Source: Cytophagales bacterium
GTDB taxonomy: Bacteria > Bacteroidota > Bacteroidia > Cytophagales > Cyclobacteriaceae
Length of the DNA: 64,000 nucleotides
NCBI GenBank assembly: GCA_025359125.1
Contig: JANYHI010000068.1
Span: 62,001 to 126,000 of the forward strand
Direction: 5' to 3'
Every line of letters starts with the position of its first letter. The stretch's first letter is position 1. The position numbers and the translations under genes are program-made. This document shows, one piece after another, positions 1 to 64,000 of this stretch. The notes under the pieces are model-generated. The model had not been told where the DNA came from. It was given only the letters and a program-made list of their open reading frames with translations, and searched no databases.

Positions 1-304
1 GTTTTGATGCGTTTGCGAAAAAATCTTTTTCGGTTTCGAATGTAATTTTATCTGCAGCAATTGCTTCGTTTACGTTTTTAACATAGGCTGCCTGATGTTT
101 GCTGTAATGAATTTCCATCGTTAAAGCATCGATGCTCGGCTCCAGAGAATTATAAGTATATGGTAATTTAATTTGACTGAATTGCAAAACTGATTTTCCT
201 TCTGCTAATGCTTCTGTTGATCTTAGAATAAATGATGTGCCGGCTGTGGCAACTACTGTTGCTTTCATGGCATCTTTCACAAATTTTCTTCTGCTGGTTT
301 TCAT
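1..304 (-). CDS. Superoxide dismutase (Fe/Mn family), exported, 3' part outside window
   Basis: Removes superoxide by dismutation to hydrogen peroxide and oxygen using an Fe or Mn centre. The visible ~101 N-terminal residues carry the family hallmark: [13 protein letters not shown] followed by [19 protein letters not shown], where the His of the HYSKH stretch is a metal ligand. Ahead of it lies a ~35-residue leader starting [12 protein letters not shown], which has the twin-arginine (S-R-R-x-F-V-K) pattern and then a mildly hydrophobic Ala/Thr-rich core. I infer export to the periplasm through Tat; a tatA gene lies at 52198-52407. The gene starts at 304, is read leftwards and leaves the window before the C-terminal metal ligands. 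It is divergent from the oxygenase at 443. The family call is firm; metal preference cannot be judged. Confidence 0.88.
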
Positions 305-442
305 TTTAAGTAGGTTGTGTTTTAATTTCTTGTTGCTCTAATTCAATTTTTATGAAGCCGAAATGACGGGTCTTTCATTTTACAATATTCTAAATTTACT
401 TAAAAAAATCCATAGCTTGCATTAACCAAAAGTTGTAATCAT

Positions 443-1414
443 ATGGCAGAAGTATTATACGATGAAGTCCCCTCACTAGATCTTGCAGATTTCACAGGTA
501 CGGATCCTCAAAAAAAGAAAAAATTTGTGGCTGCGTTGGGGGCTGCGTATAATAACATTGGGTTTGTTGCCATTCGTAATCATTATTTGACAGACGATCT
601 TTCCGCTCGTTTGTATGATGTAATCAAAAAGTTTTTTGCGCTACCTGATGCCGCAAAGCAACAATATGAAATAGCTGGATTGGCCGGACAAAGAGGTTAT
701 ATTGGAAAGGGAAAAGAACACGCAAAAGGAAGAAACACAGGAGACCTAAAGGAATTTTTTCATGTTGGCCAAGAAGTATTGGACGGAGATCCAATAAAAT
801 CAGAATATCCGGATAATATCTGGCCTAAAGAATTGCCGGAGTTTGAAGCCATTGCCTTAGAAGTTTATAAACGATTGGAGAAAACAGGCGTGCAAATGTT
901 AAAAGCAATTGCACTTTATTTGAATCTTCCAGAAGATTATTTTGATCAAAAAGTAAAACACGGAAACAGTATTCTTAGGCCGATACACTATTTTCCCATT
1001 AAAAATCCGGATGCCGTTCCTTCTGATGCAGTGCGTGCCGCAGAACATGGAGATATTAATTTGATAACGTTGTTGATGGGCGCTAGCGCAGATGGCTTGC
1101 AAGTGCTGAGGCGCGATGGGAAATGGATTCCAATCACCGCGCTGCCAGAACAACTTGTAGTAAACGTTGGCGACATGCTAGAGCGATTAACTAATAAAAA
1201 ATTAAAGTCAACAATCCATCGGGTTGTTAATCCGCCTCGCGATCAAATGAATAAACCACGATATTCCATTCCTTTTTTTATGCACCCTCGCTCTGAAATG
1301 AGTTTGGCAGCCTTAGCTGGCTGCGTTGATGCTGACCATCCGAAGCAATGGGAAGATATCACAGCAGGAAATTTCTTAAATCAGCGTTTGCGCGAAATTG
1401 GTTTAAAGAAATAA
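443..1414 (+). CDS. 2OG-Fe(II) oxygenase, isopenicillin N synthase-like family
   Basis: A 323-residue non-haem iron oxygenase of the IPNS/2-oxoglutarate dioxygenase superfamily. An N-terminal DIOX_N-type region (about 10-130) holds GFVAIRNHYL and QRGYIGKGKEH. The C-terminal double-stranded beta-helix has the iron triad H202, D204 (EHGDINLITLL) and H259 (STIHRVVNP), and the R273-x-S275 pair (PRYSIPFF) that binds the co-substrate carboxylate in this family. Length matches the family. Bacterial members act on varied small molecules, so the substrate is not predictable. The chromate transporter starts 7 nt after the stop, so the two are probably cotranscribed, but no functional link is evident. 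Family assignment is strong; a specific function is not claimed. Confidence 0.88.
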   Translation: MAEVLYDEVPSLDLADFTGTDPQKKKKFVAALGAAYNNIGFVAIRNHYLTDDLSARLYDVIKKFFALPDAAKQQYEIAGLAGQRGYIGKGKEHAKGRNTGDLKEFFHVGQEVLDGDPIKSEYPDNIWPKELPEFEAIALEVYKRLEKTGVQMLKAIALYLNLPEDYFDQKVKHGNSILRPIHYFPIKNPDAVPSDAVRAAEHGDINLITLLMGASADGLQVLRRDGKWIPITALPEQLVVNVGDMLERLTNKKLKSTIHRVVNPPRDQMNKPRYSIPFFMHPRSEMSLAALAGCVDADHPKQWEDITAGNFLNQRLREIGLKK

Positions 1415-1421
1415 TCCAACA

Positions 1422-2618
1422 TTGAACAAACAAGTTCGATATTCAGATTTTTTAAAAGACGTTTTACTTCTTTCTGTTTCTAGCTTTGGTGGACCTCAGG
1501 CGCACATTGGGCATTTTCAAAAAGTGCTAGCACAAAAAAGAAACTACATTACCGAAGAAGAAATTATTGAATTAAATGCATTGTGTCAGGTATTACCCGG
1601 CCCAACATCTACACAAACACTTTCGGCTATTGGCTACAAACTTGGTGGCCCTAACCTAGCCTATTTAACTTTACTAATTTGGATGTTGCCTTCAGTTATC
1701 ATAATGACTGCGGCCGGCTTATTAATAGGAAGTTTCGAATCAAAACAAATAACGCTTTCGTTCACTCGGTTTATTCAACCTATGGCGGTTGGGTTTGTAG
1801 CTTTTGCTGCCTACACAATTAGTTTAAAATCAATCACTAGATTCAGGGCTTTTTTAATTATGATGGGTGCTGGGGTGGCTGCTTTTTTTATCAGAACGCC
1901 ATTTGTATTTCCAATTACATTGTTGATAGCCGGAGCAATAACTGCCTTTAATTATAAGGCTCATCCGCGTGAGCCTAAATCAAAATTTGAAGTGCGTTGG
2001 GCTAATTTTTTACTTTGGATCGGTGTATTAATTTTAGCCGCACTTGTAGGAAGTTTAACCAGAACAGATCCTGAATATTTACCTATTCGTTTGTTTGAGA
2101 ATTTTTATCGAAACGGCAGTCTGATTTTTGGCGGAGGCCAAGTGCTAACCCCATTGCTTTATACAGAATTTGTGCAATATGCTCCTAAGCATTATCTATC
2201 TAGTGAAGAATTTCTTTCGGGTTATGCGTTGGCTCAATCTCTGCCTGGGCCCGTATTTTCTTTTAGTGCGTATATCGGAGCTTTGGCCATGCGCGATTTT
2301 GGAACAAGCGGTGAAATTGCAGGAGCTATTATGTCTGCGGCAGGCATTTTTTTGCCAGGTACTTTTCTAATCTTTTTTATGATTCGAATCTGGGAGAGTT
2401 TAAAAAAATATCGACCCATTCGTGCTTCACTCGAGGGAGTAAATGCAGCTAGTGCAGGCTTAGTGACAGCCGGAGCTTTTTTATTATTTCAACCTTTAGA
2501 AATTAATGTTTTAAATATCGCCTTTACTGTTGGCACCTTTTGTACGATGACATTTACTAAAATTCCATCTTGGGCAATTATTTTGGTGGGGTTGTTTTTA
2601 GGATTTGTTATTCAATAA
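1422..2618 (+). CDS. chrA: Chromate transporter, CHR family
   Basis: Inner-membrane protein of 398 residues with the two-halved CHR architecture. The N-terminal half has FGGPQAHIGHF and the PGPTSTQ loop; the C-terminal half repeats the pattern as FGGGQVLTPLLYTEFV and LAQSLPGPVFSFSAYIG. About ten hydrophobic segments are visible. Family members export chromate driven by the proton gradient, though many bacterial homologues are untested. The chosen start is TTG at 1422, because the first residues (NKQVRYSDFLKDVLLLSVSS) match the usual beginning of the family and no ATG lies upstream in frame. It follows the oxygenase by 7 nt and ends at a strong hairpin shared with the convergent tonB gene. Confidence 0.87.
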   Translation: MNKQVRYSDFLKDVLLLSVSSFGGPQAHIGHFQKVLAQKRNYITEEEIIELNALCQVLPGPTSTQTLSAIGYKLGGPNLAYLTLLIWMLPSVIIMTAAGLLIGSFESKQITLSFTRFIQPMAVGFVAFAAYTISLKSITRFRAFLIMMGAGVAAFFIRTPFVFPITLLIAGAITAFNYKAHPREPKSKFEVRWANFLLWIGVLILAALVGSLTRTDPEYLPIRLFENFYRNGSLIFGGGQVLTPLLYTEFVQYAPKHYLSSEEFLSGYALAQSLPGPVFSFSAYIGALAMRDFGTSGEIAGAIMSAAGIFLPGTFLIFFMIRIWESLKKYRPIRASLEGVNAASAGLVTAGAFLLFQPLEINVLNIAFTVGTFCTMTFTKIPSWAIILVGLFLGFVIQ

Positions 2619-2641
2619 AAAACCCCGCTTGTGACGGGGTT
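2617..2641 (-). terminator. Rho-independent terminator between chrA and tonB
   Basis: Perfect 7-bp stem AACCCCG / CGGGGTT (2621-2627 and 2635-2641) with a 7-nt loop. Read on the minus strand it is followed by a run of six T (2617-2622), so it should end the tonB transcript coming from 2668. On the plus strand the hairpin can also slow readthrough from chrA, but the U-tract there is poor. Confidence 0.85.
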
Positions 2642-2667
2642 CTTAAATTCTAATTTATAGGATTTGA

Positions 2668-3342
2668 TTATCCTAATTTAAATTGTATTGGTAATGTATA
2701 GCGTTGCTTAACTGCTTTACCACGTTGCTTACCAGGATTCCATAACGGAGCACCCTGCATAACACGAGCGGCTTCTTCATCGCAACCAGCACCAATACCT
2801 TTGATGATTTTAACATCGTTGATGGAGCCATCTTTACCAATTACAAATTGTACAAATACTTTTCCTTCCACACCCATTCTTCTAGCTTGTGCCGGATATT
2901 TCATTTTTTCAACAATGTATTTGTAGAAAGCAGGCATACCTCCCTTAGGGGCGGCAGTCTCTTCCACTACGGTAAAAATTTCTTCAACTTCCTCTTTAGG
3001 CTCTTCCGCAACAACTGTTACAGCCTCTACCTTAGTATCTTCTGTAACCTCCACATCAAATTTGATATTAAGATCTTCTTTGATTTCTTCCTCATCGGGT
3101 ACCTCAACAATTTGTGGCTGCTGAATTATGGGTGCTGGTGGTGGTGGTATTTCGGTAGGTGGAACTTCTAACATCTCCTCGAAGGTATTAGTGCTTTTTC
3201 CTTTCAATAAATCTACCTGCTCATCATAGCTTTTCCATTCAAAAGCCATTACTGTTAACGCAAGAGTTACTACTAAACCTGCGCTAAAGAATAACGAGGT
3301 TTTCTTTGATAAATCTGCCTTCTCTGTCTTTTTCGCTTCCAT
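2668..3342 (-). CDS. tonB: Energy transducer TonB (first of two paralogues)
   Basis: Couples the ExbB/ExbD proton motor to outer-membrane TonB-dependent receptors. With the start at 3342 the protein has 224 residues: a cytoplasmic stub (MEAKKTEKADLSKK), one membrane anchor at about 15-36, an acidic and proline-rich periplasmic linker containing IPPPPAPIIQQP, and a C-terminal TonB domain (GGMPAFYKYIVEKMKYP to YTLPIQFKLG). I chose 3342 because the neighbouring paralogue starts with the same MEAKK sequence, and because the upstream in-frame extension runs through a promoter -7 box at 3362-3369. No exbB or exbD is nearby. It is probably a duplicate of 3474-4145. Confidence 0.93.
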   Translation of the reverse strand: MEAKKTEKADLSKKTSLFFSAGLVVTLALTVMAFEWKSYDEQVDLLKGKSTNTFEEMLEVPPTEIPPPPAPIIQQPQIVEVPDEEEIKEDLNIKFDVEVTEDTKVEAVTVVAEEPKEEVEEIFTVVEETAAPKGGMPAFYKYIVEKMKYPAQARRMGVEGKVFVQFVIGKDGSINDVKIIKGIGAGCDEEAARVMQGAPLWNPGKQRGKAVKQRYTLPIQFKLG

Positions 3343-3361
3343 ACTATACGGTTTAGAATTC

Positions 3362-3396
3362 CAAATATAATAATAGAATCCAATCCCGTCTACCAA
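3362..3396 (-). promoter_or_regulatory. Probable Bacteroidota-type promoter of tonB
   Basis: On the minus strand there is TATATTTG (plus-strand 3362-3369), an exact TAnnTTTG -7 box, with a TTG at 3394-3396 separated by 24 nt, slightly longer than the usual 17-23. The predicted transcript start lies about 13 nt ahead of the ATG at 3342, which supports that start over the longer frame. Confidence 0.5.
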
Positions 3397-3473
3397 GTCA
3401 CGAAAAGTTGAGCCTTTTTTTAGGTATTTTGACTGTTAAGCCAAATAAGATTATCCAAAATCTATCAAAGACC

Positions 3474-4145
3474 CTATAATTTGAAGTTTAATGGAATGAT
3501 ACAACGCTGTTTTACTGGCTTGCCTCGTTGTTTACCAGGGTTCCAGTTGGGGGCATTTTTCATTACTCTAATAGCCTCTTCATCGCATCCAGATCCAATT
3601 CCCTTCAATACTTTTACATCACTTATTGCTCCGTTCTTATCCACCACAAACGACAATGCTACCTTACCTTCAACCCCTAATCTCCTTGCCTGAGCGGGGT
3701 ATCTCATATTGTCTACCAAGTATTTATAGAAAGATGTCATTCCACCAACAGGGCCAGCAGATTCTTCAACAATAGTAAATATTTCTTCTACTTCTTCTTC
3801 GGGGGCTTCTGATTCTACCGAGGCAACTGGCATTTCAACGCGAGGCGCCTCTAGATCAAAATTGGCTTTCACATCAATTTTTATTTCTTCCTCGTCTGGC
3901 ACTTCCACAATTTTAGGTTGTTGAATCATTGGTGCTGGCGGGGGAGGCAACTGCTCAGTGAGGGGTACTTCTAATAATTCTTCAAAAGTATTGGTATTTT
4001 TTCCACCTAAGAGATTTACTTTATTATCGTATTGCTTCCATTCAAAAGCCATTAGGCACAAGGCCAAAGAAGATACTAGGCCAATACTAAAGAACAGTCC
4101 TTTTTTATTGCCAAGGTCTGCTACAGGAGATTTTTTTGCTTCCAT
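3474..4145 (-). CDS. tonB: Energy transducer TonB (second paralogue)
   Basis: A 223-residue TonB with the same plan as its neighbour: MEAKKSPVADLGNKK, a single membrane anchor (about 16-36), a linker with QLPPPPAPMIQQPK and clusters of Glu, then a TonB C-terminal domain from about 135 (GGMTSFYKYLVDNMRYP) ending CIIPLNFKL. The two proteins align over their whole length and share blocks such as AFEWK, NTFEE, VPDEEEI and NPGKQRGK, so they arose by tandem duplication. The linkers differ most, as expected if they serve different receptors or motors. A 131-bp gap with a promoter separates them, so they are probably transcribed independently. Confidence 0.93.
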   Translation of the reverse strand: MEAKKSPVADLGNKKGLFFSIGLVSSLALCLMAFEWKQYDNKVNLLGGKNTNTFEELLEVPLTEQLPPPPAPMIQQPKIVEVPDEEEIKIDVKANFDLEAPRVEMPVASVESEAPEEEVEEIFTIVEESAGPVGGMTSFYKYLVDNMRYPAQARRLGVEGKVALSFVVDKNGAISDVKVLKGIGSGCDEEAIRVMKNAPNWNPGKQRGKPVKQRCIIPLNFKL

Positions 4146-4240
4146 CGTTTTATTTCAGTTAGATACTGAATTTGCTTACGGCAGAATGATGGAAGAGTTG
4201 GGTTAAACAGAAAAAGTATTTTGTTGCAGAAATCAGAGAT

Positions 4241-4978
4241 TTATTTTCTGCTACCGTAGAAGAGTGTAAAATAAACGGTTGGAAACACATTATGATTGGT
4301 GGCTTTAGGCATGAGAACCACTTGCTTAAAATAGGCATCTACCAAAATCCCGACTTCAAAACCAGTTACTTGTGTTTTGACTATTCCTAGTTCAAAATTG
4401 AAACCTATCTTGGCGTTACCACCTAATTGAATTTTAGAGTCTCCAAGCCCTTGGAATAAATACCCCGTGCCAAGAATTTTTTCGTAAGTGTGTTCTGGGT
4501 TAGCAGGATCATATTGCTCATTTATGCTACGGTTAAAATTACCATTTACTGCTCGCTCAATGTAATAGGGAGCCACAATTCCTATGGATGGACCAATCGC
4601 AAATACTGCTTTTATCTCTATACCTTGTTGTGGGGCTTTTGTAAATAGAACGACATCTCGCCCATACTGAAAGCGAAAAGCATATAGGTAATTAGTCTTC
4701 CCGAAGATAAAATAGTTTCCGGTTGCGTACGACTGTACTCTCATCTCTTCCGGATTTTTTACGTTCATGATTTCGAGACCAAAGGTTTCAAAAAGGCGTG
4801 GATTTAATCTTCTTGCTTTTTTGAATGTAAACCCGCCTATAAATCCTCCTGCCGAGTTTTTGTTTATACCCCAGGTAAACTCTGAATTATAATCGTAACT
4901 GTCTTGTGTTTGGCTTACAGACTCGAATCCAATCAGAATCAAAAATGCGAATACAACAATTTTGATATTTCTTCTCAT
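4241..4978 (-). CDS. Exported beta-rich protein of unknown function, probable outer-membrane barrel
   Basis: I do not recognise a named family. The 245-residue product starts with a signal peptide (MRRNIKIVVFAFLILIGFES, cleavage near SVSQTQ). The mature part alternates polar and aromatic or aliphatic residues in short segments, for example FIGGFTFKKAR, YLYAFRFQYGRDV, KIGFNFELGIV and VYFTLFYGSRK. It ends in a short strand, as small outer-membrane barrels of Bacteroidota do. It lies downstream of nothing obvious, upstream of the tonB pair on the same strand with a 95-bp gap. A link to TonB is possible but unsupported. Export is well supported; the barrel is an inference. Confidence 0.7.
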   Translation of the reverse strand: MRRNIKIVVFAFLILIGFESVSQTQDSYDYNSEFTWGINKNSAGGFIGGFTFKKARRLNPRLFETFGLEIMNVKNPEEMRVQSYATGNYFIFGKTNYLYAFRFQYGRDVVLFTKAPQQGIEIKAVFAIGPSIGIVAPYYIERAVNGNFNRSINEQYDPANPEHTYEKILGTGYLFQGLGDSKIQLGGNAKIGFNFELGIVKTQVTGFEVGILVDAYFKQVVLMPKATNHNVFPTVYFTLFYGSRK

Positions 4979-5048
4979 TTAGTCAGCAACTATTCCGAAA
5001 TTTAGAGTAATTAGTCAACGAAAAAAATCAACCTTTAGTTTTTAAAAT

Positions 5049-5459
5049 ATGGATTCAATAATGGCTTCGGCCGAGTATTTAGGCAACCTGCGCACGAAGG
5101 CTACACACCTAAAATCACAAAACTCAATTATTACGGATGCACCAACCGATAATAATGGCAAAGGAGAGGCTTTTAGCCCAACAGATTTGGTAAGTGCAGC
5201 ACTCAGCAGCTGTATGATGACGATTATGGGAATGTTGGCCGAAAAGGAAGGTATTAATTTAACGGGATTGAAAGCCGAAGTAGTTAAAGTGATGACGGCT
5301 AACCCGAGAAAGATTGGGGAAATTAAAATCAATTTTTTTCATCCTAATCTTATTGCCACCGAAGAACAAAAACAAAAATTAAAAAATGCTGCACATACCT
5401 GCCCCGTGGCTATAAGTCTTTCTGAAAATCTTAAGCAAATAATCTCATTTAATTTTTAA
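5049..5459 (+). CDS. OsmC family peroxiredoxin-like protein
   Basis: A 136-residue OsmC/Ohr fold protein that would reduce organic hydroperoxides with a pair of cysteines. Both are present: C55 in AALSSCMMTIMG and C118 in AAHTCPVAISL, at the family spacing, together with the FSPTDLVSAALS signature. The start at 5049 is an ATG; an in-frame ATG at 5061 is an alternative and would remove four residues. The gene is convergent with ytxJ and their ends overlap by 11 nt, so opposite transcripts run into each other. The neighbour is also a thiol-redox protein. A second OsmC gene, only distantly similar, sits at 26565. Confidence 0.9.
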   Translation: MDSIMASAEYLGNLRTKATHLKSQNSIITDAPTDNNGKGEAFSPTDLVSAALSSCMMTIMGMLAEKEGINLTGLKAEVVKVMTANPRKIGEIKINFFHPNLIATEEQKQKLKNAAHTCPVAISLSENLKQIISFNF

Positions 5460-5808
5460 AAGATTTTTCTAATTGGTGAAGTTGATCTTTAATACTTAGA
5501 TAATCTATTCCAAAGTGCGAGTTGTTGTATACAGATTGGCCATCTTTGATAATTAGAACCTGTGGAGATTGATGCTCAACCTGAAACTCTTCCGCTATTT
5601 GTTTGGATATAGATCGATAGTTCAAAAGATCTAAATAGAAAGCTGAGACCCCCAACTCCTCTTCCTTCCAATTTCTTTCGAGACGGTTTAGCGTAGTATT
5701 GCTAATAGAGCAGGTGGTGCTATGTTTGAAAAGTAGAACGGGTTTTGATTTTGATATTTCTTTGATTTCAGAAATTTGCTCAGGAGAGATTAGTTCAATC
5801 CAATTCAT
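5449..5808 (-). CDS. ytxJ: Bacillithiol system redox-active protein YtxJ
   Basis: A 119-residue thioredoxin-fold protein of the YtxJ/BrxC family, which removes bacillithiol from protein thiols in low-GC Gram-positives and is widespread in Bacteroidota. The motif FKHSTTCSIS puts the redox Cys at C33, followed by a family-typical LDLLNYR segment and the cis-Pro region SPQVLIIKDG. It is cytoplasmic, with no signal peptide. The upstream gene on the same strand stops only 1 nt before this ATG, so the two should be cotranscribed from a promoter before 8359. This implies that the organism makes bacillithiol; its synthesis genes are not in the window. Confidence 0.85.
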   Translation of the reverse strand: MNWIELISPEQISEIKEISKSKPVLLFKHSTTCSISNTTLNRLERNWKEEELGVSAFYLDLLNYRSISKQIAEEFQVEHQSPQVLIIKDGQSVYNNSHFGIDYLSIKDQLHQLEKSFKN

Positions 5809-5809
5809 A

Positions 5810-8359
5810 TTAGTCGTATAAGTCTTTCCACAAATCCTTCTCTTTCTTGTCGTAACGAGGGCGCCTTACTTTTTCTTTTACGGCTGTGGGCTGCACATCG
5901 TTCTTCTTAAAGAGTTTAGACCACAACAACTTAACATTGGTTAAAATGGTTCGTTCTTTTTTTACGTTATCAATATGCCCATGAGCAAATTTTGCATCGG
6001 GATGCAATTTGCTTCCATGAGGTTTACTCATCTTTAAGTTGCCCTGGTAATTATTTATTTTAGCATAGGCACGGCCGGGGGCAATCACCATTAATGCTTC
6101 TTTGTTGCTTCTAGGATTGTGTCTGTAATTTCTGGTTAATCTGGCTCTACCCTGAAACTCATTGCCTCTATTAAATGCTCGGTTGGGACTGATAGTTTTA
6201 AGAGCATCTTTGGAACTACTTGGGTTAGATGAGTAGCTCCAAAGCATTTTCATTTTCCCTTCATACTCGCTTGCTTTAACGGTTGCTGATTTTGGGCCGA
6301 TTGCATAGATAGCTCCAACTTTAGCATTAGGGTTCTTCTGGTATTTCCCTTGCTTGACCTTAATTTGTAATCCGTTTACTAAAAAAGTATTGTTGCTTGG
6401 GCTTTTCTTCTTGGTAGAGTTTTCGTTAGCGTTGGGGTTTTGTGTGTAGCTATTAAAGCGTTTCAATTTTATTTTGCCTCCAAATCCCAAACCCGGATAA
6501 TCTTTTTCTGCCTTACCTGGAATAGGCTCTTCTTTGTTATTCCATAATTTTCCGCTTACACTTCCTCCACCCTTTAGAGGTTTTCGTCCCTTTATAAAAC
6601 CTCTAAACTCTTCACCTTGATCGCGATAAGCATCAAACCCTTTCGGTTTTTTTAAATTTCCTGTATAAGTACCGGCTCTTGCCGAACGGGCAGGAGGAAG
6701 CTTTACGGCAATAGCATTACCGCTATTATTTCTTGACCTACCGCTAATACTACCGCCTCCCTTAATAGGTCTTTGAGCCTTAATGAATCCTTTAAATTCT
6801 TCACCTTGGTCATTGTAATTAAAAATAGAATTAGCTTTTAAATTACCGCTGTAAGTACCGGCTCTTGCCGAACGAGCGGGAGGAATACGAGCACTGATTG
6901 GATTTCCTTTATTGTTTTTTAAAAGGCCGCTAATGCTTCCGCCACCTTTAAGCGGTCTTCTTGATTTGCTAAATCCTTTAAACTCCTCACCTTGATCTCG
7001 GTAACGAGAAGCTGAAGACTTTAAATTTCCACTAAAGGTGCCAGCCCTAGCAGACCGTGCTGGAGGAGTTCTTACAAAAACTGGATTGCCACTATTATTT
7101 TTTAATCGGCCACTAATACTTCCTCCACCTTTCGAAAGTCGACCTCCTTTTATATTTCCTGCCCATCCAATTCCCTGCCTAGTAAACCCGGGAGAAAGTT
7201 GGTTGCGCTTTATGTCGCCCTTATAACTTGCAACAGCACTACCAAAAATAGTTTTTGCCTTCATAGAACCTCTAAACCCAATACCCTGGTGCTGAAAAGA
7301 TGGACTTAGCTGATTCCTTTTAAAGTTTCCTTTATAACTGGCAATACCTCCACCACCTAATGGAATTTTAACAGGGATTGGCCTATTATTTTTTGCTTGG
7401 CCGCTAATCGATTGAAAGCCATTACCGCGCGCGCGATTTTTTCTTTTTCCACTTATTGATAATTTCCGCGGAAAAAATTTTACGCCTGCCTTTATGTTAT
7501 TTTTTGAACTGATAGATAATTTTCTTGGATAGAAAAGCCTGCCTATTATTTGAGTGTTTCTTAGTTTACTTTTTCTAATTGGTTTGCCAGAAATGCCCAA
7601 TGAAGTTGCCCTTTCGCCCCTATTTGAAGCACTATTAAATCCAGATCTGAATGTTCCTTTATAAGATTTGTCACCACCATTTCGATTTCCAGAATAGGGG
7701 TTGGTTTGATTAATTAAGCCTGTAGATGGCGTTCTAAAATTTTTTGTTCTAAGCGGTCTTCCCGTTATGTCTTTTGTGAATGCTTTTTCTCCTTTAGAGA
7801 ATTTTCCCCAATACACATTTTTTCTACCTCTTGTTATGAATGAGCGAGATCCAGATCTTGGATTGATTCTTCTTTTTTTAGGGTATGGAGAAGCGTTTGA
7901 TTTTACGCTATAAAGAACTGGCTGCCCGATCGGTGCTGGGTTGTTAAATGAACGTTCGGATTTTCGGGGTCGCTTAGCGGGGTTGTTAACATACGGGCCT
8001 TTATTTGGGTAAACGTTGTTTCTGGCTGCTTGTGCTGACGAAGACTGAATTCTTGGCCTGCCACCAATTGGTTTGGATGGTCTATCCCCGCCTCTCGATC
8101 GTCTACCTTCATAGGGAGATCTGGCGGTTACAACGGCTCGCCCCGCACTTGATTTATTTTTTGTCCTTAATCGCCTTCCAGAAATATCTCGTGTATTTGA
8201 TTTAACTGTTTTACTTCTGCCTGGCTTGGCTTTTAAAGTAATTCTAGGAAGAGGCTTAGAGGGCTTATCGCCCTTGGTATTTTGAGCAAAAGAGATATTT
8301 CCTGCAATGATCAGGATCAATGCCGCTACTAAAATCCTAACCGATTTTGTCCTCGTCAA
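5810..8359 (-). CDS. Large secreted, strongly basic Gly/Ser/Arg/Lys repeat protein, function unknown
   Basis: I cannot place this 849-residue protein in a named family. It starts with a signal peptide (hydrophobic core VRILVAALILIIAGN, cleavage near SFAQ). The mature chain is very rich in Arg, Lys, Gly, Ser and Asn and almost lacks hydrophobic stretches. Several repeat types can be read: DISGRRLRTKN and DITGRPLRTKN near the N-terminus; RKLSIS pairs; SYKGNFKRNQLSPSF pairs; three units of 61-63 residues beginning GGGSISG and containing PPARSARAGT and DQGEEFKGF; then NPxSxKEAL-type repeats. The C-terminus is highly charged (RRPRYDKKEKDLWKDLYD), with no type IX sorting domain that I recognise. 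It shares an operon with ytxJ. A structural, matrix or polyanion-binding role is possible but speculative. Confidence 0.8.
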   Translation of the reverse strand: MTRTKSVRILVAALILIIAGNISFAQNTKGDKPSKPLPRITLKAKPGRSKTVKSNTRDISGRRLRTKNKSSAGRAVVTARSPYEGRRSRGGDRPSKPIGGRPRIQSSSAQAARNNVYPNKGPYVNNPAKRPRKSERSFNNPAPIGQPVLYSVKSNASPYPKKRRINPRSGSRSFITRGRKNVYWGKFSKGEKAFTKDITGRPLRTKNFRTPSTGLINQTNPYSGNRNGGDKSYKGTFRSGFNSASNRGERATSLGISGKPIRKSKLRNTQIIGRLFYPRKLSISSKNNIKAGVKFFPRKLSISGKRKNRARGNGFQSISGQAKNNRPIPVKIPLGGGGIASYKGNFKRNQLSPSFQHQGIGFRGSMKAKTIFGSAVASYKGDIKRNQLSPGFTRQGIGWAGNIKGGRLSKGGGSISGRLKNNSGNPVFVRTPPARSARAGTFSGNLKSSASRYRDQGEEFKGFSKSRRPLKGGGSISGLLKNNKGNPISARIPPARSARAGTYSGNLKANSIFNYNDQGEEFKGFIKAQRPIKGGGSISGRSRNNSGNAIAVKLPPARSARAGTYTGNLKKPKGFDAYRDQGEEFRGFIKGRKPLKGGGSVSGKLWNNKEEPIPGKAEKDYPGLGFGGKIKLKRFNSYTQNPNANENSTKKKSPSNNTFLVNGLQIKVKQGKYQKNPNAKVGAIYAIGPKSATVKASEYEGKMKMLWSYSSNPSSSKDALKTISPNRAFNRGNEFQGRARLTRNYRHNPRSNKEALMVIAPGRAYAKINNYQGNLKMSKPHGSKLHPDAKFAHGHIDNVKKERTILTNVKLLWSKLFKKNDVQPTAVKEKVRRPRYDKKEKDLWKDLYD
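6572..7129 (-). repeat. Tandem coding repeats, three units of 61, 62 and 63 codons
   Basis: Inside the basic repeat protein, units begin with GGGSISG at 7129, 6946 and 6760, and a fourth, divergent unit begins at 6571. Shared landmarks are NN-x-GNP/A, PPARSARAGT, SGNLK or TGNLK, and DQGEEFKGF or DQGEEFRGF. The spacing of 183, 186 and 189 nt keeps the frame. The units are conserved at protein level more than a free-running repeat would need, which suggests selection on the repeated motif. Confidence 0.85.
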
Positions 8360-8469
8360 AGTAATGGCCGTAAATCTTATGAGAATCTATTTCTTTAGCA
8401 GGCTAAATTAGCAAAAATTGTGATTGGTTTGATTTATCCCAGCAAGGGTGATCGTGAATATAACAAAAT

Positions 8470-8775
8470 ATGACTTTATCAGAATTTGAATTAATACTTC
8501 AAGAAAATAGGCCGCCCGATGGGCTAACTCCGTGTTTAAAGGCCTTGTGGTTTGATGCGATGGAAAATTGGCAGCGTGCACACGAAATTGTTCAAGAGAT
8601 AGAAACGAAAGAAGGAAGTTGGATGCATGCCTATCTACACAGAAAAGAAGGCGATGAATCCAATGCAAGGTATTGGTATAACAGAGCAAGTAAAAAATTT
8701 CCAACTTCTGATTTACAAGAAGAATGGAAACAGCTTGCTGTTTACTTCCTTGAAAAGACTGAGAAAGAATCCTAG
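8470..8775 (+). CDS. Small conserved protein of unknown function (HAYLHRKEGD type)
   Basis: A 101-residue soluble protein. The centre has AHEIVQEIETKEGSWMHAYL followed by HRKEGDESNARYWYNRA, a block I recognise as recurring in short uncharacterised proteins of several bacterial phyla; I know of no assigned function. The pattern, two helices followed by N-A-x-Y-W-Y-x-R-A, resembles a single TPR-like hairpin. There is no signal peptide or membrane segment. The gene is divergent from the repeat protein and convergent with the E1 gene, whose end it overlaps by 4 nt. The first ATG in the frame was taken as the start. Confidence 0.75.
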   Translation: MTLSEFELILQENRPPDGLTPCLKALWFDAMENWQRAHEIVQEIETKEGSWMHAYLHRKEGDESNARYWYNRASKKFPTSDLQEEWKQLAVYFLEKTEKES

Positions 8776-10751
8776 TATTTCAGTAACTCCTCAATTTTTG
8801 ATTTTAATCTTCCTTTTGGTAAAAAATTATTTTCTAACGTTGGCGCAAATGGAATAGCTGTGTCTAAACTTGCAACCCGCATAATGGGTGCATCTAAATC
8901 AGAAAATAAATTTTCATTTATCCAGGCACAGAGTTCAGCGCCAATGCCCCCGGTTAAAGTATCTTCGTGGAGAATCAAAACCCTGTTTGTTTTTTTTACA
9001 GTTTGGGTTACCGCTTCTTTATCCCACGGAAGCAATGTTCTCAAGTCTAAGACATCTGCGCTTACATCGGGCATAGCTTCTAATATTTCTTTAGCCCAAT
9101 GCACTCCCATGCCATAGGTAATAATTGAAATCGAGTTGCCTTCGCTCACTAAGTTTGCTTTTCCGATTTCTACGGTATAATAATCGTCTGGTATCTCGTC
9201 TTTAACGGATCGGTATAATACCTTGTGTTCAAAATATAAATACGGATTTGGATCTTCTAGAGCAGCACACAAAAGTCCTTTTGCATCATACGGATTTGAG
9301 GGATAGACAATCTTTAATCCGGGCGTATGAAAAAACCATGCTTCATTACTTTGCGAGTGAAACGGGCCTGCGGCAGTACCCGCTCCCGTTGGCATCCGAA
9401 CTACAACATCAGCCACTTGCCCCCAGCGCCAATGAGTCTTTGCTAAATTATTTATAATCTGATTAAAGCCTTCGGTTACAAAATCAGCAAACTGCATTTC
9501 CACCATTGCCTTCATTCCTTTTATGGAGAGCCCCAGCCCAGTGCCAACTATTGCGGCCTCACATAGCGGAGTATTTCTTACTCGCTCTTTTCCAAACTTT
9601 TCAACAAAGCCATCGGTAATTTTAAATACGCCACCATATTCAGCAATGTCTTGCCCCATCAACACTAGATTATCGTGCCTGTCCATACTTTGACGCAGGC
9701 CATCGCTAATGGCATCTATAAATCTTTTTTCTGATTTCTTATTGGAAGTTGGCTCAACAATATTTTGAATGGAAGGCGCATACACATCATTCAATTCAGT
9801 TTGGGTATTTGCTACAGGATGGGTTTCCTCAAAGGCAACATCCAAACCATCTTCGATTTCTTTTTTTATTTTCTTTCGGATTGAGTCTATGAATTTTTGA
9901 TCGATAACCTTTTCAGAAACTAAAAACTTTTCGTAGTTATCGAGTGGATCTTTTTTAGCCCACTCGTCCATCAATTTTTTAGGAACATATTTAGTGCCAC
10001 TGGCTTCTTCGTGGCCACGCATACGGAACGTGATGCACTCTAATAAAATTGGCCGCGGAGTTTTTCGTAAACTTTCTGCCAGTGATTTCACTGTATCAAA
10101 CACTTCTAAAATATTATTTCCATCTACCTGCACGCCTTCTATTCCATACCCGATTGCTTTATCGATAAACTGTTTGCATCTGAATTGTTCGCTGCTTGGA
10201 GTGCTCAGTCCATAACCATTATTTTCAATCACAAAAATGACAGGCAAGTCCCAAACGGCCGCCACATTTAATGCTTCATGAAAATCTCCCTGACTTGTGC
10301 CTCCATCGCCATTAAAAACAACGGTAACTTTATTTTCTTTTTTTAGTTTGGAGGCTAGGGCAATTCCATCGGCTACGCCATTTTGTGGGCCGAGGTGAGA
10401 AATCATTCCAACGATATGATGTTCATTAGTGCCAAAGTGAAAAGAACGATCTCTGCCTTTGGTGTAGCCACTCATGGTGCCTTGCCATTGTGCGAATAGT
10501 TTTTCAAAAGGAATATCTCGCCCTGTGAAAACCCCAAGGTTACGATGCATCGGTAAAATATATTCGTCTTTATCTAGGGCGGCAGTGATTCCTACCGAGA
10601 TAGCTTCTTGCCCGATGCCGCTAAACCATTTGCTGATTTTATTTTGCCGAAGAAGAATCAACATCTTCTCTTCAATCATGCGAGGCTTCAAAAGGCGCTC
10701 ATACAAATTTTGAAGAGTTTGGTCAGTATTTTTTTTGCGGAGGAATTTCAT
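8772..10751 (-). CDS. 2-oxoacid dehydrogenase E1 component, alpha and beta subunits fused
   Basis: The thiamine-diphosphate E1 enzyme decarboxylates a 2-oxoacid and passes the acyl group to the lipoyl E2. The 659-residue chain joins an alpha-type domain (about 15-325) to a beta-type domain (about 342-659). The ThDP motif is intact: GDG at 148-150 and NN at 177-178 (VIENNGYGLST). The beta half has GQDIAEYGGVFKITDGF, EMQFADF and the transketolase C-terminal region (LILHEDTLTGGIG). Fused chains of this length are usual in Bacteroidota and are often annotated as branched-chain 2-oxoisovalerate dehydrogenase, but pyruvate or another 2-oxoacid cannot be excluded. No E2 or E3 is adjacent. It has its own promoter at 10769-10796. 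Confidence 0.9.
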   Translation of the reverse strand: MKFLRKKNTDQTLQNLYERLLKPRMIEEKMLILLRQNKISKWFSGIGQEAISVGITAALDKDEYILPMHRNLGVFTGRDIPFEKLFAQWQGTMSGYTKGRDRSFHFGTNEHHIVGMISHLGPQNGVADGIALASKLKKENKVTVVFNGDGGTSQGDFHEALNVAAVWDLPVIFVIENNGYGLSTPSSEQFRCKQFIDKAIGYGIEGVQVDGNNILEVFDTVKSLAESLRKTPRPILLECITFRMRGHEEASGTKYVPKKLMDEWAKKDPLDNYEKFLVSEKVIDQKFIDSIRKKIKKEIEDGLDVAFEETHPVANTQTELNDVYAPSIQNIVEPTSNKKSEKRFIDAISDGLRQSMDRHDNLVLMGQDIAEYGGVFKITDGFVEKFGKERVRNTPLCEAAIVGTGLGLSIKGMKAMVEMQFADFVTEGFNQIINNLAKTHWRWGQVADVVVRMPTGAGTAAGPFHSQSNEAWFFHTPGLKIVYPSNPYDAKGLLCAALEDPNPYLYFEHKVLYRSVKDEIPDDYYTVEIGKANLVSEGNSISIITYGMGVHWAKEILEAMPDVSADVLDLRTLLPWDKEAVTQTVKKTNRVLILHEDTLTGGIGAELCAWINENLFSDLDAPIMRVASLDTAIPFAPTLENNFLPKGRLKSKIEELLKY

Positions 10752-10768
10752 AATAAACAGAATTGCCG

Positions 10769-10796
10769 CAAAGTTAATGGAGTTTTACTCTTCCAA
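10769..10796 (-). promoter_or_regulatory. Bacteroidota-type promoter of the fused E1 gene
   Basis: Minus-strand TTG (10794-10796), 17-nt spacer, TAACTTTG (10769-10776), an exact TAnnTTTG box. The predicted transcript start lies near 10762, about 11 nt ahead of the ATG at 10751. Confidence 0.7.
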
Positions 10797-10823
10797 AACA
10801 CAATAGGATTGTGTGAGGATTAA

Positions 10824-11831
10824 TTAAGCAGCCTTCTCTTTCACCAACTCTAAATCCGGCTTACTTTCGTCTGTCAATTTTACTTTCCCTCTTTCGTTGC
10901 GGGTAACGCGCGAGTAAAGTGAAATATTTTTATCGAATAAAAACCGGAAGAAAAGTTTTGTCCACGATTGGTGGGATTTTAATGTTTCGTAATAGCCAGA
11001 TGCTTGTTTCTTTACTAGAGGTAATCTGTTCCAGGGTACGGAAGGAAAATCATGATGCTCATTATGATAGCCAACATTAAAAGCTAGCGAGTTTAAGGGG
11101 CCGTAGTAGCTGTATGTTTCTTGATTTTCATCTAGTGTGAGATAATGTTCCTGAATCCATCTCGCGCCAAGCGGATGAAGACCTACAGAAAAGAAAAAAC
11201 TCAATAGCATAAAAATCAAAGCCTTGGGGCCGATGAATACCCAAACTGCAATGTTAAATGCAATTTGAACTATCCAGTTAGCAACAATCCAACCATCAAC
11301 GGGTTTAATTTCCGTCAACCGAAAAGTTCTGATCACTTGAAACACTGGAAAGAGTAACAACCAAATGGCTTTACCCAATGTTGTATTCCGGATGACTTTG
11401 GCTTCCCAAAAATCCGGCAAGTCGGCATCTAATTCATGCACACCCTGAAAAGAGTGATGTTTAATGTGGTATCTAAAAAATGAAATTGCGCTCGGTAGTG
11501 TGTGTGGCAAGTTGGCAATAATGCCAGCAATGTAATTAGCGGCTCTACTTTTGAAAAGCAGGTGATGAGAGCATTCGTGTATCATTACAAACAAAGCATG
11601 ATTAAAAAATGCTCCGATCACATAAGCAATTACGATAACCATCCACCAGGCACTGTCTTTCAATAAATAAGAAATCAAAATCATTCCACCAACCAATCCA
11701 AAAATTGCTAAAAGTGTGAGCGGATTTTTGCCCATCAGTTGTTTCACCTCAGGATGTTGAGACATAATCTCCTTCATGCGGATGCGATGTGGTTCTGAGG
11801 TATCGGAGAAACGGAACGAATCAGTGGTCAT
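10824..11831 (-). CDS. Membrane desaturase resembling sphingolipid delta-4 (dihydroceramide) desaturase
   Basis: A 335-residue di-iron membrane desaturase. The three histidine boxes are HECSHH (85-90), HIKHH (122-126) and HNEHH (256-260), set among four to six membrane segments. Beyond the boxes it matches eukaryotic DES1/DEGS proteins: an N-terminal SEPHRIRMKEIMSQHPEVK, then HHSFQGVHELDADLP, GLHPLGARWIQEHY, ETYSYYGPLN, FNVGYHNEHHDFP, LPLVKKQASGYYETL and a closing SLYSRVTR. These agree in order and spacing with DES1, which introduces the 4,5 double bond into dihydroceramide. I infer a role in sphingolipid or long-chain lipid desaturation, fitting the sphingolipids made by many Cytophagales; the true substrate is untested. 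A TATCTTTG -7 box sits at 11851-11858, upstream of the ATG. Confidence 0.88.
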   Translation of the reverse strand: MTTDSFRFSDTSEPHRIRMKEIMSQHPEVKQLMGKNPLTLLAIFGLVGGMILISYLLKDSAWWMVIVIAYVIGAFFNHALFVMIHECSHHLLFKSRAANYIAGIIANLPHTLPSAISFFRYHIKHHSFQGVHELDADLPDFWEAKVIRNTTLGKAIWLLLFPVFQVIRTFRLTEIKPVDGWIVANWIVQIAFNIAVWVFIGPKALIFMLLSFFFSVGLHPLGARWIQEHYLTLDENQETYSYYGPLNSLAFNVGYHNEHHDFPSVPWNRLPLVKKQASGYYETLKSHQSWTKLFFRFLFDKNISLYSRVTRNERGKVKLTDESKPDLELVKEKAA

Positions 11832-11944
11832 AAATTCAATAATAAGATTACAAAGATACTTACTTTTTGTTCTTAACAGACTTTGTAAACTTATGTTTTC
11901 CTATGTCGGGGTAATCCAAAAACTAACCTTATTTTTGGTGCGAT

Positions 11945-13189
11945 ATGATAAAGTTTGATCAGTTTACGCTAGCCAATGGATTGCGCGTGATTGTACACGA
12001 AGACCCGACCGTACAGTTGGCGGTAATGAATATTTTGTATGATGTAGGCTCTAGAGATGAAGACCCTGCCAAAACAGGTTTTGCTCATTTATTTGAGCAT
12101 CTTATGTTTGGCGGATCTGCCAACATTGCAAGCTATGACGAGCCCTTGCAGCTAGTAGGCGGAGAGAACAATGCATTTACCAGTACAGATATTACTAATT
12201 TTTATTTAACAGTTCCTGCGGCTAATATCGAAACCGGATTTTGGTTGGAAAGCGATCGCATGATGAGTTTGTCGTTCGACCCCACTGTGTTGGAGGTGCA
12301 ACGCAAAGTGGTGATAGAAGAATTTAAACAGCGATATCTCAATCAACCTTATGGCGATGTATGGTTGAAGCTTCGGCCACTGGCATTTCAAAAGCACCCG
12401 TATCAATGGGCAACCATCGGTAAAGAAATAAGTCATATTGAAAACGCAACGATAACAGATGTGAAAGATTTTTTCTTTCGTCATTACCTTCCTAATAATG
12501 CTGTGTTGGTGGTGGCAGGAAATGTAAACTTGCAACAAGTAAAAAATTTATCGGAGAAATGGTTTGGTTCAATTCCGGCAGTAAAAAGGCCGGAACGAAA
12601 TCTGATAGCCGAACCCAAACAAAAACACAAGCGCACGCTAGAAATAGAAGCAAAAGTACCTGCAAATGCGCTTTATAAAACTTGGCACATGAGCGGAAGG
12701 TTTCATGATGATTACTATGCCAGTGATTTTCTTAGCGATATTTTAAGCCGTGGCCAATCAAGTCGGTTGTATCATGCACTGGTAAAAGAAAAAGAAATCT
12801 TTACGTCTATTTCTTCTTTTGTGATGGGTACGGTAGACCCAGGCCTGCTGGTAGTAAATGGCCGTGTAAAAGATGGAATTGATTTAAAAGATGCGGAAGC
12901 TGAAGTGGATCGCGTTTTAAACGAGGTGTTACATCAAGGAATAACAGAAGAGGAACTACAGAAAGTAAAAAATCAAGCAGAGGCAAGTTTGCAATTTGGT
13001 GAAGTAGAGGTGCTCAATCGTGCAATGAATTTGGCATTTGCCTCTTTATCGGGCGATGCAGATCTGGTAAATAAGGAAGCGCAGTTGATGGAACAAATTT
13101 CTTTGGATGATATAAACAGAGTTTCTTCTCAAATATTGAGAGAAGAAAATTCAAGCGTTCTCTACTACAAGGGCGTTAAGAAAGAGTAG
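11945..13189 (+). CDS. M16 family zinc metallopeptidase (single domain pair, catalytic)
   Basis: A 414-residue insulinase/processing-peptidase relative. The inverted zinc motif H48-L-F-E51-H52 lies in GFAHLFEHLMFGG, and a downstream Glu around 125-126 (VIEEFKQRY) is the likely third ligand. A second M16C domain follows (about 160-345). No signal peptide is visible, so it is probably cytoplasmic. In many Bacteroidota an active M16B subunit is followed by an inactive partner gene; here only the active-type chain is present, and the next gene is a convergent histidine kinase whose end overlaps by 14 nt. It may therefore act as a homodimer or pair with a partner elsewhere. Confidence 0.9.
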   Translation: MIKFDQFTLANGLRVIVHEDPTVQLAVMNILYDVGSRDEDPAKTGFAHLFEHLMFGGSANIASYDEPLQLVGGENNAFTSTDITNFYLTVPAANIETGFWLESDRMMSLSFDPTVLEVQRKVVIEEFKQRYLNQPYGDVWLKLRPLAFQKHPYQWATIGKEISHIENATITDVKDFFFRHYLPNNAVLVVAGNVNLQQVKNLSEKWFGSIPAVKRPERNLIAEPKQKHKRTLEIEAKVPANALYKTWHMSGRFHDDYYASDFLSDILSRGQSSRLYHALVKEKEIFTSISSFVMGTVDPGLLVVNGRVKDGIDLKDAEAEVDRVLNEVLHQGITEEELQKVKNQAEASLQFGEVEVLNRAMNLAFASLSGDADLVNKEAQLMEQISLDDINRVSSQILREENSSVLYYKGVKKE

Positions 13190-14879
13190 GGAGCGAAAAA
13201 GAAAAAACAGAACCATTTCCTTCTTTAGATTCTACCCAAATATCGCCACCTAATTTCTGAAGCGTTTCTTTTACAATATAAAGCCCTAATCCCGAGCCTT
13301 CTGAATTTTCAGATGCACGAAAGAACATATCAAAAATGCGATGATGATATGCCGAACTAATTCCCGTTCCATTATCAGATATACTTACTACAAATGTATT
13401 GTTTGAACTAGCTTGTCCGCTTATTTTTATATATGGATGTTCCTCTTCAGCTCTTTGATATTTATAAGAATTAGAAATCAAATTATTAAGAACCACTTTC
13501 AACCGACTGACATCAGTGGTTATCGATAAAGCAAGATCGATGTTTATTTCTACTTTCAATTTTTTATTGGTATAAGAATAAGCAAGGTTATCAACCACTT
13601 CTTTTACAATGTTGTGTAAAGAATGTTTTGTAAGCACCAAATCAAGCCTTGTATTTCTGGAATAGTCTGTTACCTCTTTAATAAATCCTTCCATTACTTT
13701 AATACGATCTTTCATCATCCCATGATAAATTCTGAAATCTTCAATCACTTCTGTTTTTTCCGAAAGATTGATTAAACCCAATAATGAACTTAAGGGTGCG
13801 CGCATATCGTGCGAAGCGCTATAAACAAATCTGTCCAGTTCTTCATTTGTTTTTGCTAACTGAATATTTTTGAGTGTGATTTCTCCTTCTGATTTTTTAC
13901 GATCATCAATATCAATCAGCGATCCTATCACAAATGCTGCCTGATTATTGATGCCCGGTTTTACCATTCCGCTATCTAAAAACCATTTGTATTTTCCTGA
14001 TTTCGTCCTAATCCTTACTTCAGATTGGTAAGGCTCTAGTGTTTTTAAAACAATTTGAATTTTTTGATGCGTAGTTTCTCCATCTTCCGGATGAACGTAA
14101 GAAATAAATTGATCAATTGAAATAGTGGATAGTTCGCTTGCAGTATATCCTAACAACTCCTTCCACTGCGTACTTACATAAATGATATTGTCCAATAAGC
14201 TCCACTCATAAATACCTGCCCTACTTCCTTTTACAGCCATTTCAAATCGCTCTTTGCTTATTTTTAATTCCTCCGTGGTGGAAACCAATTGGTTTTGATT
14301 TTCTATTAATTTCTTTTCAGATTCAAAATTTTCTCGGATCAAAAAATAAACAATCATTGCGCACGTTACACTGCCAATGATAAAGTTTGCAACAAAATTA
14401 ATGCGTGTACTTACTTCATCGTATCTAGGTGGAGGAACCAAATTGAAATTATAAAAAAAAGCAAGCAAGCCGAGCCCTATTGATAAGCCTACACATACAA
14501 TGGCAAAATATTTATACTTGTAACCGAATAGTATCAAAGAAGTAAGCGCGCACCCAATAAAATAAAAAAATATTCCGCCATAGTGGCTATCGGTATCTGC
14601 AAAAAGAAATACAACCGAATTGGAAAGTATAATAATTTGAGCATTGGTTAGTGTGTAATAGCCCATTCTATTTAATGCAATGCCCAGGATGCCGATCAAT
14701 AATATTCCTGTATACCAGGGAATAAAGACGCTTACTCCAACATAAGTATCAAGCCACAAGTAAAAAATTGAAATGAAAATAATGATCAGGTTGAACTGAA
14801 TCCTCAGCGTAGCATATTTATAATCAGTGCTTTCTTTTAAAACTTTATTACCCAAAAGCAGCTGAATAAACTTTTTCAT
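13176..14879 (-). CDS. Membrane PAS-domain sensor histidine kinase
   Basis: A 567-residue kinase. About six membrane helices fill residues 25-182 and a short coiled linker follows. A PAS fold lies at about 211-328 (YEWSLLDNIIYVSTQWKELL, with a PAC end VIGSLIDIDDRKKSE). The HisKA helix carries H357 in SASHDMRAPLSSL. The ATPase domain has the N box (LNNLISNSYKY), G1 (ISDNGTGIS) and G2 (GSGLGLYIV). It should autophosphorylate and pass the phosphate to a response regulator, but none is next to it, so it is an orphan kinase. The signal is unknown. Its 3' end overlaps the M16 gene by 14 nt on the other strand. Confidence 0.92.
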   Translation of the reverse strand: MKKFIQLLLGNKVLKESTDYKYATLRIQFNLIIIFISIFYLWLDTYVGVSVFIPWYTGILLIGILGIALNRMGYYTLTNAQIIILSNSVVFLFADTDSHYGGIFFYFIGCALTSLILFGYKYKYFAIVCVGLSIGLGLLAFFYNFNLVPPPRYDEVSTRINFVANFIIGSVTCAMIVYFLIRENFESEKKLIENQNQLVSTTEELKISKERFEMAVKGSRAGIYEWSLLDNIIYVSTQWKELLGYTASELSTISIDQFISYVHPEDGETTHQKIQIVLKTLEPYQSEVRIRTKSGKYKWFLDSGMVKPGINNQAAFVIGSLIDIDDRKKSEGEITLKNIQLAKTNEELDRFVYSASHDMRAPLSSLLGLINLSEKTEVIEDFRIYHGMMKDRIKVMEGFIKEVTDYSRNTRLDLVLTKHSLHNIVKEVVDNLAYSYTNKKLKVEINIDLALSITTDVSRLKVVLNNLISNSYKYQRAEEEHPYIKISGQASSNNTFVVSISDNGTGISSAYHHRIFDMFFRASENSEGSGLGLYIVKETLQKLGGDIWVESKEGNGSVFSFSLPTLS

Positions 14880-14962
14880 AAATCAATTTAATTATTAATT
14901 GCATAAATTGGCAAACGATAGAATATTCTTCGGAAATCTTTTTATAATTGATAGCGCTACTT

Positions 14963-15442
14963 ATGAAAATTAGAGTTGGGTTGGGGTTTGATGTGCATCA
15001 ACTGGAAGAAGGGAGAGATTTTTGGTTGGGAGGAATAAAACTTCCAGCAACCAAAGGAGCAGTGGGTCATTCCGATGCGGATGTGTTAATCCACGCCATC
15101 TGCGATGCTTTGTTAGGAGCCGCCAATTTGCGCGACATTGGGTTTCATTATTCAAATAAAGACGCGCAATGGAAAGGCCAAGATTCAAAATTCTTTTTAG
15201 TGGATGTGACAAAAAAACTTTTAGAGAAAGGTTGGACGGTTGAGAATGTAGACTGTACTATTGTTTTAGAAAATCCTAAGATCAATCCGCATATAGAAGA
15301 GATGAAAAAAGTATTAGCACCGTTAATGAACATAACAGGAGAAGATATCTCTATCAAGGCGACTACAAATGAAACGATGGGTTATGTTGGAAGAGAAGAA
15401 GGCGTGAACGCAATGGCGGTTGCGTTGATAAAAAAAGATTAA
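14963..15442 (+). CDS. ispF: 2-C-methyl-D-erythritol 2,4-cyclodiphosphate synthase
   Basis: Fifth step of the non-mevalonate (MEP) isoprenoid pathway: cyclises CDP-methylerythritol 2-phosphate with release of CMP. The 159-residue product starts MKIRVGLGFDVHQLEEG, with the zinc ligands D8 and H10, and has GHSDADVLIHAICDALLGAA with the third ligand His, followed by RDIGFHY. The C-terminus has ATTNETMGYVGREEG, the family signature. I chose ATG 14963 over an in-frame TTG at 14948, because the family begins at this residue and 159 residues is the normal length. mnmD starts directly after the stop codon, so the two are cotranscribed. Confidence 0.96.
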   Translation: MKIRVGLGFDVHQLEEGRDFWLGGIKLPATKGAVGHSDADVLIHAICDALLGAANLRDIGFHYSNKDAQWKGQDSKFFLVDVTKKLLEKGWTVENVDCTIVLENPKINPHIEEMKKVLAPLMNITGEDISIKATTNETMGYVGREEGVNAMAVALIKKD

Positions 15443-16111
15443 GTGAATCAAATTCATTTAATTGAAACTAAAGACGGATCTAGTTCTTTGTTGAATGTGA
15501 GTTTGAATGAAACCTATCACTCTACGCACGGTGCCATTCAAGAATCTAAACATGTTTTTATTGAGAGTGGGTTAAAACCATTTCTTATTTTTAAAAAAAG
15601 CGAACTTTCTATTTTAGAGATAGGATTTGGCACTGGCCTCAATACCTTACTTACGCTTTTGGCAACTGAGCAGCGCTCAATAAAGATTTACTACGAAACG
15701 GTTGAAGCATTTCCATTAGAGAATGATATCATTGCTACTTTGAATTACCCAAAGTTTTTACATGCAGAAAACGTATTTGAAAAAATTCACCGATCACATT
15801 GGAACGAAGCAGAAGAAATTGTTGCAAACTTTAAACTTAACAAGCGTGCGATAAAACTTGAGGAGGCTGTTTTTGAAAGAGAAAAATTTGATTTAATTTA
15901 TTTTGATGCGTTTGCTCCGGCTAAACAGCCGGAGCTATGGGAGCTTCCAATCTTGAAAAAAGTAGCTATTGCGATGAAACAAAATTCAATTTTTGTTACC
16001 TATTGCGCCAAAGGACAAGTGAGAAGGGATTTAATTTCTCTTGGATTAACGGTTGAGAAATTGCCCGGGCCTCCTGGCAAAAGAGAAATGTTGCGCGCAA
16101 AAAAGATTTAG
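15443..16111 (+). CDS. mnmD: tRNA 5-methylaminomethyl-2-thiouridine methyltransferase MnmD
   Basis: Completes the mnm5s2U modification at wobble U34 by SAM-dependent methylation of the aminomethyl group. The 222-residue protein is the stand-alone methyltransferase, without the MnmC oxidase domain. It has STHGAIQESKHVFIESGL, motif I LEIGFGTGLNTLL and the catalytic-region signature YFDAFAPAKQPELW, and ends with LPGPPGKREMLRA. It starts at GTG 15443, with no gap after the ispF stop. Its end overlaps the convergent nfu gene by 4 nt. The separate FAD oxidase partner found in other bacteria is not seen here. Confidence 0.92.
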   Translation: MNQIHLIETKDGSSSLLNVSLNETYHSTHGAIQESKHVFIESGLKPFLIFKKSELSILEIGFGTGLNTLLTLLATEQRSIKIYYETVEAFPLENDIIATLNYPKFLHAENVFEKIHRSHWNEAEEIVANFKLNKRAIKLEEAVFEREKFDLIYFDAFAPAKQPELWELPILKKVAIAMKQNSIFVTYCAKGQVRRDLISLGLTVEKLPGPPGKREMLRAKKI

Positions 16112-16683
16112 CCCAATGCCTCTACTTCCTCCACTTCTTCAGGCATCATTTTCTTGAAAAGATTTTCAATGCCTGCCTTTAATGTAATGGTAGACGATGG
16201 ACAACCACTGCATGAACCCTGCAATGCTACGGTAACTTTCTTGCCAATTAGAGAATGAAAAGTGATTGCTCCACCATCTTGTTCTACTGCGGGGCGAATG
16301 TATTCATCCAAAATGGTTTTGATTTTTTTGATGGTCTCTGTTTCTTCTTGCTCCACCGCTTCTGGAGTTTTTAAATCAAGAATTAACTTACCTGATTCTA
16401 AAAAATCGACAATGTGTTTTTTTAATGTCTCTTGAATTTCGATCCACTCAACATCTTCTTTTTTTGTAACTGTTACAAAATTGCTCATGTAAAAAACTCG
16501 ATCTACGAACGGATACATAAAAAGTTCTTGAGCGAGTGGTGCATTTTCTGCCTCGGCAGGTGAGGGGAAATCAAAGCTCATTCCTTCTGGCACCAACATC
16601 TCGTTAATAACAAACTTGAGAGAGTTAGGATTGGGATTCGACTCTAAGTATATATGAATGGCTTTAGGCGCTGGTTTTAGCAT
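16108..16683 (-). CDS. NifU/Nfu-type Fe-S cluster carrier protein
   Basis: A 191-residue iron-sulfur carrier. The N-terminal Nfu_N domain (about 8-95) starts IYLESNPNPNSLKFVIN, and the C-terminal NifU-like domain (about 117-185) carries the CxxC site C158-SG-C161 in GSCSGCPSSTITLK. This two-domain order is that of mitochondrial NFU1, which delivers 4Fe-4S clusters to targets such as lipoyl synthase. It is cytoplasmic. A TAGCTTTG -7 box is present on the minus strand at 16710-16717, just ahead of the ATG, without a clear -33 TTG. No isc or suf genes are in the window, so it probably serves a system encoded elsewhere. Confidence 0.93.
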   Translation of the reverse strand: MLKPAPKAIHIYLESNPNPNSLKFVINEMLVPEGMSFDFPSPAEAENAPLAQELFMYPFVDRVFYMSNFVTVTKKEDVEWIEIQETLKKHIVDFLESGKLILDLKTPEAVEQEETETIKKIKTILDEYIRPAVEQDGGAITFHSLIGKKVTVALQGSCSGCPSSTITLKAGIENLFKKMMPEEVEEVEALG

Positions 16684-16747
16684 GATGATAAGTTCTTTTT
16701 TAGTAGCAACAAAGCTAAGAAAATTAAGTTCGGGAGTTGATTGAAAT

Positions 16748-18142
16748 TTATTCCTCCCCCTTCACCAGTTCACCTTCCCACTTACTCACCACCGCAGTTG
16801 CAATGCTGTTGCCGACAACATTTGTGGCACTTCGGCCCATATCTAATAGCGGATCGATGCCTAATAGCAACCCAAGGCCCGCTTCGGGAATATTAAAAGT
16901 AGCAAGCGTGCCAGCAATAACAACTAAAGAAGCGCGCGGAACACCTGCAATGCCTTTGCTGGTGAGCATGAGAACCAAGAGCATACTAATTTGGGTACTC
17001 AATGGTAAATCTATTCCGTATGATTGCGCAATGAACAGCGAAGCGAACGTCATGTACATCATGCTTCCATCTAAGTTAAAAGAGTAACCGAGCGGCAACA
17101 CGAAGCTCACAATCTTGTCTTTGCATCCAAATTTTTGAAGAAGCTCCATTGTTTTTGGAAACGCAGCCTCGCTACTACTGGTGCTGAACGCGAGTAGAAT
17201 GGGTTCCCTCATTTTTTTCAAAAGTGCTATCACCCGCTTGCCTATAATGAGTGAGCCTACCAACGCAAGTACAATCCATAAAATCAATAACCCAGAATAA
17301 AATTCAGTAATGAAAATGGAATACGTTTTTAAAATACCTAAACCTTGCTTGGCAATAATGGCCGTCATGGCACCAAATACGGCAACGGGTGCAAAGTTCA
17401 TAACGTAACCGGTCACTTTTAAAATGACATGCGCAATTGCATCCATTGCTTTAACAACAATTTTGCCTTGTTCGCCAATTGCCGCTGTGGCCACTCCAAA
17501 GAAAATGGAGAAGACTACAATTTGCAGAATTTCATTTTTTGCCATCGCGTCAATTACGCTGGCCGGAAAAACGTGATACAAAAATTCTTTTAACGACAAT
17601 CCACCATTTGTCAATCCAATGTCAGTGCTTGAATCTGGTAAGGGCAACTTCATAGCAATGCCTGGCTGAAAAATATTTACCAAAATCATCCCTAAAAGTA
17701 AACTGGTTAGCGAGGCGCCCAAAAACCACAAGAGTGTCTTCCCGCCAATTCTGCCAACCGAATTTATATCGCCCAGCTTTGCCACACCTACCACCAAGGT
17801 GGTGAAGACCAGTGGCGCCACGATCATTTTTATCAGGCGCAAAAAAATGTCTGCAAGAATAGAAAAGGGCTCTACTTTTTTATCGCGAGCAGAAATGATG
17901 GTTCCGCGCTCTTTTATGATGGATTTTTTCTGTGTTTCTAAAGTGGCTGCTTGTGTGCTATCAGGCGACTGAGAGAGTTGATGTTGAACTTTTTGTAAGT
18001 CGACTTCTAGTAATTCTATTTTTATATTTTCGTCAATCACATAACTTTTATTCAGCACAAACCCTAGCGCAATGCCTATTACCAAAGCAATGATGATGTA
18101 GAGAGTGAGTTTACTTTTTTTTGGTGATGGTATGGCTTCCAT
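16748..18142 (-). CDS. Dicarboxylate/amino acid:cation symporter (DAACS family)
   Basis: A 464-residue inner-membrane Na+- or H+-coupled transporter of the GltP/DctA/EAAT type. The conserved features are PLGYSFNLDGSMMYM (TM7), TSKGIAGVPRASLVV (hairpin 2) and DMGRSATNVVGNSIAT (TM8). The Ser-rich hairpin 1 signature is AFSTSSSEAAFP. Between the first helix and the rest of the fold there is a ~45-residue, charged, helical insertion (about 36-82), longer than in GltP. Substrates in the family are glutamate, aspartate or C4-dicarboxylates; I cannot choose among them. The restriction enzyme gene ends 10 nt upstream on the same strand, which may be chance. Confidence 0.92.
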   Translation of the reverse strand: MEAIPSPKKSKLTLYIIIALVIGIALGFVLNKSYVIDENIKIELLEVDLQKVQHQLSQSPDSTQAATLETQKKSIIKERGTIISARDKKVEPFSILADIFLRLIKMIVAPLVFTTLVVGVAKLGDINSVGRIGGKTLLWFLGASLTSLLLGMILVNIFQPGIAMKLPLPDSSTDIGLTNGGLSLKEFLYHVFPASVIDAMAKNEILQIVVFSIFFGVATAAIGEQGKIVVKAMDAIAHVILKVTGYVMNFAPVAVFGAMTAIIAKQGLGILKTYSIFITEFYSGLLILWIVLALVGSLIIGKRVIALLKKMREPILLAFSTSSSEAAFPKTMELLQKFGCKDKIVSFVLPLGYSFNLDGSMMYMTFASLFIAQSYGIDLPLSTQISMLLVLMLTSKGIAGVPRASLVVIAGTLATFNIPEAGLGLLLGIDPLLDMGRSATNVVGNSIATAVVSKWEGELVKGEE

Positions 18143-18152
18143 TGATTAATTT

Positions 18153-21100
18153 TTAGTCTACTACTTTTTTTTCTGCGCTACTAAATAGCGAATCTATTTT
18201 TGATTGCAAATTAATAGTGAAATACAATGCTGTTACTATTTTACAATACTGGCCGGGGTCTTCCATCACTCTTCCCTTTCTGTCTTTTAAATATTTTTCA
18301 AGCACTTGGTAGCCGCCAATGTGATAGTTCCATATTTCGGGAGCAATGCCTTCGAAATAATTTTTATCGTTGATGAATACAATTTGTTTCTCTTCATCAT
18401 ACTTTGGTTTCACTACACTATCATCGCCCTTGCCTTTGTATTTGGCTACGGGTTTGTTAAGCGCTTTGTGTTTTAATAAATGGAGTTCGGTTAATTCTTC
18501 ACCTAATTTGGCGAGTTCAATAAAAAGTTTGTAATCGCTGGTAAAGGGTATGCGCGGAAAATCAATCTTCAAAAACTCGGCAAATTTTTTACGATAGGTA
18601 TTGCTGTAAAGAATAGCATAGATGTAATGCAGCAACTGCTCTGGTGTAAACTTCTTTTTGTATGCCTTCTCTAAATTTGCTAGAACCTCTTTGCTGATGT
18701 TGGGTACTCTTCCTTTACTATCATATTCCATCTCTGGCTCGAAGAGCATCATGGTTGGGGTCTTGCGTTTGCTTTCAGTTTTATAGAGGTAGAGAGGTAG
18801 CGCTACAATACCTCCGCGATAAAAAGCATTTACGTCAGCGATACTATCTGTAATGAAAGCTAAATTCCAAAGATGTTCATTCCCTACAACTTGCCCTTGC
18901 CTTCCAACAGTTATTGCTAAATTATCTTTTAAGAGATGTTGCATAACATCCCTTCGAGACCGATCAATTAAATCATCGGAATACACTATTATTCTTGTAT
19001 CAAATGGTCGATAGTGTATTGCATTAAATTTTTCAAAAATATTCTTGTCTTCAGAGACTTGTTTCCTAGCATCAGATATACTCCATGTCTCGGAGTTATC
19101 GAGTCCATATGCATCCTTGATGAAATCGTCAGGAAATTTCAAATTACTAAACTGTCTAACTTTTTGCTCCAATTCACTTGCTTTAAAGGCAATCACAAAT
19201 TGATCCCTATGAGTTTTAATCCCAGAAGAATTAAGTGGGAATATTTCAGTAATTCTTGGCCAAGAATTAAAATACTTCAAGCCCTCTTCATTTCGATTAA
19301 TAAAAATATACCAAGGAGACTCAGGCTTTAGCGATGAATAATCTTTCTTTTTGAATTCTTGTTTTTCCAGCCAATCATATTTCTCTTCCCGAGTTCCATA
19401 GATATCGCGATAAACAACTTTGCAACTCTTGGCCCCTTTTCTCTTAATAAAAATAGCAATGGCTGTACCTTGTCGAATGTCAAATACGTTTTCGTCTTTT
19501 CCACCTTCTGGTGTAGTTTCTTTCTTCAAACCATTTCCATGCAAATCAATAATGTAAATTTCATTAAAGGTATTCATCAAACTCTGGCGCATTCCTCTAA
19601 ACGTAGGATTATCGAGGTAGCTGTGATTGGTAATCATACCTACTATACCGTGACCTGCTTTATGTATTTTCCATTGAGAGAATCGAAGGAACTTCACATA
19701 GTCATCTTGCAGTAATTTTGAATTACGCTCTCCTAAAGGTTTTCCATCAATTTTATAATACGAAGTTGCTCCATCAAGGTCTTCTTTTAAAAGTCTTTCT
19801 GTCCATGCATTATAGTTTGACGAGTTTGCAGAATAGGGAGGATTGCCTATAATCACCAATATCGGTTCGCTCTTTTTTATTTGTCCTGCTTTGTGGCTTT
19901 CATCGCTTAAACTTTCCAGGCCGGGTATTTCGGTCTGGGCGAGGTCTTCCATATCGAGTGTGTTGGTAAGAAATAAATTGAAGCGATCTTCTTCACGCAT
20001 TTTATAGCCCAACTCTTCCAGCAAGAAACTAATCTTAATATGCCCAATGGCATAGGGTGCCATCATTAACTCAAAAGCATAGTAGTGTTTTAAAATATGA
20101 TTTTGAAAAAACTGGTTCAGGCCTCCATCGCCATATTTGCTTGTAAATTCTTGCACGGCAAGTTTAATGGCTTCGGCCGGGAAGGTAAGTGTGCCACCGG
20201 CCGGGTCGAGCAGCGTTACTTCTTTGCTGGCCAAACCATCTTGCAAATTGAAATGTGTTTTCAGCAAATCGTGTATGGCGCGCACAATGTATTTTACTAC
20301 CGGCTCAGGCGTATAATACACTCCGCGTTTTTCGCGCGTGGCCGGATCGTAAATGTTTAGAAACGTTTCATAAAAATGCACGATCGGATCTTCGCCTTTA
20401 CCTTTGCGATAATATTCGTGCAAGATGTTGCTTACTTCGGCAGCCTGCAATACTTCGGCAATGTCATCAATGATTACCTCCATTTGCAGCGGCAGTTTGC
20501 CCAACGATATAAACTGAAACACATCGCGCAAAATACCGATGGTGGGAGGTATTAAATCAAAAGCAAGTTTTCTGTTGAAGGTTCCGTTGGCGCGCGTTCG
20601 TGCAGCAAACAGACCATACGTAATGGTTTGTGAATAGATGTCGGCAAAGGCTTCTTCTTTTAAATCGGCAATCAAGTATTTTTTAAAAGCTTGGTAGAAA
20701 CCGTAGATAGGTCCTTTGCCTTTTTCTTCTTCTTCCAGTTCTTTTGAAATTACTTCATCGCGCAGGAAGCGTGTTCTCTTTGCTAATTCCTGCGCCAGTG
20801 TTTCGGCAGAAAATACTTTCGGTAAAGAGAAAGAAAAGAATTTGTTAAGCAGCGAATGAAATTTCTCTTCGTTCTCAACAGGAGGAATTACTTTTAATTT
20901 CTTGGCAATGAAAGGTCGGCCAATCAATACCTTATCAACTAACTGACCATTGCGATACAACCTGAATTCGTAAAAGTCTGTGAGAATAAGATTTGGAAAA
21001 ACGCTACGATAGCGTTTAAGCTGTTCAGCGTTTTCAATCACATCTAGATTCTCGCCCGGCTTTTTAGCTTCTATGTATCCAACAATTTGTTGTTTGCCAT

Positions 21101-21287
21101 CCCACACACGGAAGTCGGGGTTACCAGCTTCGGTCTTTTTGGGGAGCGTAGTGATTTGTATTTTCTTTTTGCCAATGCTATCGGCAAAAGTTTCCAAAAA
21201 AGAATAGAGCTGGCCGTAATAGCTTTCTTCGCGAGCATCGCCAAGAGAAGTGGTAGCAGCGATTTTTTTTAAATATTCGTGTGTCAT
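18153..21287 (-). CDS. Single-chain restriction-modification enzyme, type ISP/IIG-like N6-adenine methyltransferase
   Basis: A 1044-residue defence enzyme with cutting, methylation and recognition in one chain. The N-terminal PD-(D/E)xK nuclease has D58 in GNPDFRVW and E73-x-K75 in GYIEAKKPG. A helical linker follows. The N6-adenine methyltransferase has GVYYTPEPVVKYIV (motif X), DPAGG at 361-365 (motif I) and NPPY at 482-485 (motif IV). The C-terminal half resembles the type ISP specificity domain (HYRPFDTRI, DRSRRDVMQHL, NLAITVGRQGQVVGNEHL). The helicase domain of classical type ISP enzymes such as LlaBIII is absent, so it behaves architecturally like a type IIG enzyme. No separate subunits or other defence genes are adjacent. 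The target sequence cannot be predicted. Confidence 0.88.
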   Translation of the reverse strand: MTHEYLKKIAATTSLGDAREESYYGQLYSFLETFADSIGKKKIQITTLPKKTEAGNPDFRVWDGKQQIVGYIEAKKPGENLDVIENAEQLKRYRSVFPNLILTDFYEFRLYRNGQLVDKVLIGRPFIAKKLKVIPPVENEEKFHSLLNKFFSFSLPKVFSAETLAQELAKRTRFLRDEVISKELEEEEKGKGPIYGFYQAFKKYLIADLKEEAFADIYSQTITYGLFAARTRANGTFNRKLAFDLIPPTIGILRDVFQFISLGKLPLQMEVIIDDIAEVLQAAEVSNILHEYYRKGKGEDPIVHFYETFLNIYDPATREKRGVYYTPEPVVKYIVRAIHDLLKTHFNLQDGLASKEVTLLDPAGGTLTFPAEAIKLAVQEFTSKYGDGGLNQFFQNHILKHYYAFELMMAPYAIGHIKISFLLEELGYKMREEDRFNLFLTNTLDMEDLAQTEIPGLESLSDESHKAGQIKKSEPILVIIGNPPYSANSSNYNAWTERLLKEDLDGATSYYKIDGKPLGERNSKLLQDDYVKFLRFSQWKIHKAGHGIVGMITNHSYLDNPTFRGMRQSLMNTFNEIYIIDLHGNGLKKETTPEGGKDENVFDIRQGTAIAIFIKRKGAKSCKVVYRDIYGTREEKYDWLEKQEFKKKDYSSLKPESPWYIFINRNEEGLKYFNSWPRITEIFPLNSSGIKTHRDQFVIAFKASELEQKVRQFSNLKFPDDFIKDAYGLDNSETWSISDARKQVSEDKNIFEKFNAIHYRPFDTRIIVYSDDLIDRSRRDVMQHLLKDNLAITVGRQGQVVGNEHLWNLAFITDSIADVNAFYRGGIVALPLYLYKTESKRKTPTMMLFEPEMEYDSKGRVPNISKEVLANLEKAYKKKFTPEQLLHYIYAILYSNTYRKKFAEFLKIDFPRIPFTSDYKLFIELAKLGEELTELHLLKHKALNKPVAKYKGKGDDSVVKPKYDEEKQIVFINDKNYFEGIAPEIWNYHIGGYQVLEKYLKDRKGRVMEDPGQYCKIVTALYFTINLQSKIDSLFSSAEKKVVD

Positions 21288-21332
21288 CTTTTACCAACGT
21301 AAGTATAGCAAAGATTTTTCGTGGGTAATAAT

Positions 21333-22427
21333 TTAAAGTTTTGAAGTTTTCGCTCTCAACAAAAAATCGACCAGCACTAGCGCGGCCATTGCTTCTACTA
21401 TCGGCACTGCTCTTGGCACCACGCATGGGTCGTGTCTTCCCTTTCCGGATACGGTTGCTTCGTTTCCATCTTTATCCACTGTTTGTTGATCTTGCATAAT
21501 AGTAGCAACGGGCTTAAAGGCTACATTGAAATAAATATCTTCTCCGTTGCTGATGCCGCCCTGCACACCACCCGAGTGATTTGTTTTGGTTTTTATTTTT
21601 CCCTGCCTTTCCGGTAGGAGGGCTCCCTCATAATAGAACTCATCATTGTGTTGCGAGCCGCGCAGTTGCACGCCTGCAAAACCGCTACCGTATTCAAAAC
21701 CTTTTACAGCATTGATGCTCAGCATTGCCTTGCCTAATTCGGCATGCAGTTTATCGAATACAGGTTCGCCCAAACCAACGGGTGTATTTTTAATTACACA
21801 GGTTACAACTCCTCCAATGGTATCGCGCTGTAGTCTTACCTGATCAATTAAGGCAATCATTTTTTCTGCTGTAGCGGGATCGGGGCAACGCACAATATTA
21901 TCTTCTGTTTTTGAAAGATCTAGTTGAGTGTAGCTTGGTGCTTTGAGTTCACCCACTTGCGATACATAAGCGTTGATTTCAATTGAGTATTTTTTTAATA
22001 ATAATTTAGCGATAGCGCCTGCAGCTACACGTGCTGCGGTTTCGCGTGCAGAACTTCTTCCACCACCGCGATGATCGCGAATGCCATATTTTTCTTGATA
22101 AGTAAAATCGGCATGAGAAGGACGGAACGTATTTTCGATGTGGTTGTAGTCTTTACTGCGCTGATCTTGATTATCGATTACAATGGCAATGGGGGTTCCG
22201 GTAGATTTACCTTCAAACACACCCGAGAGAATTTTAAATATATCGTCTTCTTTTCGCTGAGTAGTTATTTTAGATTGACCTGGCTTTCTTCTGGTTAATT
22301 CAGATTGAATGAAGGCTTCATCAATTTCTAAACCTGCCGGGCAGCCATCTAATACTACGCCAATTGCTGAGCCATGGCTTTCACCAAACGTGCTGATTTT
22401 AAAAAGAGTACCGTAATTATTTCCCAT
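21333..22427 (-). CDS. aroC: Chorismate synthase
   Basis: Last step of the shikimate pathway, converting EPSP to chorismate with reduced FMN. The 364-residue protein has the family landmarks [58 protein letters not shown] and [19 protein letters not shown]. Length and start ([19 protein letters not shown]) are standard. The batD stop lies 1 nt upstream on the same strand, so aroC is probably expressed from the batD promoter. No other aromatic amino acid genes are nearby. Confidence 0.97.
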
Positions 22428-22428
22428 G

Positions 22429-23868
22429 CTATTTTTTGAAGATCAGATAAGCTGAAGCCGCCAAGACGAGCAAGATAAAAACATTCACACCAATTTTCAT
22501 CCAGTTTGAAGACTGAGTGATTTTTAAAGTGTTATCTGTAGCATCGATTCGGTCATAAAAAGATCCTAAATCATTACTTTCTATCGCTTGATTTTTTTGA
22601 CTTTCTCCTATTACAGTTACTATCTGTTGCGATTTGAGTGTATCATATTTTCTTATTTTAGGATTGAAGAACACCCATTGAAAATAATCTTTGAGCTTAA
22701 ATTTTCCTGGTTCTTTCGGAATCATAAAGTAGCTGAATGATTTAGTACCGGCTACTCGGCCACCATCGCGGCTTATATTTTGTTTTACATTAGGCTCATA
22801 AAACTCAAAACTGTTGTCTTGTTTTACTTTCGGTTTTTCGATGGAAGAAATATTACCTTCTCCGTAAATATTAAAATCGTAGCCTATGCTCTGGCCAGTT
22901 TCCAACTCATTTTTACCAAGTCTCTCTTCTAAATGATAGTCGCCCACTGCTACTGCATCCTTCATGGGGTGAGGTGGAAGTTCTTTTACCCTCACCGTTT
23001 TTACTTTCGAATAAAACGTTTTAAAATCTTCTTGCCTGTTCTGACCAAAGAAAGAAGGATTTTTAGCCACTTTAAATTTGATCATCTCCAATCCTACACT
23101 TGGAAAAATGACATTCTGATTATTGAGAGGGAAAAAGGTTGCTTGATAAATTTTGTACTGGGTATAATTCTTTCCATTTATTTCAATCGGCTCGCCTTCA
23201 ATACTTTCAATATTGAAATTTTCTTCCCAGCAGTTGGCGGGTTTTATTTTTTTCAGAATATCGGCCAGTTGCTTCCCTAAATCGTGAAATTGCATAGGCG
23301 CTCTGTTATTATCAGCCACCAAAAATGAAAGAGTAGCGGTAAACCCCTCGCCAACAAAAACCTCATCTTTTGTGGTTGTAAGAGCTAATAATGCTTCTTC
23401 TTTTACATCTACAAACTCCTGATTTCCGCCTCTTCCAAAGAAATCTTCTCGCGGGTCGCGATCAAACATACTGCGGAAGGGATCTGATGATTGCGCCTGC
23501 ACAGGTGCGCCTACTTTTATTTTCTTTCCAATTACAGAATAGGATTGGTCATTCACCTTCATTTTAAAGGAAGGTATATTGATGGTTCCTTGCTTTAGCG
23601 GAACATACGTCATGATGATGCTCTGCGAGGAACTCATTTGACCGTTAATAATACTCGTTTGTGAAGAGGATGAGGTGCCTCTTTTTTGTAATCCATCTAT
23701 GTCAGGGAAGTTATCATAATTCCGCAAGCGGTCGTTATTAACCGTAACCGTTATTGTCCATGCTTGATTCTCACCAATTTCGTTTGGTCCTAAATCAATC
23801 TGTACGTTTTGGGCTTTGGCCAGACCAAAAAGGAAGATGCAGAAAATGAAAAAACAGCTTCTTATCAT
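22429..23868 (-). CDS. batD: BatD family protein (oxygen tolerance/aerotolerance operon type)
   Basis: A 479-residue membrane-anchored periplasmic protein. It begins with a signal peptide ([20 protein letters not shown]), continues with repeated Ig-like beta domains ([59 protein letters not shown]) and ends in one membrane helix ([20 protein letters not shown]). It contains a low-complexity [20 protein letters not shown] segment, as BatD proteins do. BatD normally sits with batA, batB and batC; none is here, so this is an isolated copy. I chose ATG 23868 because it begins a clean signal peptide and a TACTTTTG -7 box (minus strand, 23910-23917) lies just upstream, overlapping the longer frame. 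Confidence 0.87.
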
Positions 23869-24075
23869 AAAATTCAAGGTTGCAATTAGCATCGCAACCA
23901 GTTGCAATACAAAAGTAAAATGTTCTTTCTACTATTAAACTTGTTTTGTACTTTCATACACCCAAAAGCAAAGCTAGTGTTCAGAGGACTGATCGTAATT
24001 TTATGAAATCGATTATAACTTTGATGGTATTTTATCGTTTTAATTCTGAAACTTCAATTTTTGAAATTTTGTAGA

Positions 24076-24270
24076 ATGAAGAAAATGCTCAATTATGTTA
24101 AAAACATACTCGCCAGAGTAAGTTTTGACGCGCGACTCTTTGAAAAAGAGTTGAGGAAGGCTATCAAGTTGTTGATAGAGGAGGAGATTCAGGAGCTCAG
24201 AAATTGGTGTTATACCAATTATGGGAATGAGCATCGGGCTATTTTAAACCGATGCTTTGTGGTTTCGTAA
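24076..24270 (+). CDS. Small conserved protein of unknown function, 64 residues
   Basis: A short helical protein: MKKMLNYVKNILARVSFDAR, then LFEKELRKAIKLLIEEEIQE, then LRNWCYTNYG and a closing ILNRCF. I recall similar 60-residue proteins in other Bacteroidota, but no function is known to me. Support for a real gene: a TAACTTTG -7 box at 24016-24023, an ATG start at 24076 (a TTG at 24061 is the alternative), and a strong terminator 27 nt after the stop. It therefore forms a complete single-gene unit. There is no signal peptide; two cysteines are present but no obvious metal motif. Confidence 0.7.
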   Translation: MKKMLNYVKNILARVSFDARLFEKELRKAIKLLIEEEIQELRNWCYTNYGNEHRAILNRCFVVS

Positions 24271-24296
24271 AAAACAATTAAAATTTAGCTTACAAC

Positions 24297-24327
24297 AAGC
24301 CGCTCTAATTTCTGGGCGGCTTTTTTA
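24297..24327 (+). terminator. Rho-independent terminator of the 64-residue protein gene
   Basis: Perfect 7-bp stem AAGCCGC (24297-24303) / GCGGCTT (24316-24322) with a 12-nt loop, followed by a T tract (24321-24326). It separates the small gene from the pirin promoter. Confidence 0.88.
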
Positions 24328-24353
24328 TTGCATGCAACTCGGGAACTAAATAG

Positions 24354-24392
24354 TACAAATAATTGTAAATACAACAATTGTATATAAATTTG
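24354..24392 (+). promoter_or_regulatory. Promoter of the pirin gene with two overlapping operator-like dyads
   Basis: TTG (24363-24365), 19-nt spacer and TAAATTTG (24385-24392) match the Bacteroidota promoter consensus exactly. Two similar inverted repeats overlap it: TACAA-N4-TTGTA (24354-24367) covers the -33 element, and ATACAA-N3-TTGTAT (24369-24383) fills the spacer. Half-sites of this kind are typical of small dimeric winged-helix repressors such as MarR or HxlR types. Repression by such a factor is an inference. The predicted transcript start is only about 7 nt before the ATG at 24406. Confidence 0.68.
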
Positions 24393-24405
24393 TTAAGATT
24401 ACAAG

Positions 24406-25263
24406 ATGAACCGCATAGATTTTATCAAAAAGGCACTGGCCACTACAGGGGCAGTGAGCATAAACGCACTATCTACCAAGCCGGAAGCTAGACCTGCTTT
24501 GCCGATAGCGCAAATAGGATTTAATCATTTACCATTAGAAAATAACACAACTATGAATACTGTATTACACAAAGCTGCTACCCGCGGCCATGCCAACCAC
24601 GGTTGGTTAGATACCAACCATACTTTTAGTTTCGCACATTATTATGACCCTACGCGCACGCACTTCGGTCAGCTTCGTGTGTTGAATGATGACTTTGTAG
24701 ATGGAGGTATGGGATTTGGTACGCATCCGCATGATAATATGGAAATTATCTCCATTCCTCTTTTGGGAGATCTTGAACACAAAGACAGCATGGGCAACGC
24801 GGCTGTCATCCAACAAAATGATGTTCAAATCATGAGTGCCGGCACTGGCATTTACCACAGCGAATACAATAAGAATAAAGATTCGAAGGTTAATTTTTTA
24901 CAGATTTGGGTTTTCCCTAAAGAAAGAAATATTACTCCTCGCTACGATCAAATTACTTTTAAACCCGAAGATAGAGTTAACAAACTCCAACAAATTGTTA
25001 GCCCTTCTAAAACTGATGATGGCGTTTGGATCAATCAAGATGCTTGGTTTCACTTAGGTAATTTGACTAAAGATTTCACTACTGAATATTCCATCAAACA
25101 AAAAGGAAATGGAGTCTATGCCTTTATTATTAATGGTGATGTTACCATTAACAATCAAAAATTAAACAAGCGCGATGGCGTTGGAATTTGGAATACAGAA
25201 AGAATCTCTATTCATGCTAATAGCGAAGCTGAAATTTTATTGATGGATGTACCGATGAATTAG
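24406..25263 (+). CDS. Pirin family bicupin protein with N-terminal leader
   Basis: A 285-residue pirin, a family that includes quercetin 2,3-dioxygenases and redox-responsive regulators. The cupin metal site is visible in GTHPHDNMEIISIPLLGDLEH and MSAGTGIYHSEYN (three His and a Glu). Standard pirins begin at MNTVLHKAATRGHANHGWL, which here is residue 50. The preceding 49 residues include MNRIDFIKKALATTGAVS, which looks like a Tat leader (R-R-x-F-I-K) in which the second Arg has become Ile. The promoter directly ahead of 24406 supports the long form. It may therefore be exported or may carry a relic leader. It begins a cluster of redox-type genes that runs to 27418. Confidence 0.88.
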   Translation: MNRIDFIKKALATTGAVSINALSTKPEARPALPIAQIGFNHLPLENNTTMNTVLHKAATRGHANHGWLDTNHTFSFAHYYDPTRTHFGQLRVLNDDFVDGGMGFGTHPHDNMEIISIPLLGDLEHKDSMGNAAVIQQNDVQIMSAGTGIYHSEYNKNKDSKVNFLQIWVFPKERNITPRYDQITFKPEDRVNKLQQIVSPSKTDDGVWINQDAWFHLGNLTKDFTTEYSIKQKGNGVYAFIINGDVTINNQKLNKRDGVGIWNTERISIHANSEAEILLMDVPMN

Positions 25264-25303
25264 TCCACATTCGATAGTCTGTAGCTGAATTAATTGACTT
25301 ATT

Positions 25304-25609
25304 ATGAAAAACATTCTCGTAATTGGAAGGCATCCTCAGATTTTAGAAACTGTGGTGAGACTTATCAATTCTCAACCAGATATGAAGGCGATAGGAGCAC
25401 TTTCTGATGACGAAGCAAAGAAGGTTTTTGGTGAACAGACTTTTGATTTGGTATTGATAGGCGGTGGGGTAGAAGAAAAATCAGAAGCGGGGCTTAAAGT
25501 CTTTTTTGAAAAAATAAATCCCCGCATAAAAATAATTAAGCATTATGGTGGTGGAAGCGGGCTTTTATTTAATGAAATTACGGAAGCCATATATGCCACT
25601 AAAAAATAA
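25304..25609 (+). CDS. Receiver-like protein lacking the phosphorylation site
   Basis: A 101-residue protein whose pattern fits a response-regulator receiver fold: a first strand KNILVIGRHPQ, a helix with ETVVRLINSQP, and a central strand FDLVLIGGGVEE. In true receivers the first strand is followed by two acidic residues and the central strand ends in the phospho-acceptor Asp. Here these are Gly-Arg and Gly, so it cannot be phosphorylated in the usual way. A later strand IKIIKHYGGGSG replaces the usual Lys-containing end. It lies 40 nt after the pirin gene and may be cotranscribed. The family is unnamed to me and the fold call is an inference. Confidence 0.62.
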   Translation: MKNILVIGRHPQILETVVRLINSQPDMKAIGALSDDEAKKVFGEQTFDLVLIGGGVEEKSEAGLKVFFEKINPRIKIIKHYGGGSGLLFNEITEAIYATKK

Positions 25610-25968
25610 TCACGCAGTCAAAAAATTTATAAAATAACCTAACTTAACCTAACCTAACCTAACTACTAAACCAAGAATGTAGACTTAATGAAATCACTGA
25701 AAGGAGGAGCTATTGCATGGTAGATTGCAGCTAACCTTACCTGTACAATTGATAGGAGGTGCACTGGAAGCAACCATACGCTACTAAGTTTTTTCCCTTT
25801 GTTTAAACCACATCTGCTAGACTGCACTAAATTAGATAGCACTTTCCCTTTACTAGTAGGGTCGATGCATGCCATTTCAGGATTTTTAGCAGCGTGGAGA
25901 ATACCGAAATGGTATAAATGAACCCTTCTTAATTAATTTTGTTAAACATCATTATCAATCAAACCGAA
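25610..25968. other. Gap of 359 bp without a recognised gene
   Basis: The stretch starts with a short TAACC repeat (25635-25664). A minus-strand frame from 25875 to 25666 (open further upstream to about 25930 without an ATG) encodes no recognisable motif and has unusual composition. A dyad ATACC-N5-GGTAT lies at 25901-25915 and a TAATTTTG -7 box at 25934-25941, both ahead of the nitroreductase. The middle could be a decayed gene, but nothing supports a specific identity. Confidence 0.55.
25635..25664. repeat. Short pentamer repeat (TAACC-like)
   Basis: About six tandem copies of TAACC/TAACT in 30 nt just after the receiver-like gene. Too short to be an array; the most likely origin is local slippage. 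Confidence 0.7.
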
Positions 25969-26562
25969 ATGGAAACACTAGAAATGCAAAAGTCTACAGA
26001 AATAGAGTACCCGATTTTAGAAGTGATAGAACAGCGAAGAAGCAGCAGAGCTTATTCAGATAAAGCTATTGAGCCTGAAAAAATAAAGGCCTTGTTTGAA
26101 GCTGCGCGGTGGGCGCCCTCGAGTGTTAACGAACAGCCGTGGGTATACTTGTATGCAACAAAAGATCAGGCAGCTCTTCATCAAAAAATTGTTAATGTAC
26201 TAATGCCAGGAAATATAATTTGGGCTCATCAAGCACCCTTGCTAATTGTGGCTATGGCTCGTAAGTATTTTAGCCAAAATGATAAACCGAACGGGGCTGC
26301 CAAATATGATTTAGGATCGGCCAATGCTTTTCTTTCATTAGAGGCAACACGCCTGGGTTTAAATGTTCATCAAATGGGAGGTTTTGATAAAGAGAAAGCT
26401 CATGTCGAATTCAATATTCCTTCTACGCATGAGGCAGTAGTAGTAATTGCCATTGGATATTTGGGAGATATAAATGCACTTCCTGAAGATTTGCGAGCGA
26501 GAGAATTAACACCGCGCCAAAGAAATACACAAAATTCGTTTGTGTTAAATAAAGAATTCTAA
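25969..26562 (+). CDS. Nitroreductase family FMN oxidoreductase
   Basis: A 197-residue FMN-dependent NAD(P)H oxidoreductase of the nitroreductase superfamily, which reduces nitroaromatics, quinones and similar electrophiles. Landmarks are the FMN-binding EQRRSSRAYSDK near the N-terminus, ARWAPSSVNEQPW, DLGSANAFLSLEATRLGL and the closing VVVIAIGYLGD. The start was set at ATG 25969: a TTG ten codons upstream overlaps the -7 box TAATTTTG at 25934-25941. The OsmC gene follows after 2 nt, so the two are translated from one mRNA. This pairing suggests a common response to electrophiles or peroxides. Confidence 0.92.
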   Translation: METLEMQKSTEIEYPILEVIEQRRSSRAYSDKAIEPEKIKALFEAARWAPSSVNEQPWVYLYATKDQAALHQKIVNVLMPGNIIWAHQAPLLIVAMARKYFSQNDKPNGAAKYDLGSANAFLSLEATRLGLNVHQMGGFDKEKAHVEFNIPSTHEAVVVIAIGYLGDINALPEDLRARELTPRQRNTQNSFVLNKEF

Positions 26563-26564
26563 AA

Positions 26565-26960
26565 GTGGCCATCGCAAGAATTGGACACGATCATTTTAAA
26601 ACCGAGATAATTTCAAATGGCCATTCAGTAATTGCCGATGAACCGACTGACGTAGGAGGAACTAGTCAAGGATCTTCTCCGAGCGAGTTTCTGTTAGTTG
26701 CGCTCGCTTCGTGCACCGCCATTACATTGCGCATGTATGCGGATAGAAAAAAATGGCCTTTAGATAAAATCGAAGTAGAAGTTAATTTTGAAAAATTGGA
26801 TAGTAAAACAAGTTTTACCAGAGAGATTTTGATGGAAGGAACTATTGATGATAGTCAACGACAGCGATTACTACAAATCGCGAATGCGTGCCCGGTTCAC
26901 AAAATATTATCCAACCCAATTGAAATAAACACTACACTGGCAGGTGCAGGTGCTTTATAA
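26565..26960 (+). CDS. OsmC family protein (second copy)
   Basis: A 131-residue OsmC fold protein with both catalytic cysteines, C50 in LVALASCTAITLRMYADRKKWPL-type context (only the start of this motif is diagnostic) and C109 in ANACPVHKIL. It also carries the family pattern DEPTDVGGTSQGSSPSEF. It would reduce organic hydroperoxides at the expense of a thiol partner. Translation starts at GTG 26565, 2 nt after the nitroreductase stop. It belongs to a different subgroup from the OsmC protein at 5049, with a shorter N-terminus. The Fe-S gene at 26991 follows by 30 nt and is probably in the same transcript. Confidence 0.9.
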   Translation: MAIARIGHDHFKTEIISNGHSVIADEPTDVGGTSQGSSPSEFLLVALASCTAITLRMYADRKKWPLDKIEVEVNFEKLDSKTSFTREILMEGTIDDSQRQRLLQIANACPVHKILSNPIEINTTLAGAGAL

Positions 26961-26990
26961 GCATTGCTAACAGTTAACCGATAAGCTGAC

Positions 26991-27299
26991 ATGAAAGACA
27001 TTACAAAAAAATACACCAACGGAGAAGTTACAATCGTGTGGAAACCAAATGAATGTATTCACTCGGCTATCTGCTTCAAAGGATTAGGAGATGTTTTTGA
27101 TCCAAAAAAACGTCCGTGGATTACACCGGAGGAATCTTCTACAGAAAGAATTATTGAGCAAATAAAGAAATGCCCAAGCGGTGCTCTTAGCTATTATCTT
27201 AACCGAGATGAAAGTGATGGTAAAATTGCATTGGAGGCAGAAACCATCGTTGAAACGTCTCTGAATGGGCCGTTATTAGTGTATGGAATGTTACCGTAA
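26991..27299 (+). CDS. 4Fe-4S mono-cluster protein (Fer4_19/YjdI type), 5' part of a broken gene
   Basis: The 102 residues form a Fer4_19 domain: ITKKYTNGEVTIVWKPNECI, HSAICFKGLGDVFDPKKRPWI and IEQIKKCPSGALSYYLN, with Cys at the expected cluster positions. The frame ends at a TAA just after GPLLVYGMLP. In related proteins this point is followed by a CDGSH domain, and that sequence is present directly downstream in another frame (to 27418). Adding one A after GGA at 27285-27287 would restore GPLLVYG-NVTVKN and fuse the two. The short form could still fold alone, but it is most simply the front half of a frameshifted Fer4_19-CDGSH protein. Confidence 0.85.
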   Translation: MKDITKKYTNGEVTIVWKPNECIHSAICFKGLGDVFDPKKRPWITPEESSTERIIEQIKKCPSGALSYYLNRDESDGKIALEAETIVETSLNGPLLVYGMLP

Positions 27300-27418
27300 A
27301 AAATAGCAAAGGTGAACTGACAAAGAAAAATAATGTTACTGCTTTTTGCAGATGTGGCGTTTCATCCAATAAACCATTTTGCGATGGCAGCCATAAGAAG
27401 ATTGGTTTTGAAGATTAG
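27288..27418 (+). pseudogene. CDGSH iron-sulfur domain, 3' part separated by a frameshift
   Basis: Reading in the shifted frame gives NVTVKNSKGELTKKNN, VTAFCRCGVSSNKPFCDGSH and KKIGFED, then TAG at 27416-27418. This is a complete CDGSH motif (C-x-C-x8-C-x3-H) that binds a 2Fe-2S cluster. There is no ATG, GTG or TTG in this frame between the frameshift and the cluster cysteines, so it has no start of its own. The sequence shows no further decay. It overlaps the end of the convergent histidine kinase gene by 4 nt. Confidence 0.82.
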
Positions 27419-29352
27419 GCCAAGGGTAAACTAAATGTAACCAACGTCCCTTCTTTCAGTTTGCTTTCAATAAAAAATTCTCCTCCGTTGCGTTTAATAA
27501 AATCTTTGCATAGCAAAAGACCTAAGCCAGTTCCTTTTTCCTGATCGGTTCCGGTTTTGGTAAAATATTCATTTGAGTTGGTGATCATTTCAATTTCTGC
27601 GCGTGTCATTCCAATGCCTTTGTCTTGAATGTATACGAAGCAAAATTTATGTTGAACTTCAACTGTAATGATTACTTCGCTTTCGTGCTTAGAAAATTTA
27701 ATTGCGTTGTTAAATAAATTACGAAGAATCAGGTGAACTTGATTCACATCGGCATTTACAAACAAGGGAACCTTTCCATCTTTTCTAAACAGAATTTGTT
27801 TTCGGTTAGCGGCTTCTTCAGAAAGATGAGCTACATCTTCAATAACAGAATTAATATTGAATGCAACGGGTACTGTTTTAATTCCTTCCATTTGCCCCAA
27901 CGACCAGTTCAATAAATTTTCTAGCGTGCGCTGTGTTACGTTTAGATTTGATTTTAATTTAACCGAGAGTTCATTAAACTCTTCTGGGGTTACTATATTT
28001 TTGGTGACAAGCTCTAATAGCGAATGCAAATTTGTGATAGGCCCACGAAGATCGTGGCTGATAACGGAAAGTATTTTTGATTTTAATTGATTGATAGTGT
28101 GTAATGAATCTGCTTGCGATTGAATCTCTTCATTTTGCAATTCGATTTCCTGATTTTTTAAAGCTAGGTCTTCATTTACTTTCTTTTGATATTGGCGCAT
28201 TCGCCAGAACACAAATAAAATGGCTACTAGCAGAATGACAACAATGCAAACCGATATTAAAATTAATTGCTGGTTCTTGCTTTTTTGTTTCTCTAATGAG
28301 TTTTGATTTTCTAACAATTTGATGAGATGATCTTTTTCTTCTAATTCATACAAGGATTTCATCTCCTGAATTTGACCATTCTTTTCAGTGTTGAAAATAC
28401 TTTGCTTATACAAATCAATTAATTCTAATTGATGAATTACCAAATCGCTTTGTTTCTTTTGCTTATAAATTTCTACCCTAAGTTTTGCCACCCGTATTCG
28501 ATTCGATAAGTTGTTCATCTCTTTCCCTATTCGGTCGCTATTTTTTAGAAGTGTCAATGCTTTTTCTGTTTCGCCAAGATGAAAGGCTATCTGAGCAGCC
28601 TGGAAGTAACCCACCGCAAGCCCTCTGCGATTTTTTACGAGGCTATCAATTAAAATTGACTTGTTGATATAGGGAAGGCCTTCGGTAAATTTGTTTTGTT
28701 CAAGAAGAATACGAGCCTTCCTACTATACAGTACACTTGCATCCAGCGAGTCTCCTCTTTTTTCATAAAGATTGATTCCGTTATTGGTACATAAGAGGGC
28801 AGAGTCGTATTTTTTTAATTCAGTTAGTAGAAAAGATTTCTCTCTCATTACCTCTGCCAGTAGCTTATTGTCAGTTTGCTTATTAACAAGTTTGTGCGCT
28901 TGATTTATATAAGATCTAGCTTGCGAATAGTCTTTTAAATCGCTGAACGTTCTTGCCAGCGCCAACAAACACTCGCCCCATTGTCGAGTATAACTAGAGT
29001 TTTCATAAAGCCGAAGTGCTTTAAAGGCGTATTGAATGCTAAGTTGATAGTTGGTCTTTGTCCAGTTGGCGCGCGAAATAGCATAGTGGCTGGCGGCAAT
29101 CTGAAATCTGAAATTATTTTTCTCGGCAAGATTGAGCGCCTTGCTAGCTAAGGCCAAAGATGAATCGGGCTTTGATAAAAAATAACTTAATGCAGCAGAA
29201 TTATATTTTGCGATGAAAAGACTGTCTACTTTATTTTGTCCATATGCGCTAATTCCAATTATAAGAAGTAAAGATGAAAAAGCTAGGTTGCGCATTCGAA
29301 CTTTAAAGTACATCAAAACTCTCGATTTTTTCGATTCGTTTATCTCCATCAA
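27415..29352 (-). CDS. TPR-containing sensor histidine kinase
   Basis: A 645-residue kinase. The first ~40 residues end in a signal-peptide-like segment (MRNLAFSSLLLIIGISAYGQ). Residues about 45-340 form helical TPR repeats (for example DYSQARSYINQAHKL, KFTEGLPYINKSILI) facing the periplasm. One membrane helix follows (about 364-383), then a coiled linker. H433 lies in VISHDLRGPITNLH. The ATPase domain has LRNLFNNAIKFS, DKGIGM and GTGLGLLLCKDF. Proteins of this plan are common in Bacteroidota and usually act without an adjacent regulator, as here. The start could be 29352 or an internal ATG (29313 or 29295), which gives a cleaner signal peptide. It is divergent from the tRNA and TonB receptor. 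Confidence 0.9.
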   Translation of the reverse strand: MMEINESKKSRVLMYFKVRMRNLAFSSLLLIIGISAYGQNKVDSLFIAKYNSAALSYFLSKPDSSLALASKALNLAEKNNFRFQIAASHYAISRANWTKTNYQLSIQYAFKALRLYENSSYTRQWGECLLALARTFSDLKDYSQARSYINQAHKLVNKQTDNKLLAEVMREKSFLLTELKKYDSALLCTNNGINLYEKRGDSLDASVLYSRKARILLEQNKFTEGLPYINKSILIDSLVKNRRGLAVGYFQAAQIAFHLGETEKALTLLKNSDRIGKEMNNLSNRIRVAKLRVEIYKQKKQSDLVIHQLELIDLYKQSIFNTEKNGQIQEMKSLYELEEKDHLIKLLENQNSLEKQKSKNQQLILISVCIVVILLVAILFVFWRMRQYQKKVNEDLALKNQEIELQNEEIQSQADSLHTINQLKSKILSVISHDLRGPITNLHSLLELVTKNIVTPEEFNELSVKLKSNLNVTQRTLENLLNWSLGQMEGIKTVPVAFNINSVIEDVAHLSEEAANRKQILFRKDGKVPLFVNADVNQVHLILRNLFNNAIKFSKHESEVIITVEVQHKFCFVYIQDKGIGMTRAEIEMITNSNEYFTKTGTDQEKGTGLGLLLCKDFIKRNGGEFFIESKLKEGTLVTFSLPLA

Positions 29353-29464
29353 GTTATTTATTTTTAGTTTCCTAAACTATTTGATTGAGATTTAGTGGTT
29401 ACCACAATTTTTTTGTCTATTATCGTTAGTAACTAGCAACTAATCGTATTTTTTTTCGGGTATT

Positions 29465-29539
29465 GGGTATTTAGCTCAGTTGGTTTAGAGTACTACCTCG
29501 ACAAGGTAGGGGTCACAGGTTCGAATCCAGTAATACCCA
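29465..29539 (+). tRNA. tRNA-Val (anticodon GAC)
   Basis: A 75-nt cloverleaf. The acceptor stem GGGTATT/AATACCC is perfect, the D arm is GCTC/GAGT (with one G-U pair) and the anticodon stem is CTACC/GGTAG with loop TCGACAA, giving anticodon GAC. The variable loop is GGGTC and the T loop TTCGAAT. The discriminator is A, and CCA is not encoded. The anticodon and A73 fit valine identity. Two oddities: position 33 is C instead of the near-universal U, and the T stem ACAGG/CCAGT has an A-A mismatch in the middle pair. It may be a weak or decaying gene copy. The TonB receptor frame opens 2 nt after the tRNA end. Confidence 0.85.
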
Positions 29540-29541
29540 CA

Positions 29542-31851
29542 TTGAAAATTGTGAAAGCGGAAATTAATTATGTGCAGTTGGTTATTGTGTTTGGCTTTTT
29601 CATTTCACTTACAGCAGCCCAGTCTCAAACGCATCGATTACATGGAACGATAAAAGATTCCCTTGGCATGCCTTTGTCTTCTGCTCATACACAAATTTTT
29701 TCAGGAAAAATGAGAACGGTTGCATCTGCCTCAGGAGAATTCATACTTCAAGTTCCATCGGGAATAATTCAGGTAGAAATTTCACATACTGGCTATTACT
29801 CATTTAAGCAAAAGATAAAAATAAAAAGCGATACATCCATTCTCTTTGAATTGCAAACTAAGACAGAAGAATTGAATGAAGTGATTATCTCTGCCGATCG
29901 CACCCTTCAATCAGATCAGTTTCAAACAAACCGGATGAGTACAAATACGCTTAGCGCAAAAGAAATTAATAGCATTCCGGTTTTGGGTGGAGAAGCCGAT
30001 TTAATAAAGACTATTCAATTATTGCCAGGCGTAACAAAAGGTGCGGATGGCACTACCGATTTATTTGTACGCGGAGGCGCGGCCGATCAAAATCTGGTTT
30101 TATTGGATGGAGCCCCTATTTATAATACCGGACACTTGTTTGGGTTCTTATCCGTTTTTAATCCTGATATGTTAGATAGAGTCGAATCCATCAACGGTGC
30201 ATTTCCTGCCGAGTATGGCGGGAGGCTTTCCTCCATTTTAGGAGTGGGTTCAAAATCGACTATTCCATCTCAAACAAAAGTAAAAGGTAACGTTGGCATA
30301 ATTGCTACTCGATTAATGATAGAGCAACCCATTTTAAAAGAAAAACTCTCCTTTTGGGTGAGTGCCAGAAGAACTTATATTGATGAAGTAGTTAAATTAA
30401 TTGGGCAAGAATTGCCTTACTTTTTTTATGATATCAACGGAAAGATAATTTATAAGCCGCATGCCAACGCTAAGCTTGAAATTACTTTTTATGAAGGTAA
30501 TGATGTACTCAGTTTTTCAAATATTTCTCATTCCTCTTTAAAAAATAGAAATATAAGTACCGATTTTGTTTTAGGTAACTCATCACAAACGCTGAGGTGG
30601 GATCGGAGCTATCGTAATTTTAATTCAACACTATCGCTTTTTCATACAGTATTTAAATATTCAATCAAGAATACTTATCAAGAAAATAGATTGGCGGTAA
30701 ACTCAACAATCGAAGATGTGGGTGGTAAATGGATGATCTCATCAGATTCTATCAAAAAAAATATTTCTATAAGTGGTGGCGTGGAGATGATCAATCATGT
30801 AGTGGCACCTAACCGAATTAATACAACGGGTGAGATCTCTGAACTGTTGAAATCCGGATCTACACTTGCTAAAACCTCTCTCGAATCTAGTGTGTTTTTT
30901 CAGGTTAATGGAAAAATAAATTCTAAATTATCCTACAGCGTTGGCTCGCGTGTTTCTTCTGCTTTTGTTGATAATACATTCTTTCATAATCCCGAACCTC
31001 GAGTAGCTCTTCGTTATTCAATAGATTCTCTCACAGCAATTAAAACTAGCTATTCTTACATGTCGCAATATTTGCATAGAGTTTCAAGCGCAGCGGTTGC
31101 GTTTCCAACAGATATATGGTATCCGGTTACCCGAAATGTAAAACCACAAACGGCAGATCAAGTAGCGATTGGTGTGCAACGATTATTACCAAAGCAAAAT
31201 TTGTTTGTAAGTGTAGAAGGATATTACAAATGGTTGCATCAATTGATTGGCTATCGAGAAGGAGCAAGTCTGTTGCTGAATGTGGAATTTGAAAAACAAT
31301 TAGTGCAAGGCCAAGGAAGAGCGTATGGATTGGAAGTATTAATTAAAAAAGAAAAAGGAAAGCTTACCGGATGGCTAAGCTATACTTGGTCGAAGTCGGA
31401 AAGACAATACGATGCCGTTAATCATGGCGAATGGTTTTTGGCTAGATATGATCGCAGACACAATGCTGCATTAGTATTGAACTATCAACTTTCAAAAAAA
31501 TGGTCGATATCTTCCGTATTTGAATTTATTTCTGGAAGCAGATTTACACCGATCATTGGCCAGTATGTAGTTCCTTCTCCTACTTTGATAGGGGTAGATT
31601 TAATTCCTGTATATGCTTCTATGAATTCTGTAAAACTAGCGGACACACATCGGCTCGATATCGGAATAAAATTTCGGCCGAATCCCACTAAGAAATTTCA
31701 GAGCGAATGGTTTGGGGGAATTTATAATGTGTATAACAGAGCTTCGCCCATCGCAATAATTATTACACCAAATGGAGATGGATCTTTTAGATACGAGCAG
31801 CCTGGACTTTTTGGGTTGTTACCTTTTGTTAGTTATGGATTTAAATTTTGA
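29542..31851 (+). CDS. TonB-dependent outer-membrane receptor with carboxypeptidase-like domain
   Basis: A 769-residue outer-membrane receptor. A signal peptide (VQLVIVFGFFISLTAAQSQ) is followed by a carboxypeptidase regulatory-like domain (about 30-115: HGTIKDSLGMPLSSAHTQIF). A plug domain (about 120-235) has GGEADLIKTIQLLPGVTKGA and LFVRGGAADQNLVLLDGAPI. The rest is a 22-strand-type barrel ending in PFVSYGFKF with a terminal Phe. It takes up a ligand using energy from TonB, for which two copies are encoded at 2668-4145. No ATG is available: TTG 29542 or GTG 29551 must be the start, both directly after the tRNA. The DUF4249 gene follows after 4 nt and probably forms the partner lipoprotein. 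The ligand is unknown. Confidence 0.9.
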   Translation: MKIVKAEINYVQLVIVFGFFISLTAAQSQTHRLHGTIKDSLGMPLSSAHTQIFSGKMRTVASASGEFILQVPSGIIQVEISHTGYYSFKQKIKIKSDTSILFELQTKTEELNEVIISADRTLQSDQFQTNRMSTNTLSAKEINSIPVLGGEADLIKTIQLLPGVTKGADGTTDLFVRGGAADQNLVLLDGAPIYNTGHLFGFLSVFNPDMLDRVESINGAFPAEYGGRLSSILGVGSKSTIPSQTKVKGNVGIIATRLMIEQPILKEKLSFWVSARRTYIDEVVKLIGQELPYFFYDINGKIIYKPHANAKLEITFYEGNDVLSFSNISHSSLKNRNISTDFVLGNSSQTLRWDRSYRNFNSTLSLFHTVFKYSIKNTYQENRLAVNSTIEDVGGKWMISSDSIKKNISISGGVEMINHVVAPNRINTTGEISELLKSGSTLAKTSLESSVFFQVNGKINSKLSYSVGSRVSSAFVDNTFFHNPEPRVALRYSIDSLTAIKTSYSYMSQYLHRVSSAAVAFPTDIWYPVTRNVKPQTADQVAIGVQRLLPKQNLFVSVEGYYKWLHQLIGYREGASLLLNVEFEKQLVQGQGRAYGLEVLIKKEKGKLTGWLSYTWSKSERQYDAVNHGEWFLARYDRRHNAALVLNYQLSKKWSISSVFEFISGSRFTPIIGQYVVPSPTLIGVDLIPVYASMNSVKLADTHRLDIGIKFRPNPTKKFQSEWFGGIYNVYNRASPIAIIITPNGDGSFRYEQPGLFGLLPFVSYGFKF

Positions 31852-31855
31852 ATAG

Positions 31856-32698
31856 GTGAGTGCACAAATTAAATTTTATTTTTTGTTTACAGTTCTGATA
31901 TTGTCAGGGTGCATCCCTGCGCCATTGGCAATCGATGACATTACTCAACTGAAACCTAAAATCGTGGTGTCTTCGCAGATAGGGCCAACAGGTTTATTGA
32001 TTGTTTTGCTTACGAAAAGTATTGGAGCGTTGGATGCAGGCAGAGGCACTGATCCGCAAGCACTGATAAATCAAATTGCCATTTCAGATGCTAAGGTGTG
32101 GTTGGTGCATGATGGAGCAACAGATTCTTTGCCAAATCTTGGAAACGGATTGTACGGAAGCCAAAATTTAAATCTTCAGCCTAATCATGATTATGTATTG
32201 AGAGTAAAAACAAAAGAGCTGGGCGAAGTTTCGGCTGTTACTCAACTGAAAGAACGGATTCCTTTCCGCACCGTGCAAGCAACACTCTACAATACCAACT
32301 ATGATTCGTTGGCACTAGTCAACTATAGTTTGCAAGACCCGATTGGACCTAATTGGTATATGGTAAACGTTCAGAAATATTCTGCTAAGAACGATATCAA
32401 CGCATATTTGAACCCGCGCGTTTTCACGCGCTTAGTTCGTGATAGCATTAACGATGGAAAAATTGTGGAAGAACAATTCAAAGTTTTGTTTCGTAAATTT
32501 TCTAAAGGTGATACGGTGGCTGTATTCCTCTCTAATATTAGTCAAGAGTATTATGGCTTTTTAAAATTACGAAATGACAGAAGATATAATCTTGCTTCAT
32601 TTGCCTCTGAGCCACTTAACTTTAACACCAATGTAAAAGGCGGATTAGGCTATTTCAATTTGCATACTCCCGATGTGCGGGTTTTTGTAATGGAGTAA
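31856..32698 (+). CDS. DUF4249 domain lipoprotein, partner of the TonB receptor
   Basis: A 280-residue lipoprotein with the lipobox LILSGC (lipidated C19). The mature region has the DUF4249 pattern: PKIVVSSQIGPTGLLIVLLT, ISDAKVWLVHDG, NLQPNHDYVLRV and a C-terminal part with LRNDRRYNLASFASEPLNF. In Bacteroidota, DUF4249 genes almost always follow a TonB-dependent receptor of this type, as here, and the protein is thought to act with it on the cell surface in an unknown way. The start is GTG 31856, 4 nt after the receptor stop. No TonB box or enzyme motif is seen. Confidence 0.85.
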   Translation: MSAQIKFYFLFTVLILSGCIPAPLAIDDITQLKPKIVVSSQIGPTGLLIVLLTKSIGALDAGRGTDPQALINQIAISDAKVWLVHDGATDSLPNLGNGLYGSQNLNLQPNHDYVLRVKTKELGEVSAVTQLKERIPFRTVQATLYNTNYDSLALVNYSLQDPIGPNWYMVNVQKYSAKNDINAYLNPRVFTRLVRDSINDGKIVEEQFKVLFRKFSKGDTVAVFLSNISQEYYGFLKLRNDRRYNLASFASEPLNFNTNVKGGLGYFNLHTPDVRVFVME

Positions 32699-32728
32699 TT
32701 TTCTGGTTTTAGGGCATCCCTCAAGCCT

Positions 32729-32802
32729 TGTCACGTTGAGCTATCGAAAAGTAAATCACCATCATTATTATCTAAACCGACTTCGACAAGTTCAGTCTGA
32801 CA
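32729..32802. repeat. Intergenic palindromic element (REP-like)
   Basis: An imperfect inverted repeat: TGTCACGTTGAGCTATCGAA (32729-32748) against TTCGACAAGTTCAGTCTGACA read in reverse (32782-32802). The arms pair with three to four mismatches around a 33-nt centre. Sequences of this type, with TTCGACAAG...TGACA ends, are scattered in Bacteroidota intergenic regions. It fills the gap between the DUF4249 gene and the DUF2911 gene. Confidence 0.72.
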
Positions 32803-32865
32803 GATACAAAAGGTTTTAGAGATGCTGTTAATTCTTTTTACTTTTGACACAATAAATTTATTCTC

Positions 32866-33078
32866 ATGAAAAATAGTGTGGTATGGTGTTTTTTGGTTTT
32901 AAGTTTTTTGAGTTGTGATAAGAAGAAAAACTCCAACGATGAAACTCCAACAGATACTTTGAAGTCTGTGGAGACCAAAAAAGATTTATCCGCCACCATA
33001 CTAGAACAATCTGCTCAAGACTCCATCAAAGGAAGTATAAAAGCAGAAGCAGTATCAAAACTGGTGATACTGAAATAA
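32866..33078 (+). pseudogene. DUF2911 lipoprotein, 5' fragment of a frameshifted gene
   Basis: The first 70 residues contain a lipoprotein signal (VLSFLSC, lipidated C17), a charged linker and the start of the DUF2911 domain (QDSIKGSIKAEAVSK), then run into a stop after SKLVILK. One A is missing from a run of four at 33057-33060: with five A the frame would read SK-TGDTEIKISYYSPAV and join the fragment at 33102. Loss of a single base thus splits the gene. It is either a real mutation or a base-calling error in a homopolymer. No other damage is seen in the fragment. Confidence 0.8.
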
Positions 33079-33479
33079 AAATTTCGTATTATTCTCCTGC
33101 TGTGCGCGAAAGAATAATTTGGGGTGGATTGGTTCCTTTTGATAAGGTGTGGGTAACAGGAGCTCATTCTGCTATAAGTATTGAGTTTAGTAAAGATTTA
33201 GTGATTGGTGGTAAACTGGTGGCAGCTGGTAAGTATGCGTTCTTCACTATTCCGGGTAAAAGTGAGTGGACGATAATCATTAATAAAAATTGGCGACAAC
33301 ATCTTACGGATAGGTATGACGAAAAAGAAGATGTTGTTAGAGTGAAGGTAAAACCAGAAACAGAAGACAGGCATCAAGAAAGACTTCGCTATGCGGTTGA
33401 AATTGATTCCAATACCGAAGGGGAGATTGTAGTTTATTGGGAGAAGCTAGAAATCTCTTTGCCCTTTAACTTGAAGTAG
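33059..33479 (+). pseudogene. DUF2911 domain, 3' fragment of the frameshifted gene
   Basis: The main part of the DUF2911 domain: TGDTEIKISYYSPAVRERI, IWGGLVPFDKVWVTGAHSA, LVAAGKYAFFTIPGKSEW, TIIINKNWRQHLTDRYDEKED and RLRYAVEID, ending at 33479. DUF2911 proteins are exported, mostly lipoproteins of Bacteroidota with unknown role. A GTG at 33102 could start translation, but the product would lose the first strands and the lipid anchor, so a functional separate protein is unlikely. The sequence is otherwise well preserved, which argues that the break is recent or artefactual. Confidence 0.8.
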
Positions 33480-33521
33480 ATTTGTTCTGTCGTTAACGCC
33501 TGTAAAGATTAATTTTTTTAT

Positions 33522-36446
33522 TTAGGCAGTTGTACTTTCTTCGGTTGCATACGCTTCAATTGGCAAACACGTGCACACTAAATTTCTATCTCCATAGGCG
33601 CTATCCACACGACTAACGCTCGGCCAAAATTTAACTGCCTTCACAAACGGGAGAGGATAAGCAGCTTTTTGTCTTGAGTAAGGGCGATTCCAAACATCGG
33701 CAGTTATCACAGCAGCAGTGTGCGGTGCATGCTTCAATACATTATTTTCTTTATCGGCTTTGCCTTCTTCAACTTCGCGGATTTCATTTCTGATTTCGAT
33801 CAGTGCATCTACAAAGCGATCCATCTCTGCTTTGGGTTCGCTCTCGGTTGGTTCAATCATAATCGTTCCGGCAACAGGGAAAGAAACAGTAGGAGCATGG
33901 AATCCGTAATCCATTAACCGCTTAGCTATGTCTTCCACTTCTACTCCAGCTTTTTTAAAGTCGCGGCAATCAACAATCATTTCATGTGCACTTCTTCCGT
34001 GTGTGCCTGTGTATAAAATTTTGTAATGGCCTTCTAATCTTTCTTTAATATAATTGGCATTGAAGATGGCTAACTTTGTAGCGTTGGTCAATCCTTCAGA
34101 ACCCATCATAGCAATATAGGCATACGAAATGGCAAGAATGCTTGCACTGCCCCAAGGCGCGGCAGATATAGCCGAGATTGCTTTTTCGCCACCTGTTTTA
34201 ATAACGGCATGACCCGGTAGAAATGGTTTTAGTTTATCGTTCACACAGATAGGCCCCATACCAGGCCCACCTCCACCATGTGGAATGCAAAATGTTTTAT
34301 GAAGATTTAGGTGACACACATCAGCCCCAATGTTGGCAGGCGATGTTAACCCAACTTGTGCATTCATATTCGCTCCATCCATATAAACCAGTCCCCCATT
34401 TTGATGAATGCTTTCGCAGATTTCTATAATGGCTTCTTCAAAAACTCCGTGTGTAGAAGGATACGTGACCATTAAGCAGGCGAGATTATTTTTGTACTGT
34501 TCGGCCTTTGCTTTTAAATCAGCCACATCAATTTTTCCATCGGCATCAGACTTAGTTACAATCACCTCCATACCCGCCATCACTGCACTGGCAGGATTTG
34601 TGCCATGAGCGGAAGAAGGAATTAATGCAATATTTCTATGATGATCGCCTCTGTTTTGATGATACGCACGGATCACCAACAAGCCTGCGTACTCGCCTTG
34701 AGCACCACTGTTGGGTTGCAGCGAAACTCCTGTGAAGCCTGTGATTTCTTTTAGCCAAACTTCTAGGGTATCGATCATTTCTTTATACCCAAGCGTTTGG
34801 TCGCTTGGCGCGAATGGATGAATCTGTCCTAACTCTGGCCAAGTAACAGGAATCATTTCGGTAGTTGCGTTCAACTTCATGGTGCAAGAGCCCAATGAAA
34901 TCATGGAATGCACCATCGATAAATCTTTGCTTTCTAATTTTTTTATGTAGCGGAGCATTTCGTGCTCGCTGTGATGAGAGTTGAAAACGGGGTGAGTGAG
35001 GTATGGCGACCTCACCCCCAGCCCTCCAGAGGAGAGGGGTGACTCCAAGATCAAATTATCTACAACTTTATTCGAGGCACCTCCCCTCTCCTCTGGAGAG
35101 GGGGCAGGGGGTGAGGTTCTTGTGGCCTTAAACACGTTCAAAATATCTTCCACATCACTCAATGTGGTTGTCTCATCCAATGATATTGCAATATGATTAT
35201 CCTTGAAATAGCGGAAATTAATTTCGTGTTTCACGGCTTCTTTCTCAATAGCCTTTTTATCGGCCACCGCAACTTTTAGCGTATCAAAATAAGTGCTATT
35301 CACCTGCGTGAAGCCACTTGCTTTAAGTTGTTTATCAAGAAGGCTTGTTAAGCCATGAATTCTTCCGGCAATTTTTTTTAACCCTACTGGTCCGTGATAG
35401 ACTGCGTACATACTTGCCATTACCGATAAAAGAACCTGTGCGGTACAAATATTGGAAGTTGCTTTCTCTCTGCGGATGTGTTGTTCGCGCGTTTGCAATG
35501 CCATACGATAGCCCGGATTACCTTGTGCATCTTGCGAGATACCGATAATGCGTCCAGGCATTTGTCTCTTGAACTCATCTTTCGTAGCGAAGAACGCAGC
35601 ATGCGGCCCGCCAAAACCCATAGGCACACCGAAACGTTGCGAGCAACCAACTACTACATCGGCACCCATTTCGCCAGGAGATTTCACTAATAATAAACTC
35701 ATTAAGTCAGCGCCCATTACTACGAACACTTCTTTTTCATGAGCAGATTCAATAAAAGAAGTGTAATCTTTTATTTCTCCATTGTTGTTCGGATTTTGTA
35801 AATAAACTCCAAACAAGCTGGCCTCGGTGATGTCTAATTTTGAAACATCGCCCACTACTAATTCTACACCGATAGGAGTGGCACGTGTTTTTAATAAATC
35901 AATAACTTGTGGAAAGGTATTTTCGTCCACAAAAAACTTATGAGAATCTTTCTTCAATGCTTTTTTAGAAGCATGTAGTAAATGCAATGCTTCGGCAGCA
36001 GCCGTAGCTTCATCCAACAAAGACGCATTGGCAATTTCCATTCCCGTAAGGTCGATGATCATTGTCTGATAGTTGATCAACGCTTCCATGCGCCCTTGGG
36101 CAATCTCTGCTTGATAAGGAGTGTAGGCGGTGTACCATCCTGGATTTTCTAAAACATTTCTGAGGATGACCCCGGGAGTGATGCAATTATAATAACCCGT
36201 GCCGATGTACGATTTATAAATCTTATTTTTAGACATCACCTTTTTGAATTCCTTTAAGAACTCATACTCCGATTGAGCCGCTGGCAAGTTCAATGCTTTT
36301 TTCAAGCGTATGTTGGCAGGCACTGTTTGATCGATCACTTCATCAACCGATTTTGCCTTCACCACTTTTAGCATCTCAGCTATATCTTTTGTGTTGGGCG
36401 CATTGTGCCGCGATTCAAATTTTTCGGAGTAGGTAGGATCGATCAT
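33522..36446 (-). CDS. gcvP: Glycine dehydrogenase (decarboxylating), P-protein of the glycine cleavage system
   Basis: PLP enzyme that decarboxylates glycine and passes aminomethyl to the H-protein lipoate. The single 974-residue chain joins the two P-protein halves. The N-terminal half has [20 protein letters not shown]. The C-terminal half has [40 protein letters not shown] with the PLP Lys, and [10 protein letters not shown]. Residues of about 444-479 are foreign to the family: they are the translation of an inserted palindromic repeat (35010-35116) sitting between the two halves, just before [16 protein letters not shown]. The frame is kept, and the site is a linker that varies in length. 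gcvH and gcvT are not in the window. Confidence 0.95.
35010..35116. repeat. Palindromic repeat element inserted in frame within gcvP
   Basis: An inverted repeat of 107 bp with ends CCTCACCCCC / GGGGGTGAGG. The left arm continues as AGCCCTCCAGAGGAGAGGGG and the right arm as CCCCTCTCCTCTGGAGAGGG, around a centre of about 30 nt (ATCAAATTATCTACAACTTT). The arms are much richer in GC than the surrounding gene. Elements with CCCCTCTCC...GGAGAGGGG arms are common intergenic repeats in many bacteria. Here the element adds about 36 codons without stops. Confidence 0.85.
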
Positions 36447-36514
36447 TCGTATTCAGTTAATAGTTATTTGTTATCAGCAATGATTAACCATTAACCGATA
36501 ATTGTTAGCTTTTG

Positions 36515-36934
36515 TTAGAATCTCTCAAACTGCGAAAAGAAGAAACTTCCTTCAATCGCGGCATTCTCGTCTGAATCGGATCCATGGATAGCATTTGCGT
36601 CTATCGATTTTGCGAACAGCGCGCGGATGGTACCAGCTTCTGCTTTTTTAGGATCGGTAGCACCAATTAATTTGCGGAAATCTTCTACGGCATTTTCTTT
36701 CTCTAAAATCATAGGGATAATAGAACCAGATGACATATAAGTCACCAATTCGCCATAAAATCCTCTCTCTTTATGCACTTCGTAAAACTTGCCAGCGAGC
36801 TCACTGCTCAGGTTTGTTTTCTTCATTGCTACAATGCGAAATCCGGCTTCTTCAATCATTTTAGTAATCGCGCCTGCATTATTTGCCAGCACTGCATCGG
36901 GCTTAAGCATGGTAAAAGTTCTATTGGTTGCCAT
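36515..36934 (-). CDS. ndk: Nucleoside-diphosphate kinase
   Basis: Transfers the terminal phosphate between nucleoside di- and triphosphates via a phospho-histidine. The 139-residue protein has the standard length. It contains [11 protein letters not shown], the [15 protein letters not shown] region, GTIRALFA and the active-site segment [12 protein letters not shown] with H117. It is divergent from nrnA, and a consensus promoter on the minus strand lies at 36976-37003, giving a leader of about 35 nt. The close pairing ndk-nrnA on opposite strands is common in Bacteroidota. Confidence 0.97.
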
Positions 36935-36975
36935 TTTAGTATTTTTTGAGGGTTTTAAGAATTATAATTTGGGCG

Positions 36976-37003
36976 CAAAAGTATTAAAAGAACACAGAAC
37001 CAA
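36976..37003 (-). promoter_or_regulatory. Bacteroidota-type promoter of ndk
   Basis: Minus-strand TTG (37001-37003), 17-nt spacer, TACTTTTG (36976-36983), an exact TAnnTTTG box. Confidence 0.72.
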
Positions 37004-37046
37004 GAAGCTTGAATCCAGAATCATTGATTATTTTTGCCCTCCTGTT

Positions 37047-38066
37047 ATGAACGATATTCAGGCACTCAAGCAATTTCTGTCATCTCCTAAAAAGGTGGTG
37101 ATTGTAACCCATTTTAAGCCAGATGCCGATGCCCTTGGCTCATCGCTAGGGTTGGCGGGTTATCTTATTAAAAAAGGACATTTTGTAGATGTAATCACAC
37201 CTAGCGATTATCCTGATTTTCTTGGCTGGATGCCTCTCAAAGAAATTGTAACCGCTCTGTCTAAAGAGTCAAACGAACCCTTTAAAAAAGCTAATGTGCT
37301 TTTGGCGAAAGCAGAAATTATTTTTTGCCTTGATTTTTCGAGTCTGCAACGAATTAATGAGCTGGGCGAAAAAGTGAAAGAAGCTTCGGGTAAAAAGGTT
37401 TTGATAGATCACCACTTGGAGCCAGAAAATTTTGCGGACTTCGAAAAATGGGATGTCAGCTCTGCTTCTACAGCAGAATTAATTTATGAACTGATTGATG
37501 AGCTTGGAGATAAAAATGAGATTGACGCCAACATTGCCAATTGCCTTTATGCTGGTTTAATGACTGATACGGGTGGGTTTCGCCATAATAATACAACCCA
37601 AAAAGAATTTCTTATTGCTTCAGAATTAGTGAGCCGAGGTGCTAGCCCAAGTGAGGTGGCAAAGAAAATCTACGATACAAATTCATTGGAAAGATTGCGC
37701 CTTACGGGATACGCCTTGAGTCAAAAATTAAAAGTATTGCCCGAATTTAATACCGCTTATATAACGCTGACTTGGGAAGAACTTCGCCAATACGGATCGC
37801 AAACGGGCGATACCGAAGGATTAGTGAATTATGGTCTTTCTATTAAGGGAATTAAAATGGCGGTACTGATGTATGACAGGAAGGAAGAAATAAAATTGTC
37901 ATTCCGCTCGTTGTCAGATTTTGATGTGAACGCGCTGGCGCGCAAACACTTTAGTGGAGGCGGCCATAAAAATGCCTCGGGCGGGCAATCAAAATTATCA
38001 TTAGAAGAAACTTTGAAGAAATTTTTATCAATTTTGCCAGAGTATAAACAAGAATTAAATCGATAA
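37047..38066 (+). CDS. nrnA: DHH-family oligoribonuclease/3'-phosphoadenosine phosphatase NrnA
   Basis: A 339-residue DHH-DHHA1 phosphoesterase that degrades short RNAs from the 5' or 3' end and can hydrolyse pAp. The metal-binding motifs are THFKPDADALGSSLG (H22, D26, D28), CLDFSS, DHH at 121-123 (LIDHHLEPENFAD) and GLMTDTGGFRHNN; the DHHA1 domain ends in FSGGGHKNASGG. A longer in-frame reading starts at 36789, but it would run across the ndk promoter and its extra residues are out-of-frame ndk sequence, so ATG 37047 was taken. It begins a run of five plus-strand genes with small gaps that ends with rdgB. Confidence 0.94.
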   Translation: MNDIQALKQFLSSPKKVVIVTHFKPDADALGSSLGLAGYLIKKGHFVDVITPSDYPDFLGWMPLKEIVTALSKESNEPFKKANVLLAKAEIIFCLDFSSLQRINELGEKVKEASGKKVLIDHHLEPENFADFEKWDVSSASTAELIYELIDELGDKNEIDANIANCLYAGLMTDTGGFRHNNTTQKEFLIASELVSRGASPSEVAKKIYDTNSLERLRLTGYALSQKLKVLPEFNTAYITLTWEELRQYGSQTGDTEGLVNYGLSIKGIKMAVLMYDRKEEIKLSFRSLSDFDVNALARKHFSGGGHKNASGGQSKLSLEETLKKFLSILPEYKQELNR

Positions 38067-38102
38067 TCAGTTATACCTAAATTAAATTATTAAAACCAAC
38101 CA

Positions 38103-39035
38103 ATGAAAAATTACCTTTTGCTACTATTTTTTGCCGCAGTTCTGGCAGCTTGTTCTAATTCAAAGAAAACCCCTTCCGGATATGAGTTTACTGTATTGCG
38201 CAAAGGCGATGGAGTGAAAGTAGATTCAGGTAAGTTTTTGGTAATGAATCTTGTTTTTAAAGATGGCAAAGATTCCGTTTGGAATGATTCGCAAAAGAAT
38301 GGCTTCCCGGCAGTTATTCAAAATCAAGGTGCGGTGCCAGAAGGGGACGCGGTATTGGAAGTGGTGAAGATGATGACAAAAGGAGATTCCGTTTCTTTTA
38401 AAATTCCTGCTAAAAAACTATTCGAGAAAACGTTCCGCCAGCCTATTCCTTTTGGTGTAGACACCACTCAAACTTTTACATTCAATATTGGATTAAAAGA
38501 TGTGATGGATCGCGAACAGATCAATAAGCTTCAGCAGGATATGGTTGCCAAGCAGAACGAAAAAATGCTTAAAGATCAACAAGTTCAATTAGCAAAAGAC
38601 ACCGTGATTATTGATGCTTTCTTAAAAGCAAAAAATGTAGCTGCCTCAAAAACAAAATCGGGTTTGCGCTACATCATTACACAAGCAGGAAAAGGTGAAA
38701 ATGTAAAATCAGGCCAAGCTGTTAAAATAAATTATAGTGGATATTTATTAAATGGTAAATATTTTGATAGCAGCAATGAAGAAGAAGCAAAAAAGTACAA
38801 TGTTTTTAATGAGGCACGCAAGCCGTACGCTCCCTTGGAAGTTACAGTTGGCTTTCAACAAGTGATACCGGGATGGGAAGAAGCCATGCAGTTAATGAAT
38901 AAAGGATCTAAGATGACAGTTTACATCCCTTCTACTTTAGCTTATGGTAATCAAAAGAGAGGCGAAATAATAACAGAAAATTCTGTCCTTGTTTTTGATA
39001 TGGAAATGGTTGATATAAATACACCTAAAAAATGA
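38103..39035 (+). CDS. FKBP-type peptidyl-prolyl isomerase lipoprotein (first of three)
   Basis: A 310-residue lipoprotein (lipobox LAAC, C17) with two FKBP-like domains joined by a helical linker. The first (about 25-140) is degenerate. The second (about 178-305) keeps the FKBP pocket: INYSGYLLNGKYFDSS, VIPGWEEAMQLMNKG and YIPSTLAYG followed by LVFDMEMVDI. It is expected to speed proline isomerisation in proteins folding in the periplasm or at the outer membrane. The next FKBP gene overlaps its stop by 4 nt (ATGA), indicating translational coupling. Of the three FKBP genes this has the best-preserved active site. Confidence 0.92.
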   Translation: MKNYLLLLFFAAVLAACSNSKKTPSGYEFTVLRKGDGVKVDSGKFLVMNLVFKDGKDSVWNDSQKNGFPAVIQNQGAVPEGDAVLEVVKMMTKGDSVSFKIPAKKLFEKTFRQPIPFGVDTTQTFTFNIGLKDVMDREQINKLQQDMVAKQNEKMLKDQQVQLAKDTVIIDAFLKAKNVAASKTKSGLRYIITQAGKGENVKSGQAVKINYSGYLLNGKYFDSSNEEEAKKYNVFNEARKPYAPLEVTVGFQQVIPGWEEAMQLMNKGSKMTVYIPSTLAYGNQKRGEIITENSVLVFDMEMVDINTPKK

Positions 39036-39916
39036 AAAGAATAGGATTTTGGTTGATTGGGTTTGGTTTGCTTTCGTCTTGTAGTACAGATACACCATCC
39101 GGACCAACGTTTGACGATCAACTTAAAAAAGATGTTGTTGCTGTTGATGCCTACTTGACATCAAAAGGAATAACAGCTATTCAAGATCCAACGGGTGCGC
39201 GTTATGTTGTAACAACAAGTGGAACAGGATCTATTCCGGCAGCGACAGACACGGCTTATGTAAGTTTAAAGACTACCGTGATGAGTTCGGGAGCAGTTTA
39301 CTTTGATTCAAAAGATGATTTTTATAGCATCCTCTTGGGCGATAAAAATCTTCTTTATTCTTGGAAGGCAGTAATCCCTAAACTTAATAGAGGAAGTAGT
39401 TTTACGATATACTCGCCTTCGGGTTTGGCTTATGGTACTTCATCCTCTGCCAATGGAGTGCTTCCGGCAAATTCAAATATAATTTTTGATATGAAGCTTT
39501 TTGATGATAAAGCTTTCGATAAAGTAGCTCAGTTCAAGGCAGATACTACAGCTATTCAAAACTATTTGACAACCAACGTAGTGGCTAATTACGTGAAAGA
39601 CGCTAGCGGATTGCGCTATGTTGTTACTACAGTTGGTACAGGAGCCAAGCCAACGGCTACAAGCACCATTTCATTTACATACACCGGAAAATTTTTAAAG
39701 TCGGGTACTACTTTTGATAGTTCCTCAACACCCGTTTCTTCTAAGTTAAGCGGACTGATTAAAGGATTTCAAATTGGTATGTTACTTTTAAATGTTGGAA
39801 GCAAGGCAACTCTTTATATCCCCTCTTCTTTAGCGTACGGTCTTTTCGGAAGTTCGGGTACTATCCCTAGTAATGCTAATTTAATTTTTGAAGTTGAACT
39901 GGTAAGTACTAATTAG
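39032..39916 (+). CDS. FKBP-type peptidyl-prolyl isomerase lipoprotein (second of three)
   Basis: A 294-residue lipoprotein (FGLLSSC, C17) with two FKBP-like domains of about 110 residues that resemble each other: both contain a GxRYVVTTxGTG strand, and end with SGLAYG or SSLAYG followed by NxNLIFEVEL or NSNIIFDMKL. The second domain keeps FTYTGKFLKSGTTFDSS, but the pocket Trp (VIPGW in classical FKBPs) is Phe in LIKGFQIGM. The first domain lacks most pocket residues. It may act mainly as a chaperone rather than an isomerase; this is inference. It is coupled to the gene before it. Confidence 0.88.
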   Translation: MKRIGFWLIGFGLLSSCSTDTPSGPTFDDQLKKDVVAVDAYLTSKGITAIQDPTGARYVVTTSGTGSIPAATDTAYVSLKTTVMSSGAVYFDSKDDFYSILLGDKNLLYSWKAVIPKLNRGSSFTIYSPSGLAYGTSSSANGVLPANSNIIFDMKLFDDKAFDKVAQFKADTTAIQNYLTTNVVANYVKDASGLRYVVTTVGTGAKPTATSTISFTYTGKFLKSGTTFDSSSTPVSSKLSGLIKGFQIGMLLLNVGSKATLYIPSSLAYGLFGSSGTIPSNANLIFEVELVSTN

Positions 39917-39934
39917 TTTGAATTAATAGAGAGT

Positions 39935-40801
39935 ATGAAGGCTTTCATTACTGTTGGGATAATCTTGCTTCTTATCTCGTGCAGCGATGAAAGCCTTATT
40001 CCGTATAATGAGCAGCTAAGAAAAGATATTCAATTAGTAGATTCCTACCTCAAGGCAAATTCTATTTTAGCCGAAAAAGATTCTTCTGGTTTTAGGTTTA
40101 CTATTGCTTCAATCGGCAATAACTATAAGCCAAAATTAATCGATTCAGTAATTATAAAAACGTCTGTACATTTATTAAGCGGGCAATCTATTTCCTCTAA
40201 TAGTACTTTTACTTTTTTAGCAAGCAAGCTTATAAAAGCATTACAAATTGAGGTAGTGAAGTTAGGAGAGAATGGAAAAGTAACTTTGTATGTTCCTAGT
40301 GGTTTAGCTTATGGAGCCTACCAGGCTGGCCCTATTCCTAAAAACTCAAACCTGATTATCGATGTAGAGCTGATAAAAGTAATTCCGCAATACACAAGGC
40401 AATTGCTACTCGATATTGATTCTATTAGTCAATACCTTTCAAAAAAATCTATCACAGCTACCATAACAGATATATCTGGCTTACGTGGCATAATTAACAA
40501 GGTGGCTCCCTCTACAGCTATCAATCCGTTGGCTACCGATTCGGTTGTTATAAATTACACAGGAAAAATTTTATCATCGGGAATAGTTTTCGATCAATCC
40601 TCTTCCCCAACTGGCTACCGCCTAAGCAAATCTACTACCCTCAAAGCATGGCAAAAAGGTCTGCCTCTTATTAAGGAAGGATCGTCTGCTACTTTTTATG
40701 TTCCTTCGGGTTTGGGATTTGGCTCTTACGAAAAATTTGGCGTGCCCCCTAACACTAATTTAATTTATGATGTTGAATTAGTAAAAGTTATCAGTAAGTA
40801 A
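39935..40801 (+). CDS. FKBP-type peptidyl-prolyl isomerase lipoprotein (third of three)
   Basis: A 288-residue lipoprotein (LLLISC, C16), again with two FKBP-like domains. The C-terminal one has INYTGKILSSGIVFDQSS and LKAWQKGLPLIKEGSSATFY, so the pocket Trp is kept, but the usual AYG is replaced by GLGFGSY. The N-terminal one has only the frame of the fold (SGLAYGAYQAGPIPKNSNLI). It aligns along its length with the second FKBP lipoprotein, sharing LRKDIQLVDSYL against LKKDVVAVDAYL near the N-terminus, so the two arose by duplication. rdgB starts on the last base of its stop codon (TAATG). Confidence 0.86.
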   Translation: MKAFITVGIILLLISCSDESLIPYNEQLRKDIQLVDSYLKANSILAEKDSSGFRFTIASIGNNYKPKLIDSVIIKTSVHLLSGQSISSNSTFTFLASKLIKALQIEVVKLGENGKVTLYVPSGLAYGAYQAGPIPKNSNLIIDVELIKVIPQYTRQLLLDIDSISQYLSKKSITATITDISGLRGIINKVAPSTAINPLATDSVVINYTGKILSSGIVFDQSSSPTGYRLSKSTTLKAWQKGLPLIKEGSSATFYVPSGLGFGSYEKFGVPPNTNLIYDVELVKVISK

Positions 40802-41394
40802 TGCGAATTTGTTTTGCTACCAACAATCTTCATAAGCTGGATGAAATCCGTTCTGTAGCGGGAGATCAATTTACTATTTTAAGTTTAGCTGACATTGGTT
40901 GCTTTGAAGAATTACCCGAAGAGCAGAACACCTTATTAGGCAACTCACTTCAAAAAGCTAAATATGTTTTTAAAAAATTTGGGGTAATCTGTTTTGCCGA
41001 TGATTCGGGATTAGAAGTTGATGCGCTAAATGGAGCACCGGGAGTAGACTCAGCACATTATGCAGGGCCGCAACGAAAGGCAGATGATAACATGGATCTT
41101 CTATTGAAGAATTTAATCAATATTGAAAATAGAGGTGCGCAGTTTAGAACAATTATCACATTGGTAACACCGACTATGATCAAACAGTTTGAAGGCATTG
41201 TGAGAGGTGTTATTACGAGAGAGAAAATTGGCTCAGCGGGCTTTGGCTACAATCCAATATTTATGCCCGATGGGTTCTCTCAAACCATGGCCGAAATGAC
41301 GATGACTGAAAAAAATCAAATCAGCCATCGCGCGGTTGCTACGCACAAGCTAATCTCTTTCCTACAAAAAAAAGACGAGCCAATACTTAGTTAA
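40801..41394 (+). CDS. rdgB: Non-canonical purine NTP pyrophosphatase (RdgB/HAM1)
   Basis: Hydrolyses ITP, dITP and XTP to monophosphates, keeping deaminated purines out of DNA and RNA. The 197-residue protein begins with the family signature FATNNLHKLDEIRSV and has CFADDSGLEVDALNGAPGV, SAHYAG, the GVITREKIGSAGFGYNPIF loop and a closing ISHRAVA. Length and start are normal. It overlaps the FKBP gene by one base (TAATG), so it is translationally coupled and ends the nrnA-FKBP-rdgB run. Confidence 0.96.
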   Translation: MRICFATNNLHKLDEIRSVAGDQFTILSLADIGCFEELPEEQNTLLGNSLQKAKYVFKKFGVICFADDSGLEVDALNGAPGVDSAHYAGPQRKADDNMDLLLKNLINIENRGAQFRTIITLVTPTMIKQFEGIVRGVITREKIGSAGFGYNPIFMPDGFSQTMAEMTMTEKNQISHRAVATHKLISFLQKKDEPILS

Positions 41395-41405
41395 GTTATG
41401 ATATT

Positions 41406-41436
41406 GAAAAGCGGCCTAGTCGAGCCGATACTTTTC
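41406..41436 (+). other. Hairpin downstream of rdgB
   Basis: GAAAAG-CGGC, an 8-nt loop, GCCG-ATA-CTTTTC: a stem with a 3-nt bulge and no U-tract. It may be a decayed terminator or processing site of the rdgB transcript; function not shown. Confidence 0.4.
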
Positions 41437-41506
41437 AGCGCAAGCATTTGGTTTTCATTCGTAAAATTATGCCATTTTATTGCGATCACGCCATGAGGGT
41501 TATATC

Positions 41507-41536
41507 AAAAAAAAGCTGCCTCGTAAATGAGACAGC
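41507..41536 (-). terminator. Rho-independent terminator of secDF
   Basis: Stem GCTGCCTC (41515-41522) / GAGACAGC (41529-41536) with one G-U pair and a 6-nt loop; on the minus strand it is followed by eight T (41507-41514). It lies 21 nt beyond the secDF stop. Confidence 0.85.
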
Positions 41537-41557
41537 CTTTTAAATTCCGATTATAGG

Positions 41558-44500
41558 TTATGCTCTCGCAGCCGTTGCTTCAGCTTTCGCGCCTTCCGCT
41601 ACATTTTTATCCAAGTCCAACACTATTGGTGCCGCAATAAAAATAGAGGAATAGGTTCCAATTACGAATCCTACGAAAAGCGCAAATGAGAAGCCTCTTA
41701 ACACTTCTCCTCCAAAAATTAAAAGAACGATAACCGTAATAAGTGTTGTTCCTGATGTGATAAGCGTACGACTCAGCGTATTGTTAATCGCATCGTTAAA
41801 AATAGTTTTTACATCGTGCTTGGCTCCAAATCCCAAGAACTCACGAATACGATCGAAGATAATTACGGTATCGTTGATGGAGTAACCGATGATCGTTAAT
41901 ATCGCTGCTATAAACACCTGATCGATCTCGAATGCGAAACCGAAAACACGGGCAATTGCGAAAGAAGAAATTACAAAGAGCGAATCGTGAAAAAGAGCAA
42001 TTACTGCACCCAAGCTGTATTGCCATTTCTTAAATCGGATTAACACATAAACAAATATCAACACTAACGCTAGGAAGCTGGCTTCTACAGATGAGTTTTT
42101 AATATCATCAGCAATCGTTGCGCCCACTTTTGAGGAGGACGAAATTGCGAAATGTGTTTCATCTATTTGCGCATCGTTCTCGCTAAACTGCAAGCCAGTA
42201 TATTTTGAGATACCCGCTACCAAAGCGCTTTTTACTTTATCATCTGCACCATCCGATTCGTCATCTACTAAGTAAGAAGTGGTAACTTTCATCACATTAT
42301 TGCCTCCGTAATTTTTTACTTCTGTTCCAGAGTTCTCAAAACCAACGGCTAATGCGTTGCGCATAGCGGTTGCTTCCACTGGTTTTTGAAACGATACAAT
42401 GTAGGAACGACCTCCTTTAAAATCCACTCCAAAGTTTAATCCCTGCACGGCTATTATTATAATTCCAACCAAAATAAAGCTGGCAGAAAAAATGTACGCT
42501 TTTTTACGGTTGCCAATAAAGTTATATTCTTTACGCTTGCGAATAATGTTTGAGATCGGAGTTTCAAAAGATACTTTCGCATCGTCTCCTTTGCGCACCA
42601 TCCACTCTACCACTAAGCGTGAAATGTAAACAGCCGTGAAGAACGAACAGGTAATACCGATGATCAGCGTAATAGCAAAACCTTTGATTGGTCCCTGACC
42701 TAGAATATACAAGGCAGCAGCAGTAAACAGTGTAGTTAAGTTCGAGTCGAAAATGGTCATGAAGGCGCGATCGAATCCTAACTTAATAGCATCGCGTAAC
42801 TTTCTTCCAATGGCCAATTCTTCTTTTATACGTTCGTAAATCAATACGTTCGCATCTACCGCCATACCCATCGTAAGAACGATACCCGCAATACCCGGCA
42901 AAGTTAAGGAAGCATTAAACTGCGCTAAGATTCCTAAGATAAAGAAGATGTTGAATAGCAACGCAATGTTAGCAACCCAACCACCTTTAGAGTAATAGGC
43001 CACCATGAATAGAACCACTAATGCTAAACCAGCAGCCATTGAAACGAAGCCTTGATTTTGCGCCACCTGTCCAAGCGTTGGGCCAACGATGGCTTCTTCT
43101 ACAATGCGAGTGGGCGCTGGCAATGAACCGGCCTTTAAAACGTTTGCCAAATCTTTTGCTTCTTCATTGGTGAATGAGCCACTGATTTGAGAGTTTCCAT
43201 TGGGGATTTCTCCGTTTACAGAAGGTGCTGTGTAAACGAAGTTATCTAATACAATAGCAATTCTTCCTTGTGGTTGTTTAGCAGAGGCAGCGGCTGTAAC
43301 CTTTGCCCATGTTTTTGCACCAGCTGCATTCATCTGCATGCTTACTGCGGGGCGAGCAAACTGATCGAAATCTAAACGAGCATCATTGATTACTTCACCC
43401 GTCAACAATGGTTTTCCGTTTCTGCCAATGTTTACAAAGTTTAATTGAAGATCATCAACACCTGGTGTTACGTCTGGATTTGATTTTACATCCCAAAAGA
43501 AACCAATAGTGCGGGGCAACAACGAACGAACATCAGCGCGATTTAAAATTTTATTGATTGTTGAAGTATCTTTTACTTGGTAATAAAAAGGAATACTCTG
43601 GCTGCTTAATGAAAACAAAGGTGAAGACGTAGCATTGCGAAGAGAGTCCAGCGAATTACCTGTGCTGTCGGTAGCGGCTGTCGACAATGCTTTTTCAAGA
43701 GCTGATTTTGTAGTGTCTGCAGGAGTAATACTTTTCGTAGCAACGTCAGCAGAGGGTGTGATAGCTGCTGATTTTTTTTCATTTTGTTCTTTTAACAAAA
43801 GCTGATTAATCGCGCCAAGCGATTGGCTCAATTGCGGATCGAATGGTTCTACCACTTCCCAGAATTCTAAACGAGCAACACCTTGCAATAATTTACGAAC
43901 ACGTTGCGGATTATCGGCACCCGGAATTTCAATTTGAATACGACCCGTACCTTGTAAGCGTTGGATGTTGGGTTGCGATGTTCCGAACTGATCGATACGA
44001 GTTTTTAAAATAGTGAATGAGCGATCAATCGCACTTTCAATTTCAGTATTCAAAAACTTCATTACATCGGCATCGCTATCGGTAAGCTTTACGCGATCTT
44101 TATTAGCAGCAGAAGTAAACAATGAAGCTAAAGACTTATCAGGGTTTGCATCTTTAAAAGCTTTGAAGAACAGCGAGCTGAAATTTTCAGAGCTTGTCTT
44201 TTGTAACTCGCGAGCTTTTTGCAAAGCAACCACAAATGTTGGATCTTGATTATTTCCACTTAAGCCACGGATGATGTCGATAGGGGAAATCTCCAACACC
44301 ACGTGCATACCTCCTTGCAAGTCGAGGCCAAGGCTAAGTTCACTTTCCTTTACTTCTTTGTAAGTGTACTCTGCTCCGAACAAATTATAAACTGGCTTAT
44401 TCCATAATGAGTCTAGGTAATTTTGTTTTTTAGCTAAGTTAAGTGCACCGCCTTTATCGGTGGCAAAACGAATAGCATCTTTTTGAATATTGCCCGATAT

Positions 44501-44578
44501 AAACGTAAACGATAAATAATAAAGGCAAAGCAAGGTGATGAGAATGGTGAGTACAATAACGACTCCTTTGTTACGCAT
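41558..44578 (-). CDS. secDF: Fused protein translocase subunit SecDF
   Basis: Membrane protein of 1006 residues that uses the proton gradient to complete Sec-dependent export. It joins SecD and SecF, a fusion usual in Bacteroidota. SecD part: SLGLDLQGGMHVVLEI after the first helix, a large periplasmic P1 region with a Thr/Ser-rich insert (about 255-320) longer than in E. coli, then AGIVLTMGMAVDANVLIYER in TM4. SecF part: QGLNFGVDFKGGRSYIVSF, and IGYSINDTVIIFDRIREF. Twelve membrane helices are expected. The next gene upstream on this strand is unrelated. A good terminator lies 3' of it. Confidence 0.96.
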   Translation of the reverse strand: MRNKGVVIVLTILITLLCLYYLSFTFISGNIQKDAIRFATDKGGALNLAKKQNYLDSLWNKPVYNLFGAEYTYKEVKESELSLGLDLQGGMHVVLEISPIDIIRGLSGNNQDPTFVVALQKARELQKTSSENFSSLFFKAFKDANPDKSLASLFTSAANKDRVKLTDSDADVMKFLNTEIESAIDRSFTILKTRIDQFGTSQPNIQRLQGTGRIQIEIPGADNPQRVRKLLQGVARLEFWEVVEPFDPQLSQSLGAINQLLLKEQNEKKSAAITPSADVATKSITPADTTKSALEKALSTAATDSTGNSLDSLRNATSSPLFSLSSQSIPFYYQVKDTSTINKILNRADVRSLLPRTIGFFWDVKSNPDVTPGVDDLQLNFVNIGRNGKPLLTGEVINDARLDFDQFARPAVSMQMNAAGAKTWAKVTAAASAKQPQGRIAIVLDNFVYTAPSVNGEIPNGNSQISGSFTNEEAKDLANVLKAGSLPAPTRIVEEAIVGPTLGQVAQNQGFVSMAAGLALVVLFMVAYYSKGGWVANIALLFNIFFILGILAQFNASLTLPGIAGIVLTMGMAVDANVLIYERIKEELAIGRKLRDAIKLGFDRAFMTIFDSNLTTLFTAAALYILGQGPIKGFAITLIIGITCSFFTAVYISRLVVEWMVRKGDDAKVSFETPISNIIRKRKEYNFIGNRKKAYIFSASFILVGIIIIAVQGLNFGVDFKGGRSYIVSFQKPVEATAMRNALAVGFENSGTEVKNYGGNNVMKVTTSYLVDDESDGADDKVKSALVAGISKYTGLQFSENDAQIDETHFAISSSSKVGATIADDIKNSSVEASFLALVLIFVYVLIRFKKWQYSLGAVIALFHDSLFVISSFAIARVFGFAFEIDQVFIAAILTIIGYSINDTVIIFDRIREFLGFGAKHDVKTIFNDAINNTLSRTLITSGTTLITVIVLLIFGGEVLRGFSFALFVGFVIGTYSSIFIAAPIVLDLDKNVAEGAKAEATAARA

Positions 44579-44666
44579 AACTTTTTAAATTTTAAATTTT
44601 GAATGATAAATTTTGAATAGGAGCTAACTGAAGAGCAGCTCAAAAAAGAGAGATGAAAGAAAGTGA

Positions 44667-45008
44667 CTAGGGCGCGTTTGGCGCTATGATTACCCTAAAC
44701 AGGGTTTTAAAAAGAGTAACAAAAACTTTCTTTGAAACAACAGCTACTTTCTTTGGCTGATCATTTCCAATATTTTTTTGAGGGCTAACAACGATCGCGT
44801 CATCTAGAAAAACTGCATTGCTGTGAGGAACAACATCTGATGGTGCACTAACAATGGATTGAGTAGTTTGCTCTTGTGGTTCTTTTGATTGCTTTATAGA
44901 AATATCGTTTACGGAAGCCTGGTAAAAAGATTGGGTAAGCACAATTACCAAAACCGACAAAATGCCGGCAACTAGTAACAGACTTCTTTTTATGGCTTTG
45001 TTGTACAT
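44667..45008 (-). CDS. Small membrane-anchored protein of unknown function
   Basis: A 113-residue protein with one N-terminal membrane helix (SLLLVAGILSVLVIVL) and a polar tail rich in Ser, Gln and Val. A second, moderately hydrophobic basic segment lies near the C-terminus (VFVTLFKTLFRVIIAPNAP). No family is recognised. The gene has its own consensus promoter (45034-45063), which supports its reality, and lies between udk and secDF on the same strand. The proximity to secDF may be chance. Confidence 0.6.
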   Translation of the reverse strand: MYNKAIKRSLLLVAGILSVLVIVLTQSFYQASVNDISIKQSKEPQEQTTQSIVSAPSDVVPHSNAVFLDDAIVVSPQKNIGNDQPKKVAVVSKKVFVTLFKTLFRVIIAPNAP

Positions 45009-45033
45009 TTCTTCAAATCCAATAATTGGACTG

Positions 45034-45063
45034 CAAAACTATGCATTACAAGCTAATTTCCAA
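45034..45063 (-). promoter_or_regulatory. Bacteroidota-type promoter of the small membrane protein gene
   Basis: Minus-strand TTG (45061-45063), 19-nt spacer, TAGTTTTG (45034-45041). The -33 element lies inside the last codons of udk, so the gene can be expressed independently. Confidence 0.7.
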
Positions 45064-45682
45064 CTTCCTTAATCTTGGATTTGAGATAGGTTGCTAATAC
45101 ATCCAAGCCAGCCTTGAAATGACTGTTATTCGGAATTACTAGATCAGAATGATGTTTGAGGGGTTCAATCAGGTTTTCGTATATCGGCATCACATGAAAC
45201 TGATAGCGATACAAAACATCGTCTAGATCGTAGCCACGCTCTACTTGATCGCGTTTTATGCGCCTCCCCAGTTTTACGTGGTCTTTGGCTTCAATAAATA
45301 TTTTAAGATCAATCTCTTTAGAAATTTCTTCAAAATATTGCACAAAAAGACCCTCTACAATGATGATTGGAGCTGTTTTAAACTCCAACATCTGCGGCTC
45401 GGCAGAAGGATTATTGAAAGTATATTCTTTTTTGATAACGTTTTGGCCAGCCTTCAGCTTCAGCAAATCCTCTAAAAAGGCTTCTCTATCTATCGACACA
45501 GGAAGGTCGAAGTTTTTAATTCCATTTTCATCCACCGACTGTTGCTCGCGAGGTTTGTAATAATTGTCTTGCGATATCAGACAGATTTCTTCGGGCTTAA
45601 AAAAATTAGAAAGCCCTTGCAAAAAAAAAGTCTTGCCCGAACCGCTTCCGCCAGTTATGCCAATGGTAAAATGTTTGTTCAT
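45053..45682 (-). CDS. udk: Uridine kinase family protein
   Basis: A 209-residue P-loop kinase that phosphorylates uridine and cytidine in pyrimidine salvage. The Walker A motif GGSGSGKT is at 11-18; ISQDNYYKP and FDLPVSIDREAFLEDL form the nucleoside site; IIIVEGLFVQYFEE and IEAKDHVKLGRRIKRDQVERG complete the kinase, including the lid Arg residues. Length is typical for the family. It is cytoplasmic. It is divergent from the gene at 45792. The exact nucleoside is inferred from family membership. Confidence 0.9.
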   Translation of the reverse strand: MNKHFTIGITGGSGSGKTFFLQGLSNFFKPEEICLISQDNYYKPREQQSVDENGIKNFDLPVSIDREAFLEDLLKLKAGQNVIKKEYTFNNPSAEPQMLEFKTAPIIIVEGLFVQYFEEISKEIDLKIFIEAKDHVKLGRRIKRDQVERGYDLDDVLYRYQFHVMPIYENLIEPLKHHSDLVIPNNSHFKAGLDVLATYLKSKIKEVGN

Positions 45683-45791
45683 AGGAGGTGGCCGTAAAAA
45701 TACACTTTATGCAAATGCGGATAAAATAATTTAGAACCACCTCGCCTCACTTTTTTGTATTTTTAGTCAACTAACCAACTTATTTTTACTT

Positions 45792-46184
45792 ATGTTTTTA
45801 AAAAAACATCTTAAAATGTCTTCCGGATTGATTGGAGGCATCATAACGGTGGCTGGTATAATCGGATTAATTCTTTTGTCTTACGATTTACTTTTCTCAA
45901 AACCTGATCATAAGCAAGGTGTGATAATAGAAAAAGTATTTGTTCCAGCTCATATTGTTTCTGGCGGCCCCTACGGAGGGATGCGAAAAGGAAATTACAG
46001 CATTCGAACTGCCACCGAAGAACAATGGATAGCTATTGTAAAAATAGAAACAGGAGATACACTAAATGTACACTGCCACTCTAGCCATTTTGAGACTACT
46101 AAAGTTGGCGATCCAATTCATTTTGAAAGGTACGAGGGCAAGCTATTTCATATTCAGTATTTTGCACACAATGAGGAAGATTAA
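45792..46184 (+). CDS. Single-pass membrane protein of unknown function
   Basis: A 130-residue protein with one membrane helix (LIGGIITVAGIIGLILLSYD, about 13-33) and a small polar domain with short beta-like segments: GVIIEKVFVPAH, EEQWIAIVKIETGDTLNVHC and KVGDPIHFERYEGKLFHIQYF. The N-C-H-S-S-H stretch has two His and one Cys that could bind a metal, but this is only a possibility. No family is recognised. An in-frame ATG eight codons in is an alternative start. It is isolated from its neighbours by 77 and 109 bp. Confidence 0.6.
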   Translation: MFLKKHLKMSSGLIGGIITVAGIIGLILLSYDLLFSKPDHKQGVIIEKVFVPAHIVSGGPYGGMRKGNYSIRTATEEQWIAIVKIETGDTLNVHCHSSHFETTKVGDPIHFERYEGKLFHIQYFAHNEED

Positions 46185-46261
46185 AAAAAAGGGCGTGCCT
46201 ATTTTATGATTAGTAATTTGTTCATTTTGACTAGCAAGTCGAAATAAAAATTTGTGTTAGG

Positions 46262-47419
46262 ATGAAAGAGTTCAAAGCTATATTAGGATCATTCAAGGCT
46301 GTTGATTTAACTATTCGCAAAGCAGCACTGGCAACAGTGGTTAAAGTAAGGGGCTCCTCTTACCGGAGCCCAGGGGCAAGGATGTTGATAACAGACGATG
46401 GGAAGTGGGTAGGCTCGATTAGTGGAGGATGTTTAGAAGGCGATGCACTCCGCAAGGCACGCAACGTAATGGCGAGTAATATTCCTCAAACAGTTACTTA
46501 CGATACCAGAGAAGAAAGCAATCAAAATTTGGGAATTGGGTTGGGTTGCAATGGAGTGATTGATGTTTTAATAGAACCACTTTCAGCCGATTGTCCTACT
46601 ATTCAGCTATTGCATAAGTTAGTCCGTGAAAATCAACCTGTGGCGCTGGCAACTATTTTTAATGGCAAAAATACAGTTGGAGAAAAATTATTGATTGATT
46701 CAAATGCCAGCGAATCATTAGGTTTTTCAAATGCAGCATTAAATAATTTTGTAAAAGAAGATTTAAAAAAAATAGTTGCTTCAAAAAAATCTGAAGCAAA
46801 AATGTACGAGATAGCGGGATTAGAAATTGAGGTTTTTCTGGAGCTGATTCAGCCCACTGTTTCGCTACTTATTTTTGGAGGAGGTTTTGATGCGCGGCCG
46901 GTAAGTCAACTCGCAAAATCACTTGGGTGGCAAGTGCAAGTGACTGACGAATGTGTTGCTCATATTGCTCCCATTTTTTTTCCACAAGCAGATAAACTTT
47001 CGCTTTGCCACCGCGATTTTATTGATCGTGATTTTGCGATCACTCCTTACACAGCTTGTGTACTTATGTCTCATAACTATGAATATGATCGTGATGTATT
47101 AAAAAAAATTATTCAGTCCGATTCTCCTTACATCGGCATATTAGGTCCGCGGAAGCGCTTCGATAAAATGCTGCAAGAGTTTGAAAAGACTGGACTGATT
47201 GTTAGTGATGAACAATTGCATCGTATTCACTCACCCATTGGTTTAGATATTGGTGCAGAGGCACCCGATGAAATTGCGGTTTCTATTATTGCTGAAATTC
47301 AGGGAAAGTTTGCCAGCCGCTCCGGAGGTTTTTTAAAGAATAGAAATGCACCCATTCATGATCGTGATGCGAAGAGTGATCAGGTATTTAAACAAGTTTA
47401 CTTAAATGCGTCATTGTGA
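46262..47419 (+). CDS. XdhC/CoxI family molybdenum-cofactor insertion protein
   Basis: A 385-residue protein of the XdhC family, which binds Mo-cofactor, promotes its sulfuration and delivers it to xanthine dehydrogenase-type enzymes. The N-terminal XdhC/CoxI domain has ATVVKVRGSSYRSPGARMLI and GSISGGCLEGDAL. The C-terminal Rossmann domain (from about 205) has LLIFGGGFDARPVSQLA, TPYTACVLMSHNYEYD and GILGPRKR, and closes with IHSPIGLDIGAEAPDEIAVS. The next gene starts at a GTG overlapping the stop by 4 nt, and mocA follows, so the three form an operon. No molybdo-hydroxylase subunits are encoded here. Confidence 0.92.
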   Translation: MKEFKAILGSFKAVDLTIRKAALATVVKVRGSSYRSPGARMLITDDGKWVGSISGGCLEGDALRKARNVMASNIPQTVTYDTREESNQNLGIGLGCNGVIDVLIEPLSADCPTIQLLHKLVRENQPVALATIFNGKNTVGEKLLIDSNASESLGFSNAALNNFVKEDLKKIVASKKSEAKMYEIAGLEIEVFLELIQPTVSLLIFGGGFDARPVSQLAKSLGWQVQVTDECVAHIAPIFFPQADKLSLCHRDFIDRDFAITPYTACVLMSHNYEYDRDVLKKIIQSDSPYIGILGPRKRFDKMLQEFEKTGLIVSDEQLHRIHSPIGLDIGAEAPDEIAVSIIAEIQGKFASRSGGFLKNRNAPIHDRDAKSDQVFKQVYLNASL

Positions 47420-47913
47420 AAAAAATTATTCTGCTCTCCTTAGTGTTTTTCCAGTCAGTTGGGTTTAGTCAATCTTCTCAAACCACTGAAATCAATGAGC
47501 AAGTTTGGAAGCCGTTTATAAAATACTACAATGCGCACAACGCTACTGAATTTTTAGCTCTTCATTCTAAAGATGTCATTCGCTCTCCAAGAGATAATAA
47601 AGCCATTTGGAACTGGGATAAATATTTAGAAAGACAAAGCTCTGGCGACCAACGAGACCTAAAAGAAAATAGTCAAAGAAAATTAGAGCTAAGATTTAGC
47701 GAACGAATTAGCAATACAGACAGGGCAATTGATATAGGAGTTTATAAGTCTACTTATATTTTTTATGATGGAAAAAAAGAAAGTTACTACGGTCGGTTTC
47801 ATGTTGTTCTTAGGAAGGAGAATGAAGTTTGGAAAATTTTAGTGGACACCGATTCTTCTGAAGGAGGAATAATAGGGGAGAAAGAATTTATGCAGGCCAA
47901 GTCAATGGAGTAG
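47416..47913 (+). CDS. Exported DUF4440/SnoaL-like protein
   Basis: A 165-residue protein with a signal peptide (KKIILLSLVFFQSVGFSQSS) and a small NTF2-like fold: WKPFIKYYNAHNATEFLALH, SKDVIRSPRD, ERISNTDRAIDIGVYKSTYI and YYGRFHVVLRKENEVWKILVD. DUF4440 proteins are versatile; some bind small ligands, and no catalytic residues can be named here. It starts at GTG 47416, within the last codon of the xdhC-like gene, and mocA starts 1 nt after its stop. The tight coupling suggests it works with the molybdenum-cofactor proteins even though it is exported. That link is inference. Confidence 0.83.
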   Translation: MKKIILLSLVFFQSVGFSQSSQTTEINEQVWKPFIKYYNAHNATEFLALHSKDVIRSPRDNKAIWNWDKYLERQSSGDQRDLKENSQRKLELRFSERISNTDRAIDIGVYKSTYIFYDGKKESYYGRFHVVLRKENEVWKILVDTDSSEGGIIGEKEFMQAKSME

Positions 47914-47914
47914 A

Positions 47915-48502
47915 ATGAATGACGATCTGGCAATTATTATTCTCGCAGCAGGCTCCTCATCGCGATTAGGTCAATCCAAACAACTTTTAAAAATTGACAA
48001 CGAGATTTTATTAGCAAGATCTTGTAGGCTTGCACACGAAGTTTCTAAAAATAGCTTTGTAGTATTGGGTGCTAACTACCAAATGCATAGGCAAGCAATT
48101 CATGAATTTTCGGTAGAGATTGTTGAGAATAAAAATTGGCAATTGGGTATGGGTAATTCTTTAAAAGCCGGAATTAACTATGTCTTATCTAACAAAAGTA
48201 ACCTAAACGCTATTTTGGTAATGGTGTGCGATCAGCCTTTGCTAACATCTGCTCATCTACAGCAGCTGATTGAAATTTCCAACTCCACTGTACAAGCAAT
48301 CATCAGCTCGTCTTACAAAGGCGTTCTGGGTGTGCCTGCAATTTTTAAAAAGAAACTATTTGATGAGTTGTTGCTTATACCTGACGACATTGGAGCCAGA
48401 AAAATAATCCAAAATAAAAAAGATGAAGTAATGGCCGTAGAGTTTGCCGGAGGAGAAATTGATTTAGATACTCCGGCAGATGTAAAATTTTTTTTGGGTT
48501 AA
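47915..48502 (+). CDS. mocA: MocA-type molybdenum cofactor nucleotidyltransferase
   Basis: A 195-residue NTP-transferase of the MobA/MocA group. MocA links CMP to molybdopterin to make the cytosine dinucleotide form used by xanthine dehydrogenase-type enzymes. Landmarks are ILAAGSSSRLGQSKQLL at the N-terminus (the nucleotide-binding GxSxRxG loop and Lys), NWQLGMGNSLKAGINY, MVCDQPLLTSAHLQQL with the metal-binding Asp, and GVPAIFKKKLFDELL. The closing EIDLDTPADVKFFL is typical. The position after the xdhC-like gene supports the cytidylyl assignment over MobA. It overlaps the end of the convergent MBL-rhodanese gene by 4 nt. Confidence 0.9.
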   Translation: MNDDLAIIILAAGSSSRLGQSKQLLKIDNEILLARSCRLAHEVSKNSFVVLGANYQMHRQAIHEFSVEIVENKNWQLGMGNSLKAGINYVLSNKSNLNAILVMVCDQPLLTSAHLQQLIEISNSTVQAIISSSYKGVLGVPAIFKKKLFDELLLIPDDIGARKIIQNKKDEVMAVEFAGGEIDLDTPADVKFFLG

Positions 48503-49875
48503 GTGACTAACTCTTCGGTCACAAACTCACATCCTGCAGATACCATCGCACCAAAGCCACCGTACACATTAGTAAGATTTGTAAACCCTTCTTTTTTCAT
48601 GATCGAGATGGCAGTCATAGAACGATAACCGCCACCACAATGCACTACATAAGGTTTAGATTTATCTAACGCTTTTAAGTTTTTAGGAAAATCGGATAGA
48701 GGCACAAAACTCGCTTCTTTCAAATGGCTCACGCTCCACTCGCCAGGTTTACGCACGTCTAGTACAGAGGTATTTTTTGTGAGCTCTTTTTTCATCTGCT
48801 CAGCAGAAATAGAGTGAACTGTTTCAAGTTTTCCTTTCCATGAATTAACGCCACCGTGCAAGTAGCCAACTACGTTTTCATAGCCCACCCGCGCCAATCT
48901 TAAAATAGTTTCTACTTCCGTGCCTACATCGGCAACAAGAACAATACTTTTTTTAATGTCAATCAGCGTGCCTACCCAAACAGCAAACTGGCCGTTGAGC
49001 CCAATATTAATGGAGCCCGGAATAAATCCCTTTTCAAAATCATCTGCTTTGCGGGTATCAATTACTATTGCGCCTTTAGTAATTTGTTGAGTAAACTCTG
49101 CTAACGTAAGAGGTTTACTATTTTCTCTCATCACCTGTTCAATCGGGCTGTAGCCCTCTTTGTTAATGCGTGCATCTTCAAAGAAATAACTAGGCGGAGG
49201 TAAAATACCATCTGTTACTTGTGCAATAAATTCTTCTCTGGTTTGATCTTTTAAAGCGTAGTTAAATTTCTTCTGTTCGCCTATGGTAGAAAAAGTTTCT
49301 TTACCAATATTTTTTCCACAGGCAGAACCTGGACCGTGAGCAGGATAGACCATCACCGAATCAGGCAATATTTTGATTTTTTTATTTAGCGAGTCATACA
49401 GCATGCTTGCCAATTCTTCGCTAGACATCAGGCCATCTAATAAATCTGGTCTGCCCACATCACCCACAAACAACGTGTCTCCGGTAAAAACTGCGTGTTC
49501 TTTTTCATTTTCATCTAACAATAAAAAGCAAGAAGACTCAGGCGTATGCCCAGGCGTGTGTAAAACTTTCAGGGTTAATTTTCCAACTTTAAATTCTTCC
49601 CCGTCAGCTGCGGTATAGGTTTTATAATTTGTTTTGGCTTTGGGTCCGTAAATGATGGGTGCTCCCACTTTATTGGCCAGATCAATGTGGCCCGAAACGA
49701 AATCGGCATGAAAGTGCGTTTCGAAAATATATTTTATTGTAGCGTTTCTTTTTTTAGCTAGTTCAGTATACGGTTCTGTTTCGCGAATAGGATCGATGAT
49801 AGCTACTTCTCCATCTGATTCAATGTAATAGGCAGCCTCAGCCAAACAATTTGTGTAGAGTTGTTCAATGTACAT
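48499..49875 (-). CDS. Metallo-beta-lactamase fold protein with two rhodanese domains
   Basis: A 458-residue sulfur-metabolism protein. The N-terminal MBL domain (about 1-250) resembles persulfide dioxygenase (ETHE1): H54, H56 and D58 with H63 in THFHADFVSGH, and HTPGHTPESSCFLL, FTGDTLFVGDVGRPDL and YPAHGPGSACGK. The first rhodanese domain (about 265-355) has VIDTRKADDFEKGFIPGSIN but no catalytic Cys. The second (about 365-455) has C413 in VVHCGGGYRSMTA. The likely task is oxidation of glutathione- or bacillithiol-type persulfide with sulfur transfer; given ytxJ, bacillithiol persulfide is plausible but inferred. No signal peptide. Confidence 0.92.
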   Translation of the reverse strand: MYIEQLYTNCLAEAAYYIESDGEVAIIDPIRETEPYTELAKKRNATIKYIFETHFHADFVSGHIDLANKVGAPIIYGPKAKTNYKTYTAADGEEFKVGKLTLKVLHTPGHTPESSCFLLLDENEKEHAVFTGDTLFVGDVGRPDLLDGLMSSEELASMLYDSLNKKIKILPDSVMVYPAHGPGSACGKNIGKETFSTIGEQKKFNYALKDQTREEFIAQVTDGILPPPSYFFEDARINKEGYSPIEQVMRENSKPLTLAEFTQQITKGAIVIDTRKADDFEKGFIPGSINIGLNGQFAVWVGTLIDIKKSIVLVADVGTEVETILRLARVGYENVVGYLHGGVNSWKGKLETVHSISAEQMKKELTKNTSVLDVRKPGEWSVSHLKEASFVPLSDFPKNLKALDKSKPYVVHCGGGYRSMTAISIMKKEGFTNLTNVYGGFGAMVSAGCEFVTEELVT

Positions 49876-49991
49876 AAATCAATCCTTTGGTTTAAGCGTT
49901 AAAAATCAGGGAAGGGTTGTTGTTCACCGACTTTAACGATACAAATCTCCAAAAAATTCCCTAATAAGTTGTTACTGCCTACCTTTGGCAA

Positions 49992-52115
49992 ATGAAATTC
50001 TTTCTCCTTGTTTTAATTTTCTCAACAACTTTTTTTGCGAAAGCCGACACATATCAGCTTTTTGAAGAGAAGGGCAAGGTGGGAATGAAAAATGAACAGG
50101 GAGTGGTGATCATCCCTGCTGCATTTGAATCACTAGGATGGTCGGACGGGAGTTTTTCGGTAATTGGGCAAACCACCGGCTACCGACTTAATAAGCACTG
50201 GGGTTTAATCAACCTCAAAAAAGAATTTGTTACCGCTGCTGAGTATGAAGAACTAACTTATAAAGGCGGAGAATATGTGGTGGCTCGTAAAAAATTAAAT
50301 CCTGTTTCTACTAAAACAGGATGTATTAATCTACGGGGTGAAGTAAAAATTCCTTTCGGCTACGATGGTATTGAAATAAGTGGATTACGAGCAATTGTTT
50401 TTACGCTGGCAGGAGCAAAATTCAATTATGGCCTCGCTGATTTACAGAATCAAATTTTAATTCCACTTTCTTACAAAACTATTTTTTCATTGGGCACACT
50501 ACGATATGCCGTAGAGAACAGAGAAGGCAAGTTTGCTTTATTTAGTGATGACGGAAAACCCATTACTGATTTTAAAATTGATAGTCTCTCAAAATTTTAT
50601 AAGGGGTATTCTATCGTTTATGAAAATGGGTTGCAGGGTTTAATTAATCGCGAAGGAAAAATCAAATTGCCTATTCAATATCAGGCTATAAAAATTGATG
50701 AAGAGGGAATTGTTTTCGCGAAACTTCCGGGAGAGTGGATTTATTTAAATAACAAGAATGAAATTCAAAAGAAATTTTTTGCTGATGATCTTATCCCGGT
50801 GAGCAATAAAAGACAAATTGTTAGAGCGGGTACAAAATATGGTTTATTGGATGCTGAGAGCAAGTGGCTGATTCCTGCAGTGTGGGATTCGTTGACAGAA
50901 ATAAACGGAAATCTTTTTTTGGTAAGAGCTAAAAATAAGTGGGGTGCAATTACAGATAAAAACCAAAAAATAATTTCTGTCGCATTTGATTCGATTGATT
51001 TTGAAAATGGCTTTAGGGTTTTTCTTAAGCGCAATGGTTGGCAATTGATTGATATCGCAGGAAAATCGCTAACGCAAAAATCCTATCAATCAATAATTAA
51101 GTTTAATGGCGCGAGCTGGATTGCACAAAATGGAATTTACTGGGGTGTGCTTGATGTAACGGGAAGAGAGATTGTTCATTGTGTTTTCGATTCGATTGGT
51201 GACCGAACAAAGAATTTGGTTGCGGTAAAATTTAAGGGGCAATACGGCATCATCGATAAAAATGAGAATTGGAAACTTGCTCCTCAACTATTTCCCATTC
51301 GCTTGGCGAATGATAGTCGCTATTTGTTGATGCAGCGGGGTAATTCTTTTTTGAAAAATTTAAACGGAGATATTATTTATTTTTCATCATACCCAATCGA
51401 GTTCAGAGAAAATTATTGGATCGAACGGCTGCCCAATGGAAATGAGAACAAGATCAGTTATGATGGATTGAAAATTATTGAAGAAACATTCTCCATACCG
51501 ACACAAAAATTTACCGCTAAGGGAAAAGTTTCTTTTAGTTTTAACGAAGGGCTTCGTGGTATTTACAAAGATGACAAGTATGGATTTGAGGATGTTCACG
51601 GAAACTTACGAGTGGCTAATCGGTATGATAGTATTGGCGATTTTCATGAAGGCCTTGCGCCAGTTAAACTGATTGGAAACTGGGGTTTTATTAATGCCTC
51701 AGATAAAATTGTTATTCATCCCAACTATCAACACGTCAGTTTTTTTCAAAATGGATTAGCTATCGCATCCCGAAATAATAAAACCGGCTTAATTGATAAA
51801 TCAGGATCTCGCGTTCTAGATTTCAAGTACGATACGGTAAAAAAGTTAAGCAATCAAAAATTCGAGATAGTTTCTTCCACTTTAAAAGGGAGAGTAGATG
51901 ATAAAGGCCGAATTGAAATAGAACCCAGATTTGAATTTTTGCAAGAAACAGTACAAGGTTTTTTAATGGCAATCCAAAATGGCAAGTGGGGGCTTATCAG
52001 TGAGCAAGGGTTGGGAATTATTCCATTGATTTATGAACGCTTGGTTTGGGATGGTGAAGAGAAACAATATCTCGCGTGGAAGAAAAGTGAATGGAAGAAA
52101 ATGTCAATTGAGTAA
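49992..52115 (+). CDS. Exported WG-repeat protein
   Basis: A 707-residue protein with a short signal peptide (KFFLLVLIFSTTFFAKAD) and many WG repeats (KLWG- or KYG-LI-xxxG-x-I-x-P type). Examples are NKHWGLINLKKEF, GTKYGLLDAESKWLIP, NKWGAITDKNQKI, YWGVLDVTGREI, GNWGFINASDKIVIHP and NGKWGLISEQGLGIIP. About ten repeats are visible, each probably forming a beta hairpin. WG-repeat proteins are common in Bacteroidota and their role is unknown. A TACCTTTG box lies at 49980-49987, ending 4 nt before the ATG, with no matching -33 element. It is isolated from its neighbours. Confidence 0.85.
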   Translation: MKFFLLVLIFSTTFFAKADTYQLFEEKGKVGMKNEQGVVIIPAAFESLGWSDGSFSVIGQTTGYRLNKHWGLINLKKEFVTAAEYEELTYKGGEYVVARKKLNPVSTKTGCINLRGEVKIPFGYDGIEISGLRAIVFTLAGAKFNYGLADLQNQILIPLSYKTIFSLGTLRYAVENREGKFALFSDDGKPITDFKIDSLSKFYKGYSIVYENGLQGLINREGKIKLPIQYQAIKIDEEGIVFAKLPGEWIYLNNKNEIQKKFFADDLIPVSNKRQIVRAGTKYGLLDAESKWLIPAVWDSLTEINGNLFLVRAKNKWGAITDKNQKIISVAFDSIDFENGFRVFLKRNGWQLIDIAGKSLTQKSYQSIIKFNGASWIAQNGIYWGVLDVTGREIVHCVFDSIGDRTKNLVAVKFKGQYGIIDKNENWKLAPQLFPIRLANDSRYLLMQRGNSFLKNLNGDIIYFSSYPIEFRENYWIERLPNGNENKISYDGLKIIEETFSIPTQKFTAKGKVSFSFNEGLRGIYKDDKYGFEDVHGNLRVANRYDSIGDFHEGLAPVKLIGNWGFINASDKIVIHPNYQHVSFFQNGLAIASRNNKTGLIDKSGSRVLDFKYDTVKKLSNQKFEIVSSTLKGRVDDKGRIEIEPRFEFLQETVQGFLMAIQNGKWGLISEQGLGIIPLIYERLVWDGEEKQYLAWKKSEWKKMSIE

Positions 52116-52150
52116 TTTTGCCTCCAAGCAGATGCAAAATAATCCATTTT

Positions 52151-52178
52151 TTGGATCAGCCTTTATATAGTATCTTTA
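52151..52178 (+). promoter_or_regulatory. Probable promoter of tatA
   Basis: TTG (52151-52153), 17-nt spacer and TATCTTTA (52171-52178), one mismatch from TAnnTTTG. The predicted transcript start is about 13 nt before the ATG at 52198. Confidence 0.55.
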
Positions 52179-52197
52179 CATACTTAATTCATTTTAT

Positions 52198-52407
52198 ATG
52201 AGTACTTTATTTTTGATTGGAATGCCTGGAATGGGCGAGTGGGTGATAATCGGATTATTTGTCTTGATTTTCTTTGGTGCAAAAAAAATACCCGAGTTTG
52301 CAAAAGGTTTGGGAAAAGGCATTCGTGAATTTAAAGATGCCGTGAAAGACGTAAAGAAAGAGGTGGATGATGCAGGCAAAGAAGTGCCTAAGATTGACGA
52401 GAAATAG
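52198..52407 (+). CDS. tatA: Sec-independent translocase subunit TatA/E
   Basis: A 69-residue pore-forming component of the twin-arginine pathway. It has one membrane helix (about 11-26, GEWVIIGLFVLIFFG), the hinge FFGAKKIPEFAKGLGKGIRE that forms the amphipathic helix with the family Phe-Gly pair, and a charged tail. tatB and tatC are not here; Bacteroidota often keep tatA and tatC apart. Candidate substrates in the window are the superoxide dismutase at the left edge and possibly the pirin. gatA follows after 3 nt, an unrelated gene that probably shares the transcript. Confidence 0.93.
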   Translation: MSTLFLIGMPGMGEWVIIGLFVLIFFGAKKIPEFAKGLGKGIREFKDAVKDVKKEVDDAGKEVPKIDEK

Positions 52408-52410
52408 CCA

Positions 52411-53838
52411 TTGAAATCCTATTCGAATTTCGCGCACATTCAGCACGATCTTCATAGTGGAGTTGTTTCTTGTCATTCATTGATCGAGCATCATTTATCT
52501 AAGATCGATGCAAAAAAGCACCTAAACGTTTTTCTCTCAGTTTACGAAGAAGAATCTCTTCTTCGAGCAAAAGAGATTGATCAAAAATTAAAGAATGGCA
52601 AAGCAGGGAAGCTCGCAGGCTTAGTAGTGGGCTTGAAAGATGTGCTATGCTACAAAAACCATCCGTTACAAGCTGGCAGCAAAATTTTAGATGGATTTAC
52701 TTCTCAGTTTAATGCCACGGCCGTTCAAAAACTTATTGATGAAGACGCGATTATAATCGGTCGCCAAAATTGCGATGAGTTTGCGATGGGTTCTTCCAAT
52801 GAAAATTCAGCGTTTGGTCCGGTTTTAAATGACATTGATAATACTCGTGTGCCGGGTGGATCTTCTGGTGGATCAGCAGTTGCGGTAATGGCAGATATGT
52901 GTCAGGTATCAATCGGATCAGATACAGGTGGAAGTGTACGCCAGCCGGCCGCGTTTTGCGGAGTGATCGGCCTCAAGCCAACATATTCTAGAGTCTCTAG
53001 ACATGGACTGGTGGCCTATGGATCTTCGTTTGATTGCATCGGAATTTTTTCGAAAAGTTTAGAAGACAATGCGTTGGTGTTGGAGGTAATTGCCGGCAGT
53101 GATGAGCACGATAGCACGGTCTCACAAACCAAAGTACCGCACTATTTACAAGAGTTAAATCAACCCGAAAAAAAATTTAGAGTTGCGTATATGAGCGATG
53201 CGCTTCATTCGCCCGCCCTACAACCCGAAATAAAAACAGCAATTGAAAATACGATCGATCAACTTAAAAGCAGAGGCCATCTAGTGGAGCCCATCGAATT
53301 TTCGCTGAATGAATTTGTATTGCCAACGTATTATATTTTAGCAACAGCCGAAGCAAGTTCTAACCTTTCGCGATTTGATGGTGTGCGGTATGGCTACCGG
53401 AGCCCGAACACTACAGATTTAGAATCGATGTATAAAAAATCGAGGGCAGAAGGATTTGGAAAAGAAGTGCAGCGTAGAATTTTATTAGGAACATTTGTTC
53501 TTAGCGCCCGCTATTACGATGCGTACTATAACAAAGCCCAAAAAGTGCGGAGATTAATTCGCAACCAATTGAAAGAGGTGCTGAGCAAATATGATGTTAT
53601 CATTATGCCTACCACACCCACTACCGCTTTTAAGTTAGGTACTCATTCAGATAATCCGGTAGAAATGTACTTAGCAGATTTATTTTCCGTTCAAGCAAAT
53701 GTTGCTGGCCTTCCGGCTATTTCTATACCCAGCGGGGTAGACAAAACAGGATTGCCGATTGGGATTCAAATTATGGCTGATGATTTCGAAGAATCCAAGC
53801 TATTTCAGTTTTCAAAGATATTGTCGAACTTAGTATGA
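52411..53838 (+). CDS. gatA: Aspartyl/glutamyl-tRNA amidotransferase subunit A
   Basis: Glutaminase subunit of GatCAB, which converts Glu-tRNA(Gln) or Asp-tRNA(Asn) into the amidated forms. The 475-residue amidase-signature enzyme has the catalytic triad K76 (GLKDVL), S151 (PGGSSGGSA) and S175 (GSDTGGSVRQPA), as well as GLKPTYSRVSRHGLVAYGSSFD and the C-terminal MPTTPTTAFKLG. The start is TTG 52411, 3 nt after the tatA stop; the product then has the normal length. gatB and gatC are not nearby. This implies indirect amidation of Gln- or Asn-tRNA in this organism. Confidence 0.95.
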   Translation: MKSYSNFAHIQHDLHSGVVSCHSLIEHHLSKIDAKKHLNVFLSVYEEESLLRAKEIDQKLKNGKAGKLAGLVVGLKDVLCYKNHPLQAGSKILDGFTSQFNATAVQKLIDEDAIIIGRQNCDEFAMGSSNENSAFGPVLNDIDNTRVPGGSSGGSAVAVMADMCQVSIGSDTGGSVRQPAAFCGVIGLKPTYSRVSRHGLVAYGSSFDCIGIFSKSLEDNALVLEVIAGSDEHDSTVSQTKVPHYLQELNQPEKKFRVAYMSDALHSPALQPEIKTAIENTIDQLKSRGHLVEPIEFSLNEFVLPTYYILATAEASSNLSRFDGVRYGYRSPNTTDLESMYKKSRAEGFGKEVQRRILLGTFVLSARYYDAYYNKAQKVRRLIRNQLKEVLSKYDVIIMPTTPTTAFKLGTHSDNPVEMYLADLFSVQANVAGLPAISIPSGVDKTGLPIGIQIMADDFEESKLFQFSKILSNLV

Positions 53839-53891
53839 TTATTCAACGCTAAAGAGAAGGAAAGAGGGGATTTTTTAAACTATACTGCGTT

Positions 53892-55313
53892 ATGATGACA
53901 GTGGAGAAAAAAGGCCGATACGTTTTTAAGTTTATTTTACTTGGATTACTTCTCACCCTAGCCGAGGTGAAAGCTCAAGATTTAATTGTAAAAGACACGC
54001 TGGCAGGTGATTTAATCTTACCGATAGACACTACCATTACTCTTATCTTGCCGAATAACCTGGAGTATATTCCAGCCGATGCTACACCGCAATTAATTGC
54101 CGATCGATTAGGATGCTTACAAAAGACAATCGAGCTTACGTACAATAGTAAAGTGCATTCCTTTATTGATTATTTTACCATCCGCGACAGAGAATACACT
54201 CGCATGGTGCAACGTAGAAAAGATTTATATTTTCCTCTCTTTGAAAAAAAATTGAAAGAGCATAATCTGCCCGATGAATTAAAATATCTTTCAATTATAG
54301 AATCGGCACTTAATCCACGTGCCACCTCACGTGCACGTGCAGTGGGGCTGTGGCAATTCATGTCTGCCACAGGCCGATATATGGGACTTAACAATGATTG
54401 GTACATTGATGAGCGCATGGATCCGGAGAAATCTACCGAGGCAGCTTGCCGTTATTTAGCACAACTCTACAGTATGTTTGGAGATTGGCAATTAGTTTTG
54501 GCCGCTTACAACTCTGGGCCAGGCACCGTACGCAACGCTATTCGCAGATCAGGATATAAGAAAAACTTTTGGGAAGTGTATGCACGCTTGCCGCGCGAAA
54601 CGAAATCGTATGTTCCTCAATTCATCGCTATTATCTATGCGATGAATTATACCGAAGAGCATAACTTGGTGGAGTTAGCAAAAGAAGAATTGCAACCTCA
54701 TGATACCATTCACGTGCGGCAATTTTTGCATTTCGAAACATTTGCAAATTTAACAGGCACGTGCTTAGAAGATATGCAACGATTAAACCCATCGGTAATG
54801 CGCAGTGCTTTACCAGATAACGGAAAAAAATATATTGTAAAAATTCCAGTTTGGTCAAAAGCAGCCCTCAACCAAAACAGACAATTTATTTTAGATTCGG
54901 CATCAAAAATTGGAAAGAGAGAATTGGAAGTTCTCGCTAAAAATATGGTAGGCGGAACCTACGGTCGCGAAGTTCAAATTTATCGAGTGAGGCAAGGAGA
55001 TATTTTAGGTTCAATCTCAGAGCGATTTGGTGTGAGAGTGAACGATCTTAAAAAATGGAATAGTCTTTCGGGAAATACTATCAGAGTAGGGCAACGCCTA
55101 AGCATCTGGACTTTTCCAGTGAGGGCTTTGTCCGCGTCAAAATCTTTAAATTCAATGATTTTGCCCAATCAAAAAACTTATACCGTTCAACCAGGCGATA
55201 CACTTTGGGAAATTTCCAAAAGATTACCCGGTGTATCAATTGAAAAAATCAGGAACTTAAATAAATTGAAGGGTAATAAACTTAAGCCTGGACAAAAGTT
55301 AATCATCGGCTAA
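53892..55313 (+). CDS. Lytic transglycosylase with two LysM domains (MltD-like)
   Basis: A 473-residue exported murein hydrolase that cleaves peptidoglycan between MurNAc and GlcNAc, forming 1,6-anhydro ends. A signal peptide (FKFILLGLLLTLAEVKAQ) precedes the SLT/GH23 domain (about 115-260). The catalytic Glu is E137 in YLSIIESALNPRATS, followed by ARAVGLWQFMSATGRYMGL and VLAAYNSGPGTVRNAI. Two LysM modules follow: about 362-405 (YRVRQGDILGSISERFGV) and 430-472 (YTVQPGDTLWEISKRLPGV). The architecture equals E. coli MltD but without a lipobox. It acts in cell-wall remodelling in the periplasm. Confidence 0.93.
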   Translation: MMTVEKKGRYVFKFILLGLLLTLAEVKAQDLIVKDTLAGDLILPIDTTITLILPNNLEYIPADATPQLIADRLGCLQKTIELTYNSKVHSFIDYFTIRDREYTRMVQRRKDLYFPLFEKKLKEHNLPDELKYLSIIESALNPRATSRARAVGLWQFMSATGRYMGLNNDWYIDERMDPEKSTEAACRYLAQLYSMFGDWQLVLAAYNSGPGTVRNAIRRSGYKKNFWEVYARLPRETKSYVPQFIAIIYAMNYTEEHNLVELAKEELQPHDTIHVRQFLHFETFANLTGTCLEDMQRLNPSVMRSALPDNGKKYIVKIPVWSKAALNQNRQFILDSASKIGKRELEVLAKNMVGGTYGREVQIYRVRQGDILGSISERFGVRVNDLKKWNSLSGNTIRVGQRLSIWTFPVRALSASKSLNSMILPNQKTYTVQPGDTLWEISKRLPGVSIEKIRNLNKLKGNKLKPGQKLIIG

Positions 55314-55406
55314 CCTTTCGGTGACTAATTGGTTAAAAGGGAATTGTAGTTTTATTTTAGTTTTCATTCCCAATTTCCTGTTTAATAAAATAATCCAATC
55401 TCCTGT

Positions 55407-56495
55407 ATGAAGAATCTTTTTTTTCTGGCTTTTATTAGTTTGTTTTTTTCTTGCTCAGAGGGAAATGAGGATAGTAGAGCGCTGGCAACTGGTCTTCCGG
55501 GCGATATGTATTTGATCATGGATTCTGCCCAATGGAAAGGCCCTTTAGGAAGATTAATAGACACAACTTTTACGAGAGATATGGAAGTTCTTAATCGGAG
55601 CGAACCCATCTTCCACATGCGTTGGATCGATCCGCGCAAGCTTAATTTTGTGTTGAAGCAACGGAGAAATTTAATCTTTGCCGTTACGCTGGATAAAAAT
55701 TCTTTAGGTGCTAAAAGAGTAAAGGGAATGTTTAATCAACAATCTGTCGATCGTATTAAAAATGACACTTCATTTTTTCTTACAACGGCCGCTAACCTTT
55801 TCGCAAAAGGACAAGAAGTAATGTTTTTGGTTGGCGCGAACGAGGAAGCGCTAATAAAAAAAATCTCCAGAAACCCGAACCTACTTACCACTCATTTTGA
55901 TAAAGCAGAACATACTCGCTTAGGCGCTTCTCTTTTTAAAGCAGGACAAATGAAGGGCATTACCGAACTGATGCATAAGAACTATGGTGTGGAAATGAAA
56001 ATACCTTTTGGTTTTGATTTGGTAATTAATAACAAAGAATTTTTGTGGGCACGACAAATCAATCAAAAAGATGACAAAGATATTTTTATTGCCCGAAAAC
56101 CGTATCGCTCAAAACAACAACTTGGAAGAGACAGCCTGATTCAATTTAGAAATGCTATTTGTAAAAAATATTTGTTTGGCGATCCTGAAAAGTTACAATC
56201 TTATCTAGTAACAGAAACAGGGGTATCGTTTAAACCCGTGCTTACCAAAGAAACATCTTTCAATGGAAAATATGCCATGGAAATGCGCGGCCTATGGCGA
56301 ACTAATAATGTAACAATGGGCGGCCCATTTGTTTCTTATAGTTTGGTGGATGAGAAACAAGGAATGCTTTACTATATCGAAGGATTTACGTACGCACCGG
56401 GTAGAGAGCAAAGAGAAATTATGCGCGAGCTGGAGTCGATACTCAGTACCTTTAAACTGAGCGATGAAGTGATCACAGTAGCGGAGAAGAAATAA
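55407..56495 (+). CDS. DUF4837 family lipoprotein
   Basis: A 362-residue lipoprotein (SLFFSC, lipidated C16) of the Bacteroidota-specific DUF4837 family, whose function is unknown. Family-typical segments are LPGDMYLIMDSAQWKGPLG, EPIFHMRWIDPRKLNFVLK and MEMRGLWRTNNVTMGGPFVS, and near the end YYIEGFTYAPGREQREIMRE followed by LESIL. The gene lies 93 bp after the lytic transglycosylase and 85 bp before malic enzyme, all on the plus strand. In other Bacteroidota DUF4837 genes often sit beside lytic transglycosylase genes, which suggests an envelope role; this comes from memory and was not checked. Confidence 0.87.
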   Translation: MKNLFFLAFISLFFSCSEGNEDSRALATGLPGDMYLIMDSAQWKGPLGRLIDTTFTRDMEVLNRSEPIFHMRWIDPRKLNFVLKQRRNLIFAVTLDKNSLGAKRVKGMFNQQSVDRIKNDTSFFLTTAANLFAKGQEVMFLVGANEEALIKKISRNPNLLTTHFDKAEHTRLGASLFKAGQMKGITELMHKNYGVEMKIPFGFDLVINNKEFLWARQINQKDDKDIFIARKPYRSKQQLGRDSLIQFRNAICKKYLFGDPEKLQSYLVTETGVSFKPVLTKETSFNGKYAMEMRGLWRTNNVTMGGPFVSYSLVDEKQGMLYYIEGFTYAPGREQREIMRELESILSTFKLSDEVITVAEKK

Positions 56496-56580
56496 CCATT
56501 CATCTCTTTTTTCCATTCAATTTATGAGTGGATTCTAAATCCCAAAATCTGCTTATCTTTCACTTTATATCTCCAATAAA

Positions 56581-58860
56581 ATGTCTATAAAAATCAGAAA
56601 GCAAGACGCCCTTGACTACCACACGCAAGGCCAGCCCGGTAAAATTGAAGTTGTACCTACCAAGCAACTTAGCACGCAACTGGATTTAGCTTTAGCCTAC
56701 TCACCAGGGGTAGCGGAGCCCTGTAAAGAAATTGCCGCTAACAAAGAAGACGTTTACAAATATACCAGCAAGGGAAATTTGGTGGCAGTAATTTCTAATG
56801 GTACAGCCGTGTTGGGGTTAGGCAATATTGGGCCCGAAGCCGCTAAACCGGTGATGGAAGGGAAGGCAGTGCTTTTTAAAAAATATGCAGGCATAGATAG
56901 TTTTGATATTGAGATTGATGAAGAAGATCCGGATGCATTCATCAAAATAGTAAAATCACTAGAGCCAACTTTTGGCGCAGTTAATCTCGAAGACATTAAG
57001 GCACCCGAATGCTTCAAAATTGAAACCGAACTTCGCGAAAAAATGAATATCCCCATCATGCACGATGATCAGCATGGTACGGCAATTATTTCTAGTGCGG
57101 CATTGATCAACGCACTGCATGTAGTAGGAAAAAAAATTGAAGAGATTATTTTGGTGGTGAATGGTGCAGGGGCAGCAGCAGTATCTTGTACAAAACTTTA
57201 TTTAGCACTTGGGTTGAAGAAGGAAAACCTGATCATGTGCGATAGCAAAGGAGTTATCAAAAAAGATCGTGAAGGGCTCGATCCGAGCAAATTAGAATTT
57301 GCGACTACCAGAAAAGTAAGCACATTACAAGAAGCCATTAAAGGAGCAGATGTTTTCCTGGGTTTATCGGTAGCAGATATTTTAAAACCTGAAGATATTT
57401 TGTCGATGGCAAAAGATCCGATTGTATTTGCGTTGGCTAACCCAAATCCGGAAATCGCTTATGATTTGGCAAAGAAAACGCGCCCCGATTTAATTATGGG
57501 CACAGGTCGTTCCGATCATCCTAATCAAGTGAACAATGTGTTGGGCTTCCCGTATATTTTTCGCGGAGCATTAGATGTGCGTGCTACTGAAATAAATGAA
57601 GAAATGAAATTGGCAGCTGTGCATGCGTTGGCTGCACTTGCGCGTGAGCCCGTACCTGATATTGTTTTTCAAGCCTACGGTATAGACAAAATTCAATTTG
57701 GAAGAGAGTACCTGATTCCTAAACCTCTCGATCCGAGATTGATTACCACCGTTTCTCCTGCCGTGGCAAAAGCAGCAATGGATTCTGGAATGGCAAAAAA
57801 CCCGATCACCGATTGGGGAAAGTATCATACCGATTTACTAAAACGAATTGGCATCGATCAAAAATTAACTTCTCGCATTATCGATCTGGCAAAGAAAAAA
57901 CCAAAGCGCATTTTATTTGCGGAGGCCGATCATCATAAAATTTTAAAAGCTGCTCAAATTTTGCAAGATGAAGAAATTGCCATCCCAGTTCTATTGGGAA
58001 GTAGAGTGGATATTGAACGACTGGTAAAAGAGCATGATCTTGATTTGAGTGGTTGTGAGATTGTTGATCCACGCGAAGAAAAGGAATTAACGGCAAAATA
58101 TGCTCAGGCTTATTTTGAAAAGCGCGAACGAAAGGGTGTTACCGTAAAAGAAGCCGAACGCCAGATGCGCGACCGCAATGCCTTTGGTGCCATGATGGTT
58201 GAGTTTGGAAAAGCAGATGCACTTGTTTCTGGTTTAACAAAAGACTATTCCAAAACCATTCTTCCGTCTCTTCAAATTATTGGCATGAGCCCCGGAGTAA
58301 ACAGAGTAGCGGGCATGTACATCATCATGAATAAAAAGGGTACTTTCTTTTTTGCGGATTGTACCGTGAATGTAAACCCTACGGCAGACGAACTAGTTGG
58401 TATTATTGGATTGGCCGCTCGCGGTGTAAAGTTCTTTGATATTGAGCCACGCGTAGCGGTGCTTTCTTATTCAAACTTTGGTTCGAGCAAAGGAGAAGTT
58501 CCAGAGAAAGTTCAAGAGGCGGTAAGATTAGCTAAGCAAAAATATCCTGAATTGATTTTAGATGGAGACATTCAAGCTAATGTGGCGTTTGATACCGAAT
58601 TGCAAAAAGAAAATTACCCATTCAGTGCTTTGGCGAAAGAAGGTGCCAACACGCTTATCTTCCCTAACCTTGCATCTGGAAACATTGCTTATAAATTGCT
58701 AATGGAAATTGGCGGAGCCGAAGCTGTCGGGCCAATTTTATTGGGAATGAAAAAACCCGTTCACGTATTGCAATTAGGAAGTTCTATTCGTGATATTGTA
58801 AACATGGCCGCCATTGCAGTGGTAGATGCACAGTTGCACGAGAAGAATGAACACCTTTAA
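56581..58860 (+). CDS. maeB: NADP-dependent malic enzyme with phosphotransacetylase-like domain
   Basis: A 759-residue MaeB-type enzyme converting malate to pyruvate and CO2 with NADPH formation. The malic N-terminal domain has LALAYSPGVAEPCKEIA and GNIGPEAAKPVMEGK, with IMHDDQHGTAIISSAALINA forming the metal site. The NAD-binding domain (about 160-410) has VNGAGAAAVSCTKLY and FALANPNPEI. The C-terminal third (about 430-759) is a PTA-like domain (RILFAEADHHKILKAAQ) that in E. coli MaeB regulates the activity in response to acetyl-CoA. Length and order are standard. In several Bacteroidota malic enzyme lies beside ruvA and sprA, as here. Confidence 0.96.
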   Translation: MSIKIRKQDALDYHTQGQPGKIEVVPTKQLSTQLDLALAYSPGVAEPCKEIAANKEDVYKYTSKGNLVAVISNGTAVLGLGNIGPEAAKPVMEGKAVLFKKYAGIDSFDIEIDEEDPDAFIKIVKSLEPTFGAVNLEDIKAPECFKIETELREKMNIPIMHDDQHGTAIISSAALINALHVVGKKIEEIILVVNGAGAAAVSCTKLYLALGLKKENLIMCDSKGVIKKDREGLDPSKLEFATTRKVSTLQEAIKGADVFLGLSVADILKPEDILSMAKDPIVFALANPNPEIAYDLAKKTRPDLIMGTGRSDHPNQVNNVLGFPYIFRGALDVRATEINEEMKLAAVHALAALAREPVPDIVFQAYGIDKIQFGREYLIPKPLDPRLITTVSPAVAKAAMDSGMAKNPITDWGKYHTDLLKRIGIDQKLTSRIIDLAKKKPKRILFAEADHHKILKAAQILQDEEIAIPVLLGSRVDIERLVKEHDLDLSGCEIVDPREEKELTAKYAQAYFEKRERKGVTVKEAERQMRDRNAFGAMMVEFGKADALVSGLTKDYSKTILPSLQIIGMSPGVNRVAGMYIIMNKKGTFFFADCTVNVNPTADELVGIIGLAARGVKFFDIEPRVAVLSYSNFGSSKGEVPEKVQEAVRLAKQKYPELILDGDIQANVAFDTELQKENYPFSALAKEGANTLIFPNLASGNIAYKLLMEIGGAEAVGPILLGMKKPVHVLQLGSSIRDIVNMAAIAVVDAQLHEKNEHL

Positions 58861-58878
58861 CAATTTGAAGATTTGAAA

Positions 58879-59142
58879 ATGAATCGTGATTTAATATTTA
58901 CATTTTCCAAACACGCTTTAGATCAAATTAAATTACGGGGCATTTCTGAAGGATTGGTTTGGAAGGTATTGGAAAATCCAGATCAAATTGTAAATGAAGA
59001 TGGTAAGAAGGTATATCAATCAGTAATTGAGAATGGTCGTTTTTTAATCCGTATTTTTGTAAATTATAGAAAGACGCCTAAAGTTGTTGTAACCGTTTAT
59101 AAAACTTCTAAAGTCAAAAAATATTATGAAGGTAAAATATGA
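58879..59142 (+). CDS. DUF4258 protein, possible toxin-like partner
   Basis: An 87-residue protein (from ATG 58879; a TTG two codons upstream is an alternative) with the DUF4258 pattern: FSKHALDQIKLRGISEGLVW, VLENPDQIV, then ENGRFLIRIFVNY and KVVVTVYKTSKVKKY. The fold resembles the small RelE/BECR-like ribonucleases, and DUF4258 genes are frequently found in two-gene cassettes with DUF2283 or small antitoxins. Here the DUF2283 gene overlaps its 3' end by 17 nt, a tight coupling. Activity is not established, and catalytic residues cannot be named with confidence. Confidence 0.78.
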   Translation: MNRDLIFTFSKHALDQIKLRGISEGLVWKVLENPDQIVNEDGKKVYQSVIENGRFLIRIFVNYRKTPKVVVTVYKTSKVKKYYEGKI

Positions 59143-59320
59143 TAAAGAGGTAGATGTACTTTATATCTCTTTTAGTAAAAATAAAATCAAAGAGAGTGAT
59201 GAAGATAAGCCCGGTATCGTGCTTGATTATGATAAAGCCGGATCGATCGTAGGGATTGAAATCTTAGATGCTTCTAAGAAAATGAAAAATCCTTCCATAG
59301 TAGAATATGAGGTAGCCTGA
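59126..59320 (+). CDS. DUF2283 protein, possible antitoxin-like partner
   Basis: A 64-residue protein of the DUF2283 family: KVKYDKEVDVLYISFSKNKI, DKPGIVLDYDKAGSIVGIEI and LDASKKM. DUF2283 proteins are small beta-rich proteins, often next to DUF4258. The start codon lies inside the DUF4258 gene (17-nt overlap), so the two are made together. The pair sits between malic enzyme and ruvA, where other Bacteroidota usually have none (from memory). An antitoxin role is a proposal based on size, order and coupling. Confidence 0.8.
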   Translation: MKVKYDKEVDVLYISFSKNKIKESDEDKPGIVLDYDKAGSIVGIEILDASKKMKNPSIVEYEVA

Positions 59321-59353
59321 CGATCATTTCAAATTACCTTATTTTCAAACTCG

Positions 59354-59372
59354 CCTGCGACAAGCAGGTTTT
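59354..59372 (+). terminator. Weak terminator-like hairpin before ruvA
   Basis: CCTGC (59354-59358), GACAA loop, GCAGG (59364-59368) and four T. It would separate the DUF4258/DUF2283 pair from ruvA, but stem and U-tract are short. Confidence 0.5.
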
Positions 59373-59384
59373 CAAAATTAATTT

Positions 59385-59975
59385 ATGATCTCCTACTTAA
59401 AAGGAAAACTTGTCTATAAAGATCCCTCGCACGCCATTATTGATGTGAACGGTGTGGGCTATCAGGTAAATATCTCTCTCAATACTTTTTCTGAAATTAA
59501 GGATAAAGAAGACATCAAGCTTTCTACGCATTTTCATGTGCGCGAAGATGCTCAGGTGCTTTTTGGGTTTGCCACAGAAGCCGAGAAGCAAATGTTTCAA
59601 TCTTTGATTTCGGTAAATGGTGTTGGACCCAGTACGGCAATGGTAGTGTTATCATATTTACCGCCTAACGAACTGAAGTCGGCAATCATTCGTGAAGATG
59701 CTGCAGCGCTGCAAGCGGTGAAGGGTATTGGAGGCAAAACTGCCTTGCGATTGATATTAGAATTGAAGGATAAATTGAAGCGCGAAAGCACAGAAGAAGT
59801 GCCTGGAAATGCTGGGATGGTGCGCAATACCATACGCCACGAGGCGTTAAGTGCCTTAGTTACTTTGGGTATTGCCAAACCAGCCGCAGAGAAAAGCATC
59901 GATGTGGTACTAAAAAAGTCTGGAAATACCATTAGTTTGGAAGAGCTTGTAAAGCAAGCATTAAAAAACGCCTAA
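59385..59975 (+). CDS. ruvA: Holliday junction branch migration subunit RuvA
   Basis: A 196-residue DNA-binding protein that holds the Holliday junction and loads the RuvB motor. It has the OB-fold domain I (MISYLKGKLVYKDPSHAII, DVNGVGYQVNIS), the helix-hairpin-helix domain II (LISVNGVGPSTAMVVL and LQAVKGIGGKTALRLILELK) and the flexible domain III that contacts RuvB (EALSALVTLGIAKPAAEK). Length is normal. ruvB is not in the window. The sprA frame opens 7 nt after its stop, so the two genes are probably cotranscribed, an arrangement I recall from Flavobacterium. Confidence 0.96.
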   Translation: MISYLKGKLVYKDPSHAIIDVNGVGYQVNISLNTFSEIKDKEDIKLSTHFHVREDAQVLFGFATEAEKQMFQSLISVNGVGPSTAMVVLSYLPPNELKSAIIREDAAALQAVKGIGGKTALRLILELKDKLKRESTEEVPGNAGMVRNTIRHEALSALVTLGIAKPAAEKSIDVVLKKSGNTISLEELVKQALKNA

Positions 59976-59981
59976 ATACGT

Positions 59982-62900
59982 TTGATTTTAACTACTCGGA
60001 AAATTCAGTTCAGTGTCGGACTGGCAATTTGCCTTTTCGCAGCATCCTCTTTAGAGGTTTATGCTCAGAACGACTCTACCCAGTTAAAACCAGCAGATAC
60101 TTCCCGATTTAAAGTAGTCAACCCATATCGGCCAAGCTTCCGCCCGTCTGATAGATTTGGCGATCCCTTTTCTAATTACTCCACTTTCTCTCCGCTGTTT
60201 TTAAAAAATCCAAAGAGTTTGAATCTTGATGTTCAAATTGACTCTGGCATGAACTACAACATTCGCGAGCGAATTGGCAAAGTAAACTTCAGACCAAACT
60301 CGTCCATGTCCTTTCGGGAATTTAGTTTGCAACAAGATCAACTCACGCGCAAACAATATTGGCAAACTAAAAGTCAGGCACTGGATGGCATTAGTGCTGT
60401 AAGTGGAAGAAACCTGCTTCCTAAACTTTATGTAAGCCCTATCTTAGATAGAATTTTTGGCGGCAGCTATGTCGAATTGATTCCGCGCGGATTTGTGACG
60501 CTTGATTTTGGTGCTTCGTTTCAAACGATTAATAATCCTTCAATACCTATTCGACAACAAAGCAATGGAGGCTTTGAATTTGATCAGCAGATTAGTTTAC
60601 AAGTAACAGGTAAAGTAGGAGAGAAACTAAAAGTGGCTACCAACTTCGATAACAATAACTCATTTGATTTTCAAAATAACATGAAGGTTGAATTCACGGG
60701 GTTCAAAGAAGACATGTTAAAGAAGTTAGAGATTGGTAACGTTGGCCTGCCACTTAACAATAGTTTGATACAAGGCTCGCAAAATTTATTTGGGGTAAAA
60801 GCGCAACTTCAATTTGGTAAACTATTTGTAACAGCGATTGCTACAACCCAGCGGGGCAAACAATCTTCTATAAAAGTTGCCGGAAATTCAAACGGAACAT
60901 CGCAAGGCAGGCCTTTCGAAATTGTAGGTTCTAACTATGATGAAAACCGTCACTTCTTTTTGGGGCAGTTTTTTAGAGATAAATATGAAGGCTGGCTCTC
61001 AACGCTTCCTCAAGTTTTTACCGGAATAAACATCACTCGTATTGAAGTTTATTCTATCAATCGCTCTAACGATACGCAAACAAACAGAGATGTGGTTGGC
61101 TTTATGGATATGGGCGAATCAGATAAAATTTATCGCAAAGATATTTTAAATGATTTAGCGGGTACTACAGCACCTACCAGCAATACGAGCAATAACTTAT
61201 TTGATATATTAAAAAGTGTTAATGCTGAATCAGATGGCATCAATGAAAAACTTCAAAGTTTAAAGTTTACCAATGGAACTGACTTTGAAAAAATTACGAG
61301 TGCGCGAAAACTTGCTGCTACAGAATTTTCATTTCACAGCCAATTAGGTTACATCACCCTTCAACGCAAGTTGCAAAATGATGAGGCGATTGCGGTAGCA
61401 TTTGAATACACCTACAATGGGCAGGTTTATAAAGTTGGAGAGTTAACAGAAGACTATTCTAATAAAGCACCGAAAGAAGTAGTCTATTTAAAATTATTAC
61501 GCCCCCGAAAAATTGCGCCTAAAGATGGGTTCGGAAAAATCCTCCCTACCTGGGATTTGATGATGAAAAACATTTATAGTTTAAACGTATCCTCACTAAC
61601 GCGCGATGGCTTTCAACTTCGGATGATTTATCGAGACGACCGCACGGGAATAGACAATCCTCAATTGCAAGATGGAACCGTGGCTCGATCTAAGCAATTG
61701 ATTCAGGTGTTTGGGTTAGATCGGCTGAACCCCTACAACGATCCGCAGCCCGATGGTAATTTTGATTTTGTAGAAGGCCTAACAGTCAATACCACCACTG
61801 GCCTTATTATTTTTCCTTACCTCGAACCGCTCAATAAGCCATTGAGAAATTTATTTAGAGCAGAGAATAATGCGGCTACTGAATCATTCTTGCTCAATAA
61901 ATATTTATACGACACACTTTATCACACTACGAAGGCAGAAGCAGAGTTGGTGGCAGCTAAAAATAAATTTTGGATTGTAGGTTCTTTTCGAGCGGGCTCT
62001 GGAAAAGAAATTATTATTCAAGGGTTTAATATCTCGCAAGGTTCTGTAAAAGTGTATGCAGGTGGAACTCCACTACGAGAAGGTGTCGACTACTCAGTGG
62101 ATTATACTTTTGGAAAAGTAACAATTCTTAATGAAGGAATTCTTAGCTCGGGAAAAGACATAGATATTCAGTACGAGCAACAAGATCCATTTGCTTTTCA
62201 AACCCGATCGCTCTTGGGTACTCGTCTTGATTACAAATTAAATGATGATATTAATTTAGGTGCAACGTTTTTGTATTACAACGAGCGTCCGTTGATTTCG
62301 AGAAACCTGATTGGTAGTGAGCCCGCACAAAATATTCAATATGGGCTAGATTTTAACATGAAAAAAGATTCGCGCATCCTTACCAAATTGGTAGATGCAC
62401 TTCCCTTTCTTCAAACCAAAGAAAAATCAACGATATCCGTTAACGCAGAGTTTGCCCAACTCTTGCCGGGTACTTCGAATGTAATAGATGGCGATGGAAC
62501 TTCTTTTATTGATGATTTCGAAAATACGATTACGCCTTACAGTTTAATGGCACCACAAGGTTGGAAGTTAGCGGCTGTGCCAAAAAATGATCCGAGTTTT
62601 GATCCGGCCGCAGGGTTGCCTGATGATATAAAGGCAGGCTACCAACGAGCTAAATTATCGTGGTACCAAATCGATAATCTTTTTTATCGCGATGGCGGTA
62701 GTTTTAAACCTTCAAATATTGGTGCGGCAGAATTAAAAAATCATTATGTGCGCCCCGTGTTGCCACAAGAAATTTTTCCCTATCGCGATGCATACACCGG
62801 AAATTTTTATGAGCCTATTTTAGATATCGCCTATTTTCCCGGAGAGCGTGGGTCCTATAATTACAACCCGAATTTTGCAGCAGAACCTTTCAATAAAAGA

Positions 62901-64000
62901 TGGGCGGGTATCACTACAGCCGTGCGCAATGAGGTTGACTTTGACAAAGCCAACGTAGAGTACATAGAGTTTTGGATGATGGATCCTTTTATTAATACAG
63001 CGAACGGACATGTATTAGATGGAATTAACAACAAATCAAATACCACTGGTGGTAAAATGATTTTACAACTCGGGAGTATTTCCGAAGACGTTACGCGCGA
63101 TGGCAAACACGGTTTTGAAAATGGTCTTTCAAGAGACGGCTCGACTACTGGCGTAACCGAAACAAACTGGGGAAGAGTAACTACGCTTCAATATTTGAAT
63201 AATGCTTTTGATGCCAGCGCAACGTCAAGAGCAAATCAAGATGTGGGTATGGATGGATTGACTGATATTGCTGAACAAGGAAAATTCAAAAATTTTATTG
63301 CGGCTGCTCGCGCGGCCGAACCTGCATTGGATATAGATGGCTCTTCGGATAATTTTAAATATTTCCTTAATCAAGAATATGATGGGAAAGGCGCAAAAAT
63401 TTTGGAACGGTACAAAAGCATCAACGGCCAAGATGGCAACTCGCCCATTGTAACAGGCTCTCAATCTTTTGCGCAATCAGGAAGCCCGTTGCCTGATAAT
63501 GAAGATTTGAATCAAGATAACACCCTTAGCGATTTAGAAGAATACTATTCGTACAATCTTGATTTGCGCCCCGGCCAGTTAGAAGTAGGTAAGAAATTTA
63601 TTGTAGATAAGATAACCCCGAAAAGTATTGGGCAAGACCTCAACACTGATAATATTACCTGGTATTTGTTCCGCGTTCCAGTTCGCAATTTCGATGATAA
63701 GAAAGGGGAGATCAACGGATTTAAATCCATCAAGTATGCGAGAATGATACTGACCGATTTTGCTGAGCCGGTTGTTTTGCGGATGGCTAACTTTAGAATG
63801 ATTGGTAACAGATGGAGACGCTATACACAAACCTTGGAAGAACCAGGATTATCGCTAGCTACCGATCCTAACTTAGATAATTTTACTGTCTCTGCTGTAA
63901 ACGTGGAAGACAACGGTCAGGAAGATCCTAAGAAGCCAGCCTACGTAGAGCCACTTAAGCGAGATAGAGATGTTACGTCTGTACAAAATAGAAGACTCAA
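59982..64000 (+). CDS. sprA: SprA, type IX secretion outer-membrane translocon (3' end outside window)
   Basis: The huge (about 2300-2400 residues in relatives) outer-membrane channel of the type IX secretion system, also needed for gliding. The first ~1339 codons are present. There is a signal peptide (FSVGLAICLFAASSLEVYAQ). Family landmarks follow: LELIPRGFVTLDFGASFQT-type sequence near 60475 (here VELIPRGFVTLDFG), EFDQQISLQVTGKVGEKL, NFDNNNSFDFQNNMKVEFTG and LIQGSQNLFGVKAQLQFGKL. Further on come the CDGDGT-like IDGDGTSFIDDFENT region near 62480, and YTFGKVTILNEGILSSGKDI. The only usable start is TTG 59982. The frame stays open to the end of the window, with no stop. Other type IX genes are not in this window. 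Confidence 0.95.
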   Translation, partial: MILTTRKIQFSVGLAICLFAASSLEVYAQNDSTQLKPADTSRFKVVNPYRPSFRPSDRFGDPFSNYSTFSPLFLKNPKSLNLDVQIDSGMNYNIRERIGKVNFRPNSSMSFREFSLQQDQLTRKQYWQTKSQALDGISAVSGRNLLPKLYVSPILDRIFGGSYVELIPRGFVTLDFGASFQTINNPSIPIRQQSNGGFEFDQQISLQVTGKVGEKLKVATNFDNNNSFDFQNNMKVEFTGFKEDMLKKLEIGNVGLPLNNSLIQGSQNLFGVKAQLQFGKLFVTAIATTQRGKQSSIKVAGNSNGTSQGRPFEIVGSNYDENRHFFLGQFFRDKYEGWLSTLPQVFTGINITRIEVYSINRSNDTQTNRDVVGFMDMGESDKIYRKDILNDLAGTTAPTSNTSNNLFDILKSVNAESDGINEKLQSLKFTNGTDFEKITSARKLAATEFSFHSQLGYITLQRKLQNDEAIAVAFEYTYNGQVYKVGELTEDYSNKAPKEVVYLKLLRPRKIAPKDGFGKILPTWDLMMKNIYSLNVSSLTRDGFQLRMIYRDDRTGIDNPQLQDGTVARSKQLIQVFGLDRLNPYNDPQPDGNFDFVEGLTVNTTTGLIIFPYLEPLNKPLRNLFRAENNAATESFLLNKYLYDTLYHTTKAEAELVAAKNKFWIVGSFRAGSGKEIIIQGFNISQGSVKVYAGGTPLREGVDYSVDYTFGKVTILNEGILSSGKDIDIQYEQQDPFAFQTRSLLGTRLDYKLNDDINLGATFLYYNERPLISRNLIGSEPAQNIQYGLDFNMKKDSRILTKLVDALPFLQTKEKSTISVNAEFAQLLPGTSNVIDGDGTSFIDDFENTITPYSLMAPQGWKLAAVPKNDPSFDPAAGLPDDIKAGYQRAKLSWYQIDNLFYRDGGSFKPSNIGAAELKNHYVRPVLPQEIFPYRDAYTGNFYEPILDIAYFPGERGSYNYNPNFAAEPFNKRWAGITTAVRNEVDFDKANVEYIEFWMMDPFINTANGHVLDGINNKSNTTGGKMILQLGSISEDVTRDGKHGFENGLSRDGSTTGVTETNWGRVTTLQYLNNAFDASATSRANQDVGMDGLTDIAEQGKFKNFIAAARAAEPALDIDGSSDNFKYFLNQEYDGKGAKILERYKSINGQDGNSPIVTGSQSFAQSGSPLPDNEDLNQDNTLSDLEEYYSYNLDLRPGQLEVGKKFIVDKITPKSIGQDLNTDNITWYLFRVPVRNFDDKKGEINGFKSIKYARMILTDFAEPVVLRMANFRMIGNRWRRYTQTLEEPGLSLATDPNLDNFTVSAVNVEDNGQEDPKKPAYVEPLKRDRDVTSVQNRRL

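What the first reader, a model, noticed from the sequence alone, without database searches (positions are those of the whole stretch)
10824..11831. Bacterial desaturase with whole-length similarity to sphingolipid delta-4 desaturase (DES1)
Not only the His boxes but the intervening and terminal motifs (QGVHELDADLP, HPLGARWIQEHY, ETYSYYGPLN, FNVGYHNEHHDFP, closing YSRVTR) follow DES1 in order and spacing. Delta-4 desaturation of the sphingoid base is regarded as a eukaryotic trait. The first box is HECSHH instead of the HE(L/I)(S/A)HN of DES1. A bacterial enzyme making unsaturated sphingoid bases or a related lipid would be of interest for lipid evolution and host signalling.
Basis: partly seen in the sequence, partly recalled or inferred. 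Interest (0 to 1): 0.7.

Follow-up and report, generated by a model that had tools for sequence, protein, structure and literature searches.

The report
Bacterial sphingolipid-type delta-4 desaturase gene
A bacterium carries a close relative of the enzyme that eukaryotes use to put the signature double bond into sphingolipids, and its relatives often keep such genes together with sphingolipid-making genes, which suggests that some bacteria make this supposedly eukaryotic lipid feature, here perhaps on a sulfur-containing sphingolipid look-alike.

Summary
Observation confirmed: window 10824-11831, minus strand, 335 aa, has FA_desaturase plus the DES-specific N-terminal Pfam domain Lipid_DES and is about 42% identical over 311-317 aa to two eukaryotic DES proteins (typed from recall). 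Its family occurs in 40 of 395 sampled Bacteroidota genomes; the recalled eukaryotic DES join it with strong support.

Context supports a long-chain-base role. In the window's taxonomic family, DES co-occurs with serine palmitoyltransferase (SPT): 22 of 24 DES+ genomes against 20 of 172 DES-. In 9 genomes a sister-clade DES lies 6-14 kb from SPT, beside putative ceramide genes and, in some, inositol-phosphate (6 of 9) and aminoethylphosphonate (5 of 9) genes.

But the window's genome is one of the two exceptions: no SPT was found; its remaining condensing-enzyme candidate matches cysteate acyltransferase (SulA/CFAT), with the diagnostic Lys281. So its likely substrate is a sulfonolipid (N-acyl-capnine).

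Delta-4 desaturation against C4-hydroxylation, and the substrate, remain inferred. Nine literature searches listed no paper on a bacterial DES, judged by titles, abstract openings and some passages. New variant of a known kind.

The parts
10824..11831 (-). DES-family desaturase CDS, 335 aa (clade A)
   Evidence: ORF; Pfam; trees; AlphaFold2 model mean pLDDT 86.5, pTM 0.86
11721..11825 (-). DES N-terminal domain Lipid_DES PF08557, residues 3-37
   Evidence: 48.4 bits, cut-off 23
11562..11579 (-). His box 1 HECSHH, H85 and H89
   Evidence: sequence; H85 and H89 invariant in 37 sequences
11454..11468 (-). His box 2 HIKHH, residues 122-126
11145..11177 (-). clade signature HPLGARWIQEH, residues 219-229 (clade B and recalled eukaryotes read HPxxGHFxxEH)
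11052..11066 (-). His box 3 HNEHH, residues 256-260
8772..10751 (-). downstream neighbour: fused 2-oxoacid dehydrogenase E1 (alpha plus beta), 72 bp after the desaturase; not shown to be part of the system
   Evidence: a homologue 83-91% identical lies downstream of DES on the same strand in 13 of 80 related loci, all close relatives

Best explanation
The gene encodes a membrane di-iron desaturase of the DES (dihydroceramide/sphingolipid delta-4 desaturase) family. It most likely uses O2 and two electrons to take hydrogen from C4-C5 of the long-chain base of a ceramide-like lipid, giving a 4-ene next to the C3 hydroxyl. In DES-bearing relatives of its family the base comes from serine palmitoyltransferase in 22 of 24 genomes. 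In this genome it would have to come from cysteate fatty-acyltransferase, so the product would be a 4-unsaturated sulfonolipid (N-acyl-capnine). Shown here by sequence: family membership, conserved His boxes, the SPT link across the window's taxonomic family, no SPT found and a SulA/CFAT match present in this genome. Inferred: catalysis, delta-4 regiochemistry, the substrate, the electron donor.
For: Lipid_DES and FA_desaturase domains (37 of 37 aligned proteins). Recalled fly and Arabidopsis DES: 41.6-41.8% identity over 311-317 aa; none of the 5 other PF00487 proteins of this genome aligns at full length with the window protein or with them. Trees join the recalled eukaryotic DES to bacterial clade B at 100/100 and 100/99. 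In the window's family SPT is in 22 of 24 DES+ against 20 of 172 DES- genomes, Fisher p=1.6e-15; by genus 11 of 11 against 9 of 73. DES lies 6-14 kb from SPT in 9 genomes, all 9 with GNAT acyltransferase, SDR and FabA-like genes nearby, 8 with an epimerase, 6 with CDP-alcohol transferase and inositol-phosphate synthase, 5 with aminoethylphosphonate genes (by BLAST clusters; families named on L217, L219, L220 and L225). Own genome: SulA 7U7H 571 bits, CFAT 28eh 554, SPT 3a2b 226; Lys281 equivalent present, Ala in 5 of 5 SPT-type proteins. 7 of 40 DES+ genomes of the phylum sample have CFAT but no SPT-like enzyme. Model confident; Foldseek PDB hits include AlkB (8sbb, E=6.7e-4) and, weaker, human stearoyl-CoA desaturase (4zyo, E=0.01).
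Against: The window's gene stands alone: no SPT- or CFAT-like protein in the flanks of 80 loci (up to 5 kb) or in 20 fetched regions of about 12-14 kb (the script recovered DES in 19 of 20, the 20th was found). Close SPT linkage was seen only in clade B. In the 6 SPT+ clade A genomes of the family compared, SPT is on another contig (4, drafts) or more than 1 Mb away (2). At phylum level co-occurrence is uninformative: 40 of 40 DES+ but 381 of 395 overall have CFAT or an SPT-like enzyme. No cytochrome b5 match in this genome, the donor recalled for eukaryotic DES. No lipid data. The DES family is close to C4-hydroxylases (PMC8318264, passage). Genomes of one family are not independent.
Confidence: 0.6

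Rival explanations
1. Same family, but the enzyme is a C4-hydroxylase, or bifunctional like mammalian DES2 (recalled), giving phyto-type (4-hydroxy) capnine or sphingoid bases instead of a double bond.
For: The close relation of the two activities is discussed in PMC8318264 (passage). No residue examined here separates the two.
Against: Nothing direct. The bacterial family keeps most near-invariant columns of the two recalled eukaryotic DES (59 of 74), which are plain desaturases by recall.
Confidence: 0.18
2. The substrate in this organism is still a true dihydroceramide: SPT sits in an assembly gap, or dihydroceramides or their bases are taken up from neighbours.
For: In the family DES goes with SPT (22 of 24); congeners G483 and G569 have both. 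The genome is a draft of 87 contigs.
Against: Completeness is given as 100, and same-genus G146 (10 contigs, completeness 100) shows the same DES+ SPT- pattern.
Confidence: 0.12
3. It is an ordinary acyl-lipid or acyl-CoA desaturase, or a fatty-acyl hydroxylase (Caulobacter CC_0202 is a DesA-family enzyme proposed to hydroxylate the amide-linked acyl chain), that only resembles DES.
For: FA_desaturase domain; weak NCBIfam hits to CrtW and DesA, 31 bits or less. CC_0202 in PMC11324152 (passage).
Against: DES-specific N-terminal domain; that domain was found in 0 of 14 control genomes, which include Caulobacter vibrioides (named); no full-length similarity to the other desaturases of this genome.
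Confidence: 0.06
4. A relic: SPT was lost in this lineage and the desaturase is drifting without a substrate.
For: Two of the five genomes of this genus listed keep DES without SPT.
Against: His boxes and invariant columns intact; full-length ORFs 77-88% identical in near relatives. No dN/dS test was run.
Confidence: 0.05

Closest known systems
Eukaryotic sphingolipid delta-4 desaturase DES1/DEGS1, fly ifc, plant DES (Pfam PF08557 + PF00487)
   Same: Both Pfam domains in order, three His boxes, ETYSYYGPLN and (N/S)VGYHNEHHDFP, length, about 42% full-length identity (two recalled sequences)
   Different: Bacterial; clade A signature GARWIQEH instead of GHFxxEH; no cytochrome b5 match in the genome; no SPT found in the genome, CFAT instead
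Clade B bacterial DES in SPT clusters, same taxonomic family (e.g. L217 14011-14931, L225 13032-13955)
   Same: Same two Pfam domains; same family in the tree
   Different: 38-44% identical to the window protein in the six compared; closer to the recalled eukaryotic DES; in 9 genomes near SPT and ceramide-type genes
Caulobacter CC_0202, DesA-family desaturase/hydroxylase proposed to act on the sphingolipid acyl chain (PMC11324152, passage)
   Same: Membrane desaturase/hydroxylase superfamily, lipid of the ceramide type
   Different: Proposed to act on the amide-linked acyl chain; Caulobacter vibrioides, a control genome, has no PF08557 match
SulA/CFAT-dependent sulfonolipid pathway (Alistipes finegoldii, PDB 7U7H; PMC9304779, passages)
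   Same: The own genome has a 571-bit match with the diagnostic Lys
   Different: The word desaturase does not occur in that paper's main text; here a DES-type gene is added to the predicted pathway by inference

Membership tests
DES (sphingolipid delta-4 desaturase) protein family | N-terminal Lipid_DES domain PF08557 over the curated cut-off | tested here: met
   48.4 bits, cut-off 23; 37 of 37 aligned proteins match at E<=0.001
DES (sphingolipid delta-4 desaturase) protein family | FA_desaturase domain with three His boxes HX3H, HX2HH, HX2HH | tested here: met
   H85, H89, H122, H125, H126, H256, H259, H260 invariant in 37 sequences
DES (sphingolipid delta-4 desaturase) protein family | groups with eukaryotic DES, apart from other desaturases | tested here: met
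   caveat: the two eukaryotic sequences were typed from recall, outgroup branches are saturated and the root is uncertain
DES (sphingolipid delta-4 desaturase) protein family | makes a 4-ene in a sphingoid base | not testable with these tools
   needs enzyme assay or lipidomics
DES (sphingolipid delta-4 desaturase) protein family | host genome makes sphingoid bases (SPT) | tested here: not met
   no SPT at the curated cut-off or at E<=1e-150 in G000; concerns the substrate, not family membership. Met at E<=1e-150 in 22 of 24 DES+ genomes of the taxonomic family
Sulfonolipid (capnine) pathway in the same genome | cysteate acyltransferase SulA/CFAT with Lys281 | tested here: met
Sulfonolipid (capnine) pathway in the same genome | cysteate synthase, 3-ketocapnine reductase, N-acyltransferase | not tested
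   no specific models were run
Bifunctional DES2-type C4-hydroxylase | C4-hydroxylating activity | not testable with these tools
   no residue rule could be sourced
Ordinary desaturases and hydroxylases (CrtW, DesA, DesB, GntB, CrtR models of NCBIfam) | score over the curated cut-off | tested here: not met
   best 31.1 bits (CrtW) against cut-off 350

The most novel reading that the evidence does not exclude
Bacteroidota have their own delta-4 desaturation of long-chain bases, on SPT-derived ceramides in relatives with SPT and on sulfonolipids in SPT-less genomes like this one. Eukaryotic DES sits inside or beside this bacterial diversity (with clade B), so the sphingosine double bond may have moved between bacteria and early eukaryotes, possibly from bacteria. 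In some clade B clusters it would go with inositol and aminoethylphosphonate head-groups.
Probability: 0.35. Interest if true: 0.85.

Novelty: new variant of a known kind. Interest (0 to 1): 0.62.

Why it matters
Delta-4 unsaturation separates ceramide from dihydroceramide, a difference that matters for signalling in animals (recalled). A 2025 introduction still explains the simplicity of bacterial sphingolipids by absent desaturases, while its own LC-MS assigns a d18:1 ceramide to a Sphingobacterium (PMC12724326, passages). A genetically defined bacterial DES family would (a) make the origin of the sphingosine double bond testable, (b) explain and predict unsaturated bacterial ceramides and sulfonolipids, the lipid class that includes the choanoflagellate rosette-inducing factor RIF-1 (PMC3463246, passages), and (c) warn that ceramide found with Bacteroidota need not come from the host.

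Tried and rejected
Idea: the clade A signature GARW (an Arg where eukaryotes have His) recognises the sulfonate. Rejected: SPT-only genomes have it too, and clade B genomes carry CFAT as well.

Idea: an operon with the downstream E1 dehydrogenase that feeds branched acyl primers. Not supported: a close E1 homologue (83-91% identical) lies downstream of DES in 13 of 80 loci, all in near relatives, in some with a gap of about 1-2 kb.

Idea: viral or phage carriage (algal-virus sphingolipid genes, recalled). Viral contigs: none for the protein query; one chance match to an ETYSYYGP pattern inside a phage-like contig. Phages: none. Plasmids: one 25% hit in Anabaena. BFVD structure hits at E<=0.001 are six giant-virus proteins, mostly named desaturases, 13-15% identity.

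Phylum-level co-occurrence of DES with any long-chain-base synthase: uninformative, because 381 of 395 genomes have one (counted by hand from the tables with E<=1e-100 as the line for both enzymes). Class level, same counting, 98 genomes: SPT in 8 of 15 DES+ against 9 of 83 DES- (Fisher p=5e-4).

The SPT label for families f17, f24, f35 and f43 is weaker: for the one scanned (L168) the best NCBIfam model is SPT, below its cut-off, and the DES+ genomes of these families score 477-526 bits against the cut-off of 640. In one search, 8 of 40 DES+ genomes pass the cut-off, 14 of 23 (22 DES+ and one DES-).

Full report
What is there. The finding is a complete 335-aa CDS on the minus strand (11831 to 10824). 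It carries Lipid_DES (PF08557, residues 3-37, E=6.4e-13) and FA_desaturase (PF00487, residues 62-281, E=5.1e-26) over their cut-offs. NCBIfam names nothing near a cut-off; no PDB sequence matches at E<=1. The AlphaFold2 model from 37 aligned sequences has mean pLDDT 86.5 and pTM 0.86. Foldseek finds weak but sensible PDB matches: two chloroplast FtsHi-complex chains first (E=3.4e-5 and 1.4e-4), then AlkB (6.7e-4 and 1.1e-3), then human stearoyl-CoA desaturase (0.01); the next listed hit is at E=0.99.

A real family. PF08557 occurs in 40 of 395 sampled Bacteroidota genomes, all 40 over cut-off, and in 0 of 14 control genomes; in the window's own family in 24 of 196. 579 loci in genome contigs encode relatives; the best 80 were kept and are 62-88% identical. 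The 8 His-box histidines are invariant in 37 aligned sequences. The residue after the first box varies freely, so HECSHH is not diagnostic.

Comparison with eukaryotes. They match the window protein at 41.6-41.8% over 311-317 aa, and the protein L021 of an f24 genome at 50-51% over 309-311 aa, which suggests that the recall is usable. In the first tree (58 rows) they sit with L021-L024 inside the bacterial DES at 100/100; the five own-genome paralogs and one cyanobacterial desaturase are extremely long branches. With 15 more proteins of the taxonomic family and no outgroup (67 rows), two bacterial clades appear: A (HPxG[A/G]RW[I/V]QEH; window, Chitinophagaceae, f17 and f35 genomes) and B (HPxxGHFxxEH; f24 genomes and several genera of the window's own family); the recalled eukaryotic DES lie with clade B at 100/99. 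The program warns of long branches meeting, among them the two eukaryotic rows; the root is uncertain, so the direction of any transfer is open.

Genome context of the pathway. In the own genome 20 PF00155 proteins were found. Three are of the alpha-oxoamine synthase type. L003 is a glycine C-acetyltransferase over cut-off (708 bits against 493). L006 scores best to bioF (361 bits, below its cut-off). The third (P0001, L009) matches A. finegoldii SulA (7U7H) at 571 bits and a cysteate acyltransferase (28eh) at 554, against 226 for SPT; NCBIfam has no model over cut-off for it. The JBC paper on SulA gives Lys281 as a possible marker that tells sulfonolipid from sphingolipid condensing enzymes (PMC9304779, passages); P0001 has Lys 30 residues after the PLP lysine, and the five SPT-type proteins compared have Ala (of 30 CFAT loci scored in the same script, one the own copy, 28 gave Lys and two could not be parsed). 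The best score to the NCBIfam SPT model in this genome is 334.8 bits, cut-off 640. So the genome looks like a sulfonolipid maker without sphingolipids. The other sulfonolipid genes were not tested.

Link to sphingolipid synthesis. In 196 genomes of the window's family, SPT (NF047600, E<=1e-150; 21 of them over its cut-off) is in 42 and DES in 24; 22 genomes have both (recount 107). That is 22 of 24 against 20 of 172 (Fisher p=1.6e-15); by genus 11 of 11 against 9 of 73. Relatedness inflates these p-values, and I take the two 196-genome samples as the same draw. The two DES+ genomes without SPT are the window's own and its congener G146; congeners G483 and G569 have both, and G549 has neither. 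All three of these last congeners, and 22 of the 23 genomes checked, have CFAT; the miss, G444, is 82% complete.

Clusters. In nine genomes of the family (G421, G425, G428, G441, G489, G492, G527, G546, G551) DES lies 5.7-14.3 kb from SPT. All nine are clade B by tree or BLAST. Of four further clade B genomes examined, two (G476, G540) have SPT on another contig and two (G459, G512) more than 2 Mb away; G561 was not examined. Of six SPT+ clade A genomes compared, four (G399, G444, G483, G545) have SPT on another contig of a draft and two (G523, G548) more than 1 Mb away. The annotated cluster L217 (G425) reads: inositol-3-phosphate synthase, NTP transferase, SPT (604.5 bits, just below the cut-off of 640), NAD-dependent epimerase, GNAT acyltransferase, SDR, FabA-like, beta-ketoacyl synthase, CDP-alcohol phosphatidyltransferase, DES, PLD-like, GT4 glycosyltransferase, 2-aminoethylphosphonate aminotransferase (over cut-off, 378.6 against 360.8) and a phosphonopyruvate-decarboxylase match (277 bits, cut-off 312.5) at the edge of the fetched stretch. 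By BLAST cluster the GNAT, SDR, FabA-like and glycosyltransferase genes are near SPT and DES in 9 of the 9 genomes, the epimerase in 8, a beta-ketoacyl synthase in 7, inositol-phosphate synthase and CDP-alcohol transferase in 6, aminoethylphosphonate genes in 5. G551 adds PEP mutase (over cut-off). A dehydrogenase (CerR) and an N-acyltransferase (CerS) make ceramide in Caulobacter (PMC11324152, passage), so the epimerase and the GNAT protein are plausible equivalents, by analogy only. I read this as a ceramide cluster, in part of the genomes with inositol and aminoethylphosphonate head-group genes, into which a DES is built.

How it most likely works here. Membrane di-iron desaturase; O2-dependent C4-C5 dehydrogenation of the long-chain base of an N-acyl lipid. 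In this genome the only predicted base is capnine, giving 4-unsaturated sulfonolipid. Flavocristamide A as a natural 4-unsaturated sulfonolipid is my recollection and was not verified in the passages read. No cytochrome b5 match was found, so the electron donor probably differs from the eukaryotic one (recalled). C4-hydroxylation is the main rival.

What speaks against. No physical link of the window's gene to sphingolipid or sulfonolipid genes; close SPT linkage was seen only in the sister clade; phylum-level co-occurrence is uninformative; no chemistry.

Novelty. Nine full-text searches listed no paper on a bacterial DES; they cover only the open-licence library, and I judged them by titles, abstract openings and passages of 14 papers. 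The tenth (cluster terms) was not followed up. One introduction puts the simplicity of bacterial sphingolipids down to absent desaturases, yet the same paper reports ceramide d18:1/24:1 by LC-MS in Sphingobacterium detergens and cites it for B. thetaiotaomicron (PMC12724326, passages), so unsaturated-base ceramides in Bacteroidota are already claimed in print, without a gene in the passages seen. The enzyme family itself is known and Pfam names it; the bacterial branch, its SPT clusters and a sulfonolipid substrate are the new part.

Noticed in passing
L216, L217, L218, L219, L220-L221 (full set); L222-L225 (part of it): Clusters in the window's taxonomic family that put SPT, DES, an epimerase, a GNAT acyltransferase, a CDP-alcohol transferase, inositol-phosphate synthase and aminoethylphosphonate genes side by side: they look like a sphingophosphonolipid or inositol-phosphoceramide pathway with built-in delta-4 desaturation.
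   Followed up: partly
L225 14119-14988 and 14996-15949: Two further ORFs of 290 and 318 aa directly beside the clade B DES; the first is an FA_desaturase protein without a Lipid_DES match and the second fell in the same BLAST cluster. Possible acyl-chain desaturase or hydroxylase partners.
   Followed up: no
G551:C10:866368-884481 (L220, L221): Two SPT-type genes flank the DES about 16 kb apart, each with its own GNAT acyltransferase gene.
   Followed up: no
window 11851-11858 (-): TATCTTTG, 19 bases before the ATG of the desaturase, fits the Bacteroidota -7 promoter motif TAnnTTTG (motif recalled; sequence), so the gene may have its own promoter.
   Followed up: no
window 5810-8359 (-): 849-aa basic, repetitive protein (TTG start as listed) with no Pfam or NCBIfam match at E<=1e-5; similar ORFs within the flanks of DES in 10 of 80 related loci.
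   Followed up: no
window 18153-21287 (-): Single-chain Type ISP restriction-modification protein, 1044 aa (Type_ISP_C, N6_Mtase).
   Followed up: no
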